Source: Mycolicibacterium tokaiense
Lineage (GTDB): Bacteria; Actinomycetota; Actinomycetes; Mycobacteriales; Mycobacteriaceae
Assembly (NCBI RefSeq): GCF_010725885.1
Contig: NZ_AP022600.1
Span: 3,658,001-3,722,000, forward strand
Direction: 5' to 3'
Length of the DNA: 64,000 nt
Part shown: positions 1 through 64,000 of the stretch, piece after piece
Numbering within the stretch: position 1 is the stretch's first letter
Layout: every line of letters starts with the position of its first letter
The notes under the pieces: model-generated
What the model saw: only the letters and a program-made list of their open reading frames with translations
Database searches by the model: none
What the model was told of the DNA's origin: nothing
Made by a program: the position numbers and the translations under genes

Positions 1-2
1 AA

Positions 3-488
3 CAGTTCCGTCACCGGATCGGTGACCTGGACCTGTCCGTCGAGCGCGCCGGCTCGCCCCGCGACGTTGTTGTCGCCGCCGACGTGCTGTGCACCCTCAC
101 CCCGTCGCAGACCCCCATCGTCGAAGGGGCCTGGTTCCGGCCCGGTATGCACGTCAATGCCGTCGGTGCACCACCGCGGGCCGATCACCGTGAGATCAAC
201 GGCCCCGGGATGGGTTCGGTGCGCCTGGTGGTGGACAGCCGCCAGACCGCTCTCACCAAATCGGGTGACGTCCTCATCGCCATCACAGAGGGTTACCTGC
301 GAGACAGCGACGTGACCCTCGAACTCGGCGATGTCGTCGTCGACCCGCGTATCGGTCGTCGCGACGGCGACGACATCACCTTGTTCAACTCGGTGGGAAT
401 CGGACTGCAGGATCTCGTCACCGCCCGCGTGTTGGTGGACGCGGCGCTTGAGCGTGGTGTCGGCAGCCGGGTGGATCTCGGCGGATGA
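3..488 (+). CDS. Ornithine cyclodeaminase / mu-crystallin family protein (C-terminal part, 5' truncated by window)
   Basis: Open from the window edge in the third frame, so the N-terminus lies outside. The visible 161 residues show the second half of the ornithine cyclodeaminase/mu-crystallin fold: a Rossmann segment ending ADVLCTLTPSQTP, the HVNAVGA motif typical of the family, a VVDS strand and the C-terminal DITLFNSVGIGLQDL signature. Family members are NAD(P)-dependent enzymes that deaminate ornithine or reduce imines. Which substrate is used cannot be told from this fragment. The gene converges on the ybaK-like gene, leaving 18 nt between their stops. Family assignment is firm, substrate unknown. 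Confidence 0.82.
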   Translation, partial: QFRHRIGDLDLSVERAGSPRDVVVAADVLCTLTPSQTPIVEGAWFRPGMHVNAVGAPPRADHREINGPGMGSVRLVVDSRQTALTKSGDVLIAITEGYLRDSDVTLELGDVVVDPRIGRRDGDDITLFNSVGIGLQDLVTARVLVDAALERGVGSRVDLGG

Positions 489-506
489 GGAACCCGCGCG
501 CTGGGG

Positions 507-998
507 TCAAACCGCCTGGATGTCGGCAGTCACGGCGCCGGTGAGCGTGATGAGGTCGTCGGGTGCCAGCCCTATCTCCAGGCCGCGCTTACCGGCGCTG
601 CACCACACCGTGTCCCACAGCAGTGCCGTCTCGTCGATCACCGTAGGCAGTGGTTTGCGCTGTCCCAGCGGTGAGATGCCGCCCAGGACGTAGCCGGAGG
701 ACCGCTGGGCCGCCGCCTTGTCGGCCATGGCCGCCTTCGGCGCGCCCAGTGCCGCGGCCACCGCCTTCAGTGAGAGCTTGGCGGGCACCGGCACCACCGC
801 CACCGCGAGCCCCGACGGAAGCTCGACCACCAGCGTCTTGAAGATCTGCTCCGCCTCGGCGTTCTTGGCTGCCGCGAGCTCGGCGACGGCTTCGTCGCCG
901 AAGGCCTGGTTGCGGGGGTCATGCTGGTATCCGAACACCTCGTGGGGGACGGAGGCGGCCACCAGAGCCGCGATCGCCGGAGTTGCCGCGCCTGCCAC
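507..998 (-). CDS. ybaK: YbaK/EbsC-type Cys-tRNA(Pro) deacylase
   Basis: 163 residues, matching the usual length of single-domain YbaK proteins. Members hydrolyse Cys-tRNA(Pro) made in error by prolyl-tRNA synthetase, a trans-editing step in the cytosol. Visible family features are the EQIFKTLV segment around residue 50 with its conserved lysine, the [11 protein letters not shown] strand, the [14 protein letters not shown] loop (a hallmark of YbaK over ProX) and a C-terminal LITLTGA strand. The start at 998 is the first Met of the conserved N-terminus [10 protein letters not shown]. It is divergent from sigH, with about 240 nt between the starts. In M. tuberculosis the corresponding locus next to sigH is, as I recall, split as Rv3224A/B; here it is intact. 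Confidence 0.88.
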
Positions 999-1027
999 CG
1001 GGTCAGCGTAGCCCGGCGGCGGAGCGC

Positions 1028-1054
1028 GGAAATAGCACGGCTGCGGTCACTGTT
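1028..1054 (+). promoter_or_regulatory. Possible SigH/SigE-type promoter upstream of sigH
   Basis: GGAAAT (1028-1033) is followed after 18 nt by GTT (1052-1054). SigH promoters have GGAA(C/T) about 16-20 nt from GTT, and sigH is known to be self-activated in mycobacteria. The fifth base (A instead of C or T) deviates. It would give a leader of about 175 nt. Tentative. Confidence 0.3.
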
Positions 1055-1234
1055 GACCTCACTATCACGCCCATCAACATGGGTTTGTCGGTCACAGCCT
1101 TAGGATTGCGAGAGGGGAACTTGGTGTCGACGGTATGCCTCGAGCGTGCGGTGTCAGAACCACTGGTCGTGGAGCTGGCATTGCTGCCGTCGATCATCTG
1201 GACCTCCGCAACGGAAGGGACTGTGTCAACCAAG

Positions 1235-1897
1235 ATGACCGACATAGATGACAGCACTGGTCTGGAGCCGGCCGAGGAGACGTCGGCCACCAGATCCGAG
1301 GACACCGACGCCGAGCTGACGGCGCGCTTCGAACGCGATGCGATCCCGCTGCTGGACCAGCTCTACGGCGGCGCACTGCGCATGACCCGCAACCCGGCGG
1401 ATGCCGAAGACCTGCTCCAGGAAACCATGGTCAAGGCGTATGCGGGCTTCCGGTCGTTCCGCGAAGGCACCAATCTCAAGGCCTGGCTCTACCGGATCCT
1501 CACCAACACCTACATCAACAGCTACCGCAAGAAACAACGGCAGCCGTCCGAGTACCCCACGGACGAGATCACCGACTGGCAGTTGGCGGCCAACGCCGAA
1601 CACACGTCGACGGGGCTGCGCTCCGCCGAGGTCGAGGCCCTGGAGGCCTTGCCCGATACCGAGATCAAGGAAGCCCTGCAGGCACTTCCGGAAGAATTCC
1701 GGATGGCGGTCTACTACGCCGACGTCGAGGGCTTCCCCTACAAGGAGATCGCCGAGATCATGGATACGCCCATCGGGACTGTGATGTCCCGGCTGCACCG
1801 AGGGAGGCGCCAGTTGCGCGAGTTGCTGGCCGATGTGGCCCGGGATCGCGGATTCATCCGTGGCTCCGTCGATGCTGCCGAGGAGGTGTCGTCATGA
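1235..1897 (+). CDS. sigH: ECF RNA polymerase sigma factor SigH
   Basis: 220 residues. It directs RNA polymerase to thiol-oxidation and heat-stress genes (thioredoxin, mycoredoxin and others in mycobacteria). Region 2 is seen at [17 protein letters not shown] and [16 protein letters not shown], region 4 at [20 protein letters not shown] with the recognition helix [12 protein letters not shown]. The open frame extends upstream to 983, but similarity to mycobacterial SigH begins at ATG 1235 (MTDIDD...). An in-frame GTG at 1223 is an alternative, and a purine-rich GGAAGGGA lies at 1213-1220. Its stop overlaps the start of the anti-sigma factor gene by four bases (ATGA), the usual sigH-rshA coupling. 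Confidence 0.95.
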
Positions 1898-2190
1898 GCG
1901 AGGACGAGCGCACGTGGCGCCCGCCGGTCGGTCCGGTGGATCCCGAGCACCCGGAGTGCGCGGCGGTGATCGCCGAGGTCTGGACGCTGCTGGACGGGGA
2001 GTGCACGGTGGAAACCCGTGACAAGCTGCAGCAGCACCTGGACGAGTGCCCGGCCTGCCTGCGGCACTACGGGGTGGAGGAACGCATAAAGGCGCTCGTC
2101 GCCACCAAGTGCAGTGGCGAAAGAGCGCCTGAGAGCCTGCGACAGCGGTTACGGCTGGAGATCAGCCGCACCACCATCATCAGGGGCTAG
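1894..2190 (+). CDS. rshA: Zinc-associated anti-sigma factor RshA
   Basis: 98 residues. It binds SigH and keeps it inactive under reducing conditions; oxidation of its cysteines or phosphorylation by PknB releases the sigma factor (known for M. tuberculosis). The ZAS motif HxxxCxxC is present as H48-C52-C55 within the segment HLDECPAC, and a further cysteine lies near residue 22. The gene overlaps the end of sigH by four bases, so translation is probably coupled. Its stop codon directly abuts the stop of the convergent bL37 gene. Confidence 0.93.
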
Positions 2191-2265
2191 TCAGCTGTTG
2201 GGCCGCTTGCCGTGGTTGGCCTTGCTGTGCTTGCGGTCACGCTTCTTACGGCCACGCTTGGCCAT
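2191..2265 (-). CDS. Ribosomal protein bL37 (24 residues)
   Basis: A 24-codon gene reading MAKRGRKKRDRK... and ending HGKRPNS, extremely basic. It matches my recollection of bL37, the small large-subunit protein first seen in M. smegmatis ribosome structures. A strong ribosome-binding site (GGAGGT on the minus strand, 2271-2276) stands five bases before the ATG. The gene is shorter than most gene finders accept. It converges on rshA with no base between the two stop codons. The same small gene lies beside sigH/rshA in other mycobacteria as far as I recall. Confidence 0.87.
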   Translation of the reverse strand: MAKRGRKKRDRKHSKANHGKRPNS

Positions 2266-2423
2266 GATGTACCTCCAGGTCGTGAACTGATTGGGTGGTC
2301 CGCCGGCCCGAACCGGGCAGCGGTGACATACCAGTGTCTCACGGGGCACACGATGCTCTGTCCACCCGGTCTTGTGGTTCGATAGCTACAGCAGTGACGT
2401 TGCTCCAGTAGAGGTGGGTGAAG

Positions 2424-2639
2424 ATGGCCGAGGATGTTCGCGCCGAAATCGTGGCCAGCGTGCTCGAGGTCGTGGTCCACGAGGGCGATCAGATCGGCGA
2501 AGGCGACACCGTGGTGCTCCTGGAGTCGATGAAGATGGAGATTCCGGTGCTGGCCGAAGTGGCCGGCACCGTCAGCAAGGTCAGTGTGGCCGTGGGCGAT
2601 GTGATCCAGGCCGGCGACCTCATCGCTGTGATCAGCTAG
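2424..2639 (+). CDS. Biotin/lipoyl-attachment protein (TB7.3-like)
   Basis: 71 residues, a free-standing biotinyl domain. The biotinylation motif ESMKMEIP puts the acceptor lysine at residue 37, followed by the usual half-repeat GDVIQAGDLIAVI at the C-terminus. It corresponds to Rv3221c (TB7.3). Such proteins carry biotin for an acyl-CoA carboxylase, but the partner is not in this window. ATG 2424 is chosen over the upstream GTG 2418 because the family starts MAEDVRAEIV; GAGGTGGG at 2411-2418 is the ribosome-binding site. The pdtaS gene begins six bases after its stop, so the two are probably co-transcribed. Confidence 0.92.
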   Translation: MAEDVRAEIVASVLEVVVHEGDQIGEGDTVVLLESMKMEIPVLAEVAGTVSKVSVAVGDVIQAGDLIAVIS

Positions 2640-2645
2640 GCGCCC

Positions 2646-4136
2646 GTGTCGACGCTCGGTGACCTCTTGGCCGAGCACACCGTTCTGCCGGGCGAAGCGG
2701 TCGATCACCTGCACGCGGTGGTCGGGGAGTGGCAGTTGCTGGCCGACCTGTCGTTCGCCGACTATCTGATGTGGGTACGCCGCGACGACGGGGCGCTGGT
2801 GTGCGTTGCCCAGTGCCGCCCCAACACCGCTCCCACCGGACTGCTCAGCGACGCCGTGTCCACCATGTCCGATGCGGCCGATCTGCCGCTGGTGACGGCG
2901 GCATTCCGGTCCGGTGCCATCGCCAGGGAAGATCCCCCCGGCGCGAGCACCGCAGCGGGGCTCAACGTCGAAGCCGTGCCCGTGCGACACGCAGGCAATG
3001 TCGTGGCGGTGCTCACGCATCAGACCGCGTTGGCCGCCCTGCGCAAGGCCTCTCCGCTGGAGACCGCCTACCTGGCCTGCGCCGCCGACCTGGTGAACAT
3101 GCTCTCCGAGGGCACCTTCCCGAACGCGGGCGACATCGCGATGTCGCGGTCCAGTCCCCGGGTGGGCGACGGGTTCATCCGACTGGACGTCTCCGGGTCC
3201 GTCGTCTTCGCCAGCCCGAACGCGCTGTCGGCCTACCACCGCATGGGCCTGACCTCCGAACTCGAAGGCCACAACCTGGTGACCGTCACCCGGCCCCTGA
3301 TCTCGGACCCCTTTGAGGCCCAGGAACTGTCCGAACACATCAAGGTGTCGCTGTCCGGGGGATCGAGTACCCGAATGGAGGTGGACGCCGGCGGTGCGGC
3401 CGTCCTGCTGCGGACGCTGCCACTGGTGGTGCACGGCACCCCCGTGGGGGCGGCGCTGCTGATCCGCGACGTCACCGAGATCAAGCGGCGGGACCGCGCT
3501 CTGCTGAGCAAAGACGCCACCATCCGCGAGATCCACCACCGGGTGAAGAACAACCTGCAGACCGTGGCGGCGCTGTTGCGCCTGCAGGCGCGGCGCACCA
3601 CCAATGCCGAGGGCCGCGAGGCCCTCATCGAATCTGTGCGGCGGGTGTCATCGATCGCGCTGGTGCACGACGCCCTGTCGATGTCGGTGGACGAGCAGGT
3701 CAACCTCGACGAGGTCATCGACCGCATCCTGCCGATCATGAACGACGTCGCCGCGGTCGACAGCCCCATCAAGATCAGCCGTATCGGCGCGCTGGGAGTC
3801 CTGGATGCCGACCGCGCCACCGCGCTGATCATGGTGGTGACCGAACTGGTGCAGAACGCCATCGAGCACGCGTTCGGCCCGGGGGCCGAACAAGGACATG
3901 TCAGCATCCGGGCGGAACGCTCGGCGCGCTGGCTGGACGTCACGGTGCACGACGACGGCCGCGGACTGCCCGGCGGGTTCAGCTTGGAGAAGTCCGACCG
4001 ACTGGGGTTGCAGATCGTGCGAACACTGGTGTCGGCCGAACTGGACGGGTCGCTGGGAATGCACGAGGCGGACAGCGGCGGCACCGATGTGGTGTTACGA
4101 GTGCCAATTGGGCGACGTTCGAGATTGGCACAATGA
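2646..4136 (+). CDS. pdtaS: Cytosolic sensor histidine kinase PdtaS
   Basis: 496 residues with a GTG start (MSTLGDLLAEHTVLP...). It is the kinase of the PdtaS-PdtaR system, whose response regulator is an ANTAR RNA-binding antiterminator encoded elsewhere. An N-terminal GAF-like and a PAS-like sensor region (about residues 1-285) precede a HisKA_2 dimerisation helix with the phospho-acceptor in REIHHRVKNN (about 297-298). The HATPase domain shows the N box ELVQNAIEHAF and the G box DDGRGLPGGF. No membrane segment is seen. The stop is followed by the whiB1 terminator hairpin. Confidence 0.93.
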   Translation: MSTLGDLLAEHTVLPGEAVDHLHAVVGEWQLLADLSFADYLMWVRRDDGALVCVAQCRPNTAPTGLLSDAVSTMSDAADLPLVTAAFRSGAIAREDPPGASTAAGLNVEAVPVRHAGNVVAVLTHQTALAALRKASPLETAYLACAADLVNMLSEGTFPNAGDIAMSRSSPRVGDGFIRLDVSGSVVFASPNALSAYHRMGLTSELEGHNLVTVTRPLISDPFEAQELSEHIKVSLSGGSSTRMEVDAGGAAVLLRTLPLVVHGTPVGAALLIRDVTEIKRRDRALLSKDATIREIHHRVKNNLQTVAALLRLQARRTTNAEGREALIESVRRVSSIALVHDALSMSVDEQVNLDEVIDRILPIMNDVAAVDSPIKISRIGALGVLDADRATALIMVVTELVQNAIEHAFGPGAEQGHVSIRAERSARWLDVTVHDDGRGLPGGFSLEKSDRLGLQIVRTLVSAELDGSLGMHEADSGGTDVVLRVPIGRRSRLAQ

Positions 4137-4154
4137 GACACAATTCGTTGGAGC

Positions 4155-4190
4155 AAAAAGAACGGCCCCGACATTCACTGTCGGGGCCGT
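4155..4190 (-). terminator. Intrinsic terminator of whiB1
   Basis: Perfect 12-bp stem: ACGGCCCCGACA at 4162-4173 pairs with 4179-4190 around a 5-nt loop. On the minus strand it is followed by TCTTTTTG, a proper U-tract, so it ends whiB1 transcription. Read from the plus strand (pdtaS) the stem lacks a U-tract. Confidence 0.88.
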
Positions 4191-4212
4191 CGACGTGCTG
4201 TGGGGAGTCTGG

Positions 4213-4467
4213 TCAGACTCCGCTGCGGGCCTTGGTGCGGGCATTGCGACGCTTGAGAGCGCGGCGCTCGTCCTCGCTCATGCCACCCCAGACGCCCGCG
4301 TCCTGGCCGGACTCCAACGCCCAGGCCAGGCACTCGGTGGTAACCGGGCACCGGTTACACACCAGCTTCGCGTCAGCAATCTGCGCGAGTGCCGGACCGC
4401 TGTTCCCCACCGGGAAGAACAGTTCCGGATCCTCGTCGCGACAGACCGCCTTGTGGCGCCAATCCAT
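4213..4467 (-). CDS. whiB1: Iron-sulfur transcription factor WhiB1
   Basis: 84 residues, nearly identical to recalled mycobacterial WhiB1. The four cluster cysteines are C9, C37, C40 and C46 (CxxC spacing in CNRCP); the turn GVWGG and the basic tail RRALKRRNARTKAR follow. WhiB1 binds a 4Fe-4S cluster, reacts with NO, contacts the primary sigma factor and is essential in M. tuberculosis. Start MDWRH is at 4467; an upstream in-frame codon three residues earlier is less likely because GAGGAG at 4476-4481 is well placed for 4467. The upstream region holds a CRP-like site. Confidence 0.96.
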   Translation of the reverse strand: MDWRHKAVCRDEDPELFFPVGNSGPALAQIADAKLVCNRCPVTTECLAWALESGQDAGVWGGMSEDERRALKRRNARTKARSGV

Positions 4468-4609
4468 AAGAAGCACTCCTCACTAATGCGCGCAGCAGTG
4501 CGCGCCGGGTTTTGTTTTTCGGCTGTTAACGCGTGCACACCAAATGTTTCTGCACTGTTGCATCTGATCGTTCCAGATCGGCAACACAAGTCAATAGCGC
4601 GAGTTAACA

Positions 4610-4625
4610 CGTGTGCAATGTCACT
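4610..4625 (-). promoter_or_regulatory. CRP/cAMP-receptor-type site upstream of whiB1
   Basis: On the minus strand the sequence AGTGACATTGCACACG fits the mycobacterial CRP half-site pattern GTGA-N6-CACA-like. whiB1 of M. tuberculosis is a known CRP target with a very similar site. It lies about 145 nt before the whiB1 start. Function here is inferred. Confidence 0.5.
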
Positions 4626-4751
4626 CGCGGGGGCCGTTTTCTGATCCCTCATTCGTTTGTACTACGCTCAACCCAGTTGTGCTCTCAATTCAGCGCAGCG
4701 ATTTCGTCACAGCGGCTTTTGTCGCAGCTAGAGGCATGTTTCTTTCCTGCC

Positions 4752-5702
4752 TCAGATCAGCGGGGCCACCACGCCGAGCGCGTCGGGGACCGATCGGAAC
4801 GTCAACTGCTCGCGCAGACCGATGTAGTCGCCGTCGATCTGACTGGCTACCGGCGTGTCGCTGCTCACCCGCACCCACGCCACATCGTCCTCGCGGATCA
4901 GGTGGCCGGCCGCCAGCTTCGGCCGCTTGGCCAGCATCTGGCGCACCAGGCCCAGATTCCGCCAGATGCTCATGCTGGTGGTCGCGAAGACGCCCAGGCC
5001 GGTGTCGAAGCCGGTATCCGGGTTGGTCCAGACCGGGCGCTTGTTGGCATAGGTCCAGGGGCTGGAATTCGAGACGAAGACGAAATGCACGCCGGTCACC
5101 GGATCCTGATCGTCGATCTGCAGCGTCAACCGCGGTGCCCGGCGGGCGCTGCGCAGCACGGTGGGTACCGCCGCGCTGATGTAGCGCATTGCCGTCACCC
5201 CGGTGCTGTGTTTGCGTCGCTCCTCGACCGCGGCCACCACCTCGCCGTCGACACCCATCCCGGCGGTGAACACACCCCATCGTTCTCCGCAGTCCATCAG
5301 GCCGATCCGCCGCCACACCCCGGTGCTCCGGTATGTGCTGAGCAGGTCCACGAGCAGGTTGGTGGCATCGATGGGATCCTGCGGGATGCCCAGCGACCGG
5401 GCGAAGACGTTGGCCGAGCCACCGGGAACCACGCCGACGGCGGGCAGGTCCCGCAGCGGCAGCGGACCCGGTTTCCCGAGCAGGCCGTTGACCACCTCGT
5501 TCACCGTGCCGTCACCGCCGTGGACGATCACCACGTCCACACCGTCATCGGCCGCCTGCTCGGCGATCTCGATGGCGTGTCCGCGGTGATTGGTGTGTTC
5601 GACGGTCAGCCGGGTGCGGCTCTCCAAGGCATGTGCCAACAGATCACGGCCGGCCGGCGTCGTCGAAGTCGCATTGGGGTTCACGATCAGCACGGCACGC
5701 AC
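4752..5702 (-). CDS. Diacylglycerol-kinase-family lipid kinase (Rv3218-like)
   Basis: 316 residues. It has the DAGK catalytic domain: an N-terminal AVLIVNPNATSTT strand, the ATP-binding HGGDGTVNEVVNGLL motif near residue 70, GGSANVFARSLG, and a C-terminal DGDYIG segment. Members phosphorylate diacylglycerol or related lipids; the substrate is unknown. The GTG start at 5702 (MRAVLIV) is preferred over a TTG three codons upstream because orthologues begin there. It is divergent from aroQ, with 50 nt between them. Family firm, exact role open. Confidence 0.85.
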   Translation of the reverse strand: MRAVLIVNPNATSTTPAGRDLLAHALESRTRLTVEHTNHRGHAIEIAEQAADDGVDVVIVHGGDGTVNEVVNGLLGKPGPLPLRDLPAVGVVPGGSANVFARSLGIPQDPIDATNLLVDLLSTYRSTGVWRRIGLMDCGERWGVFTAGMGVDGEVVAAVEERRKHSTGVTAMRYISAAVPTVLRSARRAPRLTLQIDDQDPVTGVHFVFVSNSSPWTYANKRPVWTNPDTGFDTGLGVFATTSMSIWRNLGLVRQMLAKRPKLAAGHLIREDDVAWVRVSSDTPVASQIDGDYIGLREQLTFRSVPDALGVVAPLI

Positions 5703-5752
5703 GAGCCCCAAGCCTATAGGCGTCCTCCAGAGCTGCTCGGTACGGTTGCGTC

Positions 5753-6190
5753 GTGACAGAACGCCGCCTGCTGCTCGTGAACGGGCCGAACCTCAACCTG
5801 CTGGGCACCCGGGAGCCGGAGATCTACGGATCAACCACCCTCGCGCAGATCGAGCAGGCGGTCACCGACCTCGCCGAGCAGCACGGCCTTGCGGTGGACG
5901 CGGTGCAGAGCAATCACGAGGGCGTGCTGATCGACGCCATCCACGCGGCGCGGAACGGCTGCGCGGGCATCATCATCAACCCCGGCGCCTTCACTCACAC
6001 CTCGGTGGCCATCGCCGACGCGCTGGCCGCCGTCGAACTCACCGTGGTGGAAGTCCACCTGAGCAACATCCACAAGCGCGAGGAGTTCCGGCACCACTCC
6101 TACGTATCCCCGGTGGCGGACATGGTGGTGGCCGGGGCGGGACCACTGGGCTACGAGCTGGCGGTGCGCTTCCTGGCGAGCAGACTGTGA
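5753..6190 (+). CDS. aroQ: Type II 3-dehydroquinate dehydratase
   Basis: 145 residues, the size of type II enzymes. It dehydrates 3-dehydroquinate to 3-dehydroshikimate, the third step of the shikimate pathway. The signature [17 protein letters not shown] holds the catalytic Arg and Tyr, NPGAFTHTS the substrate-binding Asn and His, and [19 protein letters not shown] the catalytic His. All key residues are intact. The start is a GTG. It overlaps the next gene by four bases (GTGA). In M. tuberculosis the only aroQ I recall sits in the aroK-aroB operon, and no aro neighbours are seen here, so this may be a second copy. Confidence 0.93.
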
Positions 6191-6570
6191 GCCCGACGCA
6201 ACCCGCGGTGGTGCGCTACGCCGGTTTCCTGGTGGCCGCGCAGGGCGTCGCCGCTCTGGTGATGGCCGTGGTGCTGCTGGTGCGCGGCCTCGGCGGTGCC
6301 GATCAGCACATCGTCAGCGGTTACGGCACGGCCCTGTGGTTCCTGCTCATCGGTGCCGGTGTGGTCACCGGCGGGTGGGCGCTGATCACGGGCCGGCGGT
6401 GGGGCCGCGGCATCGGCGTGCCCACCAATCTGCTGCTGCTGCCGGTGGCGTGGTACGTGTTCTCGTCCCACCATGAGGTGTACGGCGTGCTGGTGGCCCT
6501 GTTCGCAGTGGCCGTGCTGGGCCTGCTGCTCAGCCCGCCTGCGGTGCACTGGTACGCGACCAAGGGTTAG
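6187..6570 (+). CDS. Small integral membrane protein (Rv3217c-like)
   Basis: 127 residues with about four hydrophobic helices (roughly 10-32, 44-65, 76-91, 95-116) separated by short charged loops such as TGRRWGRG. No enzymatic motif is seen. The GTG start overlaps the aroQ stop, so it is translated from the same transcript. Its 3' end overlaps the convergent acetyltransferase gene by four bases. It matches the position and character of the membrane protein Rv3217c of M. tuberculosis. Function unknown. Confidence 0.8.
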
Positions 6571-7055
6571 CGAGCGGCCCGCGCTGCCAGCTGCTCGAGC
6601 TCGGGACCGGAGACCCGGTAGGTGGTCCACTCGGTCTGCGGTTTGCCGCCCACGCCGTCATACAGCGCGATGGCGTTGACATTCCAGTTCAGCACTGCCC
6701 AGCTCAGGCGCGAATAACTGTTGCGCACGCATTCACGGGCAAGCTCGGCCAGCAGGTCCGCGGCCAGCCCCCGCCGGCGAAAAGCCGGGCGCACGAACAG
6801 ATCCTCGAGGTAGATGCCCGCCACCCCGTCCCAGGTGGAGAAGTTCAGGAACCACAGTGCCGTGGCGGCGGCTCGGCCGTCCACCTCGACGATGTGGGCG
6901 TGCACCGTCGGCTGATCGGCGAACAGGGCATCCCGCAACTGCTCGGCCGTCACGGTGCATTCCTGCGCCGCCTTTTCGAACTCGGCCAACTCGTGGACCA
7001 TCGCGACGATCTCGTGTTCGTCTCCGGGCACCGCCCGACGGATCACCTCACCCAT
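6567..7055 (-). CDS. GNAT-family N-acetyltransferase (Rv3216-like)
   Basis: 162 residues with a complete GNAT fold. Motif A is visible as YLEDLFVRPAFRRRGLAADLL (acetyl-CoA pyrophosphate loop RRRGLA), and motif B as RLSWAVLNWNVNAIALYD. The overall pattern (FEKAAQECTVTAEQLRDALF near the N-terminus) resembles diamine acetyltransferases of the SSAT group, so a small amine substrate is plausible but unproven. Its start overlaps the end of entC by eight bases, placing gpm2-entC-acetyltransferase in one minus-strand operon. Confidence 0.85.
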   Translation of the reverse strand: MGEVIRRAVPGDEHEIVAMVHELAEFEKAAQECTVTAEQLRDALFADQPTVHAHIVEVDGRAAATALWFLNFSTWDGVAGIYLEDLFVRPAFRRRGLAADLLAELARECVRNSYSRLSWAVLNWNVNAIALYDGVGGKPQTEWTTYRVSGPELEQLAARAAR

Positions 7056-8157
7056 GCGCTGCTCCCAATCCCGTCATGATGGTGTGGAACTTGGTCGTGG
7101 TCTCGTCGAGTTCGTCGTCGGGATCGGAGTCGGCCACGATCCCGCCGCCGGAATGTGCTGTCGCCGTGTGCCGATCGGCGGACAGCTGCGCACAGCGGAT
7201 CGACACCACCCAGCGGCCGTCTCCGTCGGCGTCACACCAGCCGGTCGCGCCGGCGTAGAAGCCGCGGTCGCCCTCGATCTCGGCGATCGCGGTCGTCGCC
7301 TCGGCGGTGGGATGTCCGCCCACCGCCGGTGTCGGGTGCAGCGCCAACGCCAGATCCAATGCCGTGGTGGACTTTTCGCGCAGCGTTCCGGTGACTCTGG
7401 TGCTCAGATGCCACAGCGCGTCGGTGTGGTGCAACTGCGGCTCGGCGTCGACCTCGAGGTCGCTGCACAGCGGCGCCAGTGCGTCGCGGATGGCATCGAC
7501 CACCACCCGGTGCTCGTACCGGTTCTTGGCGGATTCCGCCAGCGCCGCGCCGCGGGCACGGTCGACCTCGGGATCCTGCGAGCGGGCCGCTGATCCCGCG
7601 AAAGGCCGGCAGCGCACCTGGTTTCCGAAACGCGCTACCAGCAGCTCGGGGCTGGCGCCCACCAGCACCGCACCGAGGTGGTTCTCGCCCGCCGGCGTCA
7701 GATCCGCCAGATAGGTATAGGCGGCCGGATCGGCGGCACGCAGCCGGTTCAGGACCGTGCGGGCATCCCAACCGGCAGCCGAACTCAGCCGGATCGACCG
7801 GGCCAGCACCACTTTGCGCAGGGTCGAGTCGGGATCGCGCAGGCGGGCGACGGCCTCGGCGACCCGCCTGCGGTGCTCCGTGGCCTCGGGCACGGTCTGC
7901 TCCACCCGTACGGCCCCGGGCTCGTGCGTCGGCCATGCGGGTAGCGCTTCGGTGAACGCGACGGATTCCGGGGTGTGCAGTGCCACCGGACCGGATGCAT
8001 CGAAAGGTAACGCGCCCAGCACAATCGGGGCTTGACGCGTGCGCAGCGCGGCGGCCGCCGCGGCTACGTCGGAGTACCCGGTGCGCACCCCGGACGCCAC
8101 CACCGTCCCGGTCGGACCGGACAACACGAAGGAAGGTTCGTCGGCTCCCGGGGTCAC
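7048..8157 (-). CDS. entC: Isochorismate synthase EntC/MenF type
   Basis: 369 residues. It converts chorismate to isochorismate, the branch point to menaquinone or siderophore/salicylate. The chorismate-binding domain is recognised by the PFAGSAARSQDPEVD segment, the HPTPAVGG-PTAEA motif (general acid/base region), AEIEGDRGFYAGATGW and the terminal SGGGIVADSDPDDELDET. The frame is open upstream to 8439, but that part overlaps gpm2. The GTG at 8157 overlaps the gpm2 stop by four bases (GTGA) and gives the family length (M. tuberculosis EntC is 372 residues as recalled). The gene pair gpm2-entC is conserved in mycobacteria. Confidence 0.92.
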   Translation of the reverse strand: MTPGADEPSFVLSGPTGTVVASGVRTGYSDVAAAAAALRTRQAPIVLGALPFDASGPVALHTPESVAFTEALPAWPTHEPGAVRVEQTVPEATEHRRRVAEAVARLRDPDSTLRKVVLARSIRLSSAAGWDARTVLNRLRAADPAAYTYLADLTPAGENHLGAVLVGASPELLVARFGNQVRCRPFAGSAARSQDPEVDRARGAALAESAKNRYEHRVVVDAIRDALAPLCSDLEVDAEPQLHHTDALWHLSTRVTGTLREKSTTALDLALALHPTPAVGGHPTAEATTAIAEIEGDRGFYAGATGWCDADGDGRWVVSIRCAQLSADRHTATAHSGGGIVADSDPDDELDETTTKFHTIMTGLGAAHG

Positions 8158-8762
8158 GTCGAGACCGGTTCGCGGTGCGCGGTCAACCCCAGCGACTTCA
8201 GTTGCCGCAGACCGTGTTCGAATCCGCACACCGCCACTGACGCGGGCCCGAAGCCGTACCGGGCGCCTTCGCGCAGGGGCTGTTCGACCCAGCGGGTGAC
8301 CACCGAACGGGAGAAGTGGCCGTGCCCGACGAACACCACATCGCGTTCGGACATGTGCTCCAGCGCCAGGTTGACGGCCTGGTCGGCGCGCATGCTGACC
8401 TGATCGACGCTTTCGCCGCCCGGGCACCCGTAGGTCCACAGCAGCCAGCCGGGGACGTTCTTGCGGATGTCGTGGGTGGTGACGCCCTCGTAGTCACCGT
8501 AGTCCCACTCCGACAGCAGGGGGGTCACCTCGTCGACGGTCAGTCCCGCCAGCTCGGCGGTGGCCAACGCCCGGCGGCGCGGACTGGAGAACACGATGGG
8601 GTTCAGCAAGCCCAGGTGATCGAGCGCCAGAGCCGCCAGCCGGGCCTGCTCCCGTCCGTCGTCGGTGAGTTCCAGGTCGGTGGTACTGGTGTGCTGACCG
8701 GACTTCGACCACTCGGTTTCGCCGTGCCGAAGCAGTACCAGCCGATGCTTGCCCACGCTCAC
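8154..8762 (-). CDS. gpm2: Histidine-phosphatase-superfamily protein Gpm2 (Rv3214-like)
   Basis: 202 residues. The phosphohistidine motif LRHGETEWS is near the N-terminus, SSPRRRALATAEL carries the second arginine, and FVGHGHFSR the second catalytic histidine. The M. tuberculosis orthologue was shown to be a broad acid phosphatase rather than a true phosphoglycerate mutase, so the symbol should not be read literally. GTG 8762 is used as start; a second GTG two codons later is possible. First gene of the gpm2-entC-acetyltransferase operon, divergent from the ParA-like gene with 70 nt between. Confidence 0.88.
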   Translation of the reverse strand: MSVGKHRLVLLRHGETEWSKSGQHTSTTDLELTDDGREQARLAALALDHLGLLNPIVFSSPRRRALATAELAGLTVDEVTPLLSEWDYGDYEGVTTHDIRKNVPGWLLWTYGCPGGESVDQVSMRADQAVNLALEHMSERDVVFVGHGHFSRSVVTRWVEQPLREGARYGFGPASVAVCGFEHGLRQLKSLGLTAHREPVST

Positions 8763-8832
8763 GTTCGCCAATTCTGCCCCACCCGGGGGCTCCACCCGGG
8801 ACGCGGGCCGTCTCACATGCCAGGATGGAGCC

Positions 8833-9630
8833 GTGGGGACACACGTGCTGGCTGTGGCCAACCAAAAAGGTGGGGTCGCCAAGACCACCACGGTGGCATC
8901 GTTGGGCGCGGCCATCGTCGCCAGCGGAAAGCGGGTGCTGCTGGTCGACCTGGACCCGCAGGGCTGTCTGACCTTCTCGCTGGGCCAGGATCCGGACAAG
9001 CTGGCGGTCTCGGTGCACGAGGTCCTGCTCGGCGATGTCGAACCCGGTGCCGCGCTGGTGCAGACCGAAGAGGGCATGACCCTGCTGCCCGCCAACATCG
9101 ATCTGGCGGGGGCCGAGGCGATGTTGCTGATGCGGGCCGGACGCGAGTACGCCCTCAAGCGGGCGTTGGCCAAGGTCGGCGACGACTTCGACGTGGTGAT
9201 CATCGACTGCCCGCCGTCGCTGGGGGTGTTGACACTCAACGGCCTCACCGCCGCCGGTGAGGTGATCGTGCCGCTGCAGTGCGAGACGCTGGCGCATCGC
9301 GGAGTCGGTCAGTTCCTGCGCACCGTCACCGACGTGCAGCAGATCACCAACGCGGACCTGACGCTGCTGGGTGCGTTGCCCACGCTGTACGACTCGCGCA
9401 CCACCCACAGTCGTGACGTGCTGCTGGACGTGGCCGACCGCTACGACCTGCCGGTGCTGGCGCCGCCGATTCCACGCACCGTGCGGTTCGCCGAGGCCAG
9501 TGCCTCGGGTGCGTCGGTGATCGCCGGCCGCAAGAACAAGGGCGCCATTGCCTACCGGGAGCTCGCCGAGAGCCTGCTGAAGTACTGGAAGTCCGGCAAG
9601 AAGCTGCCGACGTACACCCCGGAGATCTGA
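8833..9630 (+). CDS. ParA/Soj-type Walker ATPase (Rv3213c-like)
   Basis: 265 residues. The deviant Walker A box KGGVAKTT with the signature lysine is at residues 14-21, followed by LVDLDPQG (Walker A') and IIDCPPSLG (Walker B). These define the ParA/MinD group of DNA- or cargo-positioning ATPases. No ParB gene is adjacent, so this is the orphan copy rather than the one near oriC. The GTG start at 8833 gives the conserved beginning THVLAVANQKGG; the open frame extends upstream but only into the divergent promoter region. Confidence 0.9.
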   Translation: MGTHVLAVANQKGGVAKTTTVASLGAAIVASGKRVLLVDLDPQGCLTFSLGQDPDKLAVSVHEVLLGDVEPGAALVQTEEGMTLLPANIDLAGAEAMLLMRAGREYALKRALAKVGDDFDVVIIDCPPSLGVLTLNGLTAAGEVIVPLQCETLAHRGVGQFLRTVTDVQQITNADLTLLGALPTLYDSRTTHSRDVLLDVADRYDLPVLAPPIPRTVRFAEASASGASVIAGRKNKGAIAYRELAESLLKYWKSGKKLPTYTPEI

Positions 9631-9645
9631 CGGGTAGGCCCTGAC

Positions 9646-10338
9646 TCACCACAGCGCGGAGTGGTGGATCACCGCGTCGGCCACCAGCGCCACCCCGGCG
9701 ACCAGGAACAGGATCCGCACGCCGATCGGCCCGAACCGGGTCACGCTGCGCACCACCCAACGCTGGGCCCGCTGAGCCCGCTGACGCCGAATGGTCGACA
9801 GCGCCAGCACCGATGTCGCCGGCAGCGCGGCCACCAGGCAGTAGCCCACGATCAGGATCGGCCAGAATTCGGGGCGCGGGTCGAGCGCGGCGATCATCGC
9901 CAGGCCGGTGAGGTAGGGCACCGCGGTGGGCGCCTGACCCAGGCCGACGGCGAACCCGACGAAGCCCAACAGCCACGGCCTGCGCCGCATCGTTCCCATG
10001 GCCCCCATCGCCCATCCCGGCGCCGAGGTCTGCGCCACCAGGGGAAAGAAGGCCAGGCCGATGAGAACCACCCCGATCGCCAGCTCGCCGCGGTAGCGGA
10101 ACGCAGGCGTGATCTCGATGTCGAACAGCTCGGTCAGGAAGCTCAGGCCCAGCACCGTCGCGATGCCGAACGCCGTCAGCACCGTGAACACACCCAGGAT
10201 GTAGCTCAGCCCGCCGGGCACCGGCGAACGCCGGTTGAGCCGGCTGTCGTAGACGATGGCCGACACGACGCCGATGTTGAGCACGTTCAGCGAATCGAGC
10301 ACGGCGAGGCCGAGCAGCGCCAGTACCAGGGCTGTCAT
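9646..10338 (-). CDS. GAP-family (SfLAP) membrane protein
   Basis: 230 residues and six predicted hydrophobic segments (about 3-25, 40-70, 85-105, 122-145, 162-180, 205-222). The beginning ALVLALLGLAVLDSLNVLNIG and the central VGFAVGLGQAPTAVPYLTGL match the GAP/SfLAP family, related to LysE transporters and implicated in glycopeptidolipid export in mycobacteria. No such gene lies at this position in M. tuberculosis as far as I recall. It is 14 nt downstream of the Rv3212-like gene on the same strand and may share its transcript. Confidence 0.72.
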   Translation of the reverse strand: MTALVLALLGLAVLDSLNVLNIGVVSAIVYDSRLNRRSPVPGGLSYILGVFTVLTAFGIATVLGLSFLTELFDIEITPAFRYRGELAIGVVLIGLAFFPLVAQTSAPGWAMGAMGTMRRRPWLLGFVGFAVGLGQAPTAVPYLTGLAMIAALDPRPEFWPILIVGYCLVAALPATSVLALSTIRRQRAQRAQRWVVRSVTRFGPIGVRILFLVAGVALVADAVIHHSALW

Positions 10339-10352
10339 GGATGTCTGTGAAC

Positions 10353-11579
10353 CTATTGGCCCAGTGCCACCAGGGTGCGGCCGCGCTGTTCGAGGATGGT
10401 GTCGCCGACGACGGCGGGCACCACCGCGGTATCGGTGGGCGGGCGTTGGACGCTGATGAGGCGCTCCTGTTCACCGGTCTGCGGGTTGTAGACGCCGATG
10501 CCACCGGTCACCGGCACCAGCAGCTTCTCCGCCATCATCACCCCGGGGCCCAGCGGCACCTGCCCCCCGGAGCGCCCGATGGTGTAGCGGTACTCGATGT
10601 CGGTGCTCGAGAAGACCATCACGGCATCACCGGTCCACCAGGTGATCAGGTCGCCGGTCTTGGAGACCGTGCCCTCGGGGAACGCGGCCGATGCCGGTCC
10701 GGGCAGCCGGTGATCGCCGATCTCGGTACCGGTGTCGTCGACCACCTGCACCCGCGGCTCGGGCACCGGCAGGTACACGGCGGTGGTGGTGCCGGACACC
10801 GCCAGCACCTGTGCGCCCGAGTCGGCCGGCACCCCGGGTTCCGGAACGTCGCGCACCTCGGGCTCGTCGTCTTCGTCGGTGGCCCGCACCAAGGACAGCT
10901 TGACGTCGGTCTCACCCGGGCAGAAGCGCAGCACCGACACCGCGTCGTTGCCCGCGGCCGCCGACAGCAGCGCACAGCCGTTGCCGACGCCCACGTGGAC
11001 GGGCTTGACCCGGGCGGAGACCTCGCCGAACCCGATCACCCGCACCATGTCCGAGCGCCAGAGTTCGAAGCGTGACCCACCCAGCGAGAGCACGGTGGTG
11101 CCGTCGGCGGACAGCTCGACGTGGGGACTGGCCTCTCCGGAGCGCGCGGGTCCACGTTTGCCGGTGGCCGCGTCGACCGTGCTGACCTGACCGCAACCTC
11201 TGTCGTCCGGGTAGACCGCCACGGCGTAGTTGTACACCCAGGTGACGCCGCACAGCTCGCGGTTACGTGAGTAACTCCAGCGCACCGCGCCGGAGACCGG
11301 ATCGTGGCCCTGCATGGTCGACCCGTCGCCGGTGACGACGGTGCCCGCGGCGATCACGGGCACGGTCGTGTGCGGGCTCGGGGCAGACCACAGTTCGCGC
11401 AGGCCAGCGGGAACTGCTGTGGCTGCCGGCGGTGCTGTCGACACGTCGGCGGCGGGGTTGCTGTGGGTGGCGCGGGCGTCGCTGGTCCACCAGACGACGC
11501 CTGCGGTCAATGCCACCACTGCGGCGATGGCCAGGGCGGCGATCACATCGCCTCTGGTCCGGCGCTCAGGTCTGACCAT
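10353..11579 (-). CDS. Membrane-anchored beta-propeller-like protein (Rv3212-like)
   Basis: 408 residues. A short cytosolic basic start (RPERRTRGD) leads into one membrane segment at about residues 13-31 (VIAALAIAAVVALTAGVVWW). The rest is extracytoplasmic with repeated strand patterns typical of PQQ-like propellers (MQGHDPVSGAVRWSY, VSTVDAATG, GIGVYNPQTGE). Enzymatic residues are not evident. The gene lies 15 nt downstream of rhlE on the same strand, as in M. tuberculosis. Function unknown. Confidence 0.82.
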   Translation of the reverse strand: MVRPERRTRGDVIAALAIAAVVALTAGVVWWTSDARATHSNPAADVSTAPPAATAVPAGLRELWSAPSPHTTVPVIAAGTVVTGDGSTMQGHDPVSGAVRWSYSRNRELCGVTWVYNYAVAVYPDDRGCGQVSTVDAATGKRGPARSGEASPHVELSADGTTVLSLGGSRFELWRSDMVRVIGFGEVSARVKPVHVGVGNGCALLSAAAGNDAVSVLRFCPGETDVKLSLVRATDEDDEPEVRDVPEPGVPADSGAQVLAVSGTTTAVYLPVPEPRVQVVDDTGTEIGDHRLPGPASAAFPEGTVSKTGDLITWWTGDAVMVFSSTDIEYRYTIGRSGGQVPLGPGVMMAEKLLVPVTGGIGVYNPQTGEQERLISVQRPPTDTAVVPAVVGDTILEQRGRTLVALGQ

Positions 11580-11594
11580 GGCGGACGGTGTGGG

Positions 11595-13106
11595 TCAGCC
11601 GGCGTTGACCGGAGCGTCGGTCGAGGTGGCCTCGGCGGCGGCACCTGCGGCCTTGCGGGGCCGGCGGCGACGCCGCCGGCGGGCCGGGGCGTCGGAATCC
11701 GCTTCGACCCCGCCGTCGGTTGAGGGTTCGGACCCGTCGGTGACCTGCTCGACATGTCCGGTCCCGGTCTGACCACCCCGGGTGCGACGGCGGCTGCGGG
11801 TGCGGCGCGGCTTGGCCTCGCCGTCGGCGGAGCTCTCGCCGCGTTCCTTGCGCTCGGGGCGCTTGGAGGACACCTTCTGCGCGGCGCCGACGGAGCTGCC
11901 GGCGTCGGCGGGGATCCGGAGTTCTTCGAACAGGTGCGGTGAGCTGGAGTAGGTCTCCGCGGGGTCCGGGGTGTCCAGGCCGAGTGCGGTGTTGATCAGC
12001 GTCCAGCGCGGCAGCTCGTCCCAGTCGACCAGGGTGACGGCGATACCGGTCTTGCCGGCGCGTCCGGTGCGGCCGATGCGATGGACGTAGGCCTGCTCGT
12101 CGTCAGGGATCTGGTAGTTGATGACGTGGGTGATGTCGTCGATGTCGATACCGCGGGCGGCGACGTCGGTGGCAACCAGAACGTCGATGGCGCCGGTACG
12201 GAAGCTCTTGAGCGCCTTCTCGCGAGCGATCTGCCCGAGGTCGCCGTGCACGGCGCCGACCTTGAACCCGCGCTCGGCCAGTTCGTCGGACACCTTCTGC
12301 GCGGTGCGCTTGGTGCGGGTGAAGATCATGGTGGCACCGCGGCCTTCGGCCTGCAGGATGCGCGCGACCATCTCGACCTTGTCGAGGGCGTGCGCGCGGT
12401 AGACGAACTGTTCGGTGCTGTCATGGGTGGCCGAAGACGCCGCGGACTCGGCCCGGATGTGGGTCGGCTGGTTCATGAACGTGCGGGCCAGCGTGATGAT
12501 CGGATCCGGCATGGTCGCCGAGAACAGCATCGCCTGACGGCTGTCCGGGGTCAGCCGCAGAATGCGTTCGATGTCGGGCAGGAAGCCCAGGTCCAGCATC
12601 TCGTCGGCCTCGTCGAGCACCAGGACGGACAGGCCGCCGAGCTGCAGATGGCCCTGCTGGGCCAGATCGAGCAGGCGTCCCGGGGTGCCCACCACCACGT
12701 CGGCACCCTTGCGCAGTGACTCGATCTGCGACTCATAGGGGCGTCCGCCATAGATGGAGACCACGGACAGTGCACGGTCGCCGACACGCAGGTGCTCGGC
12801 GGCAGCGGCCAGGTCGCCGTACACCTGGATGCACAGCTCACGGGTGGGCACGACGATCAGGGCGCGCGGCGCACCGGTCAGCGGTCGCTCGGTGTCGCTG
12901 GTGATCTTGTGCAGCAACGGCACGCCGAAGGCCAGGGTCTTGCCCATACCGGTGCGGGCCTGGCCGATCAGGTCGTCGCCGGCCATGGCCATCGGCAGGG
13001 TCAGCTCCTGGATGGCGAACGGGTGTGATTTGCCCTGCTCTGCGAGGGCACGAACGATTTCTTCGCGAACACCAAGGTCAGCGAAGGTTTTGGGGATGAC
13101 AGTCAT
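11595..13106 (-). CDS. rhlE: DEAD-box RNA helicase RhlE
   Basis: 503 residues. All superfamily-2 motifs are present in order: Q motif (GKSHPFAIQ), motif I ARTGMGKT, Ia PTRELC, Ib TPGR, II DEAD, III SAT, IV IFTRTK, V ATDVAARGID and VI HRIGRTGR. The C-terminal 115 residues are a basic, low-complexity tail rich in Arg/Lys with RRRRRRRPRK, an RNA-binding extension. It probably acts in rRNA maturation, RNA decay or cold adaptation. A purine stretch GGGGAG lies 4-9 nt before the ATG. The region upstream is described separately. Confidence 0.94.
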   Translation of the reverse strand: MTVIPKTFADLGVREEIVRALAEQGKSHPFAIQELTLPMAMAGDDLIGQARTGMGKTLAFGVPLLHKITSDTERPLTGAPRALIVVPTRELCIQVYGDLAAAAEHLRVGDRALSVVSIYGGRPYESQIESLRKGADVVVGTPGRLLDLAQQGHLQLGGLSVLVLDEADEMLDLGFLPDIERILRLTPDSRQAMLFSATMPDPIITLARTFMNQPTHIRAESAASSATHDSTEQFVYRAHALDKVEMVARILQAEGRGATMIFTRTKRTAQKVSDELAERGFKVGAVHGDLGQIAREKALKSFRTGAIDVLVATDVAARGIDIDDITHVINYQIPDDEQAYVHRIGRTGRAGKTGIAVTLVDWDELPRWTLINTALGLDTPDPAETYSSSPHLFEELRIPADAGSSVGAAQKVSSKRPERKERGESSADGEAKPRRTRSRRRTRGGQTGTGHVEQVTDGSEPSTDGGVEADSDAPARRRRRRRPRKAAGAAAEATSTDAPVNAG

Positions 13107-13428
13107 AGGGGAGAAGTGGTGCCTTTCGGTCTCGGTCCGAGATCAGTACTCGTCATTTCGATCACGGCGTATCGATCACGCGCGCACGAGTTCTGAGAGG
13201 AACGAGACCGGCCGTCGCGTAGACGTGCCGCGAACCGGTTCGCTGGGCCCAGTGCGATGACAGTGGTCACTGAGTGGGCCAACTGCGTGCACGCACATTA
13301 CCTAGGTAGGGGCGCAGAAACGCCTCTGCCTACGACCATGGTAGCCGGTCGCACAAGCCCGGCCCGATTCGCCACGGCCCGACGGTCTCCGAGGTGGGTG
13401 CCGCGGGCTCAGGAACTACAGTGAGCGC
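13107..13428. other. Divergent intergenic region of rhlE (322 nt)
   Basis: No coding sequence seen. It contains a perfect 12-bp palindrome CGAACCGGTTCG (13231-13242), a nearby CAGTG-N2-CACTG repeat (about 13260) and a TACCTAGGTA palindrome (about 13300). The length suggests a long structured rhlE leader or operators, but no known element is recognised. Confidence 0.45.
13416..13421 (+). promoter_or_regulatory. Leaderless -10 element
   Basis: TACAGT (TANNNT) ends seven bases before the ATG at 13429, and no ribosome-binding site is visible. This is the typical arrangement of a mycobacterial leaderless transcript. Confidence 0.55.
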
Positions 13429-14136
13429 ATGAGCTCGATGCAGCCCGTCACGGGGTCTGGTGAACTGTCCTCCGGCGGGTCGGCGCCGGGGCTGACCGCC
13501 GATCATCCGGGGATCGACGAGCTGTTCGCATTGCTTGCTTACGGCGAGGTGGCCGCCTTCTATCGGCTCACCGAGGAGGCGCGGATGTCGCCGCACCTGT
13601 CCGGCCGGATCAGCATGGCTCGCATGGCCGCCGCCGAGATGGGCCACTTCGAGCTGCTGCGAGACGCGTTGGAGCGCCGCGGGGTGGATGTGGTGCCCGC
13701 GATGTCGCGATACGCCTCGGCGCTGGAGAACTATCACCGACTCACCACGCCGAGTACCTGGCTCGAGGCGTTGGTCAAGACCTATGTCGGTGATGCTCTG
13801 GCCGCTGACTTCTACCTCGAGATCGCCGATGTGTTGCCGCCGGAGATCGCGGAGGTGGTGCGGGGGGTGCTGGCCGAGACCGGGCATTCGCAGTTCGTGG
13901 TCGATGAGGTGCGGGCCGCGGTGGCCGCCAGTGAGATGCAGCGCAGCCGACTGGCCCTGTGGTCGCGGCGCCTGTTGGGGGAGGCCATCACGCAGGCGCA
14001 GTACGTCCTCGCCGACCAGGACGACCTGGTGGATCTGGTGCTGGCCAGCACCGGCGGTCTCGGCCAGATGGCGGGTTTCTTCGAGCGCCTTCAGCAGACG
14101 CACGCCGATCGGATGGCCGAGCTCGGGCTGAGCTGA
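13429..14136 (+). CDS. Ferritin-like four-helix protein (Rv3210c-like, MiaE-related)
   Basis: 235 residues, almost entirely helical. Candidate di-iron ligands are spaced as in ferritin-like proteins: E near 39 in YGEVAAFYRL, E-x-x-H in AAEMGHFELL (about residues 69-74), and E-x-x-H in LAETGHSQFVVDE (about 151-159). The fold resembles MiaE, which hydroxylates a tRNA modification, but mycobacterial substrates are not established. The start follows a leaderless -10 element. It converges on the MmpS-domain gene, 16 nt away. Confidence 0.78.
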   Translation: MSSMQPVTGSGELSSGGSAPGLTADHPGIDELFALLAYGEVAAFYRLTEEARMSPHLSGRISMARMAAAEMGHFELLRDALERRGVDVVPAMSRYASALENYHRLTTPSTWLEALVKTYVGDALAADFYLEIADVLPPEIAEVVRGVLAETGHSQFVVDEVRAAVAASEMQRSRLALWSRRLLGEAITQAQYVLADQDDLVDLVLASTGGLGQMAGFFERLQQTHADRMAELGLS

Positions 14137-14152
14137 CGGCCACCGGGGCCGT

Positions 14153-14992
14153 CTACCCGGTGCAGGTCGCGATCATCGAGTTGTTGTTCTGGGCCACCAC
14201 CGGGGTTCCCGCTGCGTCGGTGATCGCGCAGTTCAGCTGGCCGGTCAGGCTCGTGGCCGTGACCGACTCGAAGTCCACACCCGGGTTGAGCACCAGCGTC
14301 TTCGACCACGGCAGCGCCACGTTCACCTCGGTGCGGGGCAGGCCCTGCTCATCGGTGTAGATGACACTGACCAGATCGATCATCTGCTTGGTGCCGGTGA
14401 CTGTGTAGGTGACCGTGCGCGGATCGACCGCCGCCGCCGGGGCGGGGGCAACCTGGGGTGCCGGTGCCGCCTCCGGAACTGGAGCCGCCGCGACGGGCGG
14501 GGGCGCGGGCGGCGTGGTGGTGATGGTGACCACGGTTTCGGGGGACAGCTGCACCGGCGGCGGTGGCGCCGGGCTGGGCGCGATGGTGGCCACGACGGTG
14601 CGGGGTGTCGTCGAGGTCGCGGGGGAGCTCTGCGCGGTGTTCTGGGTGTCGTCGCCGCCGCGCATCACCAGGACGATGGCCAGTACCGCGGCCAACAGCA
14701 CCGCCACGGCCAGGCCGGCGACCAGACGCCAGCGGGTGTCCGAGTGGTAGTAGACGTCCTCGTCGTAGTCCTCGTACTCGTCGTCGTACTCGAGGTCGTC
14801 GTGCTCCGAGTAGTCCAGACCGGGCCGGCGGCGCCGGTAGTCGTCGGTGGTCCGGTACCCGCCGTTGCTGTAGAAGCCGTCGTTGTAGCGCTCACGGGTG
14901 CTGATCCGCCCGGTGGGGTTCTCCTCGCCGAACGGGTCGTCGAGAAAACTGGGCCCCTGTTGGTGGCCGCCACTCCAATACGGTTTGCTCAC
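14153..14992 (-). CDS. Membrane-anchored protein with acidic N-terminus, Pro-rich linker and MmpS-like domain (Rv3209-like)
   Basis: 279 residues. Residues 1-85 are hydrophilic, with an Asp/Glu/Tyr-rich patch (LEYDDEYEDYDEDVYY). One membrane helix follows (about 88-109). Residues 112-190 form a Pro/Ala/Thr linker. The C-terminal ~95 residues (RTVTYTVTGTKQMIDLVSVIY to the end) resemble the periplasmic domain of MmpS proteins, which partner MmpL lipid exporters. No mmpL is adjacent. Topology N-in/C-out is predicted. Role unknown; an envelope or export accessory is the best guess. Confidence 0.78.
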   Translation of the reverse strand: MSKPYWSGGHQQGPSFLDDPFGEENPTGRISTRERYNDGFYSNGGYRTTDDYRRRRPGLDYSEHDDLEYDDEYEDYDEDVYYHSDTRWRLVAGLAVAVLLAAVLAIVLVMRGGDDTQNTAQSSPATSTTPRTVVATIAPSPAPPPPVQLSPETVVTITTTPPAPPPVAAAPVPEAAPAPQVAPAPAAAVDPRTVTYTVTGTKQMIDLVSVIYTDEQGLPRTEVNVALPWSKTLVLNPGVDFESVTATSLTGQLNCAITDAAGTPVVAQNNNSMIATCTG

Positions 14993-15227
14993 CGGTTCAC
15001 CGCCGACGCGTCCTTTTCACTTCCGCAACATTTGTCACTCACTTCACTTCAGCGTATCGACGGGAGGGTGGCGTTCGGACCCGGTACGTACTCGATTTGA
15101 TTGCGATTGGATCACCGTCGCGGCAGGTCGCGAGCCGCTTCGCTGACCGCGAACGCCGTGGTGTGAAGCGTTGCCGGTGCGTCCATTAGCCTTCATGGGT
15201 AACCGCTTGTCGAAGAAAGGGTCCAGC

Positions 15228-16206
<979 letters not shown>

Positions 16207-16306
16207 TTACTACCCGCGGGCGCCGAACCCACGAATCGTCGGCTCGGGCAGCGGTCCCGGGCGCGCCGAAAACCGTCTGTGTGCGCGTTTGTGCCATTCT
16301 GGGTCG

Positions 16307-17356
16307 GTGACCTTCGACCCAGGGCGTCGCGGGCCCAGTCGTGCACCTGTGGTGCACAGCGAGTGGCGCGAGCCGCTACGTGCCCAGCGCGACCCGCTGG
16401 CCGGTGAAACCGGGCGGCCCCGGGCCAACCGGGATGAGCGCCAGCAGTGGCGTAAGCAGACGTGGCTGGGTCGCTTCGTCTCGACCTACGGGTGGCGTGC
16501 CTACGCGCTGCCGATCCTGCTGGTGGTGACCGTCCTGGTGGTCTATCAGACGATCACCGGCACCGAGACCGAGACGCCTGTGGCCGTCGACGAGCCGGCC
16601 CAGGGACCGCCCACCATCGGTGCGGACTCCACCGCCATCGTCGGAGCGCCCCCGAAGGGTCTGACGCAGTTCGACGCGAACCTGCCCACCGGGATCCTGC
16701 CCGCGGGCGGGCCGTTCACCGAGGCCGGCGCCAACACCTGGCACATCGTGCCCGGCGCCGAGCCGCAGGTGGGCCAGGGCACCGCCAAGGTCTTCACCTA
16801 CACCGTCGAGGTCGAGGACGGCATGGACACCACCTCGTTCGGTGGGGACGAGGGCTTCGCGCAGATGGTCAGTCAGACGCTGTCGAATCCGAAGAGCTGG
16901 ATCCACGACCCGCAGTTCGCCTTCGTGCGCGCCGACGCGACGTCGACGGCCGAGCCCGACTTCCGGGTCTCGCTGACCTCGCCGATGACCATCCGGCAGG
17001 GCTGCGGCTACGAGATCCAGATCGAGACGTCGTGCTTCAACCCGGCCTACAGTCCCAGTCCCGGCGCAGCGCCCACACCCCGCGTGTTCATCAACGAGGC
17101 CCGTTGGGTGCGCGGCGCGGTGCCGTTCCAGGGCGACGTCGGCTCGTACCGGCAATATCTGGTCAACCACGAGGTGGGCCACGCGATCGGCTACCGGCAG
17201 CACGAGGCCTGCCCGGGTAACGGCGATCTGGCGCCGATCATGATGCAGCAGACGTTCTCCACCGCGAACAACGACAACACGCTTTTCGATCCGGGCGCCA
17301 TCCCCGCCAACGGGCTCACCTGCCGCTTCAACCCGTGGCCGTACCCCATCGCCTGA
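16307..17356 (+). CDS. Membrane-anchored DUF3152 protein with metzincin-type zinc motif (Rv3207c-like)
   Basis: 349 residues. A basic N-terminal cytosolic segment leads into one transmembrane helix (about residues 64-82, YALPILLVVTVLVVYQTI). The external domain contains the motif HEVGHAIGYRQH (H288, E289, H292, H298), an exact HExxHxxGxxH metzincin pattern, and cysteines that could form disulfides (CGYEIQIETSC). A secreted or tethered protease role is therefore plausible, though the family is not biochemically defined to my knowledge. GTG 16307 gives the conserved beginning TFDPGRRGP. Confidence 0.85.
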   Translation: MTFDPGRRGPSRAPVVHSEWREPLRAQRDPLAGETGRPRANRDERQQWRKQTWLGRFVSTYGWRAYALPILLVVTVLVVYQTITGTETETPVAVDEPAQGPPTIGADSTAIVGAPPKGLTQFDANLPTGILPAGGPFTEAGANTWHIVPGAEPQVGQGTAKVFTYTVEVEDGMDTTSFGGDEGFAQMVSQTLSNPKSWIHDPQFAFVRADATSTAEPDFRVSLTSPMTIRQGCGYEIQIETSCFNPAYSPSPGAAPTPRVFINEARWVRGAVPFQGDVGSYRQYLVNHEVGHAIGYRQHEACPGNGDLAPIMMQQTFSTANNDNTLFDPGAIPANGLTCRFNPWPYPIA

Positions 17357-17520
17357 TCCCGCCCACACCGACACACGGGCCCATTTGTGCGAGTGCGGAC
17401 CGGCAGATCATCGGTTTCGGCGCATCACCGGATTGTCGGGAAGCGTTGGAGGACGATTACGGTTGCACAGAGGACTCGACGTGAGTCGAGGCATCCCTAG
17501 TGCAATCGAGGAGTCATACG

Positions 17521-18695
17521 GTGTCGTCGTTGCCGCCGCTGGTAGCGCCAGCAGCCGAGCTGACGCGCGAAGAGGTTTCGCGCTATAGCCGGCATCTGAT
17601 CATTCCGGACCTGGGTCTCGACGGGCAGAAGCGGCTGAAGAACGCCCGCGTGCTGGTCATCGGTGCCGGGGTCTGGGTTCGCCCACCCTGCTCTACCTGG
17701 CCGCCGCAGGCGTCGGCACCATCGGCATCGTCGAGTTCGACGTGGTCGACGAGTCCAACCTGCAGCGCCAGATCATCCACGGTCAATCCGACATCGGCCG
17801 GTCCAAGGCGCAGAGCGCCCGCGACTCGGTGCGCGAGGTGAACCCGTTCGTCGACGTCCGCCTGCACGAGCTGCGGCTGGAGCCCGAGAACGCGGTGAAC
17901 CTGTTCAAGCAGTACGACCTGATCCTCGACGGCACGGACAACTTCGCCACGCGGTACCTGGTCAACGATGCCGCGGTGCTGGCAGGCAAGCCCTACGTGT
18001 GGGGCTCCATCTACCGCTTCGAGGGCCAGGTGTCGGTGTTCTGGGAGGACGCCCCCGACGGGCTGGGCCTGAACTACCGCGACCTCTATCCCGAACCCCC
18101 ACCACCGGGCATGGTCCCGTCCTGCGCCGAGGGCGGGGTGCTCGGCATCCTGTGCGCGTCCATCGCGTCGGTGATGGGTACCGAGGCCATCAAGCTCATC
18201 ACCGGTATCGGCGACACCCTGCTCGGCCGGCTGATGGTCTATGACGCCCTCGACATGAGCTACCGCACCATCAAGATCCGCAAGGATCCCGCCACGCCCA
18301 AGATCACCGAGCTCATCGACTACGAAGAGTTCTGCGGCGTGGTGTCCGAGGATGCCGCGGCGGCTGCGGCCGACTCCACGATCACCCCGCGCGAGCTGCG
18401 CGATCTGCTGGACTCCGGCAAGAACATCGCGCTGATCGACGTGCGCGAGCCGGTCGAGTGGGACATCAATCACATCGACGGCGCCGAGCTGCTGCCCAAG
18501 GGCTCGTTCGAGAACGGTGAGGCGCTGTCGAAGCTGACCGTCGATCGCACACCGGTGTTCTACTGCAAGACCGGTGTCCGCTCCGCTGAGGTGCTGGCCA
18601 TCGCCAAGAAGGCCGGATTCTCCGACGCGGTGCACGTCCAGGGCGGCATCGCCGCCTGGGCCAAGCAGGTCGAGCCGGACATGATCACCTACTAG
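17521..18695 (+). pseudogene. moeZ: moeZ (adenylyltransferase/sulfurtransferase) with a one-base frameshift
   Basis: A ThiF/MoeB-type adenylation domain plus a C-terminal rhodanese domain. The intact protein activates MoaD- and CysO-type carrier proteins. The first 50 codons (GTG 17521, GAGGAG at 17508-17513) read SSLPPLVAPAAELTREE... to VLVIGAG in one frame. The rest (LYLAAAGVGTIGIVEFDVVDE... to the stop at 18695) lies in the next frame. Adding one G at 17668-17671 (GGGG to GGGGG) restores the GAGGLGS nucleotide loop and a 391-residue protein, the family length. The rhodanese Cys is present in YCKTGVRSAE. A sequencing error in the G run is quite possible. A 6-bp hairpin with a GTGA loop lies upstream at 17475-17490. 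Confidence 0.88.
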
Positions 18696-18766
18696 GACCC
18701 AGGTCACCGCTTCGACACGAAACGGCACACGCTGGTCAGCGCCCCGGTTTGCCCGCGCGGCGACGA

Positions 18767-18772
18767 TAGGCT
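18767..18772 (+). promoter_or_regulatory. Leaderless -10 element
   Basis: TAGGCT (TANNNT) ends seven bases before the ATG at 18780; no ribosome-binding site is visible, which fits a leaderless mRNA. Confidence 0.5.
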
Positions 18773-18779
18773 GACGCCC

Positions 18780-19634
18780 ATGACTGTCGATGCGCCGCCG
18801 GATCATGTGTTGGCGGCCTTCGGGCTCGGGGGAGCCAGACCGACACCTCTGGGTTCGACATGGGAAGGCGGCTGGCGCTGCGGCGAAGTGGTGCTGTCCA
18901 TGGTGGCCGATCACGCCCGTGCGGCGTGGTCGGCGAAGGTGCGCGAGACGTTGTTCGTCGACGGTGTACGGCTGGCCCGTCCGGTGCGCTCCACCGACGG
19001 GCGGTACGTGGTGGCAGGCTGGCGTGGCGACACCTACGTCGCCGGCACCCCCGAACCGCGCCACGACGAAGTGGTCTCGGCCGCGGTGCGACTGCACGAG
19101 GCCACCGCCACCCTCGAGCGGCCACGGTTCTTGACCCAGCCCCCGGTGGCGCCCTGGGCCGACGTCGACGTGTTCATCGCCGCGGACCGGGCCGCCTGGG
19201 AGGAACGCCCCTTGCACTCGCTGCCGGCCGGGGCCCGCGTCGCCCCGGGATCGGCCGACGGACAACGTTCGGTCGATCTGATCAACCAGCTCGCCACGCT
19301 GCGCAAGCCGACCAAGAGTCCCAACCAGCTGGTCCACGGGGACCTGTTCGGCACCGTGCTGTTCGCCGGGACGGCGGCGCCCGGGATCACCGACATCACT
19401 CCCTATTGGCGACCCACGTCGTGGGCGGCCGGTGTGGCCGTCGTCGACGCGCTCGCCTGGGGGGACGCCGACGACGGTCTCATCGAACGGTGGAGTGCCC
19501 TGCCGGAGTTTCCGCAGATGCTGTTGCGGGCGTTGATGTTCCGGCTGGCAGTGCATGCACTGCATCCCCGGTCGACGGCCGCGGCCTTCCCCGGGCTGGC
19601 GCGGACGGCCGCGCTGGTGCGCCTGGCCGTCTAG
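18780..19634 (+). CDS. Aminoglycoside-phosphotransferase-like protein (TIGR02569 / Rv3205c family)
   Basis: 284 residues. The kinase-like motif NQLVHGDLFGTVLF (Brenner-type HGDxxxxN-like loop, here with Thr-Val in place of N) and the downstream ITDITPYWRP (metal-binding D) place it in the APH/choline-kinase fold. The family is found across actinobacteria without known substrate. The weakly conserved catalytic loop makes enzymatic activity uncertain. The end overlaps the convergent ATL gene by four bases. Confidence 0.83.
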   Translation: MTVDAPPDHVLAAFGLGGARPTPLGSTWEGGWRCGEVVLSMVADHARAAWSAKVRETLFVDGVRLARPVRSTDGRYVVAGWRGDTYVAGTPEPRHDEVVSAAVRLHEATATLERPRFLTQPPVAPWADVDVFIAADRAAWEERPLHSLPAGARVAPGSADGQRSVDLINQLATLRKPTKSPNQLVHGDLFGTVLFAGTAAPGITDITPYWRPTSWAAGVAVVDALAWGDADDGLIERWSALPEFPQMLLRALMFRLAVHALHPRSTAAAFPGLARTAALVRLAV

Positions 19635-19927
19635 AACGTGTGCCTGACCTCGCGCAGCGGGATCCGGCCGTCGTCAGCCAGCACCCCTTCGGCGCGCAGC
19701 CGCTCCAACTGACGCGTGGCCAGATGCGGCGCCGGCCGTCCCGAGCTCCTGATCACCCGGTGCCAGGGCAGATCCGAGGAATCCGTGCGCATGATCCAGG
19801 CGACGATGCGGGGACTGGAAAGCTCTGCGGCGGCGGCGATGTCGCCGTAGGTGGACACTCTGCCCGACGGGATCGCGGCCACCAGCCCCCGCACCCGTTC
19901 CACCTGCTCGTCGGTGATCGGCGCCAT
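19631..19927 (-). CDS. Alkyltransferase-like protein (ATL), Cys-less MGMT homologue
   Basis: 98 residues, the DNA-binding domain of O6-alkylguanine-DNA alkyltransferases only. The active-site motif PCHR is replaced by PWHRVI, so there is no acceptor cysteine. ATL proteins bind O6-alkylguanine and recruit nucleotide-excision repair. The wing GRVSTYGDIAAAA and the arginine finger region SSPRIVAWIM are present. Corresponds to Rv3204. The gene is followed two bases later by lipV on the same strand. Confidence 0.9.
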   Translation of the reverse strand: MAPITDEQVERVRGLVAAIPSGRVSTYGDIAAAAELSSPRIVAWIMRTDSSDLPWHRVIRSSGRPAPHLATRQLERLRAEGVLADDGRIPLREVRHTF

Positions 19928-19929
19928 GG

Positions 19930-20709
19930 TCAGCCTCCCAGTACGCGACGGATGACGGCGGCGGTCTCCCCGGGCTTGGCCTGCGCCACCATGTGGTCGC
20001 AGTCGACATCGAGCAATTCGAACCCGGCGCCGAGCTTTTCGCGCAGACCGGAGATCAGCTCGCTGGTCACGTACGGCGGTGAGGTGCGGGTGGCGCGTAC
20101 CAACACGGTGGGAATCGCGGTGTTCGGCAGCGCCGGCGGCCGCGCCAGTTCACTCCAGTAGGACATCATGGCCGGCAGGCTGATGCGCCACTGCACCCGC
20201 CCGTCGGCCCGCCGCACCAGATGCTCGTCCAGCTCTGCGTCCAGCTGCGCGTCGTCGACGTCGGCCCATGAACCGTGACGCTTCTCCGCGCGGGCCTCGG
20301 CGCGGTCCGGGTAATCCGGTGAGGCCAGCATGGAGCCGGCGATCTCGGCCATCCAGTCGCCATCCAGACCCACCGCCGGGTCCAGCAGCACCAGCCCGCG
20401 CACCAGCTCGGGATGGGTGGCGGCCAGGCTCAGGGCGATGGCACCGCCGAACGAGTGGCCCACCACCACAACGGGTTCGGAGATCAGATCACCCACCGCG
20501 GCGACGTTGTGGTCGATGGTCCATGGCGCCCGCCAGGGCGAGCGTCCGTGACCCAGCAGATCGGGTGCCAGCACCGCCACCTCGGCCAGGTGGTGGTTGG
20601 CCAGGTGCTCCCACCGTCGGCCGTGGCCGGTGAGGCCATGGACGGCCAGGACACGGGCGGGGCCGTCAGGCCCGTAACGGTGCACATGCAATGGGTGGGT
20701 CACACCCAT
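19930..20709 (-). CDS. lipV: Alpha/beta-hydrolase LipV-like
   Basis: 259 residues. The nucleophile elbow GHSFGG (Ser near residue 86) and the oxyanion strand VHGLTGHGRRWEHL are clear, and a catalytic His lies in DCDHMVAQ near the C-terminus. Family: esterase/lipase LipV (Rv3203). The ATG at 20709 (MGVTHPLHVHRYG) is taken as start; the longer open frame overlaps the adnA promoter and start region. Substrate unknown. Confidence 0.86.
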   Translation of the reverse strand: MGVTHPLHVHRYGPDGPARVLAVHGLTGHGRRWEHLANHHLAEVAVLAPDLLGHGRSPWRAPWTIDHNVAAVGDLISEPVVVVGHSFGGAIALSLAATHPELVRGLVLLDPAVGLDGDWMAEIAGSMLASPDYPDRAEARAEKRHGSWADVDDAQLDAELDEHLVRRADGRVQWRISLPAMMSYWSELARPPALPNTAIPTVLVRATRTSPPYVTSELISGLREKLGAGFELLDVDCDHMVAQAKPGETAAVIRRVLGG

Positions 20710-20761
20710 GATCGTGCCAGCTCGCACCGACCTGTCGGACCCCCGTGGTGTCATGTCCGCC

Positions 20762-23700
20762 ATGACCACTTCCACCTCCACCGCCGCGGGCCACGCCCGG
20801 GTCTGGCCCGCTTCAGCGTCGGCGCTGCTGCATCCGGGGTGCCAGGGCGTGGTCCGTGTCCTCGGCGGTGCCGGCACGGGCAAGAGCAGCCTGCTGGTGG
20901 ACACCGCGGTCGCGCGCATCTGCGCGGGTGCCGATATCGAATCCGTGCTCGTGCTCACCGGTTCCGGCCGCCCCGGTGCCCGGCTGCGGGCCCAGCTCAC
21001 CTCGGCACTGCTGTCTGCGGGGGCCGATCCCGAGCAGCGCCGTGTGGTCCGCCAACCCGTGGTGCGCTCCCTGCACTCCTACGCCTTCGCGGTGCTGCGG
21101 CTGGCGGCCCAGCGTGCCGGTGACCCGCCGCCGCGGCTGATCACCAGTGCCGAGCAGGACGGCATCATCCGGGAACTGCTCGAAGGTGATGTCGAAGACG
21201 GTGCACTGTTCTGGCCACCCCAGCTGCGGCCTGCGCTCGGCACCGCCGGGTTCGCCACCGAGCTGCGAGATCTCCTGGCGCGCTGTGCCGAACGTGGCAT
21301 CGATCCCCAGCAGCTGCAACGGCTGGGGCGCTCGGCGCGGCGCCCGGAATGGACCGCCGCCGGCAAGTTCGCCCAACAGTACGAACAGGTGATGCTGCTG
21401 CGTTCGGCGGTCGGGATGGCCGCCCCGCAGGCCACGGTTCCGGCGTTGGGTGCCGCCGAACTGGTCGGTGCAGCGCTCGATGCGTTCGCCACGGACCCGG
21501 ATCTGCTGGCCGCCGAACACGCCCGCATCGGGACCCTGCTGGTCGATGACGCCCAACATCTCGATCCCCAAGCCGCACAGCTGGTCCGGGCCCTGGCAGC
21601 CGGGGCGGAGCTCACGGTGCTGGCCGGCGACCCCAACCAGTCGGTGTTCGGCTTCCGCGGAGCGGACCCCGCGCTGCTGATCGAGGGTGACTCGCCCACC
21701 GTCGAACTGCAGGTCAGTCATCGCTGCGCGCCCGCGGTGGCGGCTGTGGTCAGCGGGCTGGCGGGCCGGTTGCCGGGTGCCGGCCCGGCCCGGGCCATCA
21801 CCGGTGATGCCAACCGGTCGGGTTCGGTGAGTGTTCGGCTGGCGGCGTCGGAGCATGCGCAGGCCACCCTGATCGCCGACGCACTGCGCCGCGCCCATCT
21901 GCTTGACGGTGTGCCGTGGTCACAGATGACGGTGGTGGTGCGATCGGTGGCCCGGGCAGCGGGTCTGCCCAGGATCCTCGCGGCGGCGGGCGTGCCGGTG
22001 GCACCGCCCGGCACGCGCGCACCGCTCGCCGACAACGCGGTGGTCCGCGCGTTGCTCACCGCACTGACCGCGGGCGCCGGGGAGCTGACGGCGCAGCAGG
22101 CGCAACTGCTGCTCACCGGCCCCATCGGCCGCGTCGACCCGGTGTCCCTGCGGCAACTGCGACGCTCGCTGCGCCGGCTCGACGGCGGGCACGCCCCCGC
22201 CGCTGAATTGGTGGCCGCTGCCCTGCGCCACGGCCTGCCCGACGGACTGGCCCCCGCCCACGCGCGCCCCCTGCGCCGCGTCCGCGCCGTGCTCGACGCG
22301 GTGGCCGGTGCCCGGCACCAGGACCCGCGATCCGCGCTGTGGGAAGCCTGGCACCGGTGCGGCCTGCAGCGCCGGCTGCTGACCCTCAGTGAGCGGGGCG
22401 GCGCAGGTGGGGCGCGCGCCGCGGCCGACCTCGACACCGTGACCGAGCTGTTCTCCGTGACCGACTCCTATGTCGCGCACACCGCCGGCGCGTCGGTGGC
22501 GGGTCTGGTCGGCCACATCGAGAGCCTGGGGCTGCCGGTCCGGGCCGCTGATCCGGTGGCGCCCCCGGAGGCGGTGAGCATTCTCAGCCCCCACCAGGCC
22601 ATCGACGGGGAGTGGGACCTGGTGGTCATCGCCGGCCTGCAGGAAGGTCTGTGGCCCAACACCGTTCCGCGCGGCGGCATTCTGGGCACCCAGCGGCTGC
22701 TGGACACCCTCGACGGTCTCGGCGACACCGTTTCGGCCACCGCACCGGTGATCGCCGAGGAGCGGCGCCTGCTCATCACCGCCGCGGGCCGGGCCCGCCA
22801 CCGGCTGGTGGTCACCGCGGTGGAAGGCGAGGGCAGCGACGCCGACGGTCTGGCCATCCCTTCCCCGTTCTTCACCGAATTGCTCGCCCACGCCACCACC
22901 GACGGCGAGGCGGAGATGCCGTTGGCGCCGGTTGCCGCGCCGCCGGTGCTCTCGGCCCCCGCGGTGGTGGGGCGTCTGCGGGCGGTGGTCTGCGCCCCCG
23001 CCGAGGCGGTGGATCCGCAGGCGCGTGCCGATGCCGCCGCGCAATTGGCGCGGTTGGCCAAGGCCGGCGTGCCGGGTGCCGATCCCGCCCAGTGGTACGC
23101 CATGACGCCGCTGAGTACCCGCGAGCCGCTGTGGAGTGGTGACCTCCACACGGTCACGCTGTCGCCGTCCACCTTGCAGACGCTGCAGGACTGCTCGCTG
23201 CGCTGGCTGCTGGAACGCCACGGCGGGGCGGATGCTCGCGAATTGCGCTCCACCATCGGCACTCTGGTGCACGCCCTGGTCGCACAGTCCAACCGCAGCG
23301 AGGCACAGCGCAACGCCGACCTCGACGCGGTGTGGCAGGAACTGCCCTTCGACGCGCAGTGGTTCGCCCGCAACGAACTGGCCCGGCACCGGGAGATGTT
23401 GTCCGCATTCACCGAATGGCACAGCCAGACGCGCGGTGAGCTCACCGAGGTCGGCGTGGAAGTGGCCATCGACGGTGACGTCGTTGCCCCCGACGCCGAC
23501 GGGCCGGGGGTGCGGGTCCGCGGCCGGGTCGACCGACTCGAACGCGACGCCGAAGGCCGGCTGGTCGTGGTGGATGTGAAAACCGGCAAGACCCCGGTCA
23601 GCAAGGACGACGCCCAGCGGCACGCGCAGATGGCGCTGTACCAGTTGGCCATCGCCGAGGGCGTGCTTCCCGGCGACAGCACCCCCGGCGGGGCCCGCCT

Positions 23701-23914
23701 GGTCTACGTCGGCAAATCGGGTGCCGGCGGCGCTGCCGAGCGGAACCAGGACCCGATGACGCCGGCGGCCCGCGACCAGTGGCGCACCCGGATCCGCGAC
23801 GCGGCGGCGGCCACGGCGGGCCCGCAGTACGTCGCCCGCGTCAACGACGGATGCGGGCACTGCCCCATCCAACCGTTCTGCCCGGCACACAAGGTCGACA
23901 AGGAGCAGCCATGA
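20762..23914 (+). CDS. adnA: AdnA subunit of the AdnAB helicase-nuclease
   Basis: 1050 residues. AdnAB is the mycobacterial double-strand-break resecting motor-nuclease, functionally like RecBCD. The N-terminal UvrD-like domain has Walker A GGAGTGKSS near residue 38. The C-terminal RecB-type nuclease shows VVVDVKTGK (metal-binding Asp and catalytic Lys). A four-cysteine iron-sulfur site of the AddB kind is formed by one Cys in LQDCSLRW and three in CGHCPIQPFC. ATG 20762 is chosen by similarity; ATG 20753 is equally possible, and the frame is open to 20708. The stop overlaps the adnB start by four bases (ATGA). Confidence 0.92.
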   Translation: MTTSTSTAAGHARVWPASASALLHPGCQGVVRVLGGAGTGKSSLLVDTAVARICAGADIESVLVLTGSGRPGARLRAQLTSALLSAGADPEQRRVVRQPVVRSLHSYAFAVLRLAAQRAGDPPPRLITSAEQDGIIRELLEGDVEDGALFWPPQLRPALGTAGFATELRDLLARCAERGIDPQQLQRLGRSARRPEWTAAGKFAQQYEQVMLLRSAVGMAAPQATVPALGAAELVGAALDAFATDPDLLAAEHARIGTLLVDDAQHLDPQAAQLVRALAAGAELTVLAGDPNQSVFGFRGADPALLIEGDSPTVELQVSHRCAPAVAAVVSGLAGRLPGAGPARAITGDANRSGSVSVRLAASEHAQATLIADALRRAHLLDGVPWSQMTVVVRSVARAAGLPRILAAAGVPVAPPGTRAPLADNAVVRALLTALTAGAGELTAQQAQLLLTGPIGRVDPVSLRQLRRSLRRLDGGHAPAAELVAAALRHGLPDGLAPAHARPLRRVRAVLDAVAGARHQDPRSALWEAWHRCGLQRRLLTLSERGGAGGARAAADLDTVTELFSVTDSYVAHTAGASVAGLVGHIESLGLPVRAADPVAPPEAVSILSPHQAIDGEWDLVVIAGLQEGLWPNTVPRGGILGTQRLLDTLDGLGDTVSATAPVIAEERRLLITAAGRARHRLVVTAVEGEGSDADGLAIPSPFFTELLAHATTDGEAEMPLAPVAAPPVLSAPAVVGRLRAVVCAPAEAVDPQARADAAAQLARLAKAGVPGADPAQWYAMTPLSTREPLWSGDLHTVTLSPSTLQTLQDCSLRWLLERHGGADARELRSTIGTLVHALVAQSNRSEAQRNADLDAVWQELPFDAQWFARNELARHREMLSAFTEWHSQTRGELTEVGVEVAIDGDVVAPDADGPGVRVRGRVDRLERDAEGRLVVVDVKTGKTPVSKDDAQRHAQMALYQLAIAEGVLPGDSTPGGARLVYVGKSGAGGAAERNQDPMTPAARDQWRTRIRDAAAATAGPQYVARVNDGCGHCPIQPFCPAHKVDKEQP

Positions 23915-26900
23915 CGATCGTCGAGGCGCGCTATCAGCCCGCGGAACTGGCGGCGGCGCTGGGACTTCCGCAGCCCACCGACGAACAGGCCGCCGTCATC
24001 GCGTCGCCACCCGGACCGCTGGTGGTGATCGCCGGTGCGGGGGCGGGCAAAACCGAGACCATGGCCGCCCGCGTGGTGTGGCTGGTCGCCAACGGATACG
24101 CCCACCCGGGCCAGGTGCTCGGGCTGACGTTCACGCGCAAGGCCGCCGGCCAGCTGCTGCGGCGGGTGCGCTCACGGCTGAGCCGCCTTGCCGGAACCGG
24201 CTTGGCCGCAGTCGAATCCACCGATCCGGTCACCGTCAGCACCTACCACGCCTTTGCCGGGACCCTGCTGCGCGAGCACGGCTTGCTGTTGCCGGTGGAA
24301 CCCGACAGCCGGCTGCTCTCAGAGACCGAGCTGTGGCAGCTGGCCTACGACGTGGTGTGCAACCACCCCGGCGAGCTGGACACCACCAAGACTCCCGCCG
24401 CCGTCACCGCCATGGTGCTGCGGCTGTCCGGGCAGCTGGCCGAACACCTGGTCAGCACCGACCAGCTGCGCGACACCCACGTCGAGCTCGAACGGCTGGT
24501 GCACACCCTGCCCGCCGCGCCCTACCAGCGCGACCGGGGCCCCAGCCAGTGGCTGCTGCGGCTGTCGGACGCCCAGACCGACCGCGCCGAACTCGTGCCC
24601 CTGATCGAGGCGCTGCACCGGCGGCTGCGCGCGGAGAAAGCCATGGACTTCGGCATGCAGATGGCTGCCGCCGCACGATTGGCCGCCGAGTTCCCGCAGG
24701 TGGGCGAGCAACTGCGGCAACGGTTCCGGGTGGTCCTGCTCGACGAATACCAGGACACCGGACACGCCCAGCGGGTCGCGCTGTCCGGGCTGTTCGGCGG
24801 CGGTGCCGACGACGGCCTCGCCCTCACGGCGGTCGGCGACCCGATCCAGTCGATCTACGGCTGGCGCGGCGCCTCGGCCACCAACCTGCCGCGGTTCACC
24901 ACCGATTTCCCGTTCGCCGACGGCACCCCGGCGCCCACCCTCGAACTGCGCACCAGCTGGCGCAACCCACCCACCACCCTGCGGGTGGCCAACGCCATCT
25001 CCGAGGAGGCCCGGCGACGCTCGGTGGCGGTGCGGGAACTGCGGGCCCGGCCCGACGCCGACGAGGGCACCGTGCGCTGTGCCCTGCTCACCGACGTCGA
25101 GGCCGAACGCGACTGGGTGGCCGACCACATCGCCGCCCGCTACCGGGCGGCCGCCGATGCCGACATGCCACCGCCCACTGCGGCGGTCCTGGTGCGGCGC
25201 AACGCCGATGCCGCGCCGATGGCGGTTGCGCTGCGCGCTCGCGGCGTCCCCGTGGAGGTGGTCGGCCTGGCGGGGCTGCTGGCCGTCGACGAGGTCGCCG
25301 ACGTCGTGGCGATGCTGCGGTTGGTCGCGGACCCGGCGTCGGGGGCTGCGGCCATGCGGGTGCTGACGGGCCCGCGCTGGCGGCTGGGCGGGGCCGACAT
25401 CGCGGCGCTCTGGCGCCGCGCCCGGCACCTGGTGGTGGCTTCGGCTTCCGGCGGCGAGGACCTGACCGCGATCGTCGCGCAGTTGGGCCCCGACGCCGAC
25501 GCGGCCTCCCTGGCCGATGCCATCTGTGATCCCGGTGCTGCCGAGGAGTATTCGGCCGCCGGCTACCGGCGCATCTGCGCGCTCGGCGACGAGCTGACCG
25601 CCCTGCGGTCCCACCTGGGCTATTCGGTGTCCGACCTGGTGACCGAGGTGCGTCGGATGTCGGGTATCGATGTGGAGGCCCGCGCCGTGCCCACCGGTGC
25701 CGAGATGTGGTCGGGCAGCGAGCAACTGGATGCCTTCGCCGATGTGGTCGACGCCTACGCGATGCGGGGCGCCACCGGCGCAGGCAACGACATCGCCGGG
25801 CTGCTGGCGTACCTCGACGCCGCCCAGGACGTCGAGAACGGCCTGGCGCCGGCAGAGGTGACGGTGGCCAGTGACCGGGTGCAGATCCTCACCGTGCACG
25901 CTGCCAAAGGGCTCGAGTGGCAGGTGGTCGCGGTGCCGCACCTGGCCGGGCGGGTGTTCCCGTCCACCGCGGCGCGCAGCACCTGGCTCACCGATGCCGG
26001 AGAGTTGCCGCCGCTGCTGCGCGGTGACCGGGCCGGACTGGGTGACCACGGCGTGCCGGTGCTCGACACCTCGGCGGTGGCCAATCGAAAGCAGTTGTCC
26101 GACACTGTGATCGCGCACCGCGCGCAGCTCGATCAACGACGAATTGATGAAGAGCGCAGGCTCCTGTACGTGGCCATCACCCGCGCCGAGGATACGCTGC
26201 TGCTCTCCGGTCATCACTGGGGTGCCACCGAGAGCAAGCCGCGCGGGCCCTCGGAGTTCCTGGTCGAGCTCAAGGACATCATCGACACCGCGGCCGCCGC
26301 CGGTACGCCGTGCGGGGTGATCGAACAGTGGGCGCCGGCACCTGCTGACGGCGAGAGCAATCCATTGCGCGACACCGTGATCGAAGCCTCGTGGCCCGCC
26401 GACCCCGCCGCAGACCGGCGCGGCGCCATCGAGGACGGGGCCGCGCTGGTGTTGGCCGCGATGACCACCGACCCACCTGCGGCGGAGACGCCGTGGACGG
26501 CGGAGGTGGACGCACTGCTGGCCGAACGTGAGCGCACACCGTGGCAGCCCGCCGCCGTCCTGCCCGGGCAGCTGTCGGTCAGCACGATGGTGGAGCTGGG
26601 CCGCGACCGGGCGGAGGCGCTGCGTCGGCTGCATCGCCGCCTGCCGGTCCGCCCCGACCCTTTTGCGCTGCTGGGCACGGCCTTTCACGACTGGGTGCAG
26701 CGTTTCTACGGTGCTGAGCGGTTGTTCGACCTGGCCGATCTGCCCGGCGCCGTCGACGGTGAGCTGGCCGCGGCCGAGGCCGAACAGCTGGCCGATCTGC
26801 AAGCGTCGTTCATGGCTTCACCGTGGGCGTCGCGCACCCCCGCCGACGTCGAGGTGCCGTTCGAGATGATGATCGGCGGCCACGTCGTCCGCGGCCGCAT

Positions 26901-27171
26901 CGACGCAGTGTTCGCCGACCGCGACGGCGGAATCACGGTGCTGGACTGGAAAACCGGCGCGCCGCCGGAGGGGGAGCAGGCCCAGCGCAACGCCGCCGTG
27001 CAGCTCGGCGTCTACCGGCTGGCGGCAGCCGCGCTGTTCGACGTGCCGGAGTCCGAGGTCCGGGCGGTGTTCCACTACGTCCGCAGCGGGCGCACCGTGG
27101 CCCCGCCGCTGCTGCCGGGCGCCGAGGAACTCGCCGCGCTGATCTCCGATGACCGTGATGCGTCCGCGTGA
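23911..27171 (+). CDS. adnB: AdnB subunit of the AdnAB helicase-nuclease
   Basis: 1086 residues. Complete UvrD/RecB motor: Walker A GAGAGKTE near residue 42, LTFTRKAA, the DEYQDTG Walker B region, [21 protein letters not shown] and the final YVAITRAE. The C-terminal nuclease carries TAFHDWVQRF (His ligand), GGITVLDWKTGAPP (Asp and Lys) and QLGVYRLA. It forms a heterodimer with AdnA. AAGGAG at 23900-23905 precedes the ATG. It converges on the DoxX gene, seven bases away. Confidence 0.94.
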   Translation: MTIVEARYQPAELAAALGLPQPTDEQAAVIASPPGPLVVIAGAGAGKTETMAARVVWLVANGYAHPGQVLGLTFTRKAAGQLLRRVRSRLSRLAGTGLAAVESTDPVTVSTYHAFAGTLLREHGLLLPVEPDSRLLSETELWQLAYDVVCNHPGELDTTKTPAAVTAMVLRLSGQLAEHLVSTDQLRDTHVELERLVHTLPAAPYQRDRGPSQWLLRLSDAQTDRAELVPLIEALHRRLRAEKAMDFGMQMAAAARLAAEFPQVGEQLRQRFRVVLLDEYQDTGHAQRVALSGLFGGGADDGLALTAVGDPIQSIYGWRGASATNLPRFTTDFPFADGTPAPTLELRTSWRNPPTTLRVANAISEEARRRSVAVRELRARPDADEGTVRCALLTDVEAERDWVADHIAARYRAAADADMPPPTAAVLVRRNADAAPMAVALRARGVPVEVVGLAGLLAVDEVADVVAMLRLVADPASGAAAMRVLTGPRWRLGGADIAALWRRARHLVVASASGGEDLTAIVAQLGPDADAASLADAICDPGAAEEYSAAGYRRICALGDELTALRSHLGYSVSDLVTEVRRMSGIDVEARAVPTGAEMWSGSEQLDAFADVVDAYAMRGATGAGNDIAGLLAYLDAAQDVENGLAPAEVTVASDRVQILTVHAAKGLEWQVVAVPHLAGRVFPSTAARSTWLTDAGELPPLLRGDRAGLGDHGVPVLDTSAVANRKQLSDTVIAHRAQLDQRRIDEERRLLYVAITRAEDTLLLSGHHWGATESKPRGPSEFLVELKDIIDTAAAAGTPCGVIEQWAPAPADGESNPLRDTVIEASWPADPAADRRGAIEDGAALVLAAMTTDPPAAETPWTAEVDALLAERERTPWQPAAVLPGQLSVSTMVELGRDRAEALRRLHRRLPVRPDPFALLGTAFHDWVQRFYGAERLFDLADLPGAVDGELAAAEAEQLADLQASFMASPWASRTPADVEVPFEMMIGGHVVRGRIDAVFADRDGGITVLDWKTGAPPEGEQAQRNAAVQLGVYRLAAAALFDVPESEVRAVFHYVRSGRTVAPPLLPGAEELAALISDDRDASA

Positions 27172-27178
27172 TCGGCGT

Positions 27179-27562
27179 TCAGGATTCCCGGCGTATCCTC
27201 AGCGCCGTCATGATCATGGGAATCTGCAATGGCAGCCGCGCCAGTGCGGCCACCCGCATCGGCCACGGCTTGCTCCACCACAACCGCACCATGTTGACGT
27301 TGGCGGGAAAGACCCCGAGGTACAGCAGCACCGCGGCCAGCGCGCCCAGGCGGCGGGTAGCGGTAGGCACCAGCAGTGCCGCGGTGCCCAGCTCGGCGAC
27401 GCCGGAGGCGTAGGTGTAGAACCGGGAACTGCCCGGCAGCTCGGCGGGAACGATCCCGTCGAACGGTTTGGGAGCCGCAAAGTGAAGAAGACCGATTCCG
27501 GCCAGGCCCGCGGCCATGGTGTACGCCCGCTTGTCAGCAGCGGTGGGGGTGTTCGACGTCAT
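27179..27562 (-). CDS. DoxX-family membrane protein
   Basis: 127 residues, four hydrophobic segments (about 13-30, 45-68, 71-88, 103-120), with the FAAPKPFDGIVPAELPG and YASGVAELGTAALL patterns of DoxX-like proteins. Some mycobacterial DoxX proteins work with superoxide dismutase and SseA in thiol oxidative defence, but neither gene is here. No counterpart is recalled between Rv3201c and Rv3200c, so it may be absent from M. tuberculosis. Function unknown. Confidence 0.72.
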   Translation of the reverse strand: MTSNTPTAADKRAYTMAAGLAGIGLLHFAAPKPFDGIVPAELPGSSRFYTYASGVAELGTAALLVPTATRRLGALAAVLLYLGVFPANVNMVRLWWSKPWPMRVAALARLPLQIPMIMTALRIRRES

Positions 27563-27654
27563 GGTGTCTCCAGCTTCATGGTTACATGATGTCGTGCGCC
27601 GGGATGACCCGTGGGAAGAGCCCGATTCTGGTCGGGATCAGGTGAGCGAGCACT

Positions 27655-28749
27655 GTGGCCAAGAATAGGCTGCGGCGCCGGCTGCTCCGTCTCGATGAGA
27701 CGCTGACCGCGAAACCGGATTCGGCGCTGGTCGACTACCTGCACATCCCGGAGAACTTCGTCAGCCCGGCCCGCAGGATCTTCCTGCGTGTGGTCTACGC
27801 CCTCGGCGCCCTGTTCGCCGCGGTGTTGATCGTCTACGTGGATCGCGACGGCTACCGGGACATCGACAGCGCGCCGGTGCCCGGCGGGCTGTCGTTCCTG
27901 GACTGCCTCTACTACGCCACGGTGTCGCTGTCGACCACCGGATACGGTGACATCACCCCGGTCACCGAAACCGCCCGGCTGGTCAACGTCCTGGTCATCA
28001 CCCCGCTGCGGGTGGCGTTCCTGATCGTGCTCATCGGTACCACGGTCGAAACCCTCACCGCGGCCTCGCGCCAGGCCCTCAAGATCCAGCGTTGGAGGAA
28101 CTCCGTGCGTAATCACACCATCGTGATCGGCTACGGCACCAAGGGCAAAACTGCCGTCGCGGCGATGGTCGGCGACAACGTCAAGCCCGGGGACATCGTC
28201 GTCGTCGACACCGATCAGGCGTCGCTGGACCGTGCCAGCCAGGCCGGCCTGGTCACGGTCCGCGGTGACGCCAACCGCTCTGACGTCCTGCGGCTCGCCG
28301 GAGCGCAACATGCGGCCGCCATCATCGTGGCCACCAACAGCGACCCCACCGCCGTGCTGGTCACTCTCACCGCGCGTGAACTGGCGCCCAACGCCAAGAT
28401 CATCGCCTCCATCCGGGAGTCCGAGAATCAGCATCTGCTGCGACAGTCGGGGGCCGATTCGGTGGTGGTGTCCTCCGAGACGGCCGGCCGGTTGCTCGGC
28501 ATCGCGACCCAGACGCCCAGCGTGGTGGAGTTGATGGAGGACCTGCTGACCCCGGATGCCGGCTTCGCGATCGCCGAGCGGGAGGTGGAGCCCAAGGAGG
28601 TCGGCGGGTCGCCGCGGCACCTCAAGGACATCGTGCTGGGCGTGGTGCGCAACGGTGAGCTCAAGCAGGTCAACGACCCTGAGGTGGACGCCATCGAGGC
28701 CACCGACCGCCTGCTCTACGTCCGCAACGCCGAGGAAGACCGTGGCTGA
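27655..28749 (+). CDS. Potassium channel with RCK domain (Rv3200c-like)
   Basis: 364 residues. Two membrane helices (about 41-62 and 103-124) flank a pore helix with the selectivity filter TGYGD at residues 95-99. The cytosolic RCK/TrkA-N domain starts at about 130 with HTIVIGYGTKGKTAVA (Rossmann GxGxxG) and continues to a TrkA-C-like end. It is likely a ligand-gated K+ channel of the MthK type. The GTG start at 27655 is used. It overlaps nudC by eight bases, so the two are in one operon. Confidence 0.9.
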   Translation: MAKNRLRRRLLRLDETLTAKPDSALVDYLHIPENFVSPARRIFLRVVYALGALFAAVLIVYVDRDGYRDIDSAPVPGGLSFLDCLYYATVSLSTTGYGDITPVTETARLVNVLVITPLRVAFLIVLIGTTVETLTAASRQALKIQRWRNSVRNHTIVIGYGTKGKTAVAAMVGDNVKPGDIVVVDTDQASLDRASQAGLVTVRGDANRSDVLRLAGAQHAAAIIVATNSDPTAVLVTLTARELAPNAKIIASIRESENQHLLRQSGADSVVVSSETAGRLLGIATQTPSVVELMEDLLTPDAGFAIAEREVEPKEVGGSPRHLKDIVLGVVRNGELKQVNDPEVDAIEATDRLLYVRNAEEDRG

Positions 28750-29674
28750 TTTCCACCTGCGCAATGTCCCACTGCTGTCCCGGGTCGGCGCTGACCGCTC
28801 CGATCAGCTGCGCACCGACATCGACGCCGCCGTCGCGGGTTGGGCAGAGGCCGCGGTGCTGCGGGTCGACGGCCGCGGGCAGGTGCTGATCGCCGACGGC
28901 CAGGTGGTGCTGACCTCCAGCGCGGGGCTCGGTGACCGTCCGCCCGCCGACGCGGTGTTCCTGGGCCGCATCGACGGCGGCAGACACGTCTGGGCGGTTC
29001 GCGGTCCGTTGGAGGCACCACCTGAGGCCACCGACTCCTATGTCCTCGACTTGCGCCGTGCCGGAACCATTTTCGACGACGTGAGCTCACAGCTGGTGGC
29101 CACCGCCTACGCGCTGCTCAACTGGCACGACAACGCCCGCTTCAGCCCGGTCGACGGTTCGCCGACCACCCAGATCAAGGGTGGGTGGGCCCGCGTCAAT
29201 TCCGTCACCGGGCATGAGGAGTTCCCCCGGATCGACCCCGCGGTGATCTGCCTGGTGCACGACGGCGCCGACCGGGTGGTGCTGGCTCGTCAGACGGTGT
29301 GGCCGGACCGGATGTTCTCGTTGCTCGCCGGCTTCGTGGAGGCGGGGGAGTCGTTCGAGGCGTGCGTGGCCCGCGAGATCGCCGAAGAGGTGGGTCTGAC
29401 CGTGCGTGATGTGCGCTACCTGGGCAGCCAGCCGTGGCCGTTCCCACGCTCGCTGATGGTGGGCTTCCACGCCGTCGCCGACCCGCAACAGGAGTTCGCG
29501 TTCAACGACGGCGAGATCGTCGAGGCCCACTGGTTCACCCGGGACGAGGTGAAGGCCGCCCTGGAGATCGGGGATTGGAACAGCGCCGAGGCGTCGGCAT
29601 CGAGATTGCTTTTGCCAGGGTCTATTTCGATCGCCCGGGAGATCATCGAGTCCTGGGCGTACGCGGTCAGCTGA
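28742..29674 (+). CDS. nudC: NADH/NAD+ pyrophosphatase NudC
   Basis: 310 residues. The Nudix box is GFVEAGESFEACVAREIAEEVG. The NADH-specific motif SQPWPFPRS follows with the canonical Gln; M. tuberculosis is reported to have a Gln-to-Pro change there that inactivates NudC. The four-cysteine zinc ribbon of E. coli NudC is not visible (FSPVDGSPT replaces the first CxxC region). It hydrolyses NAD(H) to NMN and AMP and can remove NAD caps from RNA. Start GTG 28742 overlaps the channel gene. The 3' end overlaps mrx1 by eight bases. Confidence 0.92.
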   Translation: MADFHLRNVPLLSRVGADRSDQLRTDIDAAVAGWAEAAVLRVDGRGQVLIADGQVVLTSSAGLGDRPPADAVFLGRIDGGRHVWAVRGPLEAPPEATDSYVLDLRRAGTIFDDVSSQLVATAYALLNWHDNARFSPVDGSPTTQIKGGWARVNSVTGHEEFPRIDPAVICLVHDGADRVVLARQTVWPDRMFSLLAGFVEAGESFEACVAREIAEEVGLTVRDVRYLGSQPWPFPRSLMVGFHAVADPQQEFAFNDGEIVEAHWFTRDEVKAALEIGDWNSAEASASRLLLPGSISIAREIIESWAYAVS

Positions 29675-29924
29675 GGGACAGCTCCGCCAGCTTGCCCTCG
29701 ACGTCCTTGATGCTCGGGTTGGTCATCGTCGAACCGTCGGAGAACTTCACGGTGGGCACGGTCTGGTTGCCGTTGTTCACCGACTGCACGAACGTCGCGG
29801 CCTCGGGCTCGAGTTCGATGTCCACCTCGGTGTAGCCGATGCCCTTGGCCTTCAGCGCCGTCTTGAGACGCTTGCAATACCCGCACCACGTCGTCGAATA
29901 CATGGTGAGTTCGTTGACCGTCAT
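29667..29924 (-). CDS. mrx1: Mycoredoxin-1
   Basis: 85 residues, glutaredoxin fold, with the catalytic CGYC at residues 14-17 (TWCGYCKRLK) and the cis-proline loop QTVPTVKF. Mycoredoxin reduces mycothiol mixed disulfides using mycothiol and mycothione reductase. It converges on nudC with an eight-base overlap and is divergent from uvrD2. Corresponds to Rv3198A. Confidence 0.94.
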   Translation of the reverse strand: MTVNELTMYSTTWCGYCKRLKTALKAKGIGYTEVDIELEPEAATFVQSVNNGNQTVPTVKFSDGSTMTNPSIKDVEGKLAELSLS

Positions 29925-30003
29925 CCTTCAATAGTGCCGGATCGCCGGGGGCGCGAGGTTCCCGACCCGGTGGCTGTCGGCGCGCGCTGCGATGATGAGA
30001 CCC

Positions 30004-32097
30004 ATGCCCACCGACACCGTCCTCACCGCGGGCCTCGACGACGAACAGCGCGAGGCCGTGCTGGCCGGCCGCGGGCCGGTGTGTGTGCTGGCCGGCGCCG
30101 GGACGGGTAAGACGCGCACCATCACCCACCGCATCGCCCACCTCGTCGGGGCCGGCCACGTCGCCGCCGGTCAGGTACTGGCGGTCACCTTCACCTCCCG
30201 GGCGGCCGGGGAGATGCGCACCCGGCTGCGCAGCCTCGACGCCGACGCCCAGACCGGGGCGCGGGTGGGGGCGGTGCAGGCGTTGACGTTCCACGCCGCC
30301 GCCCGCCGCCAGCTGTCGTACTTCTGGCCGCGGGTCGTCGGCTCCACCGGTTGGCAACTGCTCGACAGCAAGTTCTCCGTCGTCGCCCAGGCCGCCAACC
30401 GGGCCAAGATGCAGGCCAGCACCGAGGACGTGCGCGACCTGGCAAGCGAGATCGAGTGGGCCAAGGCCTCCTTGATCACCCCGGAGCAGTACGCCGCCAC
30501 GGTCGCCGAAGTGGGGCGCGACATCCCCAAGGACGCCAACCGCATCGCCGCGGTCTACGCGGGGTACGAAAACCTCAAGGCGCGCGGCGACGTGGCGCTG
30601 CTGGACTTCGACGACCTGCTGCTGCACACCGCTGCCGCCATCGAGAACGACGCCGCGGTGGCCGCCGAGTTCCGCGATCGCTACCGCTGCTTCGTCGTCG
30701 ACGAGTACCAGGACGTCACGCCCCTGCAGCAACGGGTGCTGAGCGCCTGGCTGGGCGACCGGGATGACCTGACCGTGGTCGGCGACGCCAACCAGACCAT
30801 CTACTCCTTCACCGGAGCCTCACCGCGGTACCTGCTGGACTTCTCCCGCCGGTTCCCGGAGGCGACGGTGGTGCGCCTGGAGCGCGACTACCGCTCCACC
30901 CCGCAGGTGGTCGAGCTGGCCAACCGCGTGATCGCCGACGCCCGCGGACGGGTGGCCGGCAGCAAGCTGCACCTGGTGGGCCAGCGTCCACCCGGCCCGC
31001 GGCCGATGATGCGCGAGTACCCCGATGAGGTGGCCGAGGCTGCCGCGGTGGCCCGCGCCGTCAAAGGTCTCATCGAATCCGGCACGGCCGCAGCCGAGAT
31101 CGCGGTGCTGTACCGGATCAACGCCCAATCCGAGGTCTACGAGGAGGCGCTGACGGCGGCCGGGGTGGCCTTCCAGGTCCGCGGCGGTGAGGGATTCTTC
31201 AGCCGCCAGGAGATCCGCCAGGCGCTGGTGGCCTTGCAGCGGGCCGCCGATCGCGACGCCCAGGACGCCGATCTGCCGGATCTGGTCCGTCGACTCCTCG
31301 AACCGCTCGGTCTCACCGCCGAAGCGCCGTCTGGCACCCAGGCGCGGGAGCGGTGGGAGGCGCTCACCGCGCTGGCCGAGTTGGTCGACGAGGAGGTGGC
31401 CACCCGGCCGGAGCTCGACCTGCCCGGCCTGGTCGCCGAACTGAAGGTCCGCGCGGACGCTCGCCACCCACCCGTCGTGCAGGGCGTCACGCTGGCGTCG
31501 CTGCACGCCGCCAAGGGCCTGGAGTGGGACGCGGTGTTCCTGGTGGGGCTGGCCGACGGCACCCTGCCCATCTCGCACGCGCTGTCCCACGGTCCGGACA
31601 GCGAGGCCGTCGAGGAAGAACGCCGCCTGCTGTATGTGGGCATCACCCGGGCGCGGGTGCATCTGACCCTGAGCTGGGCCCTGTCCCGCACGCCGGGCGG
31701 TCGGCAGAGCCGTAAGCCGTCGCGTTTTCTGGCCAGCATCGCCCCCAAGCCGCCGCCGGACCGCGGGGCGGGCCGCAAGCAGCGCGGACCGGCCAAGCGG
31801 TGCCGGGTGTGCAACGCCGAGCTGAACACCCCGTCGGCGATCATGCTGCGCCGGTGTGAGACCTGCGCGTCCGACATCGACGACGAACTGCTGCTACAGC
31901 TCAAGGACTGGCGGTCGCGTACCGCCAAGGAGCAGAAGGTGCCGGCATTCGTCGTGTTCAGCGACAACACATTGATCGCGATCGCCGAGATGCTGCCCAC
32001 CGACGAGGCGGCGCTGGTGACCATCCCCGGCATCGGAGCGCGCAAACTCGAGCAGTACGGCGCCGATCTGCTGGCGCTGGTCCGAGGGCGATCGTGA
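30004..32097 (+). CDS. uvrD2: ATP-dependent DNA helicase UvrD2
   Basis: 697 residues. Superfamily-1 motor with Walker [28 protein letters not shown] and VGITRARVH. The mycobacterial hallmark is the C-terminal extension: a four-cysteine element ([10 protein letters not shown]...RRCETC) followed by an HRDC domain ([12 protein letters not shown]... to [13 protein letters not shown]). It acts in DNA repair and is essential in M. tuberculosis and M. smegmatis. Starts at ATG 29992 or 29995 are possible; 30004 is chosen by similarity. whiB7 follows after about 495 nt of leader. Confidence 0.93.
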
Positions 32098-32118
32098 ATT
32101 GCCGTTTGTGCAGGTCAG

Positions 32119-32156
32119 AAAATTGCTTGTGCACATCCGCCCCGACCGTTTAGCCT
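32119..32156 (+). promoter_or_regulatory. whiB7 promoter
   Basis: AT-rich AAAATT (32119-32124 region), two bases, then -35 TTGTGC (32127-32132), an 18-bp spacer and -10 TAGCCT (32151-32156). WhiB7 activates its own promoter through an AT-rich stretch just upstream of -35, bound by its AT-hook, which fits this layout. Confidence 0.7.
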
Positions 32157-32218
32157 CGAACCCGTACGACCCACGGCCGTCAGATGGCCCGCGCACATGG
32201 AGAGGAGGAGTCCCGCCA

Positions 32219-32443
32219 ATGATCGATCACACGACTTTCGGCGCAGTAGGCAGCAATGCCGCTGTGGCGTCTGCGGCTGGGGCTCCCCGTTCTCTGCAGC
32301 GTGGGAATGGTGTTGCGGTGATGACCGCACCGCCCAGCGCCCCCGCGGCTCACGCCGCCTGGGCGGTTGCCGCCATTGCGCCGCAGCGCAAGCGCCGCAC
32401 CGCCGCCGCGACTGACGCGTCCGTGGATCGGAGGTTCCTCTAG
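32219..32443 (+). CDS. Alanine-rich upstream ORF in the whiB7 leader
   Basis: 74 codons with an excellent ribosome-binding site (GAGGAGGAG ending nine bases upstream). It begins MIDHTTFGAVGSNAAVASAA and ends DASVDRRFL. I count 22 alanines out of 74 residues. In mycobacteria the whiB7 leader ORF is a cis-acting sensor: slow or stalled translation switches on whiB7, and alanine starvation has been reported as a trigger, which an alanine-rich ORF explains. The peptide itself need not have a function. Confidence 0.82.
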   Translation: MIDHTTFGAVGSNAAVASAAGAPRSLQRGNGVAVMTAPPSAPAAHAAWAVAAIAPQRKRRTAAATDASVDRRFL

Positions 32444-32500
32444 AAGCCCGACACACCAGCCACTTGGCCACGGACCCGAAGTCACCCGGATCCGTGGCCA
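32420..32500 (+). promoter_or_regulatory. whiB7 attenuator: terminator hairpin and competing anti-terminator
   Basis: TGGCCACGGA (32465-32474) pairs perfectly with TCCGTGGCCA (32491-32500), a 10-bp stem with a 16-nt loop. The segment TCCGTGG at 32420-32426, inside the last codons of the leader ORF, can instead pair with CCACGGA at 32468-32474 of the left arm. The two foldings exclude each other. A ribosome finishing the ORF would cover 32420-32426 and let the terminator form; one stalled earlier would leave it free. No strong U-tract follows the stem. Confidence 0.65.
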
Positions 32501-32592
32501 TCAGTGTCTGACGGGGATGACACCCGACACACCTGGTCCGGATCTCGAAGCAACACACGAGAAGCCATCAGACCAGGAAGCAGGTGAAGGAC

Positions 32593-32874
32593 ATGTCAGC
32601 CCTGACGGTCCCTGTCGCAGAGGACACGCAGAAGCTGCCGATGCTGCCTTGCCATGTCGGGGACCCCGATCTGTGGTTCGCCGAGACCCCCGCCGATCTG
32701 GAGCGCGCAAAGGTGCTGTGCGCCCAGTGCCCGATCCGCCGGCAATGCCTGTCGGCGGCGTTGGAGCGCGAAGAGCCGTGGGGAGTGTGGGGCGGCGAGA
32801 TCATCGAGCGCGGCTCGATCGTCGCCCGCAAGCGCCCGCGTGGCCGGCCCCGCAAGGATTCGGTTGCAGCATGA
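32593..32874 (+). CDS. whiB7: Antibiotic-resistance regulator WhiB7
   Basis: 93 residues. Iron-sulfur cysteines lie in LPCHVGDPDLWF, AKVLCAQCPIRRQCL; the GVWGGE turn follows, and the AT-hook RGRPRK sits at the C-terminus, which is unique to WhiB7 in the family. It activates intrinsic resistance genes for ribosome-targeting drugs, working with SigA. The ATG at 32593 (MSALTVP) is preferred to an in-frame GTG at 32584; GCAGGTGAAGG precedes it. Expression is controlled by the leader described above. Confidence 0.95.
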   Translation: MSALTVPVAEDTQKLPMLPCHVGDPDLWFAETPADLERAKVLCAQCPIRRQCLSAALEREEPWGVWGGEIIERGSIVARKRPRGRPRKDSVAA

Positions 32875-32878
32875 GGGA

Positions 32879-32923
32879 TTTGTGGAGTTTCAGCGGCGAA
32901 TGGCGCCGCTGAAACTCCACAAA
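32879..32923. terminator. Bidirectional terminator between whiB7 and the UbiB-like gene
   Basis: A perfect 20-bp inverted repeat: 32879-32898 (TTTGTGGAGTTT...GCGGCG) and 32904-32923, with a 5-nt loop. The stem begins four bases after the whiB7 stop and ends seven bases before the stop of the convergent gene. TTT/AAA ends of the stem give a short U-run in both directions. Confidence 0.85.
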
Positions 32924-32930
32924 CCGCTGT

Positions 32931-34247
32931 CTAATCGGGGTCGGCGAACCCGGGCACCAGGTCGACGGCGATCTGGCGCACCGGGACGTGGGCGTCGAGC
33001 TGGCAGGAGATCGCGACGATCGAGGCGATGACCCGCATCGGGATCGCCAGCTTGGCCGGGATGTCCATCTGCCGGGCGGTGCGGATCTGACCGGCAGCGC
33101 GGTCGAGGTCCACCGCGGCCATCTTCTGCAGCCACTTGCGGGTGTAGTGGAACTCGTCGACTTCCAGCGGTTGCACGTATTGCTTGAGCATGTCGTCGAT
33201 GTCGGCGGTGGAGACCTTCTCGCCCTTCTGGATGAAGCCGATCTTCTCCATGGTGGGCAGCAGTTTGTCGTAGTCCCTGTCGACCGCGTAGCGCAGCATC
33301 TGGCCCAGCTCGCGCGGCATCCCGCCGGGCAGCGGAGCGACGGCACCGAAGTCGATAACACCCATCTTGTCGCCCTCGAGAAGCATGAAGTTGCCCGGAT
33401 GTGCGTCGCCGTGCATCATCTCCAGGCGCCGTGGGGCGTCATCGGTGAGCTCAAAAAGCCGATACCCCATCAGATCTCGTTGATCCTGGGTGCCAGTGCG
33501 GATGATCTGGGCCAGCGGGATGCCCTCGATCCACTCGGCGATCACGACCTTGGGCGCACTCGCGATCACCGCGGGGACCACAAAATGCGGGTGGTCCTTG
33601 TAGGCCTTGGCGAAGGCGCGTTGGTTGTCGGCCTCCAGCCGGTAGTCCAGCTCCATCTCGGTGCGCTCGATCAGCTCGTCCACCACGCCCTGGACATCGG
33701 CACCGGGGGAGAGCTGCTTGAAGATCGACACCATGCGCCGCATGGTCTTCAGGTCGGCGCGCAACGCCTCATCCGCACCGGGGTACTGGATCTTGACGGC
33801 CACCTCGCGGCCGTCGGACCAGATGCCCTTGTGTACCTGGCCGATGCTGGCGGAGGCGACGGGGGCGTCGTCGAAAGACGTGAACCGGTCCCGCCACTTG
33901 GTGCCGAGTTGCTGGTCCAGCACCCGGTGCACCTTCGCCGCGGGCAGAGGCGGCGCGTCCTTCTGCAGCTTGGTCAGTGCCTCGCGGTACGGCTCGCCGA
34001 ACTGCTCGGGAACGGCGGCCTCCATGACGGAGAGCGCCTGGCCCACCTTCATGGCGCCGCCTTTGAGCTCACCCAGGACGGTGAAAAGTTGGTTGGCGGC
34101 CTTCTCCATCAACTCCGCGTTGACGTCGTCTCTCGACTTGCCGGTCAGCCGCTTGCCGAAGCCGAGTGCGGCGCGGCCGGCGAAGCCCACCGGCAATGTC
34201 GCGAGCTTGGCATTGCGCGCGGCGCTTCCTCGTCTGATGTCTGCCAC
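32931..34247 (-). CDS. ABC1/UbiB-family atypical kinase (Rv3197-like)
   Basis: 438 residues. The UbiB signature KxGQ motif is in GGAMKVGQALSVME near the N-terminus, the Ala-rich loop in PVASASIGQVHKG, the ATP lysine in VAVKIQYPG, the catalytic loop in HGDAHPGNFML and the metal-binding IDFGAVAPL. Such proteins are atypical ATPases/kinases tied to quinone or lipid handling; in mycobacteria this gene is part of the WhiB7 regulon and contributes to macrolide tolerance as I recall. GTG 34247 is used; ATG 34262 with AGGAAGG in front is an alternative. Confidence 0.88.
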   Translation of the reverse strand: MADIRRGSAARNAKLATLPVGFAGRAALGFGKRLTGKSRDDVNAELMEKAANQLFTVLGELKGGAMKVGQALSVMEAAVPEQFGEPYREALTKLQKDAPPLPAAKVHRVLDQQLGTKWRDRFTSFDDAPVASASIGQVHKGIWSDGREVAVKIQYPGADEALRADLKTMRRMVSIFKQLSPGADVQGVVDELIERTEMELDYRLEADNQRAFAKAYKDHPHFVVPAVIASAPKVVIAEWIEGIPLAQIIRTGTQDQRDLMGYRLFELTDDAPRRLEMMHGDAHPGNFMLLEGDKMGVIDFGAVAPLPGGMPRELGQMLRYAVDRDYDKLLPTMEKIGFIQKGEKVSTADIDDMLKQYVQPLEVDEFHYTRKWLQKMAAVDLDRAAGQIRTARQMDIPAKLAIPMRVIASIVAISCQLDAHVPVRQIAVDLVPGFADPD

Positions 34248-34305
34248 GCCACCATCATCCATGACCTTCCTGTGTCCCCGTGTTCCGATAGGGCAACGGG
34301 GGTTG

Positions 34306-34587
34306 TCAGCAGGCGCAACGCGGGTGACGGGGCCAGTGCCGGGACGTGATGGTGCTACTGGTCGCGTCGAATTCGAGTGTGGTGGACAGCGTGGTGGGCG
34401 GTCGTGGCCCGGGTGTGCCACGCATCGCCGCGAGCACCGTGTTGATCTGGCCCAGCGCCAGCGCGGCGGTGGCCAGCACGGTGGCCCGGTCTGCGGAGCC
34501 CACGGTGTCGCGCAGCTGCGCGGCCACCACCGGCCAGGCAGCGTCGCGGTCGCTGCGGTGCAGGTCGGCGCAGTCCAGGCAGCTGGT
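34306..34587 (-). pseudogene. 3' part of the Rv3196-like gene, split by the integrated element
   Basis: The last ~93 codons of a gene whose 5' part lies at 46002-46564. It reads (CT)SCLDCADLHRSDRDAA... to a TGA at 34306-34308. Joining the two parts across the CTGGT core gives one in-frame gene of 840 nt (279 residues) with the continuous sequence LVLPGLTSCLDCADLH. The intact protein resembles ThiF/YcaO-type cyclodehydratase-like proteins (Rv3196) with a zinc-type CxxC. The segment has no start of its own and is presumably not expressed. Confidence 0.85.
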
Positions 34588-34607
34588 AGCATCTTAGAGG
34601 GCACTAC
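34583..34607. other. attL of the serine-integrase element
   Basis: The core CTGGT (34583-34587) is shared with attR. Left of it is the host gene; right of it, AGAGGGCACTAC (34596-34607) is one arm of the phage-side inverted repeat whose partner is GTAGTGATGCCCTCT at 45970-45984. Confidence 0.75.
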
Positions 34608-34624
34608 TGCGAATCGGGGTCGAA

Positions 34625-36133
34625 ATGGCGTCTGACCGGTGCGTTCTCTACGCCCGCATCTCCTACGACCGCAGCGGCGAGCGAGTCGGGGTCGATCGCC
34701 AGCTCGTCGAGCTCCGCAAGTTGGCTAAGCAACGCGACTTCGAAGTGGTCGCCGAGGTCACCGACAACGACATTTCCGCGAGCAAGGATCTCCACAGGCC
34801 GGGTTACGAGAGCATCTGGGAGTTGGTGCGCGCCGAGCAGATCGATGCCGTCGTGGTGTGGCAGACGAGTCGCCTCACACGCAGCCGGCGCGAACGGGCC
34901 GCGGTGATTTCCGAGTTCGGCCGTCACCGTGTGGACGTGGTTGCCGTCAAGGGACCGTCACTGGAGTTGCGGACGGCCTACGGCCGTGGTGTGGCCGATC
35001 TCATGACCGCCTTCGACACCATGGAGAGCGAAGTGAAGAGTGAACGAGTTTCTGCCGCCATCGCAGATCTCGCTCGCAAGGGTCGCGCGTGGGGGCTGAC
35101 TCCATATGGCTGGGATAGCGCCGAGGCTGGCGTCTGGACGATCAACAGGCACGAGGCCGGCGTCGTCAAAGAGATCGTTGGGCGCATACTTGCGCACCAA
35201 ACGCTCAACTCCATTCAACGGCGGTTGAACGAACGCGGCGAGCCGGCGCCGGCCTTCGCGCTGTGGCAGAAGCTCCCCGAGGACCTCCGCGAGCAAAGGT
35301 TGGCCAAGCTGGTCGCCAAGGGGCGTGGCGTTCCATCCCGTCGGTGGGCCGACTCAACCATCCGTGCCATCGCGCTGCGCGACGCCAATGCAGGGGTGCG
35401 GGCCCGCCTCGATGACGCCACGGTGACCGCCGGCTGTTGGCCCGTCATCATCAAACGGACTCAGCACGAGCGTGTGCGAGCGATGCTCAGTGCACCGCAG
35501 CGCCGCGCGCACACCGGCCCGCGCCCCGGTGCTCGTCGGCATCTGCTGACCAGCGGCATTGGCCTGTGCGGGCCCTGCGGAGGTGTGCTGCGCGTGGCCA
35601 CGCGCACTGGGAGACGAACCGAGCAGCGCATCTATCAATGCGCGACGAAGGGCTGCACGGGGCGCCGGCAGGACCATGTTGACGCACTGGTGGAACGCGT
35701 CGTCATCGGCCGGCTGGCCGATCCGGAGGTGTGGGCACGCATCACCGCGTACTCCGACGACGGCGACGAGGCCTCACAGGCACTGATCGAGCGGTGCGAG
35801 GGTCTACAGCGCCGGCTAGACGACGCGGCCGACCTGTACGCGCAGGGCGGCATCACCGCGGCGCAGTTGCAGCGAATCACGGCGACGATCGCGCCCGACC
35901 TGGACATAGCGCAACGCGAGCGCGACGCGGCCTTACGTACCACCGACGTCACTGAGCTGGAAGACCTCGCCGGCCCCGAGGTGGCCACCCGGTGGGGGGC
36001 GATGGCGGTATCTCAGCGCCGCGCGGTCCTCGATGCCCTCGGCGTGACGGTGACGCTGCTCCCGCGCGCGAAAAAGGGCCCAGGATTTGAGCCCGAGACC
36101 GTGAAAGTTACTTGGATTCTGCAACCCAGCTAA
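34625..36133 (+). CDS. Large serine recombinase (integrase)
   Basis: 502 residues. The resolvase catalytic domain begins with CVLYARISYDRSGERVGVDR, catalytic Ser13, followed by DNDISASKDLHRPGYESI and LTRSRRERA. The recombinase domain (LTPYGWD...) and a zinc-ribbon (CGPCGGVL...YQCATKGC) follow, then a coiled-coil-rich C-terminus, as in phiRv1 and phiC31-type integrases. It lies 37 bases from the attL core, the usual place for a phage integrase. It would integrate alone and need a directionality factor for excision. Confidence 0.92.
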   Translation: MASDRCVLYARISYDRSGERVGVDRQLVELRKLAKQRDFEVVAEVTDNDISASKDLHRPGYESIWELVRAEQIDAVVVWQTSRLTRSRRERAAVISEFGRHRVDVVAVKGPSLELRTAYGRGVADLMTAFDTMESEVKSERVSAAIADLARKGRAWGLTPYGWDSAEAGVWTINRHEAGVVKEIVGRILAHQTLNSIQRRLNERGEPAPAFALWQKLPEDLREQRLAKLVAKGRGVPSRRWADSTIRAIALRDANAGVRARLDDATVTAGCWPVIIKRTQHERVRAMLSAPQRRAHTGPRPGARRHLLTSGIGLCGPCGGVLRVATRTGRRTEQRIYQCATKGCTGRRQDHVDALVERVVIGRLADPEVWARITAYSDDGDEASQALIERCEGLQRRLDDAADLYAQGGITAAQLQRITATIAPDLDIAQRERDAALRTTDVTELEDLAGPEVATRWGAMAVSQRRAVLDALGVTVTLLPRAKKGPGFEPETVKVTWILQPS

Positions 36134-36199
36134 CGCTGCCACCAGCAGTAGCTCACGGCGTATGTCTATAACTGTGACGCGATGTCATACCCAATGACG

Positions 36200-36229
36200 T
36201 TGCCGCAGGCGCAAACAAGTGCCTAGAGT
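36200..36229 (+). promoter_or_regulatory. Promoter of the element's early operon
   Basis: TTGCCG (36200-36205), an 18-bp spacer and TAGAGT (36224-36229). It lies about 87 nt before the small gene at 36316. An inverted repeat GTCAT-acccA-type ATGAC just upstream (36184-36198) may be a control site. Confidence 0.45.
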
Positions 36230-36315
36230 CATCGTTAACAAATACGAATGGCGACCATGGCGACCTGATGCATAGCAATGCCGCGCGGACGTCTCTCCGA
36301 AAAGGTGGGGTGTTT

Positions 36316-36516
36316 ATGACGGTGCAATCTGAAGTTATGGCCGTTGCGCGGGCTGTCCGCGACGGAAATCCCGAGGCGGAATCCGAAGCGCGGCAACGAC
36401 TTGCCGAAGCCAAAATTAAAGCTTATGTGCAGAAAACGCTCTCCGCGGCGCCGCCATTGAGCGACGATCAAATCGCCCGTCTCGCTGCGCTTTTGAAACC
36501 TCGGCGCCGGCGGTGA
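36316..36516 (+). CDS. Small accessory protein of phiRv1-type elements (possible excision factor)
   Basis: 66 residues. The C-terminal half (YVQKTLSAAPPLSDDQIARL...LLKPRRRR) is of a type I recall from small proteins encoded beside the integrase in phiRv1/phiRv2-like elements. In phiRv1 a protein from this position is the recombination directionality factor, so an excision role is possible. ATG 36316 follows AAGGTGGGG; the open frame extends 16 codons upstream without a better start. No DNA-binding motif is evident. Confidence 0.65.
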   Translation: MTVQSEVMAVARAVRDGNPEAESEARQRLAEAKIKAYVQKTLSAAPPLSDDQIARLAALLKPRRRR

Positions 36517-36643
36517 CTCCGCGGGTAAACGCTGCCGCGGCGCCGCGTCTGGCCGACAGGAACGGTGCCGCTACAGCTCACTCAACAACAACCGGGGGCT
36601 GTCGGGATATCGATATTGGTCCCGATCCTGGCGCGGTGACCTC

Positions 36644-38692
36644 GTGACGGCATACGAGACGATTGTCGGGAGGCTGAGCGACGATGGCAGGAAAGTTGTC
36701 GAGAAGGCCGACGGTCACGCGCAGGCGGAGTGCCCGGCCCACGATGATCACAATCCGTCGCTGTCGATCGCACCGCGCAAGGATGGCCGAGGGGTCGTGA
36801 TCTGTTGCCACGCCGGATGTGATTATCTCGACGTGCTCGACGCGCTCGACTTGTCCCCGCGCGATCTGTTCGACGACGAGAGTTTGCAGCGGGTCTATAG
36901 TCCGAGGCGCACATACGACTATCCAGATGGCCGAAAGGTGCACCGGAAGCCGGGTAAGTCGTTTCCGCAGATCGTTCCCACGGTTCGAAATCCCGACGGT
37001 CACAGTCTGTTTCATGCTGATCGTGTAGGCGGCGCCACTACCGTCTATTGGCCCGAGGGCGAAAAGGACGTCGAGGCCATTGAGGCGCTCGGTGCCGCGG
37101 CGGTCTGCTCGCCGATGGGTGCGGGCAAGGCGCACCGCGCCGATGTGGCGCCGCTGCAGGGCCGGCATGTGATCGTCGTGGCCGATCGAGATGGACCAGG
37201 GCGTAAACATGCCGACCAAGTGGTCGCGCTTCTGACCGGTGTCGCGGGATCGGTAACCGTGGTAGAGGCCAAGGTCGGAAAGGATGCCGCGGACCACATT
37301 GCCGCGGGTCTGGGTCTCGATGACCTGGTGCCTGTCGCGGCCGGGTCGCCGCCTGCCCTGGCCACGCTCGAGGACGCGCACGCGGTGTTCAAGCGCTGGT
37401 TCGGAGACGACTACGACACCGACGCTCTCGACGCTGTACTGGCGACGGCGGCAGTCGAACGGCTCGACGGCGATCCGCTGTGGATGTTGCTCATATCGGG
37501 TAGCGGCAACGCGAAGACCGAGACGGTCCAGTGTCTTGACGGTATTGACGCGATCGTCACCAGCACCATTTCGTCCTGCGGTGCGCTGCTGTCGGCGACC
37601 GCGAAGAAGGAAAGGGCCAAGGACGCAACCGGCGGGCTGCTGCGGAAATTGGAGCCGCGCGGCGTAATGGTCGTCAAAGACGTGACCTCGATTCTGTCGA
37701 TGTCCGGTGATGCGAAAGCCGAAGTGCTCGGCGCACTCCGCGAGGTCTACGACGGCCGCTGGAGCCGCAACGTCGGTACCGACGGCGGGCGCACTCTGGA
37801 ATGGGCGGGTCGCATCGCCGTCATCGGAGCCGTAACGACGGTGTGGGACCGGGCCCACTCGGTTATCGCGTCTATGGGAGACCGGTTCGTGCTGATGCGC
37901 ATGGATTCCACAACGGGGCGGCAGGCGGCTGGGCGCCAAGCCATCGGAAACACCGGTAGCGAAGTTCAGATGCGCGCTGAGCTTTCCGCTGCGGCAGCCG
38001 GCGTGATCGCCGGCATGGATACCACGACCATCGAGATCAGCGACGTCGAATCGGACGTGCTCCTTGCTGCGGCCGACCTGGTGACCAGAGCCCGCACCGG
38101 TGTCGATTATGACTACCGCGGCGACGTCATAGACGCCCACGCGCCCGAAATGCCCACGCGATTCGCGAAGCAGCTCGCGCAAGTGGTGCGTGGCGCCGTG
38201 GCGATCGGCATCGACCGGCCCGCGGCGTTGCGATTGGCCATTCGGTGCGCTCGCGACTCGATGCCGCCGCTACGGTTAGCGATCATCGACGACATCGCGG
38301 CGCATCCGAACGGCTCGACGGCGGAGGTCCGCAAGCGGTTGGGGAAGCCGCGCGCGACGGTCGACCGCCAGCTGCAGGCGTTGCACATGCTTGACGTGCT
38401 CAAGTGCGACGAGGAATCGATCACCTGGGGTGGAAAGGACGCGACTCGGTGGACATACCGCCTCGCCGATGGCATCGAACCAACAGCGCTCGACCCGAAA
38501 TCAGTACCAGATTTAGCGTCACGTACCCCTACGCCCCACAGAAGTATGGGGGGTCAGACCGACGAACCAAGTGATCTACACGCACCCCCCGCTAAATCTG
38601 GCACCGATCGGTGCGTCGATTGCGGCACACCGCTGACCGTGCCCGAGTCGGTCGCTCGCCAGCGATGCCGCGAATGCGCATTCGATGGCTGA
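36644..38692 (+). CDS. Phage-type primase/helicase-like replication protein
   Basis: 682 residues. A CHC2-like zinc finger is seen at residues 28-58 (CPAHDDHNPSL...CCHAGC). A TOPRIM-like domain follows (WPEGEKDVEAIEALG, then VVADRDGPGRKHADQV), and then a P-loop ATPase (GSGNAKTETVQCLDG, Walker A near 285). A winged-helix-like segment (NGSTAEVRKRLGKPRATVDRQL) and a C-terminal CxxC...CxxC zinc motif end the protein. It corresponds in position and type to Rv1582c of phiRv1. It likely replicates the excised element. The start is a GTG. Confidence 0.82.
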   Translation: MTAYETIVGRLSDDGRKVVEKADGHAQAECPAHDDHNPSLSIAPRKDGRGVVICCHAGCDYLDVLDALDLSPRDLFDDESLQRVYSPRRTYDYPDGRKVHRKPGKSFPQIVPTVRNPDGHSLFHADRVGGATTVYWPEGEKDVEAIEALGAAAVCSPMGAGKAHRADVAPLQGRHVIVVADRDGPGRKHADQVVALLTGVAGSVTVVEAKVGKDAADHIAAGLGLDDLVPVAAGSPPALATLEDAHAVFKRWFGDDYDTDALDAVLATAAVERLDGDPLWMLLISGSGNAKTETVQCLDGIDAIVTSTISSCGALLSATAKKERAKDATGGLLRKLEPRGVMVVKDVTSILSMSGDAKAEVLGALREVYDGRWSRNVGTDGGRTLEWAGRIAVIGAVTTVWDRAHSVIASMGDRFVLMRMDSTTGRQAAGRQAIGNTGSEVQMRAELSAAAAGVIAGMDTTTIEISDVESDVLLAAADLVTRARTGVDYDYRGDVIDAHAPEMPTRFAKQLAQVVRGAVAIGIDRPAALRLAIRCARDSMPPLRLAIIDDIAAHPNGSTAEVRKRLGKPRATVDRQLQALHMLDVLKCDEESITWGGKDATRWTYRLADGIEPTALDPKSVPDLASRTPTPHRSMGGQTDEPSDLHAPPAKSGTDRCVDCGTPLTVPESVARQRCRECAFDG

Positions 38693-39020
38693 GAACGGCC
38701 GACCCCGAGTAGCGGCGTTCCGCGTGGTCGATCAGGACGACGATCACCGAAACGCGGCCTGCCGCCTGGAGGGGGCGGGTCAGTTGGTGACGTCGACTGA
38801 GCTGCCCTCTGAGGTTCGCTGCCTGCCGCACGGGCTGGTTGCGCAGATTTGGTTGCGCGCCGCGCTAGCGCCACCGCAGCGGTTCGAGCCGTCGTCGCGT
38901 CCGGACCCGTTGGCGGTGCCGAGGCCAGAAGGGTTTCGGCGCCAATCGTGGGCGAACCTGGAGCCGGAAGCGCGCGCCGCCATCGCCGACGCGCTCAAAC
39001 CGGAAGAACGGAGCTTCTAA
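38685..39020 (+). CDS. Hypothetical protein of the satellite operon
   Basis: 111 residues, no recognised domain. The N-terminal third has a strand-like VAAFRVVDQDDDH; the rest is Ala/Pro/Arg-rich (RPDPLAVPRPEGFRRQSW), with a short helical end. It overlaps the replication gene by eight bases, so coupled translation supports it being real. A DNA-binding or packaging role would be a guess. Confidence 0.6.
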   Translation: MAENGRPRVAAFRVVDQDDDHRNAACRLEGAGQLVTSTELPSEVRCLPHGLVAQIWLRAALAPPQRFEPSSRPDPLAVPRPEGFRRQSWANLEPEARAAIADALKPEERSF

Positions 39021-39049
39021 CGGTGTTCCGCCAGAATAGGAGAATCACA

Positions 39050-39355
39050 ATGTCCGAAATTCAACCGCAACAGCTGAATCCGATACCGCTGGTGCTTCTC
39101 TCGGTCGAACTGGACGTGCAAATCGACCGAATTGTCGACCTTCTCGGCGTCCAGACAGTGTTTCGCGGCGCCACGGGTTTGCGGTGCTGTTCACCAGCGG
39201 CCGCCCTCGAACTGGTGCAGCGACGGGATGCCGAGGTCGCCGAGCGTGCGCGACAGCGGCGACGGGTGCCGGCGCGAGCCGATTCCGCAGTGAGTCAGCT
39301 CCGCCCAGAACTTGAAACGCGCCCCGTCGTGCGCCCTCCTGCGGGCGATGCCTGA
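39050..39355 (+). CDS. Hypothetical protein of the satellite operon
   Basis: 101 residues. TAGGAG at 39037-39042 sits seven bases before the ATG, a good ribosome-binding site. The middle (VLLSVELDVQIDRIVDLLGVQ) is amphipathic helical, and the C-terminal half is basic (ERARQRRRVPARADS). Its stop overlaps the next ATG by one base (TGATG). No family recognised. Confidence 0.6.
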   Translation: MSEIQPQQLNPIPLVLLSVELDVQIDRIVDLLGVQTVFRGATGLRCCSPAAALELVQRRDAEVAERARQRRRVPARADSAVSQLRPELETRPVVRPPAGDA

Positions 39356-39615
39356 TGACCTTCAAGGATGGATTCTGTGATTCCAGCGGCCTTTCGGTTG
39401 CAGACGAGGCCGCGCTGGGTGAAGCACCTTGGTTAGAGCCATATCTTGAGCCTGGTGACATCGGTCTGTCGAATGCAAGTGTGCGTTGGCAACGGGCTCA
39501 AGAGGAGTTGGAGACAGATCCAGACGTCCGGGCGATCCCGCGAGCGCGAACAGCGGGCGGCCTGCTGACGACAGAGCTAGACCCCTCCGGAGCGATCAAA
39601 GAGGCCAACCAGTGA
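39355..39615 (+). CDS. Hypothetical protein of the satellite operon
   Basis: 86 residues, acidic (SVADEAALGEAPWLEPYLEPGD), no recognised domain. It starts on the last base of the preceding stop and overlaps the protease gene by four bases (GTGA), so it is embedded in a tightly coupled operon. In phiRv1/phiRv2 the equivalent position holds small head-assembly or terminase-like proteins, but similarity is not evident to me. Confidence 0.58.
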   Translation: MTFKDGFCDSSGLSVADEAALGEAPWLEPYLEPGDIGLSNASVRWQRAQEELETDPDVRAIPRARTAGGLLTTELDPSGAIKEANQ

Positions 39616-40214
39616 GGCCGCCAGACAGGCCGGCTGTCCGTCGTCGGGACGTCGACGTCGAGCCGGGAGGCCGCTTCTTCCGGGCGCTGGCCGTACCTGT
39701 CGACCAGGTGTACATCACACGTGACGGTTCGGCCGGAATCATCGCCGAGATCTGGGATGCGGAATCGCTCCGGGAAATGCCAAGCGAAATACCGCTGTTG
39801 GTGCACCACTTTCGTGCGTCGGTTCCGATCGGCGTAGTCCATACCGCTGCTTTCGGACCTGCTGGCCTTTGGGTAGAGGGCGAATTGTTGGGCAGCGAGG
39901 GCGAAGTCGAAGGCTGGAGATCAAAATGGGCGGCGGGCGTCTACTCGGGTGTTTCGATCGGATTCAGGCCAAGTGGCCGCCAGATCTTCCGCCGATCGCC
40001 GGTCAGTGGCCAGCCGCCGTTGCTGCTTCGGCGGGGGTGCATCATCGAGGAGTTATCCGTGACGCAATGGCCCGCGTACTCCAAGGCCGGCGTGATGAGC
40101 GTCCGCCGGAAATCCATGAGGGCCGACGCCGCCGAGCGCGAACTCATTGAAACTGAACACCAACTAGCACAACTTGACATGTGGAATGCGAAACGGAAGG
40201 CGAAACAACTGTGA
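39612..40214 (+). CDS. HK97-type prohead protease
   Basis: 200 residues, the peptidase U35 (Caudovirus prohead serine protease) fold. Catalytic candidates are a His in PLLVHHFRAS (65/66) and Ser115 in YSGVSIGF, with the family's terminal ELSVTQWPAYSKAGV. It normally cleaves the scaffold of an HK97-fold capsid. In phiRv1 the capsid gene follows directly; here it does not, so its substrate would have to come from elsewhere. GTG start at 39612. Confidence 0.83.
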   Translation: MRPPDRPAVRRRDVDVEPGGRFFRALAVPVDQVYITRDGSAGIIAEIWDAESLREMPSEIPLLVHHFRASVPIGVVHTAAFGPAGLWVEGELLGSEGEVEGWRSKWAAGVYSGVSIGFRPSGRQIFRRSPVSGQPPLLLRRGCIIEELSVTQWPAYSKAGVMSVRRKSMRADAAERELIETEHQLAQLDMWNAKRKAKQL

Positions 40215-40267
40215 TCTGTCTCGGCGAGTGCGAGCTGGCCTACGTCGAGCGGGGGCGGCTGCAGTGA
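40211..40267 (+). CDS. Very small coupled ORF
   Basis: 18 codons (MICLGECELAYVERGRLQ) starting four bases inside the end of the protease gene and ending four bases inside the next gene (GTGA overlaps at both ends). The perfect chain of overlaps suggests it is translated, perhaps only to carry ribosomes through. Weakly supported. Confidence 0.35.
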   Translation: MICLGECELAYVERGRLQ

Positions 40268-40545
40268 CGGCACCACAATTTGTCCCGCCTGGCTCCCAGT
40301 TGTTGATCGCGCGCGATGCCGACGCGCGTGTCGTACTCGCTCGTCACCGTACCGAGGCCCGCCTGCAGCCGTTAATTGCCGTCACGACGGCCGGGGGAAA
40401 GCGCTTCGTGCTTGAATTGTCAGAGGGCGACTTTCGCAACCTTGCGCTCTCCATCAGCCAGTGGGCTGCCGCCGATGAGCAGCAGGTCGCGATGTGGTAC
40501 GAGGAACTAGGCAACGGCGAGACTGGCCGGCGGCTGAGACCATGA
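40264..40545 (+). CDS. Hypothetical protein of the satellite operon
   Basis: 93 residues. It has a beta-rich N-terminus (GSQLLIARDADARVVLARH, then LIAVTTAGGKRFVLELS) and a helical end (FRNLALSISQWAAADEQQVAMWYEEL). No family recognised. The GTG start is chained to the preceding ORF; its stop overlaps the HNH gene start by four bases (ATGA). Confidence 0.6.
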   Translation: MTAPQFVPPGSQLLIARDADARVVLARHRTEARLQPLIAVTTAGGKRFVLELSEGDFRNLALSISQWAAADEQQVAMWYEELGNGETGRRLRP

Positions 40546-41060
40546 CTCAACCACCACCCCGGCGACGGCGGGTGAACCTGCGACAAGGCGGCGCGACGCC
40601 ACGCAAACGCACACCGCCGGAGCAGCAAGCCCACTCGCAGCGGTATCCGGGTTCGCACCGGCGAATACGGGGGGAATGGCGGCTACTAGTCGAGCGCGGC
40701 GAATGTATCTGCTGCCGGTGTGGGAAACCCATTCCGGGATGGCAGGCCAGCGGTCGGGGTAGCGGATTCCATCTGGAGCACGCCGACGGCGTGGCGGGTC
40801 CGGTCTACCGCAGCCATCCTCGGAAGGTACCTGCGGCAGGGTATTTGGGCGTATCGCACAGCGCGTGCGGTGTATCTGCATCGCATCGATCGTCGCCGCG
40901 TAGGACCACTCGGCGCAGCACACCAACCAATCCACGGGCACGGGCGTTGGACTTCTTCGGGCCGGTCGAGCCCACACCACCACCGCCAAAGCGTCGACGC
41001 AGACAACAGCATCAGGACAAGCCGGCCTTAAAGTTCTTCGACGTTATCGACGATAAGTGA
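40542..41060 (+). CDS. HNH-endonuclease-like protein
   Basis: 172 residues. A basic Pro/Arg-rich N-terminus is followed by a zinc-finger HNH-type core: CICCRCGKPI, then the histidine pair in FHLEHADGV, and HSACGV further on. The layout resembles HNH proteins encoded next to terminases in phages and satellites, where they help DNA packaging. Last gene of the rightward operon; the region behind it has a hairpin. Confidence 0.6.
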   Translation: MTQPPPRRRRVNLRQGGATPRKRTPPEQQAHSQRYPGSHRRIRGEWRLLVERGECICCRCGKPIPGWQASGRGSGFHLEHADGVAGPVYRSHPRKVPAAGYLGVSHSACGVSASHRSSPRRTTRRSTPTNPRARALDFFGPVEPTPPPPKRRRRQQHQDKPALKFFDVIDDK

Positions 41061-41435
41061 ATCGTGGTGTTGCTGAACAGTAGCTGTTTAGCTAAATACT
41101 TGGGTGCAACAACGTGATTCGCGGGAGCAGCCTGACCTGATATGGACGTGACCACCGTCCTGGGCGTGGTGGTCAGTACGTCAGCATTAACGCCAGATAT
41201 GCTGTCATGCAAGGCATTTCAGGCTATCGACGCAAATAGACCAGCAATAGTTAGAGTACAAGCATGTCTTCGTCATGCGGGAACCGCCTTTTTTAGGGGC
41301 CCCTCGAAGCCTGGCACGTAAGTCCTGGCCTGATCTATTTCTCGCCGATTTTCCGCAAGGCGGCCAAGAGCAACGCTCACATTCGGTCGCATTTTCAGCT
41401 AGCGGCTAAGGTATTACCCGAGTCGGGATTGCTTG
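41061..41435. other. Intergenic region between phage module and cargo (375 nt)
   Basis: No gene seen. TGACCACC (41149-41156) pairs with GGTGGTCA (41168-41175) around an 11-nt loop, possibly a terminator between two convergent operons. A run CCTTTTTTAGGGG lies near 41288. Base composition shifts here from GC-rich phage genes to a more A+T-rich cargo block. Confidence 0.5.
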
Positions 41436-43202
41436 CTAAAGAGTCGGTGGCCAATCGTAGCCCTTCTGAGTGCAAACCGCGTTTAGCAGCAGATACTCTG
41501 GACGATCCTGCCAATCGTCCGGAAGTGCAACGGGGATAAGCGCAGAAGCCTCAATCATTCTGGTCGGCCTGGCCTTATCGGCCTCAAGGTTCAGCTGGCG
41601 GACCACCAGAGCCTGGTACAACGCCATGAGGATCCGCGAGGGCGGATCTTCTCGTTCGGCTTCTTCCGCGGCCTCGCGATACAGTCGCATTCCCTGCGCA
41701 ATGTCCCCGGACGCCAAGAAAGCTAGCCCGAGGGTCGCTCGGAAGACGTACATGTTCTCTGCAATCGGCTTCAGGACGCGAATAGCAACTTCCGGGCGAC
41801 CGGCCATTGCAAGAACATAAGCGGCGTTGTTTATGACCGCTTCGTCCCCGGGGAACTGTTTCAACGCATACTCAGCGATGACGGCCGCTTCGGACCACCG
41901 AGATAGCCCGATGCCCACGGCTAGTAGCGCTGCTGCGGCCGCCATGGGGTTCTCCGGCTCAAGTGAGAACCATCTGTTCGCGGCGGCGCCGGCGCCCTCA
42001 TTGTCGCCCTCCAGCGACGTGATGCGGTACTCGACGAACGCGCGTTGGATTGCCGTGAGGCTGTCTTCCACCCGCACGTAAGCTTCTCGAAGTGTTGACG
42101 CCTCATGGCGCTTTCGAGCCATCGATGCGAAATTCACTACAACGGCTTCGTTGTCTGGAAACTCCGCCATAAGGGCCGCGAGCTGCTGTGCTGCTTCATC
42201 GCGAGCTATACGCCCCAAGGAATGCCTGTATCGCACCAAGTTTGACCAAGTTCGACCCTGTGTGCCTCGATCTCCCTCGCGTTTTGCCTCTTCCGCAGCC
42301 CGCGTAAGTATGGATACTGCCTTACTTAGTTCGCCTCGCAAAATGAAAGCGCGTGCCTGTATTTCAAGTAACCTCGCATCGAAAATCACGCGTCTTGCCT
42401 TTAGAGATGCAATCTCTTGAGCCAGCTTTTCGCTGTCCTTGCAGGCTAGAAGAAGATCAAGATAGAGAAGGGCAGCGTCTCTCCTGCGTGGAGCAGTGCG
42501 AGTTGCGCGCAAGGCTGCGCGAGTCGCCCCACGCATTGCACCCAGATTCCAGAGCGAGAAGGACAGATTTAGTAACGAACTAGTGTCGCCTGCGTCTTCT
42601 GACAAAGCCTGCCGAAGAAAATGAGCTGCTTGCTGAAAATTGCCCGCACTTGCTAGTAGATAGCCGCGGAATGCCGCAACAGCGGCACCGTCGTAGGGTT
42701 CAAGTGCCTGCTGTGCTTCGTCGAGCTCGTTAAGCTCTTCAGCAACGCAGGCAAAAGTCACACTAAGTGACTTGGGTAAAGGAGCGCGGCGAAGCGCGTT
42801 GTAGGCGTATTTGGCGTCACCGAGACGCAAAAGGACTTCTGCTGCGATGCTTGCCGACGGGGCGTCTGTCCAAACTGGACCGTCCGTGCCCGTGGTGACG
42901 CAAAGGTCAATAGCTTCTCGAGCGGCCATCAAGGCTGCCTCTGTGTCACCTAGCGACGCTTCAGTCTGTGCCAGAGCGGAAAGTGTTGTTGAACTGCGCC
43001 TTGCCTGAATTCGACGCACTGCGTAATCGCGCGCGCGCTCAGCGTCATCCAAGATCTGTTGGCCGATGGTGGCGTGGGTCCTGAAGGAATCGCGTGAGGT
43101 GGTCATCGCGGGAACTTCGTAAGCGGGGGCTACTGGTCCCACCTTCGCGGATGATGCGTCGTCGTTCGGGCGAACAACTTCTAAGGTACCCAGAACGGTC
43201 AT
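41436..43202 (-). CDS. TPR-repeat protein of the kinase operon
   Basis: 588 residues, helical throughout, with many tetratricopeptide-like units such as LAQTEASLGDTEAALMAARE, GYLLASAGNFQQAAHFLRQA, LLNLSFSLWNLGAMRGATRA and NNAAYVLAMAGRPEVAIRVL. No enzymatic or membrane segment is seen. The last 40 residues (PVALPDDWQDRPEYLLLNA) break the repeat pattern. It starts directly after the kinase stop (TGAATG), so it is made with the kinase and is the natural candidate for its substrate or sensor. No close family is recognised. Confidence 0.72.
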   Translation of the reverse strand: MTVLGTLEVVRPNDDASSAKVGPVAPAYEVPAMTTSRDSFRTHATIGQQILDDAERARDYAVRRIQARRSSTTLSALAQTEASLGDTEAALMAAREAIDLCVTTGTDGPVWTDAPSASIAAEVLLRLGDAKYAYNALRRAPLPKSLSVTFACVAEELNELDEAQQALEPYDGAAVAAFRGYLLASAGNFQQAAHFLRQALSEDAGDTSSLLNLSFSLWNLGAMRGATRAALRATRTAPRRRDAALLYLDLLLACKDSEKLAQEIASLKARRVIFDARLLEIQARAFILRGELSKAVSILTRAAEEAKREGDRGTQGRTWSNLVRYRHSLGRIARDEAAQQLAALMAEFPDNEAVVVNFASMARKRHEASTLREAYVRVEDSLTAIQRAFVEYRITSLEGDNEGAGAAANRWFSLEPENPMAAAAALLAVGIGLSRWSEAAVIAEYALKQFPGDEAVINNAAYVLAMAGRPEVAIRVLKPIAENMYVFRATLGLAFLASGDIAQGMRLYREAAEEAEREDPPSRILMALYQALVVRQLNLEADKARPTRMIEASALIPVALPDDWQDRPEYLLLNAVCTQKGYDWPPTL

Positions 43203-44270
43203 TCATGCGCTCCTAGACTTCTTGTAGCTTGTTCGACGTGTCTCGACTGCGAGTCTGCGGCTCATAATGTCCGCACGAGCCAAAAGCCAGAGCAGCCCGT
43301 TGTCGGGTGCATAGCGCTTGCCGCGCCGGGGCCGCGGTTGCCGTTCAGACGGCACCGGGTCGCACAGTTGTTGTACAAGCCGTACCGCCTCCTGCCTAAT
43401 TGGGGGCGCCACCTCCGCGGCCATGATGTCGAGCGCTAGGCGGTACCTGGGCCGCAACGTAGACAGATCGCGAGGCGCACCGTTTCGAAACTCTTGTTCC
43501 CCTTCATTTCTCGCGTTTTGCCACGATCCGATAGCGAGAGCAGTCATCGGGTGCCCCGTCGCGAGCTCGACGAAGAGAGAACCTAGCCCGTAAAGGTCGG
43601 CGTTGCGGAAATCGGCCTCAGTACCTCCGCCTTGGCAGTAAAGATGTTCGGGCGGCGCGAATTCGGCGTCGCCGCGGCCGAAAACGTAGTTGATGGCCGG
43701 CACCGTTGCTGGTTCGGTCATGTCCTTCGACCTTCCCAGGTCGCCAATGCGCACCTGGGTGTCACCCTTGTGCACCATTAGCAGGCAGTTGCCACTCTTC
43801 AAGTCGCGGTGCGCAACCCTGGCGAGGTGCATTTGGTGGATGCCTTTTACGGCGCCCCGCCAGTGCGCGAGTCTCTCGGGCCAAGGCAACGCCGCTCGCT
43901 GAACTGGATCCAGAATCAGCTCATCGAGTGCGCCGGATGCCAGCGATAGAACATGGTACTTAAGGGCAATCGGGATGGATGTTCCATTCGGCGCCACTAC
44001 CATGTACTGGAAGGTGCCAGATTCGATCCAATTCACGACACTGGAGCAGCGATTCAGCTTATCGAGAAGGGTTCCTTCTCGGTCGAACTCAGCGGCTGCG
44101 TTCGCTATACCGTTCGGTACGAGTATCTTCATCGCAAATCGAGAACCGCTCGACTGCTTCGTAACTTCGAACACAAGACCAAAGGTTCCGACGCCGATGC
44201 AAGAGTTAAGCAGGTACCCGTCCACGTCCTGACCCAACAGACTTGGAATCCAGGTTCGCGCGTTGCTCAT
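43203..44270 (-). CDS. Cytosolic Hanks-type Ser/Thr protein kinase
   Basis: 355 residues with a full kinase core: glycine loop GVGTFG (26-31), ATP lysine K48 in FAMKIL, a candidate helix-C glutamate in EFDREGTLLD, catalytic loop HRDLKSGN (154-161) and DLG (177-179) in place of DFG. The activation segment ends in APPEH. There is no transmembrane helix or external sensor domain, unlike most mycobacterial Pkn kinases. It overlaps the HTH gene by four bases and is followed at zero distance by the TPR gene. In a phage element such a kinase suggests a regulatory or defence role. Confidence 0.82.
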   Translation of the reverse strand: MSNARTWIPSLLGQDVDGYLLNSCIGVGTFGLVFEVTKQSSGSRFAMKILVPNGIANAAAEFDREGTLLDKLNRCSSVVNWIESGTFQYMVVAPNGTSIPIALKYHVLSLASGALDELILDPVQRAALPWPERLAHWRGAVKGIHQMHLARVAHRDLKSGNCLLMVHKGDTQVRIGDLGRSKDMTEPATVPAINYVFGRGDAEFAPPEHLYCQGGGTEADFRNADLYGLGSLFVELATGHPMTALAIGSWQNARNEGEQEFRNGAPRDLSTLRPRYRLALDIMAAEVAPPIRQEAVRLVQQLCDPVPSERQPRPRRGKRYAPDNGLLWLLARADIMSRRLAVETRRTSYKKSRSA

Positions 44271-44569
44271 TCAGTAGACTCTGGTCCATAGCGCTCTCGA
44301 AGGTGTGCAATTGCGTCAGGATGGGCGCGAAGAATCTCGACGATGTCCGCGGGGACGTCACCCTGAGCGAGCCATATGACGTCTGCGGACACGCCGTAGT
44401 ACGAGGAAAGACGTTTGGTGACTTCGGGCGCGAGCCCGCGCTGGCCGCGTTCAAGTCGCGACAGTTGCGACGGCGCGACGCCAATGTCTGCGGCGGCGCT
44501 ACGCAGTGATCTGCCCTGCTGACGCCGGAGCTCGCGCAGCATATTTGCCGTTTCGGGGGTGGAAGCCAC
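44267..44569 (-). CDS. XRE-family helix-turn-helix regulator
   Basis: 100 residues. HTH at residues about 16-55 (RRQQGRSLRSAAADIGVAPS, QLSRLERGQRG); the C-terminal part (VIWLAQGDVPADIVEILRAH) is typical of phage-type regulators that sense or dimerise. GTG 44569 is chosen because TACACT (44577-44582, minus strand) lies seven bases upstream with a -35 at optimal distance, giving a leaderless message; an internal ATG at 44542 would lack a ribosome-binding site. Likely autorepressor of the HTH-kinase-TPR operon. Confidence 0.75.
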   Translation of the reverse strand: MASTPETANMLRELRRQQGRSLRSAAADIGVAPSQLSRLERGQRGLAPEVTKRLSSYYGVSADVIWLAQGDVPADIVEILRAHPDAIAHLRERYGPESTE

Positions 44570-44576
44570 ACAAACG

Positions 44577-44608
44577 AGTGTATGCACTGTTGCCGATTCT
44601 GGCAACAG
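44577..44608 (-). promoter_or_regulatory. Promoter and operator of the HTH-kinase-TPR operon
   Basis: On the minus strand: -35 TTGCCA (44600-44605), 17-bp spacer, -10 TACACT (44577-44582), seven bases to GTG. A perfect 8-bp inverted repeat CTGTTGCC-N6-GGCAACAG (44587-44608) covers the -35 and half of the spacer, exactly where a repressor would block polymerase. Confidence 0.7.
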
Positions 44609-44928
44609 CGCCGACAGGATTCTACACCATCTCGCCGTACGTGTGGCGGCAGGCGCACCATGTGGGATGAAGTCGTATAGCCCACAGGTTGTGCCCGTTA
44701 AGGATGGCAGAGGCGGGCGGAGGCAGCAGGGGCGGTAGGGGGTCCCTCGCGCAGGCGACGCCACTACGTGGCCCACGCCCTCGATGGTTGGCTTCTTGCA
44801 GTAGCTCCCTCGGCAAGCGCGGTTCTACCGGCTTGGTGGTGGCGAACTGTCTGCCTCGGCGAGTTTCCATGACTTCCGGCTGACCCCGCCAAAGCGGGCA
44901 TCGCGAGTCCCGCAATTCGCAAATCGAA
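44609..44928. other. Intergenic region (320 nt)
   Basis: No convincing gene. Near 44885-44898 a small hairpin CCCGC-CAAA-GCGGG may terminate the membrane-protein gene. Open frames here lack family features and codon bias. Confidence 0.4.
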
Positions 44929-45843
44929 TCAAGGCGAGTCTTTCGGTACCGAAGTAATCGAACGAGGGACGGCGGATAAGAAGGTTGAAAGAATTGGAAA
45001 TCGAAGGATATAGACAGCCATTATGGCAGAAATCACGACAAATACCCAGGATTCTAATGGTGATCGCCGTCCGCCGTTATTGGCATCCGTGACCGCTTTG
45101 GCAAAATCGTGCTGACCTTGTAACTGGCCCAGATCGAAACTGGACGCATTTACCAGATGAGGCTCGCTCAGAATGTCGTCGCGGATGACAATCCAAGCTT
45201 GAAAAACAAAGATCGCAAAAGCTATGATCGTAAAGATTGTGAATATTTTGAGCTTTCTACGCAGATGTTTGAAGCGAAGAAACCACCTCTCGCTAACGGC
45301 GTCGAGTGCGTCGTTAGATAGGTCGATTCCTCTTTTCGAGCTGGCGACTTCTGCGCCGCGAATTGTTCCGACGAGCTTCGCTCTCCTCGGGGACGTGTGA
45401 AGTAATTCAACGATAAATCCGTCAGAGGGATCCAAGAAGTCGAACGATAGTCTGGCGCACTGGGGATCGTCTGAGCCAAACTCACACTTCGCGTCGATCT
45501 GTTCACGACTAACTGTGAGCACGCGGGCGTGCAAAACGACAGCGTCCGATTCGAGCTCCAGGCGTAATTGGTCGGTTGGCACGATGTCGGACCCCCGGAC
45601 TGTATCGCCGCGCGCGTTCCACATAGCGAATCGCGTTCTGCTTACGCTGAGAATCTTGCTTCCGTCAAACTCCATGTTGAGCCGGTCGAGGATGCCATCG
45701 TCCGAATCGATGATCACGTCGAAGTCAGCTGCTGACCGCAGGTCCGGCCGCTGCCGTCCCCGGCGCGCGAAGAACCATGCTGCTGGGATGCCGATAACCG
45801 CAATGACGAAGCTTGCCCAGCCCAAAATCACGCTCGAATCCAT
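44929..45843 (-). CDS. Three-helix membrane protein, cargo of the element
   Basis: 304 residues. One N-terminal membrane helix (about 6-26, LGWASFVIAVIGIPAAWFFA), then RRGRQRP (positive inside). A soluble domain follows (30-195, with SFDFLDPSDGFIVELLHTS), then two more helices (about 203-225 and 268-290). The soluble domain is probably cytosolic. No family recognised. It is separated from the kinase operon by 360 nt and lies next to attR, a usual place for phage-borne defence or exclusion genes. DNA is notably A+T-rich for this chromosome. Confidence 0.68.
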   Translation of the reverse strand: MDSSVILGWASFVIAVIGIPAAWFFARRGRQRPDLRSAADFDVIIDSDDGILDRLNMEFDGSKILSVSRTRFAMWNARGDTVRGSDIVPTDQLRLELESDAVVLHARVLTVSREQIDAKCEFGSDDPQCARLSFDFLDPSDGFIVELLHTSPRRAKLVGTIRGAEVASSKRGIDLSNDALDAVSERWFLRFKHLRRKLKIFTIFTIIAFAIFVFQAWIVIRDDILSEPHLVNASSFDLGQLQGQHDFAKAVTDANNGGRRSPLESWVFVVISAIMAVYILRFPILSTFLSAVPRSITSVPKDSP

Positions 45844-45874
45844 GGTCCCCCTCGTCGGCCTGAACAGACGCGGC

Positions 45875-45901
45875 TGACAACGTTGATCGCCGACGTTGTC
45901 A
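45875..45901. repeat. Inverted repeat upstream of the membrane-protein gene
   Basis: TGACAACGT (45875-45883) and ACGTTGTCA (45893-45901), a perfect 9-bp repeat with a 9-nt centre, 32 bases before the gene start. It could be an operator or an attachment-site arm. Confidence 0.55.
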
Positions 45902-45969
45902 CCCCCGCGGCCTATCGAACCACAACAGCCGTTCGGCTATCTGACGACGATAAGAATCGTGACATGCGG

Positions 45970-46006
45970 GTAGTGATGCCCTCTGACAGTCGCCAAGACA
46001 ACTGGT
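45970..46006. other. attR of the serine-integrase element
   Basis: GTAGTGATGCCCTCT (45970-45984), then 17 bases, then the core CTGGT (46002-46006), then host gene sequence. Together with attL it reconstructs an attP with inverted arms and an attB inside the Rv3196-like gene. Confidence 0.75.
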
Positions 46007-46564
46007 CAGACCCGGCAGCACCAGCGGACCCACCAGGCCAACTCCGTCGCGAACCCGGACCTGCAGGTGCGGTAACCGGGTTTCGCGCAGCTCCCGCAGC
46101 AACCGCGGGTCGGCCACCAGGTAGTCGGTCAGCACCACCAGATCCGTCACCCCGGGTCGCACCGAGGCGTGCGGCTGGCTGCTGTGCTTGACGCGGGCGC
46201 CGCAGCGAGTCAGGCCGTCGAGGATCACATCGGCCAGGGGTCCGCGGCCGTGCACTCGGATCGCCGGTGCGCGACCGGTGCGGGCGCTGGGGTGGGGCCG
46301 CGCCACCCCGGCACTCACCAGGGCACCGATCAACACCGTGAGGTCGTCGGCACCGAGCTCGCCGTGGCGGGCTGCCTCGCGGGCCAGGTCCTCCAGGCCG
46401 GCGGTGGCCTGCATCCGGCGCAGCACCGCGGCCAGCGCGACGGGGGTCAGCCCGCCGGGCGGCCGAACGGTGACGGCTCGACGCGGATCCCAGCCCACCT
46501 GAACGGTGCCATCCGGGCGCAGCAGCACCGGCATCGCGGGGTCGAGGCTGTAGCGGCCGGCCAT
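46002..46564 (-). pseudogene. 5' part of the Rv3196-like cyclodehydratase-type gene, split by the element
   Basis: Starts ATG 46564 (MAGRYSLDPAMPVLLRPDGT). Up to the core it encodes about 187 residues of the host gene, including the Rossmann-like AIRVHGRGPLADVILDGL and TDLVVLTDYLVAD and ending LVLPGLTSC. Translation would continue into element DNA for about 34 codons, stopping at 45899. The fold is that of ThiF/TOMM-type cyclodehydratase proteins such as Rv3196. With the 3' part at 34306-34587 it forms one exact open frame, so excision would restore the gene. Confidence 0.85.
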
Positions 46565-46600
46565 GCCGCCGACTGTGGCACGTCGCGGTCAGGCCGGGTT

Positions 46601-47965
46601 TTATTTGTCCACAGGGGGATCGTCGGGGCCGCGACCCAGTTCCTTCTCGAACTCGGCGATGGCCTTGTCGATGTCGTCGGCGCTGGTGTCGCCGCCGATC
46701 ACCCGGTCGATGAACCCGGCGGGCTCATCGAGATCGTGAGCGTTGGGCAGCAGGTCGGGGTGCTGCCACACGGCGTCGCGGGCATCGGTGCCTGCAGCTT
46801 CGGTCAGTCGTTCCCACAACACGGCCGCCTCGCGCATCTTGCGGGGCCGCAGCTCCAGACCCACCAGGGTGGCGAAGGTCTGCTCGGCCGGGCCGCCGGT
46901 GGCGCGGCGCCGGCGCAGCGTCTCGGCCAGCGCGGAGGCGCCGGGGATCCGGTCACCCAGGGCGGCCGCGACCACGGTCTGCACCCAGCCCTCGATGAGC
47001 GCCAGCAGCGTCTCCAGGCGTTCCAGTGCCGCGGTCTGCTCCGGGGTGGCCTTCGGCTCGAAGATGCCCTGGTTGAGCAGCTGTTCCATGGCGGCGGGAT
47101 CAGCCATGGCGGCCGGGTTGAAGCCCTGGGCCAGTTCCTCGATGCCGGACATGTCGATGGTGATGCCCTTGGCGTAGGCCTCGACGTTGCTCAGCAGCTG
47201 GCTGGCCAGCCACGGCACGTGGACGAACAGCCGCTGGTGGGCGGCTTCACGCGCAGCCAGAAAGGTGAGGATCTCGGCGCGCGGCTGTTCCAGTCCCGAC
47301 GAGAACTCCTCGACCGCGTCGGGCAGCAGCGCAGCGACGCCCTTGGGTCCCAGCGGCAGCCCGATGTCGGTGGACGTCAGCACCTCTTTCGAGAGCTTGC
47401 CCAGGGCCTGACCCAGTTGGGAGCCGAACGCCATGCCGCCCATCTGGGAGATCATCGCCAGCAGCGGACCGGCCATGCTCTTGGCCTCTTCGGGCAGTGC
47501 CGAGGCCCACATGGTCGAGATCTGCTGTGCCACCGGATCGCACAGCCGCTTCCAGGTGTCGATGGTGTTGTCGAGCCAGTCGGTGGCCGACCAGGCGACG
47601 GCCTTGGAGGTGCCGGCGGGCAGGGGAGTCACGCCGTCGAGCCAGAGATCGGCCAGGTGCACGGCGTCGGCGATCGCCTTGGTGGTGTTCTCCGGGATCG
47701 GCGCGACGAACCCGATGGAGTTCGACGCCAGCTGGCGGGCCAGGTCGTAGTTGACCGGTCCGGCCGAGGCCCCGCCCATGCCCGCGCCGCCCGCGGAGAA
47801 CATCTGGCCCAGCCGGGTGAAGATCTGCCCCAGGTCGTTCATGTTGAAGTCACCGCCGCCCGCGCCGAAGCCGAACGGGTCGTTCGGGTTCGGGTTCTGT
47901 CGGTCCGGATCCTTGTCGGGATCCTTGTTTTCACCGGACGAGAAGCCAAAGGGCAGGTCAGCCAT
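46601..47965 (-). CDS. Zincin_2-family (DUF2342) protein, Rv3195-like
   Basis: 454 residues. Gly/Asn/Asp-rich start (DKDPDRQNPNPNDPFGFGAG), then a helical domain. The segment FLAAREAAHQRLFVHVPWL is where related zincins have HExxH; here the first His is Arg (REAAH), so either the family uses other ligands or the protein is not a peptidase. Orthologues in mycobacteria are annotated as zinc metalloproteases. ATG 47965 (MADLPFGFSSG) follows a leaderless -10 at seven bases. It lies 36 nt upstream of the Rv3196-like gene on the same strand. Confidence 0.82.
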   Translation of the reverse strand: MADLPFGFSSGENKDPDKDPDRQNPNPNDPFGFGAGGGDFNMNDLGQIFTRLGQMFSAGGAGMGGASAGPVNYDLARQLASNSIGFVAPIPENTTKAIADAVHLADLWLDGVTPLPAGTSKAVAWSATDWLDNTIDTWKRLCDPVAQQISTMWASALPEEAKSMAGPLLAMISQMGGMAFGSQLGQALGKLSKEVLTSTDIGLPLGPKGVAALLPDAVEEFSSGLEQPRAEILTFLAAREAAHQRLFVHVPWLASQLLSNVEAYAKGITIDMSGIEELAQGFNPAAMADPAAMEQLLNQGIFEPKATPEQTAALERLETLLALIEGWVQTVVAAALGDRIPGASALAETLRRRRATGGPAEQTFATLVGLELRPRKMREAAVLWERLTEAAGTDARDAVWQHPDLLPNAHDLDEPAGFIDRVIGGDTSADDIDKAIAEFEKELGRGPDDPPVDK

Positions 47966-47972
47966 GAGTCCA

Positions 47973-47978
47973 ACGGTA
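47973..47978 (-). promoter_or_regulatory. Leaderless -10 element
   Basis: TACCGT on the minus strand, seven bases before the ATG at 47965; no ribosome-binding site seen. Confidence 0.5.
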
Positions 47979-48088
47979 CTCATCACCACCAGAGGTTGCG
48001 TCAACGGCGCTCACGCTGTCAGTGAATCCGTCCGTGACGCGTACCTGTGTCGACCCGTACGACGACGTTGGCCCTCTCCGGGTGCCCG

Positions 48089-48094
48089 TACTCT
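48089..48094 (+). promoter_or_regulatory. Leaderless -10 element
   Basis: TACTCT, six bases before the GTG at 48101; a weak -35 TTGGCC stands at 48068-48073. Confidence 0.5.
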
Positions 48095-48100
48095 TGCCTC

Positions 48101-49123
48101 GTGAACAGGCGGATTATGACGCTGGTGGTGGCGCTGGTTCCCATCGTCACCTTCGGCGTGCTGCTGGCCGTGGTGACGGTGCCCTTCGTCTCGTTGGGTC
48201 CCGGGCCCACCTTCGACACCTTGGGTGAGTTCGACGGCAAGCCGGTCGTCGACATCGAGGGCACCGAGACCAAGCCCACGTCCGGGCACCTGAACATGAC
48301 GACGGTGTCCCAGCGGGACGGCCTGACCCTGGGGCATGCGTTGAGTCTCTGGATGTCCGGCCGCGAGCAACTGGTGCCGCGCGACCTGGTGTACCCGCCG
48401 GACAAGTCTCGCGAGGAGGTCCAGGAGGCGAACACCGCGGACTTCCAGCGGTCCGAGGACAGCGCCGAGTACGCGGCGCTGGGCTATCTGGATTACGCGC
48501 CGGCGCTCACGGTGTCCGTCGTCAACGATCCCGGCCCGGCGGCCGGAAAGCTCGAGCCCGGCGATGCCATCGACGCGGTCAACGGACAGCCCGTCGCCAA
48601 CACCGACGATTTCATGCGTTTGCTGGAGAAAACCAGGCCGGGGGAGGAGATCGTCGTCGACTACCGCCGCAAGAACCAGCCCGCCGGCACCACCACCATC
48701 ACCCTGGGCGAGCATCCGGACAAGGACTCGGGTCTGGTGGGTGTCTCGGTGCTCACCGTGCCCTGGGCGCCGTTCTCCATCGACTTCAACCTGGCCAACA
48801 TCGGCGGCCCATCGGCCGGGCTGATGTTCAGCCTGGCCGTCGTCGACAAGCTCACCACCGGTGACCTCAACGGATCCAAGTTCGTCGCGGGCACCGGCAG
48901 CATCGCCCTCGACGGTGCCGTGGGGCCCATCGGTGGCATCACCCACAAGATGCTGGCAGCGCGGGAAGCGGGTGCCACGGTGTTCCTGGTGCCCGCCGAC
49001 AACTGCGCCGAGGCCGTGACCGATCCCCAGGACGGGCTGGAGATGGTCAAGGTGGAATCACTCGAGAGTGCGGTCAACGCACTCCAGACGCTTTCAGCCG
49101 GTGGCGAACCACCCCGTTGCTGA
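48101..49123 (+). CDS. Membrane-anchored PDZ and Lon-type protease (Rv3194c-like)
   Basis: 340 residues. One N-terminal membrane helix (about 8-29, LVVALVPIVTFGVLLAVVTV), then an external PDZ domain around residues 140-215 (LTVSVVNDPGPAAGKLEPGD). The C-terminal Lon-like proteolytic domain has the Ser in GGPSAGLMFSLAV and the Lys in GGITHKMLAA, the catalytic dyad. It resembles the YlbL/SdrC family; YlbL of Bacillus degrades a cell-division inhibitor. The GTG at 48101 (MNRRIM) gives a leaderless start. Confidence 0.9.
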   Translation: MNRRIMTLVVALVPIVTFGVLLAVVTVPFVSLGPGPTFDTLGEFDGKPVVDIEGTETKPTSGHLNMTTVSQRDGLTLGHALSLWMSGREQLVPRDLVYPPDKSREEVQEANTADFQRSEDSAEYAALGYLDYAPALTVSVVNDPGPAAGKLEPGDAIDAVNGQPVANTDDFMRLLEKTRPGEEIVVDYRRKNQPAGTTTITLGEHPDKDSGLVGVSVLTVPWAPFSIDFNLANIGGPSAGLMFSLAVVDKLTTGDLNGSKFVAGTGSIALDGAVGPIGGITHKMLAAREAGATVFLVPADNCAEAVTDPQDGLEMVKVESLESAVNALQTLSAGGEPPRC

Positions 49124-49214
49124 CCGACGGTCGGGTCGTTGCCCGAACCGCGTTCAGTACAGTTGGGGCCGTCACAGTACACCCGTCACCACATCGTCAC
49201 CAGGGAGTTAACAC

Positions 49215-52200
49215 GTGGGTATGCGGCCCGCCGCGCGGATGCCGAAGCTGACTCGGCGCAGCCGGATTCTGATCGCCATCGCCTTGGTGGCGGTGGTGCT
49301 GCTGCTGGTCGGTCCCCGACTGGTGGACACCTATGTCGACTGGCTCTGGTTCGGTGAGCTCGGGTACCGCTCGGTGTTCACCACCACCCTGGTGACCCGA
49401 CTCGTCGTCTTCCTGGTGGTGGCCCTGGGCGTGGGTGCCATCGTGTTCGCGGGGTTGGCGCTGGCCTATCGGTCGCGGCCGGTGTTCGTGCCCACCGTCG
49501 GGCCCAACGACCCGGTGGCCCGGTACCGCACCGCGGTGATGTCCCGGCTGAAGCTGGTCGGCATCGGTGTCCCGGTGGCCATCGGCTTCTTCGCCGGTCT
49601 GATCGCACAGAGCTACTGGCCGCAGGTCCAGCTCTTCCTCAACGGCGGCACCTTCGGCGTCACCGACCCGCAGTTCGGTCTCGATCTCGGCTTCTATGCC
49701 TTCGACCTGCCGTTCTACCGGCTGGTCCTCAACTACGTCATGGTGGCGCTGTTCCTGGCCTTCATCGCAAACCTGCTGGGCCACTACATCTTCGGCGGTA
49801 TCAGGCTGGCCGGGCGCGCCGGGGTGCTCAGCAAGCCCGCGCGCATCCAACTGGTGGCGCTGGTCGGTGTGCTGGTGCTGCTGAAGGCGTTCGCGTACTG
49901 GCTGGACCGCTATGAACTGCTCAGCCACACCCGGGGCGGCAAGCCGTTCACCGGCGCCGGCTACACCGACATCAACGCGGTGCTGCCTGCCAAGCTGATC
50001 CTGCTCGCCATCGCGGTGATCTGTGCGGCGGCGGTGTTCTCGGCGCTGGTGCTGCGGGATCTGCGTATCCCGGCCATCGGTCTGGTGCTGCTGCTGCTGA
50101 GCTCCATCGTCATCGGTGCCGGCTGGCCGCTGGTGGTCGAGCAGATCAGCGTCCGGCCCAACGCCGCGCAGCGGGAGGCGGAGTACATCTCCCGCAGTAT
50201 CACCGCGACGCGCGAGGCGTACGGGCTGACCGAGCAGACGGTGAACTACCGCGACTACAGCGGCAACGCGAATGCGACCGCACAGCAGGTGGCCGCCGAC
50301 CGCGCCACCACCTCCAACATCCGGTTGCTCGACCCGACCATCGTCAGCCCGGCGTTCACCCAGTTCCAGCAGGGCAAGAACTTCTACAGCTTCCCCGAGC
50401 AACTGTCGATGGACCGCTACACCGGCGAGGACGGCTCGCTGCGCGACTACGTGGTGGCCGCTCGCGAACTCAACCCGGAACGGCTGATCGACAACCAGCG
50501 CGACTGGATCAACCGCCACACCGTCTACACCCACGGCAACGGGTTCATCGCCTCGCCAGCGAACACCGTGCGCGGCATCGCCAACGACCCCAACCAGAAC
50601 GGCGGCTACCCCGAGTTCCTGGCCAGCGTGGTCGGCGGCAACGGCTCGGTGGTCTCACCCGGACCGGCCCAGCTGGATCAGCCGCGCGTCTACTACGGCC
50701 CCGTGATCGCCTCGGCCCCCGCCGATTACGCCATCGTCGGCAGCAACGGTGGCCCGGATCGCGAGTATGACTACGAGACCAACACCGAGACCCGCAACTA
50801 CACCTACCAGGGCAGCGGCGGTGTCTCGATCGGCAACTGGTTCAACCGGTCGGTGTTCGCCGCCAAGTTCGCCGAGCGCAACTTCCTGTTCTCCGGCGTC
50901 ATCAACGAGAACAGCAAAATCCTGTTCAACCGCGACCCCGCGAACCGCGTCGAGGCGGTGGCACCGTGGCTGACCACCGACACCAGCGTGTATCCGGCGA
51001 TCGTCAACAAGCGCATGGTGTGGATCGTCGACGGTTACACCACGCTGGACAACTACCCGTACTCCGAGCTCACCTCGCTCTCGAGTGCCACCGCCGACTC
51101 CAACGAGGTGGCCGCCAACCGGCTGCTGCCCGACCGGCAGGTGTCCTACATCCGCAACTCGGTGAAGGCCACCGTCGACGCCTATGACGGCACCGTTACC
51201 CTGTACGCCCAGGACGAGTCCGACCCGGTGCTGCAGGCGTGGATGAAGGTCTTCCCCGACACGGTGAAGCCGAAGGCGGACATCAGCGAGGAACTGGCCC
51301 AGCACCTGCGCTATCCCGAAGATCTGTTCAAGGTGCAGCGCGCCCTGCTGGCCAAGTACCACGTCGACGACCCGATCACGTTCTTCTCGACGTCGGATTT
51401 CTGGGACGTGCCGCTGGACCCCAACCCGACGGCCTCCAGCTACCAGCCGCCGTACTACATCGTGGCCAAGGACATCGCGCAGGATGGCAGCCGGGCGTCG
51501 TTCCAGCTGACCAGTGCCATGAACCGCTTCCGCCGCGACTTCCTGGCCGCCTACATCAGTGCGTCCTCGGATCCGGACACCTACGGTCAGCTGACCGTGC
51601 TCACCATCCCGGGTCAGGTCAACGGTCCGAAGCTGGCCTTCAACGCCATCAGCACCGACACCGCCGTCAGCCAGGACCTCGGTGTCATCGGCCGCGACAA
51701 CCAGAACCGCATCCGGTGGGGCAATCTGCTGACGTTGCCGGTTGGCCAGGGTGGCCTGCTGTACGTGGCGCCCATCTACGCCTCACCGGGCAGCAGCGAC
51801 GCGGCGTCGAGCTACCCTCGCCTGATCCGTGTGGCGATGATGTACAACGACCAGGTCGGTTACGGTCCGACAGTGCGCGACGCGCTGGACGAGATCTTCG
51901 GCGCCGGTGCGGGCGCCACCGCGACAGGCCCGGCCCCCACGCCGGGGTCGGCGCTGCCGGCCAACGCGCCGGGGGATTCGCCGCCCCCGAACGCCGCGCA
52001 GTCGGTGGAACCGCCTGCCGCGCAGCCTGCGACACCCGCCCCGGAAGCGGCCACCCCGCCTGCCCCCAGCGGTCAGCCGGTCACGCTGTCGCCCGCCCGG
52101 GCCGCCGCCTTGGCGGAGGTGCAGACCGCCCTCGACGGTATGCAGGAGGCACAGGTCAGCGGGAACTTCGCCGAGTTCGGTGAAGCCCTGCAGCGTCTGG

Positions 52201-52235
52201 ACGATGCGATGAACAGGTACCGACAGACGCGCTGA
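49215..52235 (+). CDS. UPF0182-family integral membrane protein (Rv3193c-like)
   Basis: 1006 residues. Seven predicted membrane helices occupy residues 18-310. A large extracytoplasmic domain follows, highly conserved in actinobacteria (segments such as [20 protein letters not shown] and [20 protein letters not shown]). Then comes a Pro/Ala-rich linker (about 890-955) and a short helical end. Start GTG 49215 with AGGGAG at 49202-49207; ATG 49221 is an alternative. Function unknown despite wide conservation. Confidence 0.9.
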
Positions 52236-52255
52236 CAAGGCGTGGCACGCGTACT

Positions 52256-52261
52256 TAAGAT
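52256..52261 (+). promoter_or_regulatory. Leaderless -10 element of the SARP gene
   Basis: TAAGAT, six bases before the GTG at 52268; no ribosome-binding site seen. Confidence 0.5.
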
Positions 52262-52267
52262 CCACGC

Positions 52268-55200
52268 GTGCACTATCGGTTGCTCGGCCCGCTGCAGGTG
52301 GTGCACGGCGAATCCCAGGTGGACGTCGGCTCCCCCAAGCAGCGGGCCGTGCTCGCGGCGCTGCTGATCGCGCGGGGCCGGGTGGTCTCCACCGATCGAT
52401 TGATCGATGCGGTGTGGGGTGACGACGTTCCCGGCAGCGCGACGGCCGGGCTGCAGGCTTACATCTCGAATCTGCGCAAGGCGTTGCGTCCCATCGGCGG
52501 TGCCGTGTCACCGATCGTGCGGCAGCCGCCCGGTTACGCCCTGGAGGCGGCGAGCACCGATCTCGCGGAATTCGAGGACCGGTGCGCGGCCGCGCGGGCT
52601 GCCGTGGCCGAAGGTTCCTGGCGGCAGGCCCTGACCGCGGTCGACGACGCGCTGGCGCTGTGGCGCGGGCCGTTGTTGTCGGACCTGCGCGACGAGCCCT
52701 GGGTGCGCGAGGAGGCCGGCCGGGTGGACGATCTGCGTACCGAGTGCGTCGAACATCGCGTGACGGCGCTGCTCGCGCTGGGCCGGGTACCCGAGGCGGT
52801 GGCCGAGGCCGCCGAACTGCGTTCCCTGGAACCGCTGCGTGATCGTGGGGCGTGGCTGCAGATGCTGGCGCTCTATCGAGCCGGGCGCACTGCGGAGGCG
52901 CTGGACGTATTCGCCTCACACACCAGGACTCTCGACGATGAGCTGGGGTTGGATCCGGGCTCGGAGGTGCGCGACCTGCAGGTCGCGATCCTGCGTCAGG
53001 CTCCCGAGCTGGCCGCCTGGCCACGATCCCCGGAGTGGACCGGTGCCGCCGAGGTGCCCGCCCCGGCGGCGACGCAGACGTCGGCGCCGGAGCCGGCGCC
53101 GACGGGATTGGTCGGCCGCCACCGTGAATTATTCTCCGCCGCAAGGCTTCTCGATGACGTTATGGCCGGCGGCACGCGATGGCTGGTGCTCACGGGTCCA
53201 CCGGGGATCGGTAAGACCCGGCTCGCCGAGGAAGTCGCCGACCGTGCGGCACACCGTGGTGCGCAGGTGATCTGGGTCGGATGCCCGGATGAACGCGGCA
53301 CGCCCGCCTGGTGGCCCATGCGCCAACTGGTCCGCGGGTTGGGCGCCGAGACCGGCCAGGTGCTGCACGTGCCGCCCGATGTCGACTCCGATACCGCGCG
53401 CTTCCACGTCTATGAACGCGTCCAGACGTTGCTGGAGCACTGCTCGCGCGCGCAGCCTGTGGCCCTGGTGATCGACAACGTGCAATGGGCCGATCCCACC
53501 TCGGCGAGCTGCCTGGCCTATCTGGCCGGGGCGCTGCGGGATCACCGGATCCTGGTGGTGATCACAGTCCGTGACATCGAGCACGGCCCCGAGCTGGCAC
53601 GCCTGCTGGCAACTGCCGCCCGCGGTGACGGCAACCGGCAGTGGGAGGTACCTGCCCTGGACGGGGCCGAGGTGGCCGTTCTGGCCAACCAGGTGGCCGA
53701 GGATGAACTCAGTGACGCCGAAGCTGCGGCGCTGGCCGAGCGCACCGGCGGCAATCCGTTCTTCGTCTCCGAATACGCCCGACTACCCCGGGCCGAGCGC
53801 ACGGGCGCGGTGTTGCCCGGCGCCATCCGGTCGGTGCTGGACCGCCGCCTGGCTGTACTGGATCCCGCTGTGCTGCAAGTACTTCGAGCTGCCGCCGTGA
53901 TCGGGGACACGGTGGAGTTCTCCGTGCTGGCAGCCACCACCGGACTCGACGTCGACACCTTGGCCGACCACCTCGACGATGCTGCAGACGAGCGGATAGT
54001 GGTGGGCGCCCATGACGGCGAGGGCTACGCGTTCGCCCACGGGCTGCTGCGGACCCAGCTGTTGGCCGACATCCCTGCGCTGCGCCGGCAACGCCTGCAC
54101 GCCCGGGTGGCCGAGGTGCTCGACGGCGCTGCGGGGGACGCCGCGCTGACGCGCCGCGCTCAGCATCTGGTGGCGGCGCTGCCGTTGGTCGAGCCGGTCG
54201 AGGTGGTCGACGCATGCCGTTGTGCGGCCGAATCCGCCACGCAGCGCTGGAGTTCGGAGACCGCGGCGCGCTGGTGGCAAGCGGCGCTCGATGCTTACGA
54301 CCTGATGCCTGCCGCGCTGCGCAGCGACGACGAGCGGGACGGATTGACGGTGGCGTTGCTGGATGCGCTGGCGCGGGCGGGTCGAGGCCAGACGGTGCTG
54401 GAGACCGTGCAGCGGCACATTCTGGAGGCGCTGCACACCGGGCGAACCGCGACCGCCGGACGGTTGGCCGGTGCGCTGCTGCGGGTCAGTGGCGGCTGGC
54501 CCTGGCTGGCCCCCGGGGTGGACCCCGGCCCGCTGCTGACGGTGCTCGACCGTGCCGCGGAGTTGGCCACCGCAGATCCGGCAGCCGAAGCGCGCATCCG
54601 CGCGGCGCTGGCGGTGGGGCACTGTTATCACCCCGACACCACGGTGGCGGCCGATCACCTGGCACGGAGCATGACGTTGGCGCAGGCCACCCACGACGCC
54701 GACGTAATCGCCGATGCACTGATGGGCCACCTGATCACCTACTCAGGCGTCGCCGAGTTCAGCGGCCCCACCGTGCAGTGGGTGGATGAACTGCTTGCGC
54801 TGGGGCACAACGGTCTTCGCGAGGACGCCGTGATCGCGCATTCGGTGGCCACCATGGCGGCGATGAACCTCGGCGACGTCGACGGCGCCCAGGCGCATCT
54901 GCGGGCCGGGATCGAGGGCAGCGAGGCATTGCAGTTGCCGGTGCTGCGGGCACAGCTGCGCTGGACCGAGGCGCTGATCGCGCTGTGGCGCGGCGACTTC
55001 GCCGAAACCGCGCGACACCACGACATTGCGGCGTCGGTGCACGAGCAGACCGAACTGTACGAGGCCGGCAGCGGCATGCTGGCGGCAGCGTCGCTGATCC
55101 GCGAGACGGGACGGGTGCCGGAGACCGGGCTGCTGGCCGGGGACGTGCCGGCTGCCGGCGGTGAGGGGATGGTCGGGGTGGTGCGCGTCGCCTTGGCGGC

Positions 55201-55654
55201 GGTGCGCGGCGACGACCCTGCCGCGGCCGAGATGCTGGTGCGCCGCGGGGTGGACGGCGCCGAGGCGCACGACTGGATGTCGCTCGGTTACCACGTCCTG
55301 CTGGCGCAGTTGTGTGCCGATCACGGACTTGCGGGTTTCGCTCGCGAGTTGCTGGCCCGCCTGGATCCGTTCCGCGACCGGATCGCGGTCATCGGGCAGG
55401 TGGGTCTGGCAGGCACGGTAGCGCATGCGACGGCCCGATTGCGCGTTCTTCTGGGGGAGTCGGCTGAGGCGGATCTGGCCACCGCCGAGGCGATCAGCCA
55501 GCGCACCGATGGCGTCCCATCGCTGGTGCGCTGCCGTCTGCTGCGGCTCGAGCTGGGCGACGGCGACGCGGCGGCTCTCGAACGCGATGCCCGCAGGCTC
55601 GGCATGCACGGTGTCGCCGACGCCGCCGCACGCTTGGGGCCGGGCCGGGTGTAG
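52268..55654 (+). CDS. SARP-type transcriptional regulator with AAA ATPase and TPR-like region
   Basis: 1128 residues. N-terminal OmpR-like winged helix of the SARP type (1-95; LGSPKQRAVLAALLI-like helix, LRKALRPIGG), bacterial transcriptional activation domain (about 98-245, LADLDEFED-like start, ELGLDPGSEVRDLQ end). An ATPase domain begins at GLVGRHRE near 280, with Walker A GPPGIGKT at about 310 and Walker B LVIDNVQWAD; a helical repeat region follows to the end. AfsR-like large SARPs of this plan activate nearby enzyme genes. Three operator-like repeats lie just behind its stop and before the flavin oxidase gene. Confidence 0.88.
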   Translation: MHYRLLGPLQVVHGESQVDVGSPKQRAVLAALLIARGRVVSTDRLIDAVWGDDVPGSATAGLQAYISNLRKALRPIGGAVSPIVRQPPGYALEAASTDLAEFEDRCAAARAAVAEGSWRQALTAVDDALALWRGPLLSDLRDEPWVREEAGRVDDLRTECVEHRVTALLALGRVPEAVAEAAELRSLEPLRDRGAWLQMLALYRAGRTAEALDVFASHTRTLDDELGLDPGSEVRDLQVAILRQAPELAAWPRSPEWTGAAEVPAPAATQTSAPEPAPTGLVGRHRELFSAARLLDDVMAGGTRWLVLTGPPGIGKTRLAEEVADRAAHRGAQVIWVGCPDERGTPAWWPMRQLVRGLGAETGQVLHVPPDVDSDTARFHVYERVQTLLEHCSRAQPVALVIDNVQWADPTSASCLAYLAGALRDHRILVVITVRDIEHGPELARLLATAARGDGNRQWEVPALDGAEVAVLANQVAEDELSDAEAAALAERTGGNPFFVSEYARLPRAERTGAVLPGAIRSVLDRRLAVLDPAVLQVLRAAAVIGDTVEFSVLAATTGLDVDTLADHLDDAADERIVVGAHDGEGYAFAHGLLRTQLLADIPALRRQRLHARVAEVLDGAAGDAALTRRAQHLVAALPLVEPVEVVDACRCAAESATQRWSSETAARWWQAALDAYDLMPAALRSDDERDGLTVALLDALARAGRGQTVLETVQRHILEALHTGRTATAGRLAGALLRVSGGWPWLAPGVDPGPLLTVLDRAAELATADPAAEARIRAALAVGHCYHPDTTVAADHLARSMTLAQATHDADVIADALMGHLITYSGVAEFSGPTVQWVDELLALGHNGLREDAVIAHSVATMAAMNLGDVDGAQAHLRAGIEGSEALQLPVLRAQLRWTEALIALWRGDFAETARHHDIAASVHEQTELYEAGSGMLAAASLIRETGRVPETGLLAGDVPAAGGEGMVGVVRVALAAVRGDDPAAAEMLVRRGVDGAEAHDWMSLGYHVLLAQLCADHGLAGFARELLARLDPFRDRIAVIGQVGLAGTVAHATARLRVLLGESAEADLATAEAISQRTDGVPSLVRCRLLRLELGDGDAAALERDARRLGMHGVADAAARLGPGRV

Positions 55655-55655
55655 C

Positions 55656-55683
55656 GCCAAGTTTTCGCCAAGCGAAAGCCAAG
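55656..55683 (+). promoter_or_regulatory. SARP operator: three direct repeats at 11-bp period
   Basis: GCCAAG occurs at 55656-55661, 55667-55672 and 55678-55683, heptamer-like units with 4-5-bp gaps at exactly one helical turn. This is the known geometry of SARP binding sites. It begins two bases after the regulator's stop codon and ends about 52 bases before the oxidase ATG; a possible -10 (GATGGT) is at 55694-55699. Confidence 0.72.
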
Positions 55684-55735
55684 GCGGGTCCGCGATGGTG
55701 GCTCCACCGAACACTTCGTGCGAAAGGGACTCAGC

Positions 55736-57133
55736 ATGACCGTCACCGACCTGACCGGTGAACACCTCGACGACCACACGGTGGCCCCGCTGCGGGCCCG
55801 CATCCGCGGCACCGTGTCGCTGCCGTCCGATCCCGGATACGCCAGGGCGACCCCGTGGAATGTCGCCGTACCGGTGCGTCCGGCTGCGGTGGTGTTCGTC
55901 GCCGACGCCCGGGATGTCGCCGAGGCGGTGCTCTTCGCCGCAGCGCACCGCCTGACGGTCGCGGTGCAGGCCACCGGCCACGGTGCTCTGCCGGTGGGGC
56001 CGTCCACCCTGCTGGTGCACACCGGTGAGCTCAGCGGGTGTCACGTCGACGCTCACCACCGCACCGCGCTGGTGGGTGCGGGGGTCCGGTGGCAGCAGGT
56101 GCTCGACGCGGCCACACCCTTCGGCTTGGCCGCTGCCTGCGGGTCCGCCCCGGGCGTCGGGGTGGTCGGCTTCCTGACCGGCGGGGGTATCGGCCCGCTG
56201 GTGCGCAGCATCGGGCTGTCCTCGGACCACGTCCGCGCATTCGAGCTGGTGACGGGTACGGGCGAGATCCTATGGGTCACACCGGATCAGCACGCTGAAC
56301 TCTTCTGGGGCCTGCGTGGTGGTAAAGGAACTCTCGGCATCGTGACCGCGGTGGAGATCGATCTGCTGCCCATCCCCGAGTTCTACGGTGGTGCACTGTA
56401 TTTCGGTGCCGATGACGCTGCCGCGGTGTTGCGTGCCTGGCAAGGCTGGCTCGCCGGGCTGCCCGACACGGTGACCACCTCGCTTGCGCTGCAACAACTT
56501 CCCCCGCTGCCGGATGTGCCGGAACCGCTGGCCGGCCGGTTCACGCTGGCGGTGCGCTTCGTCGCCCTCGGCGATCCCGCCGAGGCCGAGCAGGTGCTGG
56601 CGCCCCTGCGGGCCGTCGCCACACCCCTGATCGACACGGTGTCAGTGATGCCCTACGCGGGCATCGGCGCCGTGCACGCCGATCCGGTGGACCCGATGCC
56701 GGTGCACGAAGGGCATGCGCTGCTGCACGAGCTGACGCCCGAGGCGGTGGAGGCGCTGCTGGCGGTGGCCGGGCCGGCGTCGGGTTCGCTGCAGGTCATC
56801 GTGGAGTTGCGTCACCTCGGCGGAGCCATGGCCCGGCCGGCCGCGCACCGCAGCGCGTTCTGTCACCGCGACGCCGCGTTCTCCATGGCCACCATCGGGG
56901 CGCTGATGCCGGAGATTGCCGAGATGGTGCCGGGGCACGCCGCCTCGGTGCTCGACGCGCTGGCCCCCTGGTCGACCGGGGGAGCACTGCCCAACTTCGG
57001 CCCTTCTGCCGATGCGACCAGAGTGGCGCGCTGCTACGACGAGGACACCCTGCACTGGCTGGCCGCCCTGGCGCAGCGGTACGACCCCGCCGGGGTCTTC
57101 CGGGTGGGGCAGGTCGCCCGCCATCCGCTGTAA
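55736..57133 (+). CDS. FAD-binding (PCMH/BBE-type) oxidoreductase
   Basis: 465 residues. The FAD domain shows VAVQATGHGALP, whose His corresponds to the flavin-linked histidine, and ACGSAPGVGVVGFLTGGGIG. The second covalent position (Cys in bicovalent oxidases) looks to be Ala or Ser, suggesting single attachment. The C-terminal end RYDPAGVFRVGQ is the short BBE motif. Members oxidise sugars, alkaloids or polyketides. ATG 55736 follows GAAAGGG. Probably the direct target of the upstream SARP regulator. Confidence 0.86.
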   Translation: MTVTDLTGEHLDDHTVAPLRARIRGTVSLPSDPGYARATPWNVAVPVRPAAVVFVADARDVAEAVLFAAAHRLTVAVQATGHGALPVGPSTLLVHTGELSGCHVDAHHRTALVGAGVRWQQVLDAATPFGLAAACGSAPGVGVVGFLTGGGIGPLVRSIGLSSDHVRAFELVTGTGEILWVTPDQHAELFWGLRGGKGTLGIVTAVEIDLLPIPEFYGGALYFGADDAAAVLRAWQGWLAGLPDTVTTSLALQQLPPLPDVPEPLAGRFTLAVRFVALGDPAEAEQVLAPLRAVATPLIDTVSVMPYAGIGAVHADPVDPMPVHEGHALLHELTPEAVEALLAVAGPASGSLQVIVELRHLGGAMARPAAHRSAFCHRDAAFSMATIGALMPEIAEMVPGHAASVLDALAPWSTGGALPNFGPSADATRVARCYDEDTLHWLAALAQRYDPAGVFRVGQVARHPL

Positions 57134-57210
57134 TCTGCGTCACGATTACCACCGCAAGCCGGGGTGAAGACCTGCGGTTTCTCGCGTGAAAAGGACGTTG
57201 ATCAGGCGAT

Positions 57211-57239
57211 TTGGAGCTACCGGGCCGCATCAGTAACCT
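57211..57239 (+). promoter_or_regulatory. Promoter of the initiator tRNA gene
   Basis: TTGGAG (57211-57216), 17-bp spacer, TAACCT (57234-57239); transcription would start just before the tRNA 5' end at 57253. Confidence 0.6.
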
Positions 57240-57252
57240 TGTGTTCACCCGA

Positions 57253-57329
57253 CGCGGGGTGGAGCAGCTCGGTAGCTCGCTGGGCTCATAACCCAGAGGT
57301 CGCAGGTTCGAATCCTGTCCCCGCTACCA
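57253..57329 (+). tRNA. Initiator tRNA-fMet (CAU)
   Basis: 77 nt including an encoded CCA. The acceptor begins CGCGGGG with the C1:A72 mismatch typical of initiators. The anticodon loop CTCATAA (CAU) is flanked by three G:C pairs (TGGG/CCCA), another initiator mark. T loop is GGTTCGAATCC. Its 3' end is the probable attachment site of the tyrosine-integrase element to the right. Confidence 0.95.
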
Positions 57330-57332
57330 GGT

Positions 57333-57368
57333 AAAACGGCCCCCGGAGACTACTCCGGGGGCCGTTTT
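57333..57368 (+). terminator. Intrinsic terminator of the tRNA gene
   Basis: Perfect 15-bp stem AAAACGGCCCCCGGA (57333-57347) with 57354-57368, 6-nt loop, ending in TTTTC. Confidence 0.9.
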
Positions 57369-57388
57369 CATGTCCGATGGGAATACTT

Positions 57389-57436
57389 TTGGGAACATTC
57401 CCAACGCAAAGAACTTGTTGGGAACGGATTGGGAAC
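57389..57436. repeat. TTGGGAAC repeats, possible integrase arm-binding sites
   Basis: TTGGGAAC at 57389-57396, 57418-57425 and 57429-57436, and in inverse as ATTCCCAA at 57397-57404, so the first two form TTGGGAA-CA-TTCCCAA. Such clusters beside a tRNA are typical of phage-side arms for tyrosine integrases. The terminator end of the tRNA gene is 20 bases away. Confidence 0.55.
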
Positions 57437-57526
57437 GCGCGAGCTGTCGTGGCGACCTCGTGCCTGGATCGGTGTGCGCTCAGCGCGGTGCGCTCGGCGA
57501 GCGACACCGCATACACGTTCGCTTAT

Positions 57527-58663
57527 CTAGTCGTCCTGGGGATCACGGCCGCACTGGCCCTTGCCCCGCGTCCGGAGCCAGCGTCTCGCGAGTAACACAA
57601 GCACGAGGGCCGTTGCCCACCGTGACGAACCATCGGTGGGTGAGTCAAGGTTTGAATTTTGAGCGCGTTGCAGAGGCATGCCCACAGTTTTCGACCGTGG
57701 CCGACCCAGGCACCGGAGCAGAACCTCCGCAAGTAATGAGGCCGCGATGCCGAAGAGGAGACTTGCAACAACGAGCGCCTGTTGCCACCGAGCTTGGGAA
57801 TCTAGATCTAGTAGGCGTGCAGACGGGGCCAGCGGCGATCGAGCAACCCAGTTCAAGGCGTCAGGGCTCTCAAACGTCGGACGACTGTCCTCTATGGCTA
57901 TGCGAGAGGGTAAGGCACCGGCGTAGATGTCCAGTACTTGAGAGTCTGGCCGCACCCACGTGCCTGGGAGCTCTTCGAATGTGTACGTGCCGCCCATCGA
58001 CCTAGGGATCGGACTGGGCAGTGCTCCGACAAGAGGCCATGACTCCGAATACCGAGGGCCCTCGAACCAGAGCAGGCTGGGTCGGTGACGAGTTGGCTCC
58101 AGCATTCGGCCTATGACGCTTACGGGGGTCCCGAGAAATCCGGGCGGGTCTTGCTCCAACAAACTGGGTACGCATTGCACGGGTTCGGGGATGCTGATCG
58201 ATATCGCGTCGGTAGGCCCAAGATTAACCGTGTCAGGCGACATTGGGATCTTGACAACACCTGAAAAAGATTGCGCGGTAACAGCTTCTGTCTCAGTCCG
58301 ATCGTGTGGTAGATATTTCGGCGAGATCAGCCTGGCGTCTCCGCCCATGAGCAGCGTTGCTCGAAAAGGAACTGATGAGTCCGGTTGACCGGCAAAAGAG
58401 GTGGTGTTCGCGCAGACTCCGACACTGTATGAGACAGTCGGGTTCGAGTCGCCCGCGCTGGCTTCGTCGCGAGAGACTGTTAGGGCCACTCTGTGTGTCC
58501 GCGAACCGTCGTCGCGCATCTGATCGCTAGGCACCACGACTGCTACCCAGCCGGCGAACGGTTGAGCTGACGGGGCTCTCGTCGTGATGTTCGCGATTGG
58601 GACATAAAGGGCGATCATCAGCACGCTGACAGCGGCTGTCCAGGTCACTCCTGATGGCTTCAT
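57527..58663 (-). CDS. Hypothetical membrane-anchored protein
   Basis: 378 residues. An N-terminal helix (about 8-26, VTWTAAVSVLMIALYVPIAN) and a second near 285-310 (ALVVASLLFGIAASLLAEVL) enclose a probably external beta-rich domain. Two cysteines (VGVCANTTSF and PEPVQCVPSL) may form a disulfide. No family recognised. ATG 58663 is used; a GTG two codons earlier is in frame. It lies between the tRNA and the toxin-antitoxin pair and is more A+T-rich than the core genes. Confidence 0.6.
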   Translation of the reverse strand: MKPSGVTWTAAVSVLMIALYVPIANITTRAPSAQPFAGWVAVVVPSDQMRDDGSRTHRVALTVSRDEASAGDSNPTVSYSVGVCANTTSFAGQPDSSVPFRATLLMGGDARLISPKYLPHDRTETEAVTAQSFSGVVKIPMSPDTVNLGPTDAISISIPEPVQCVPSLLEQDPPGFLGTPVSVIGRMLEPTRHRPSLLWFEGPRYSESWPLVGALPSPIPRSMGGTYTFEELPGTWVRPDSQVLDIYAGALPSRIAIEDSRPTFESPDALNWVARSPLAPSARLLDLDSQARWQQALVVASLLFGIAASLLAEVLLRCLGRPRSKTVGMPLQRAQNSNLDSPTDGSSRWATALVLVLLARRWLRTRGKGQCGRDPQDD

Positions 58664-58722
58664 TCGCACTGCTTCGGTGCTTCCCTGGTTCTAGTGCACG
58701 GGTTCTGTGTTTGACGCCTGCA

Positions 58723-59046
58723 TCAGGCCGTCAGTTCGACGCTGTCCTCACCGAAGTCGGCAACAATCCGCAAGTGTCCACCGAGTGCGGCGACGTAGGA
58801 CTGCAGCGTCCTCAACTCCGTATGCGCCAAGTCGCCGCTCTCCAATTGCGAGACCCGCGCCTGCGAGACGCCCATGAGCGCCGCGACGTCGGCCTGGCGA
58901 GCGTGGCCGTGCGCCTTCCGAATCTCGGCGAGACGGTAAGCCTGGACGGCTTCATGCATCTGCTTGCGTGCCGAGTCTGCGCGTGCGGGTTCCACGCGAC
59001 CCTGTTCCACCGCCTCGGCTCGGATCTCACGCCAATTGCGTGCCAT
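58723..59046 (-). CDS. XRE-family antitoxin (HigA-like)
   Basis: 107 residues. A helical N-terminal half (NWREIRAEAVEQGRVEPARA) precedes an HTH of the HigA/Cro type (RKAHGHARQADVAALMGVSQ, ARVSQLESGD). It begins two bases after the toxin gene's stop; toxin-first order is characteristic of HigBA. It should bind the toxin and repress the operon. Confidence 0.85.
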   Translation of the reverse strand: MARNWREIRAEAVEQGRVEPARADSARKQMHEAVQAYRLAEIRKAHGHARQADVAALMGVSQARVSQLESGDLAHTELRTLQSYVAALGGHLRIVADFGEDSVELTA

Positions 59047-59048
59047 GG

Positions 59049-59399
59049 CTACTCACCTCCCTCGCCGGTCGCCAGCCATCTGGCATAACGCTCGTCCGCG
59101 ACCGGGATGTTCTTGTCGTACCAGCTTCGCCAGTTCCCGGCCTTGTCTCCGCCGAGCAGCAGGATCGCCTGTCGCTGCGGATCGAAGATGAACAGGATGC
59201 GGACGCTGGTACCGGCGGGACGCAGCTCCTTCATGATGTGGAACGTCGAGCCGTTCACCCGGTCCACCGTGGGCCGGCCCAAGGCGGGCCCCTCCGCCTC
59301 GAGTAAGTCGATCGCCCCGGTCACCGACGTCATGGTGTCGTCGTCCAGCGTGAAGTACCACCGTTCAACCTCCTCCAGCAGGAGCACCACCCACGCCAT
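59049..59399 (-). CDS. RelE/HigB-type toxin (phage Gp49-like)
   Basis: 116 residues. Gp49/HigB pattern: GPALGRPTVDRVNGSTFHIM, then KELRPAGTSVRILFIFDP and GGDKAGNWRSWYDKNIPVAD. Members are ribosome-dependent mRNA interferases or related inhibitors. ATG 59399 (MAWVVLL) follows GGAG at about nine bases. A consensus TATAAT -10 (minus strand, 59415-59420) is close upstream. The pair could stabilise the element. Confidence 0.85.
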   Translation of the reverse strand: MAWVVLLLEEVERWYFTLDDDTMTSVTGAIDLLEAEGPALGRPTVDRVNGSTFHIMKELRPAGTSVRILFIFDPQRQAILLLGGDKAGNWRSWYDKNIPVADERYARWLATGEGGE

Positions 59400-59414
59400 C
59401 AGTATAACTCCAGC

Positions 59415-59420
59415 ATTATA
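59415..59420 (-). promoter_or_regulatory. -10 element of the toxin-antitoxin operon
   Basis: TATAAT on the minus strand, 15 bases before the toxin ATG; rare perfect consensus in this GC-rich DNA. No good -35 is visible. Confidence 0.5.
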
Positions 59421-59434
59421 TCGGTCGGGCTTCC

Positions 59435-60781
59435 TCACTCGAGGTCTGTCGGGTCGGCGTCCTCGTCGTCTTCGGCCCACGCGTGACCGATCAGGAATCC
59501 GGCCGCCTGCTCGGCGGCCTCCCGGTCGTCGTTCTGCAGCACGTGGGCGTACGTCTCGAGGAAGAAGCCGACGTTGGCGTGGCCGATGCGTTCGCTGATG
59601 ACCTTCGGATTGACTCCCGCCCGGAGTGCACCGGTGGCGTACGAGTGGCGCAGGTCGTGAAAGGTGATGCGGGACAAGCCGGCTGCGGCCGACAGACGGT
59701 CGAATCGCTGCCGGATCGAGTCCGGGTGCAACGGCCGACCGTCTTCGTAGGTGAACATGTAGCCGCCGGGGTGATAGTCGGGCCCGAAGAACGCGCGCTC
59801 GCCGTCCTGGACCTCACGCCAACGGCGCAGTGCGGCCACGGTGGCGCGGTCGATCGAGATGGTCTTGTCGGCGTTGCGCGTCTTGCCGCCGGCTTTGTCG
59901 CGAGCCTGCCCACCGACCACCACGCGGTTGTCGTGAACCGCGATGTGGCCGGCGTCGAGGTCGACGGCAGACCACCGCAGCCCGCAGATCTGGCCGCGCC
60001 GGATACCCGTCGTGAGCTCCAGCAGGAACAGCGCGCCGAAGCGGTCATGCCGCACCGAGGCGAGGAAGGTCTGAATCTCCTCCGGCCGCCAGACCTGGCG
60101 ACGGGTGCGCGGCCGTCGGGGCGGCTTCACATTGCTTGCGGGGTTGTCGGTGAGGAACTTCCACGCGACCGCGTCGACCAGGGCGCGATGCATGAACGCA
60201 TGTACGTTGCGGACCGTCTTGGGTGCGAGACCTCGCGGCGTCGGTTCCGGCACGATGCCGGACCGGTATCGGCGCACCGCGGCGCGGGCGGCGTGAATCG
60301 AGGTACCGCAGGCCTCAGACACCGTGCGCGGTGTGGGCTCGTCACCGCGCGCGACGCGCCTCGACCAGTACGCGTACATCGCCGAGTCGTTGTCGCGTTT
60401 GACGCGTCCCTCGGCGAGCAGTTTCGCGTAGAGCTTCAGCAGCGTGGGTTCGTCGAGTCGTTGAAGGCGCTCGCCGCCGATGTGCGGGATGACGTACCAC
60501 CGCGCGTAGTCGCTCCAGCTGCGCCAGGTGGTGGCGTCGAGTGTGGGGTCGACTGCGGTGAGCCATTCCGTCAGGAACTCGCCGACGGTTCGGGTGGAGG
60601 GTTTGACGATGCGGCCGCGGTCAGCGTCACGCATCGCGTCACGGCAAGCCTTCCAGGCCTCCCTCTCGGTGTCGAAGCCGCCTTTGGTGATCCAGGGATA
60701 TGTGCCGGTGGTGGGATCGCGTTGCGGTGAGCGGAATTTGTAGTACCACTTCGCTCCCCGATGGTACACCGATCCCTTCAT
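59435..60781 (-). CDS. Tyrosine recombinase (phage-type integrase)
   Basis: 448 residues. An N-terminal arm-binding domain (GSVYHRGAKWYYKFRSP) is followed by a core-binding SAM-like domain and the catalytic domain. Catalytic residues: Arg in ELTTGIRRGQICGLRW, His-x-x-Arg in ITFHDLRHSYATG, His in ERIGHANVG, and Tyr in FFLETYAHVL. The excisionase gene overlaps its start by four bases (ATGA). Target is probably the initiator tRNA gene to the left. Confidence 0.92.
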   Translation of the reverse strand: MKGSVYHRGAKWYYKFRSPQRDPTTGTYPWITKGGFDTEREAWKACRDAMRDADRGRIVKPSTRTVGEFLTEWLTAVDPTLDATTWRSWSDYARWYVIPHIGGERLQRLDEPTLLKLYAKLLAEGRVKRDNDSAMYAYWSRRVARGDEPTPRTVSEACGTSIHAARAAVRRYRSGIVPEPTPRGLAPKTVRNVHAFMHRALVDAVAWKFLTDNPASNVKPPRRPRTRRQVWRPEEIQTFLASVRHDRFGALFLLELTTGIRRGQICGLRWSAVDLDAGHIAVHDNRVVVGGQARDKAGGKTRNADKTISIDRATVAALRRWREVQDGERAFFGPDYHPGGYMFTYEDGRPLHPDSIRQRFDRLSAAAGLSRITFHDLRHSYATGALRAGVNPKVISERIGHANVGFFLETYAHVLQNDDREAAEQAAGFLIGHAWAEDDEDADPTDLE

Positions 60782-60957
60782 GACGCGAGCTCACGGAGGC
60801 CTGAGGTGACGACATAGACGCGGCCGCCCAGCCGGCGAACCGGCAATTCGCCGGAGTTCACGAGGCGATACGCCGCTGCTCGGCTGATCCCCAGCAGCTC
60901 CGCGGCGTGCGGCACGGAGAGAAGCAGGGGCAGTCCCTTGAACGGGTTGTCTTCCAT
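60778..60957 (-). CDS. Excisionase / AlpA-like small DNA-binding protein
   Basis: 59 residues. A single MerR/HTH_17-type motif (SVPHAAELLGISRAAAYRLV) with the wing VRRLGGRVYVV. Such proteins are excision factors coupled to tyrosine integrases. Start ATG 60957 (MEDNPF); a GTG four codons upstream is in frame. GGAGGGTGG precedes. Overlaps the integrase start. Confidence 0.82.
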   Translation of the reverse strand: MEDNPFKGLPLLLSVPHAAELLGISRAAAYRLVNSGELPVRRLGGRVYVVTSGLRELAS

Positions 60958-61430
60958 TTTGATCACCACCCTCCACGGAGTCGTGTGGGGCTATGGCCCG
61001 TGCGACGTGCTGCAGCGCCTGTGTGGAATTGTCGCCGCGACGTCACGTCGCGGGCTGTTCTGCTCGGCTGCGGTGAGGTTCATCGCGCACCCAACATCAC
61101 TGTAATTCGCGGTACCGACAGGTTTGTGCAGAGTGTTCGCGCAACGCGTTGCGACGGGTCGCGTAGTGCGCTATGTCGCAACCTGTTTCACGCCTCCGGA
61201 TTTAACGACACCCTATCTCCCCTCTCCAGCCTTCGTCTCCATTTCCAGTCAATCGCGTCCACATGCATACCGTTGCGTCTCTAAACACAGTGCCTCCCTT
61301 AGTCTTATCCCAAGTACTCCACCTCGTCTCACATTCCCAACACCCCCAATTTCTGCATGGCACATTTGCACAACGGTGTGAGTATGTCTGTGGCGCAGCA
61401 CGTGCCGTAGGCGCCGGCTGAAGGGGCGAG
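60958..61430. other. Palindrome-rich non-coding region between excisionase and relaxase (possible oriT)
   Basis: Three strong symmetries: CCGCGACGT-c-ACGTCGCGG (61034-61052), a 14-bp palindrome CGCAACGCGTTGCG (about 61139-61152) and GTTGCGAC paired with GTCGCAAC about 20 bases further on. From about 61195 to 61370 the plus strand is C/T/A-rich and very poor in G. No gene is supported. Position next to a relaxase gene fits an origin of transfer or a replication control region; neither is proven. Confidence 0.45.
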
Positions 61431-64000
61431 ATGATGTTGACGATCGCCAAGCTGAAGCGGTGGTCGATCAACTACTACATCGACACCGCCCAGGCGGCCG
61501 AGCGCGCGTCCAACGATCGCAGTCGGTCGGTCGGTGGGCTGGGGGAGTACTACTCCGAACACGAGACCCGCACTCCGGTGTGGGTGTGTGCGGGTGACAC
61601 CTGCCGCGCGGCGGCTTTGGTCGGGTTGACAGACGCCCAGCGCGCGGGCGGGGAGGCTGACGCGGGGGTGGTGGCGCGCTGGCTCGATGATGGGGTCGCC
61701 CCGAGCGGTGCGCGCGGCCGCGCATTCGGCGAGCGCGGGGTGCACGGTTTCGATCTGACGTTCTGCGCACCGAAGAGTGTGTCGTTGGTGCGGGCGTTGC
61801 GCGTCGATGACGTCGTGATGAAGGCGATGGCCGACGCGCACGACGCCGCTTTGCGTGAGGCGATGGAGTATCTGTCTACGCACGCGGGCTACACGCGGGT
61901 GCACAACCCACGGACCGGCGAGAAGGATCTGGTGCGGCTGCCCGGTCTGGTGTCGGTCGCGTATCAACATGAGACGTCGCGGTGCGGGGACCCGCATCTG
62001 CACACCCATGTCATCGTCCCCAACCGGCAGGCCCGCGCCGACGGGCAGTTGGTGTCGATCGACGGAGCCTCGCTGTATCACGAGGCCCGGGCCGCTGGAG
62101 TGATCTACCAAGCCACCCTGCGCCGGGAACTGCACCGCTCCATGGTGTTCGAGTGGGCGCCGGTCGACCCATCCACGGGGATGGCGGAGCTGGCCGGGGT
62201 GGACCGCGACACCATCACTGCGTGGTCGCGGCGATCTACCGCCTTGCGGGAGTGGGCCGCCGGCAACCTCAAGGTCGTCGAGGGGCCGTTGTCGGCGGCG
62301 CAGCTGGCCACCGCGCAGAAGGCCACCCGACCGTCCAAGCCGGAAGAGCTGGTCCGGGGCCAGCTGGGTGACGCAGTGGCGAGCGGATGCGCGGGGCCTG
62401 CGCCTGGACCGCACAGCGTTCGAGGAGGCGCGCGCGGCGCGGCGCGCAGCTGCGCGGACGCCGTTCGGCCGTGCGCGCCTGGCCGAGGCTGCGGAGAAGA
62501 TCGAGAAGGCGGCGTTCACCCGGGCCGACCTGATGGAGATTGTCGGGGCGCAGCTTCCGGTCGACAGTGAGCAGTCACCGCGGGAACTGGCGGAGGCCGC
62601 CGCCGACGAGGTGGGGATCAGGCTGACCGCTCCGCGGGCGGCGCATCAACGGGAGGGACACGAGCGGTTCACTCTTGACCAGATCCTGGCCGAAGAGCGC
62701 GGTCCTTGATTTGGTGGACGCCCGGAACGATCGCGCGCTGTTGTCGCTCAAAGAGGAAGACACTGCCGGGCTTTCCCCCGACCAGAAGCGCGCGGTGAGA
62801 GCATCGGTCGCTCGCCCTGGCTTGTTCAACCGTTGTCGGCGCCGGCCGGGGCAGGTAAGACGACGTCGCTCCGTTCCCTCAATGCCGCGGTGAAGCGCCG
62901 CCACAGCGGGACGGTGGTGGTGCTCGCACCGACGGGCAAGGCCGTCGATGTCGCGGTCCGCGAAGGCGCCGGCGACACGGGCTACACGATCGCCAAAGCG
63001 CTAAGGATGCTGCAACGCAACGAATTACACCTCGCCCCGTCGACGCTTATCGTCGTGGACGAGGCCGGGATGGTGGGCACTGAAGACCTGCGCCGGCTGT
63101 TGACCGCCACGACAGCTGCGGGCGCCAAGACCGTTCTGGTGGGCGACGCCCACCAGCTCGCCCCAGTCAAAGCCCGTGGCGGGATGTTCGCCCAACTTTG
63201 CCAAGACTTGCCATGGACGCAGGAGCTGTCCGAGGTGTGGCGGATGCGCGACCCGGATGAGCGGGAAGCCTCGCTAGCGCTGCGCGACGGCGGACTAAAC
63301 GCCGCCCAACGTGCGGTGGATTGGTATCGCGACCATGACCGTCTGCACTATGGTGACCCGGTCACCATGGCCCACGACGCGCTTCTTGCATACGAAGCCG
63401 CCAAAGCCGACCATCAAGACGCGCTGCTGATCTGCGACACTAAAGAACTGGCGCGCGCCCTCAACCGGCGACTGCACGAACAACGTATCGGGCGAGACGA
63501 CCCCACACTCGTCGCGCACGGGCAGCGCATCGGGGTGGGCGATCTCATCATCAGCTGCCGAAACGATCCCAGCATTACGGTGCGGAAGAGCCCGCACGCC
63601 GCCGTTACCGCTGCACCCGTACGCAATGGGAATCGTTGGCGAATCGCAGCGATCGACTCGGTGCGCTACCGAATCGCCGCGGTGCGGCTTGATGATGGTG
63701 CCGCCGCAGTGTTTAGCGGGAATTATCTGCGCGAGCAAATTAACCTTGGATACGCGGTTACCGTGCACTCTGCCCAAGGCGTCACCGCCGACACCTGTCA
63801 CGCTCTGCTTGGAGAGAAGGCTAGCCGAGAAATGTTGTACGTCGCCATGACTCGCGGCCGCCGCGACAACACTGCATACCTTTACGAATGAGGTGCCGAT
63901 GTCCATGAGGCGCCGACGGGCTGCCTACCGCTCACTCGCGGAAGCTCGTCGGAGGCCGCTCTATTCGTACTATCGGTGATCGCACAGGATCATCAGCCCC
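61431..64000 (+). pseudogene. MobF-type conjugative relaxase/helicase (TraA/TrwC-like), frameshifted, 3' end beyond window
   Basis: Starts ATG 61431 (MLTIAKLKRW or one codon earlier). The TrwC relaxase domain carries the three-histidine motif DPHLHTHVIVPN. The frame shifts near 62355-62368 (next part TQWRADARGLRLDRTAFEEA...), again near 62700 ([14 protein letters not shown]...), and again near 62820-62833. The helicase part follows with Walker [20 protein letters not shown] and [15 protein letters not shown] at 63889-63891 interrupts, yet the same frame continues with relaxase-like TRGSSSEAAL to the window end. So at least three frameshifts and one nonsense codon: not functional as read. Confidence 0.85.

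Follow-up and report, generated by a model that had tools for sequence, protein, structure and literature searches.

A candidate autorepressed kinase–TPR defence module on a phage-satellite-like element of Mycolicibacterium tokaiense

The DNA analysed here (the window, a 64 kb stretch of the Mycolicibacterium tokaiense genome) contains a tight minus-strand operon, 41436-44569, in which an HTH_3 regulator gene is followed by genes for a soluble Ser/Thr kinase and a TPR protein. On the basis of comparative sequence analysis, we propose that this trio is an autorepressed kinase–TPR defence module, a reading to which we assign a probability of roughly 55 %. The module would be of the abortive-infection or toxin–antitoxin kind, spread horizontally among the Actinomycetota and carried here on a phage-satellite-like element. 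The trio may represent a little-studied virus-defence switch in scattered actinobacteria. The features of the locus are collected in Table 1.

Table 1. Features of the integrated element and of the trio operon (window coordinates)
Feature	Position	Strand	Remarks
Integrase-side junction ACCAGCTGCCTGG	34575..34587	-	C-terminal part of interrupted host gene begins here
Large serine integrase, 502 aa	34625..36133	+	Pfam Resolvase 9.5e-27; PHROG 95 integrase 1.4e-88
Small ORF, 82 aa	36268..36516	+	PHROG 24177 9.9e-6; 39 % over 56 aa to an ORF in related element L111
Primase-like protein, 682 aa	36644..38692	+	PHROG 6088 DNA primase 4.6e-21
Prohead-protease-like ORF, 242 aa, start uncertain	39486..40214	+	TIGR01543 2.9e-7, below cut-off; PHROG 617 2.9e-7, PHROG 80 6.8e-7
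188-aa ORF, paired Cys	40494..41060	+	No Pfam, PHROG, PADLOC or NCBIfam match
TPR protein, 588 aa	41436..43202	-	Pfam TPR_19 2.2e-8; predicted all-TPR superhelix
Ser/Thr protein kinase, 355 aa, soluble	43203..44270	-	Pfam Pkinase 5.7e-23
HTH_3 regulator, 100 aa, GTG start at 44569	44267..44569	-	Pfam HTH_3 1.2e-12
-10 box TACACT	44577..44582	-	7 nt ahead of HTH start codon
Operator-like palindrome GTTGCC-N6-GGCAAC	44589..44606	.	Covers -35 box; conserved in relatives
-35 box TTGCCA	44600..44605	-	Within palindrome; 17 bp from -10
Membrane protein, 304 aa, separate cargo gene	44929..45843	-	No Pfam match; 22 homologues
Distal junction ACCAGTTGTCTTGG	45993..46006	-	N-terminal part of host gene ends here

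The original prediction described three coupled genes, and sequence and ORFs confirmed both couplings: the HTH stop and kinase start codons overlap as ATGA, and the kinase stop codon abuts the TPR start codon (TGA-ATG). The GTG start of the HTH gene was picked by alignment to relatives, the predicted ORF extending further upstream. The large TPR partner was likewise borne out, and its structural model consists of a simple superhelix, a second large domain being absent from it. As anticipated for the kinase, no 19-residue hydropathy window >1.6 was found in the HTH, kinase or TPR protein.

The -10 and -35 boxes are conserved and the start codon lies 5-7 nt after the -10 box in the trio promoters, in line with the leaderless promoter first proposed; from its sequence, this promoter with its conserved palindrome should yield leaderless transcripts. 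The palindrome, GTTG(C/A)C-N6-G(G/T)CAAC, lies over the -35 box in 14/14 trio promoters and is exact in 13 of them; 14 exact occurrences were found in 358,798 bases, every one in trio promoters, and the conservation test gave 1/28,000 shuffles. Within the window, GTTGCC-N6-GGCAAC occurs with zero mismatches at 44589-44606 only, and matches with two mismatches number 14 against 5.07 expected. The description of a perfect operator-like repeat also held across the host's own 6.33 Mb genome, where the single perfect copy is that of the trio promoter and 38 matches per strand with ≤1 mismatch compare with 23 for the reversed pattern.

The trio lies within an 11.4 kb serine-integrase element that is integrated and splits one host gene, the integrase-side junction having been compared with eight uninterrupted relatives. 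The cargo sits between the integrase, primase-like and protease-like genes and the distal junction, and has a G+C content of 0.577, compared with 0.644 for the element backbone and 0.673 for the window, which matches the A+T-rich composition noted originally. The original view of the operon as cargo on an integrated element that resembles a phage satellite is supported by the serine integrase, the primase-like and weak prohead-protease-like genes, and the interrupted host gene; the arrangement suggests that this satellite-like element from a mycobacterium has a slot for cargo beside its distal attachment site. The 188-aa ORF is tentatively read as HNH-like. The membrane protein gene had no counterpart near the other trio loci (tblastn, 13 other loci). 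A related element, L111, was found via its primase and carries an integrase 55 % identical to that of the window; since a pattern scan for integrase relatives returned no match, such scans evidently overlook true relatives.

No capsid protein or terminase was recognised among the scanned ORFs of the element with Pfam, PHROG or NCBIfam. Mycobacterial candidate PICIs are defined, in the available text of PMC10654092, by an integrase plus a major capsid gene; the element has the integrase and no major capsid match in its scanned ORFs, which places it outside that definition. An element lacking recognised capsid and terminase genes could carry a decaying passenger that is functionless in the window host, but none of the three frames is interrupted or truncated and the catalytic residues and operator are intact, and we regard decay as highly improbable.

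The catalytic residues of the kinase are kept in 31 or 32 of the 32 alignment rows. The DLG motif had been put forward as setting this kinase apart; that position holds L in 28/32 rows and F in 4/32, so DLG is common to the family and is not a mark of the window locus, and the idea was dropped. The kinase bears an extra C-terminal helix (326-353), in which W328 and D334 are invariant. When the four named mycobacterial kinases were first tested for grouping in a single clade, with P0020, an unnamed protein nested among the four, omitted, p was 1.7e-5; with P0020 included it was 0.0156, the group having been picked after the first tree was known. Horizontal transfer is only moderately supported by these tree tests.

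The trio occurs in the same gene order at at least 13 other actinobacterial loci, with HTH homologues 5' of the kinase in 13 of these. The co-occurrence of kinase and TPR genes, which the original prediction proposed to count, was found at 14/14 loci, and the distance values for the three proteins are correlated with one another (0.95, 0.86 and 0.91; 0/5,000 permutations). The genome survey gave matches in 3/396 genus-level, 2/397 order-level, 4/394 class-level and 1/396 phylum-level genomes, with five candidates scored per genome, each count including the window's own genome and the draws overlapping; the second order-level match is the distant G1390 pair. Both matches in a further survey of 149 genomes (up to 13 candidates per genome) were already known. 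The trio therefore appears, in the genomes surveyed, to be very rare and patchily spread. Neither the kinase nor the TPR profile found a relative in IMG/VR viral contigs, with scans of a kind that can overlook true relatives, and tblastn against phage and plasmid records returned only generic kinases with <28 % identity. General phage carriage of the trio, as part of the proposed phage-borne defence pattern, was dropped on these results, whereas the defence part is favoured by the likeness to PDC-M71A/B (below) and by the defence genes that some relatives have close by, none of which appear in the controls.

The loci of the relatives were gene-called by script using G+C by codon position. Mobility, defence or toxin/antitoxin genes lie within 10 kb at 9/13 examined loci; the control regions described below cover defence genes. 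Neighbours of these kinds are missing at the other four (L007, L009, G652 and G013), so the expected mobile or defensive context holds for part of the family. A stricter, controlled PADLOC count (1e-20) over 148 neighbour ORFs, from the 12 loci other than L013 and that of the window, traced five defence genes at 3/12 loci: a UG32 reverse transcriptase, AbiEii, PDC-S09, PD-Lambda-2_B and PDC-S20. In this small sample, three of the five cluster in one locus, G515, and one extra MzaA match was not placed on any rescanned gene. The sole PADLOC match in the control, which comprised 127/188 ORFs and 7/11 regions from G321, G515 and G537 only, was mad3.

Eukaryote-like kinases are common in Actinomycetota, and the four loci with plain surroundings could be taken to mean that the trio has a routine signalling role, with a kinase responding to stress or nutrients and a TPR protein as its scaffold, and that it travels on mobile elements by chance and has nothing to do with phages. 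The great rarity and patchiness of the trio, its own tight repressor and operator, and the defence-gene neighbours not seen in the control set argue against this, as does the PADLOC result for the TPR protein, which matches PDC-M71B alone. We consider this explanation unlikely.

The relatives' contexts differ widely, comprising relaxase, tyrosine-integrase, reverse-transcriptase and plain chromosomal neighbourhoods, and this bears on a further alternative. Autorepression is typical of lysogeny and addiction modules, and the trio lies inside an integrated element, adjoining its distal junction. The kinase could thus serve, as toxin or signal, to control the resident element or prophages living alongside it and to keep the element stable, with defence at most a by-product. 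The KKP system of Pf and other prophages (PfkA, PfkB, PfpC) offers a precedent: in the available text its kinases, a proposed toxic effector triggered by a phage protein, show that prophage kinases can act in both ways (PMC11341870). Against such a role, relatives in unlike contexts imply that no single element is served by the trio, and among the operon genes Pfam recognised a single kinase and no phosphatase; we therefore view it as a doubtful, if conceivable, explanation.

For the preferred reading, a defence module, we envisage the following sequence of events. The HTH protein would bind the palindrome and, by masking the -35 region, limit expression of the operon. The TPR superhelix would bind the kinase, perhaps via W328 and D334 of the extra C-terminal helix, keep it silent and serve as the sensor. 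A phage product would then free or activate the kinase, and the resulting phosphorylation of host or phage proteins would halt growth and phage production. Finally, expression would rise once the HTH protein is lost or phosphorylated. The exact form of every step after repression is less certain. It is tempting to go further and speculate that the trio is a phosphorylation-based immune switch with a dedicated repressor and an operator kept from mycobacteria to Acidimicrobiia, in which the TPR superhelix, on sensing a phage protein, sets free a toxic kinase that also lifts the repression of its own operon; we offer this tentatively. With its parts, junctions and operator defined by conservation, this compact system from actinobacteria would allow direct tests of repression, toxicity and defence in M. 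smegmatis.

Several known systems were compared with the trio. PknG is one polypeptide with a kinase, a TPR domain and a rubredoxin-like part; the window has two proteins and, by Pfam, no rubredoxin-like domain. Stk2 and PD-T4-6 have the kinase domain in common with the window kinase (PD-T4-6 down to 3.3e-18, Stk2 6.8e-5) but are single-gene kinases, whereas the trio kinase comes with HTH and TPR genes at all 14 loci. BREX PglW is absent from the best 25 of 30 families for the window kinase, the L012 relative reaching 1.7e-7. For MAD6 of MADS, the window kinase scores 46.2 bits with the NCBIfam model, short of the cut-off of 460, and no other MADS gene is present in the operon. KKP also places Ser/Thr kinases, a proposed toxic effector, on an integrated phage-like element, but comprises two kinases and a phosphatase where the window operon has one kinase, a TPR protein, a repressor and, by Pfam, no phosphatase (PMC11341870, available text). 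The first-gene position of a small repressor recalls RptR, which represses its own defence promoter; as described in the accessible part of PMC12255303, RptR recognises short repeats located at the -10 and is not of the standard HTH type, while the window protein is of the HTH_3 type with one palindrome over the -35 box.

The closest named counterpart is PDC-M71, an unpublished phage-defence candidate of PADLOC-DB 2.0.0 with a kinase (A) and a TPR protein (B). The original statement that the trio is no named system was nearly right, this candidate being a distant relative; in the literature searched PDC-M71 is named nowhere, and the available portions of that literature hold no description of an HTH–kinase–TPR trio. 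In both systems a kinase gene of ~355 aa is followed directly by the TPR gene. By hhalign, profile similarity is full-length for the kinase (99.8 %, E 2.1e-29) and partial for the TPR protein (96.1 %, E 3.4e-9). The window kinase matches PDC-M71A at 2.5e-24 (84.3 bits, profile 79-318 of 352; G1390 kinase, 378.2 bits). Its second-best PADLOC match, mad6 (7.9e-23, 79 bits), scores close to this and for two relatives mad6 is the better match, so the kinase alone cannot settle the relationship. The window TPR protein matches PDC-M71B at 7.2e-15 (52.7 bits, profile 327-466 of 515) and fails to match it over its full length, whereas the G1390 TPR protein reaches 364.1 bits over 1-485. The TPR proteins differ in length (588 aa in the window, 509 aa in the PDC-M71 type), and the G1390 pair has neither the HTH gene nor the conserved operator of the trio. 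Judged by these profile comparisons, the trio family is a distant sister of PDC-M71 with its own repressor, which suggests that PDC-M71 belongs to a wider kinase–TPR group.

The HTH regulator, Ser/Thr kinase and TPR protein genes form a minus-strand operon, and the window sequence and ORF calls agree on the tight coupling that the original prediction described: an ATGA overlap joins the HTH and kinase genes, and TGA-ATG joins the kinase and TPR genes. Hydropathy analysis revealed no membrane-helix-like hydrophobic stretch in any of the three proteins, as had been proposed for the kinase. The A+T-rich composition was also borne out, with a G+C content of 0.577 in the trio block versus 0.644 in the backbone of the carrier element and 0.673 in the window.

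Features of the trio, its carrier element and related loci (window positions unless a locus or genome is given)
Feature	Position	Strand	Details
HTH_3 protein	44267-44569	minus	GTG start; Pfam domain
Kinase	43203-44270	minus	Pfam domain
TPR protein	41436-43202	minus	Pfam domain
Membrane protein	44929-45843		
Carrier element	about 34587 to 45993		large serine integrase, primase-like protein, weak prohead-protease-like ORF
Host gene, N-terminal part	~45993-46564		
Host gene, C-terminal part	below 34587		
Second primase relative, own genome (L155)	G000:C1:5226303-5227436		one internal TGA
UG32 defence reverse transcriptase, genome G537	L097:15886-17571		right after trio; N-terminal HTH_17

The kinase protein search returned 137 clusters, 120 of them listed, and the TPR protein search 39 among the 8,000 best candidates; full-length members were even in size (kinases near 355-360 aa, TPR proteins near 586-594 aa). 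Among the 39 TPR clusters, 22 have a longest contig equal in size to the longest one of some kinase cluster (119 listed clusters compared), which points to both genes lying on shared contigs. The trio recurred, with gene order and direction unchanged, in 13 further loci: M. hubeiense, M. aichiense, Myceligenerans, a Propionibacteriaceae MAG, Asanoa, Microbacterium, four Acidimicrobiia contigs and genomes G537, G515 and G652. The TPR genes of loci L012 and L014 were missed by tblastn and found by ORF calls (that of L012 also by PADLOC), and the TPR match of L013 was partial. Distances of the HTH, kinase and TPR proteins were correlated across 13 loci (0.95, 0.86 and 0.91), as would be expected if the trio moved as a unit. 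The family is rare, occurring in 3/396 genus genomes including the window's own, and the mycobacterial copies do not group into a single clade (AU p 0.0156; test group chosen after the first tree).

All 14 loci share a palindrome upstream of their HTH genes, which matches GTTG(C/A)C-N6-G(T/G)CAAC exactly in 13 and imperfectly in L007. The palindrome includes the -35 box (TTGCCA in nine loci, TTGACA in three, TTGCCC and TTGCCG in one each), and a TANNNT -10 element follows at 17 or 18 bp. Since the HTH start codon lies 5-7 nt past the -10 element in the 14 promoters, as judged by eye, the transcripts should be leaderless; this supports the predicted combination of a perfect operator-like repeat and a leaderless promoter. 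Exact palindromes numbered 14 in 358,798 bases, every one in a trio promoter, against one in 28,000 shuffled upstream regions, and the only perfect GTTGCC-N6-GGCAAC in the window's own genome (6.33 Mb, single contig) is the trio operator. Three closely related Acidimicrobiia loci have the half-site GTTGAC and the likely recognition helix VNPSYLSRVENG, the helix in most other loci being VAPSQLSRLERG or nearly so; this single change fits co-evolution of HTH protein and operator. From these sequence patterns, we strongly infer that the trio is autorepressed via its HTH protein. The M. aichiense promoter region contains two palindrome copies, the second one upstream.

The carrier element splits a host gene, which we take to be the Rv3196 homologue and which was uninterrupted in 8/8 other mycobacterial genomes searched. 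Both junctions share ACCAG(C/T)TG(C/T)CT followed by GG or TGG, consistent with the short core expected for a serine integrase. The IMG/VR contig L111 holds a related element at this host gene: its integrase is 55% identical and a primase segment 68% identical (residues 242-660), and it encodes a terminase as well. L111 has other minus-strand genes ahead of the distal junction, which suggests a cargo slot at this end, judging from two elements. No capsid gene was recognised in the window's element by ORF profile searches, hence the label 'satellite-like'. A second cargo gene encodes a membrane protein in which no Pfam domain was found; its 22 homologues include some from Rhodococcus, Micromonospora and Kutzneria. 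The window's own genome also holds a second relative of the primase carried by the element (51% over residues 242-621), which probably marks a decayed second satellite-like element. Proteins similar to this primase occurred in 17/148 genus genomes, own included, many matching the first 240 residues only.

The suggestion of a phage-borne system is supported for the window, where the trio sits in this satellite-like element, but kinase and TPR profiles turned up no relative in IMG/VR, and phage and plasmid records yielded generic kinases only. A mobile or defence setting was partly upheld. Within 10 kb, 9 of 13 loci (window included, L013 left out) had telling neighbours, a wide and uncontrolled count that includes the window's integrase. 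Besides the G537 reverse transcriptase, these were an AbiEii toxin, PDC-S09, PD-Lambda-2_B, a HepT-like RNase, a tyrosine integrase and a Mutator-family transposase in G515; PDC-S20 (KAP) in L012; Fic and PIN proteins in L011; a zeta toxin and TrwC fragment in L010; a TrwC relaxase in G321; a tyrosine integrase in L008; and a SocA-like antitoxin in L014. Four loci (L007, L009, G652 and G013) had no telling neighbour within this distance. In a narrower, controlled count (PADLOC, E 1e-20), 24 profiles matched among 148 neighbour ORFs, 12 of them reverse-transcriptase profiles best explained by the single G537 gene. The RecD profile corresponded to the TrwC helicase, and mad3 was dismissed as noise; an MzaA match, to which no gene was assigned, was left out. 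Among 127 control ORFs, mad3 was the only match. Five defence genes near the trios were thus traced, in 3/12 loci, three of them in G515.

We favour reading the trio as an abortive-infection-type kinase-effector module under autorepression, in which the TPR protein may do the neutralising or the sensing. Its mechanism may resemble that of KKP, the prophage kinase-kinase-phosphatase system, whose toxic kinases are described as neutralised by a phosphatase and triggered by a phage replication protein (PMC11341870). By analogy, KKP is the best worked precedent for such a mechanism; membership is ruled out, as the trio has neither a second kinase nor a phosphatase. For the kinase gene PD-T4-6, one study reports only a very mild phenotype (PMC11514479). 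The original prediction recognised no named system, and no description of an HTH-kinase-TPR trio was found in the literature searched; there is, however, a related candidate, PDC-M71, a kinase (A) and TPR protein (B) pair. PDC systems are described as unvalidated candidates from 'guilt-by-embedding' (PMC10855318, PMC12988326, PMC11811056). In PADLOC, the window kinase best matched PDC-M71A (84 bits), followed by mad6 (79 bits), and the TPR protein matched PDC-M71B alone (53 bits). For the L009 and L011 kinases mad6 outscored PDC-M71A, and their TPR proteins again matched PDC-M71B. In contrast, a real PDC-M71 pair in G1390 scored 378 and 364 bits and, unlike the trio, lacks an upstream HTH gene. 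On these profile scores, the trio family is a new sister family of PDC-M71, itself a predicted system, with its own putative repressor and a conserved operator.
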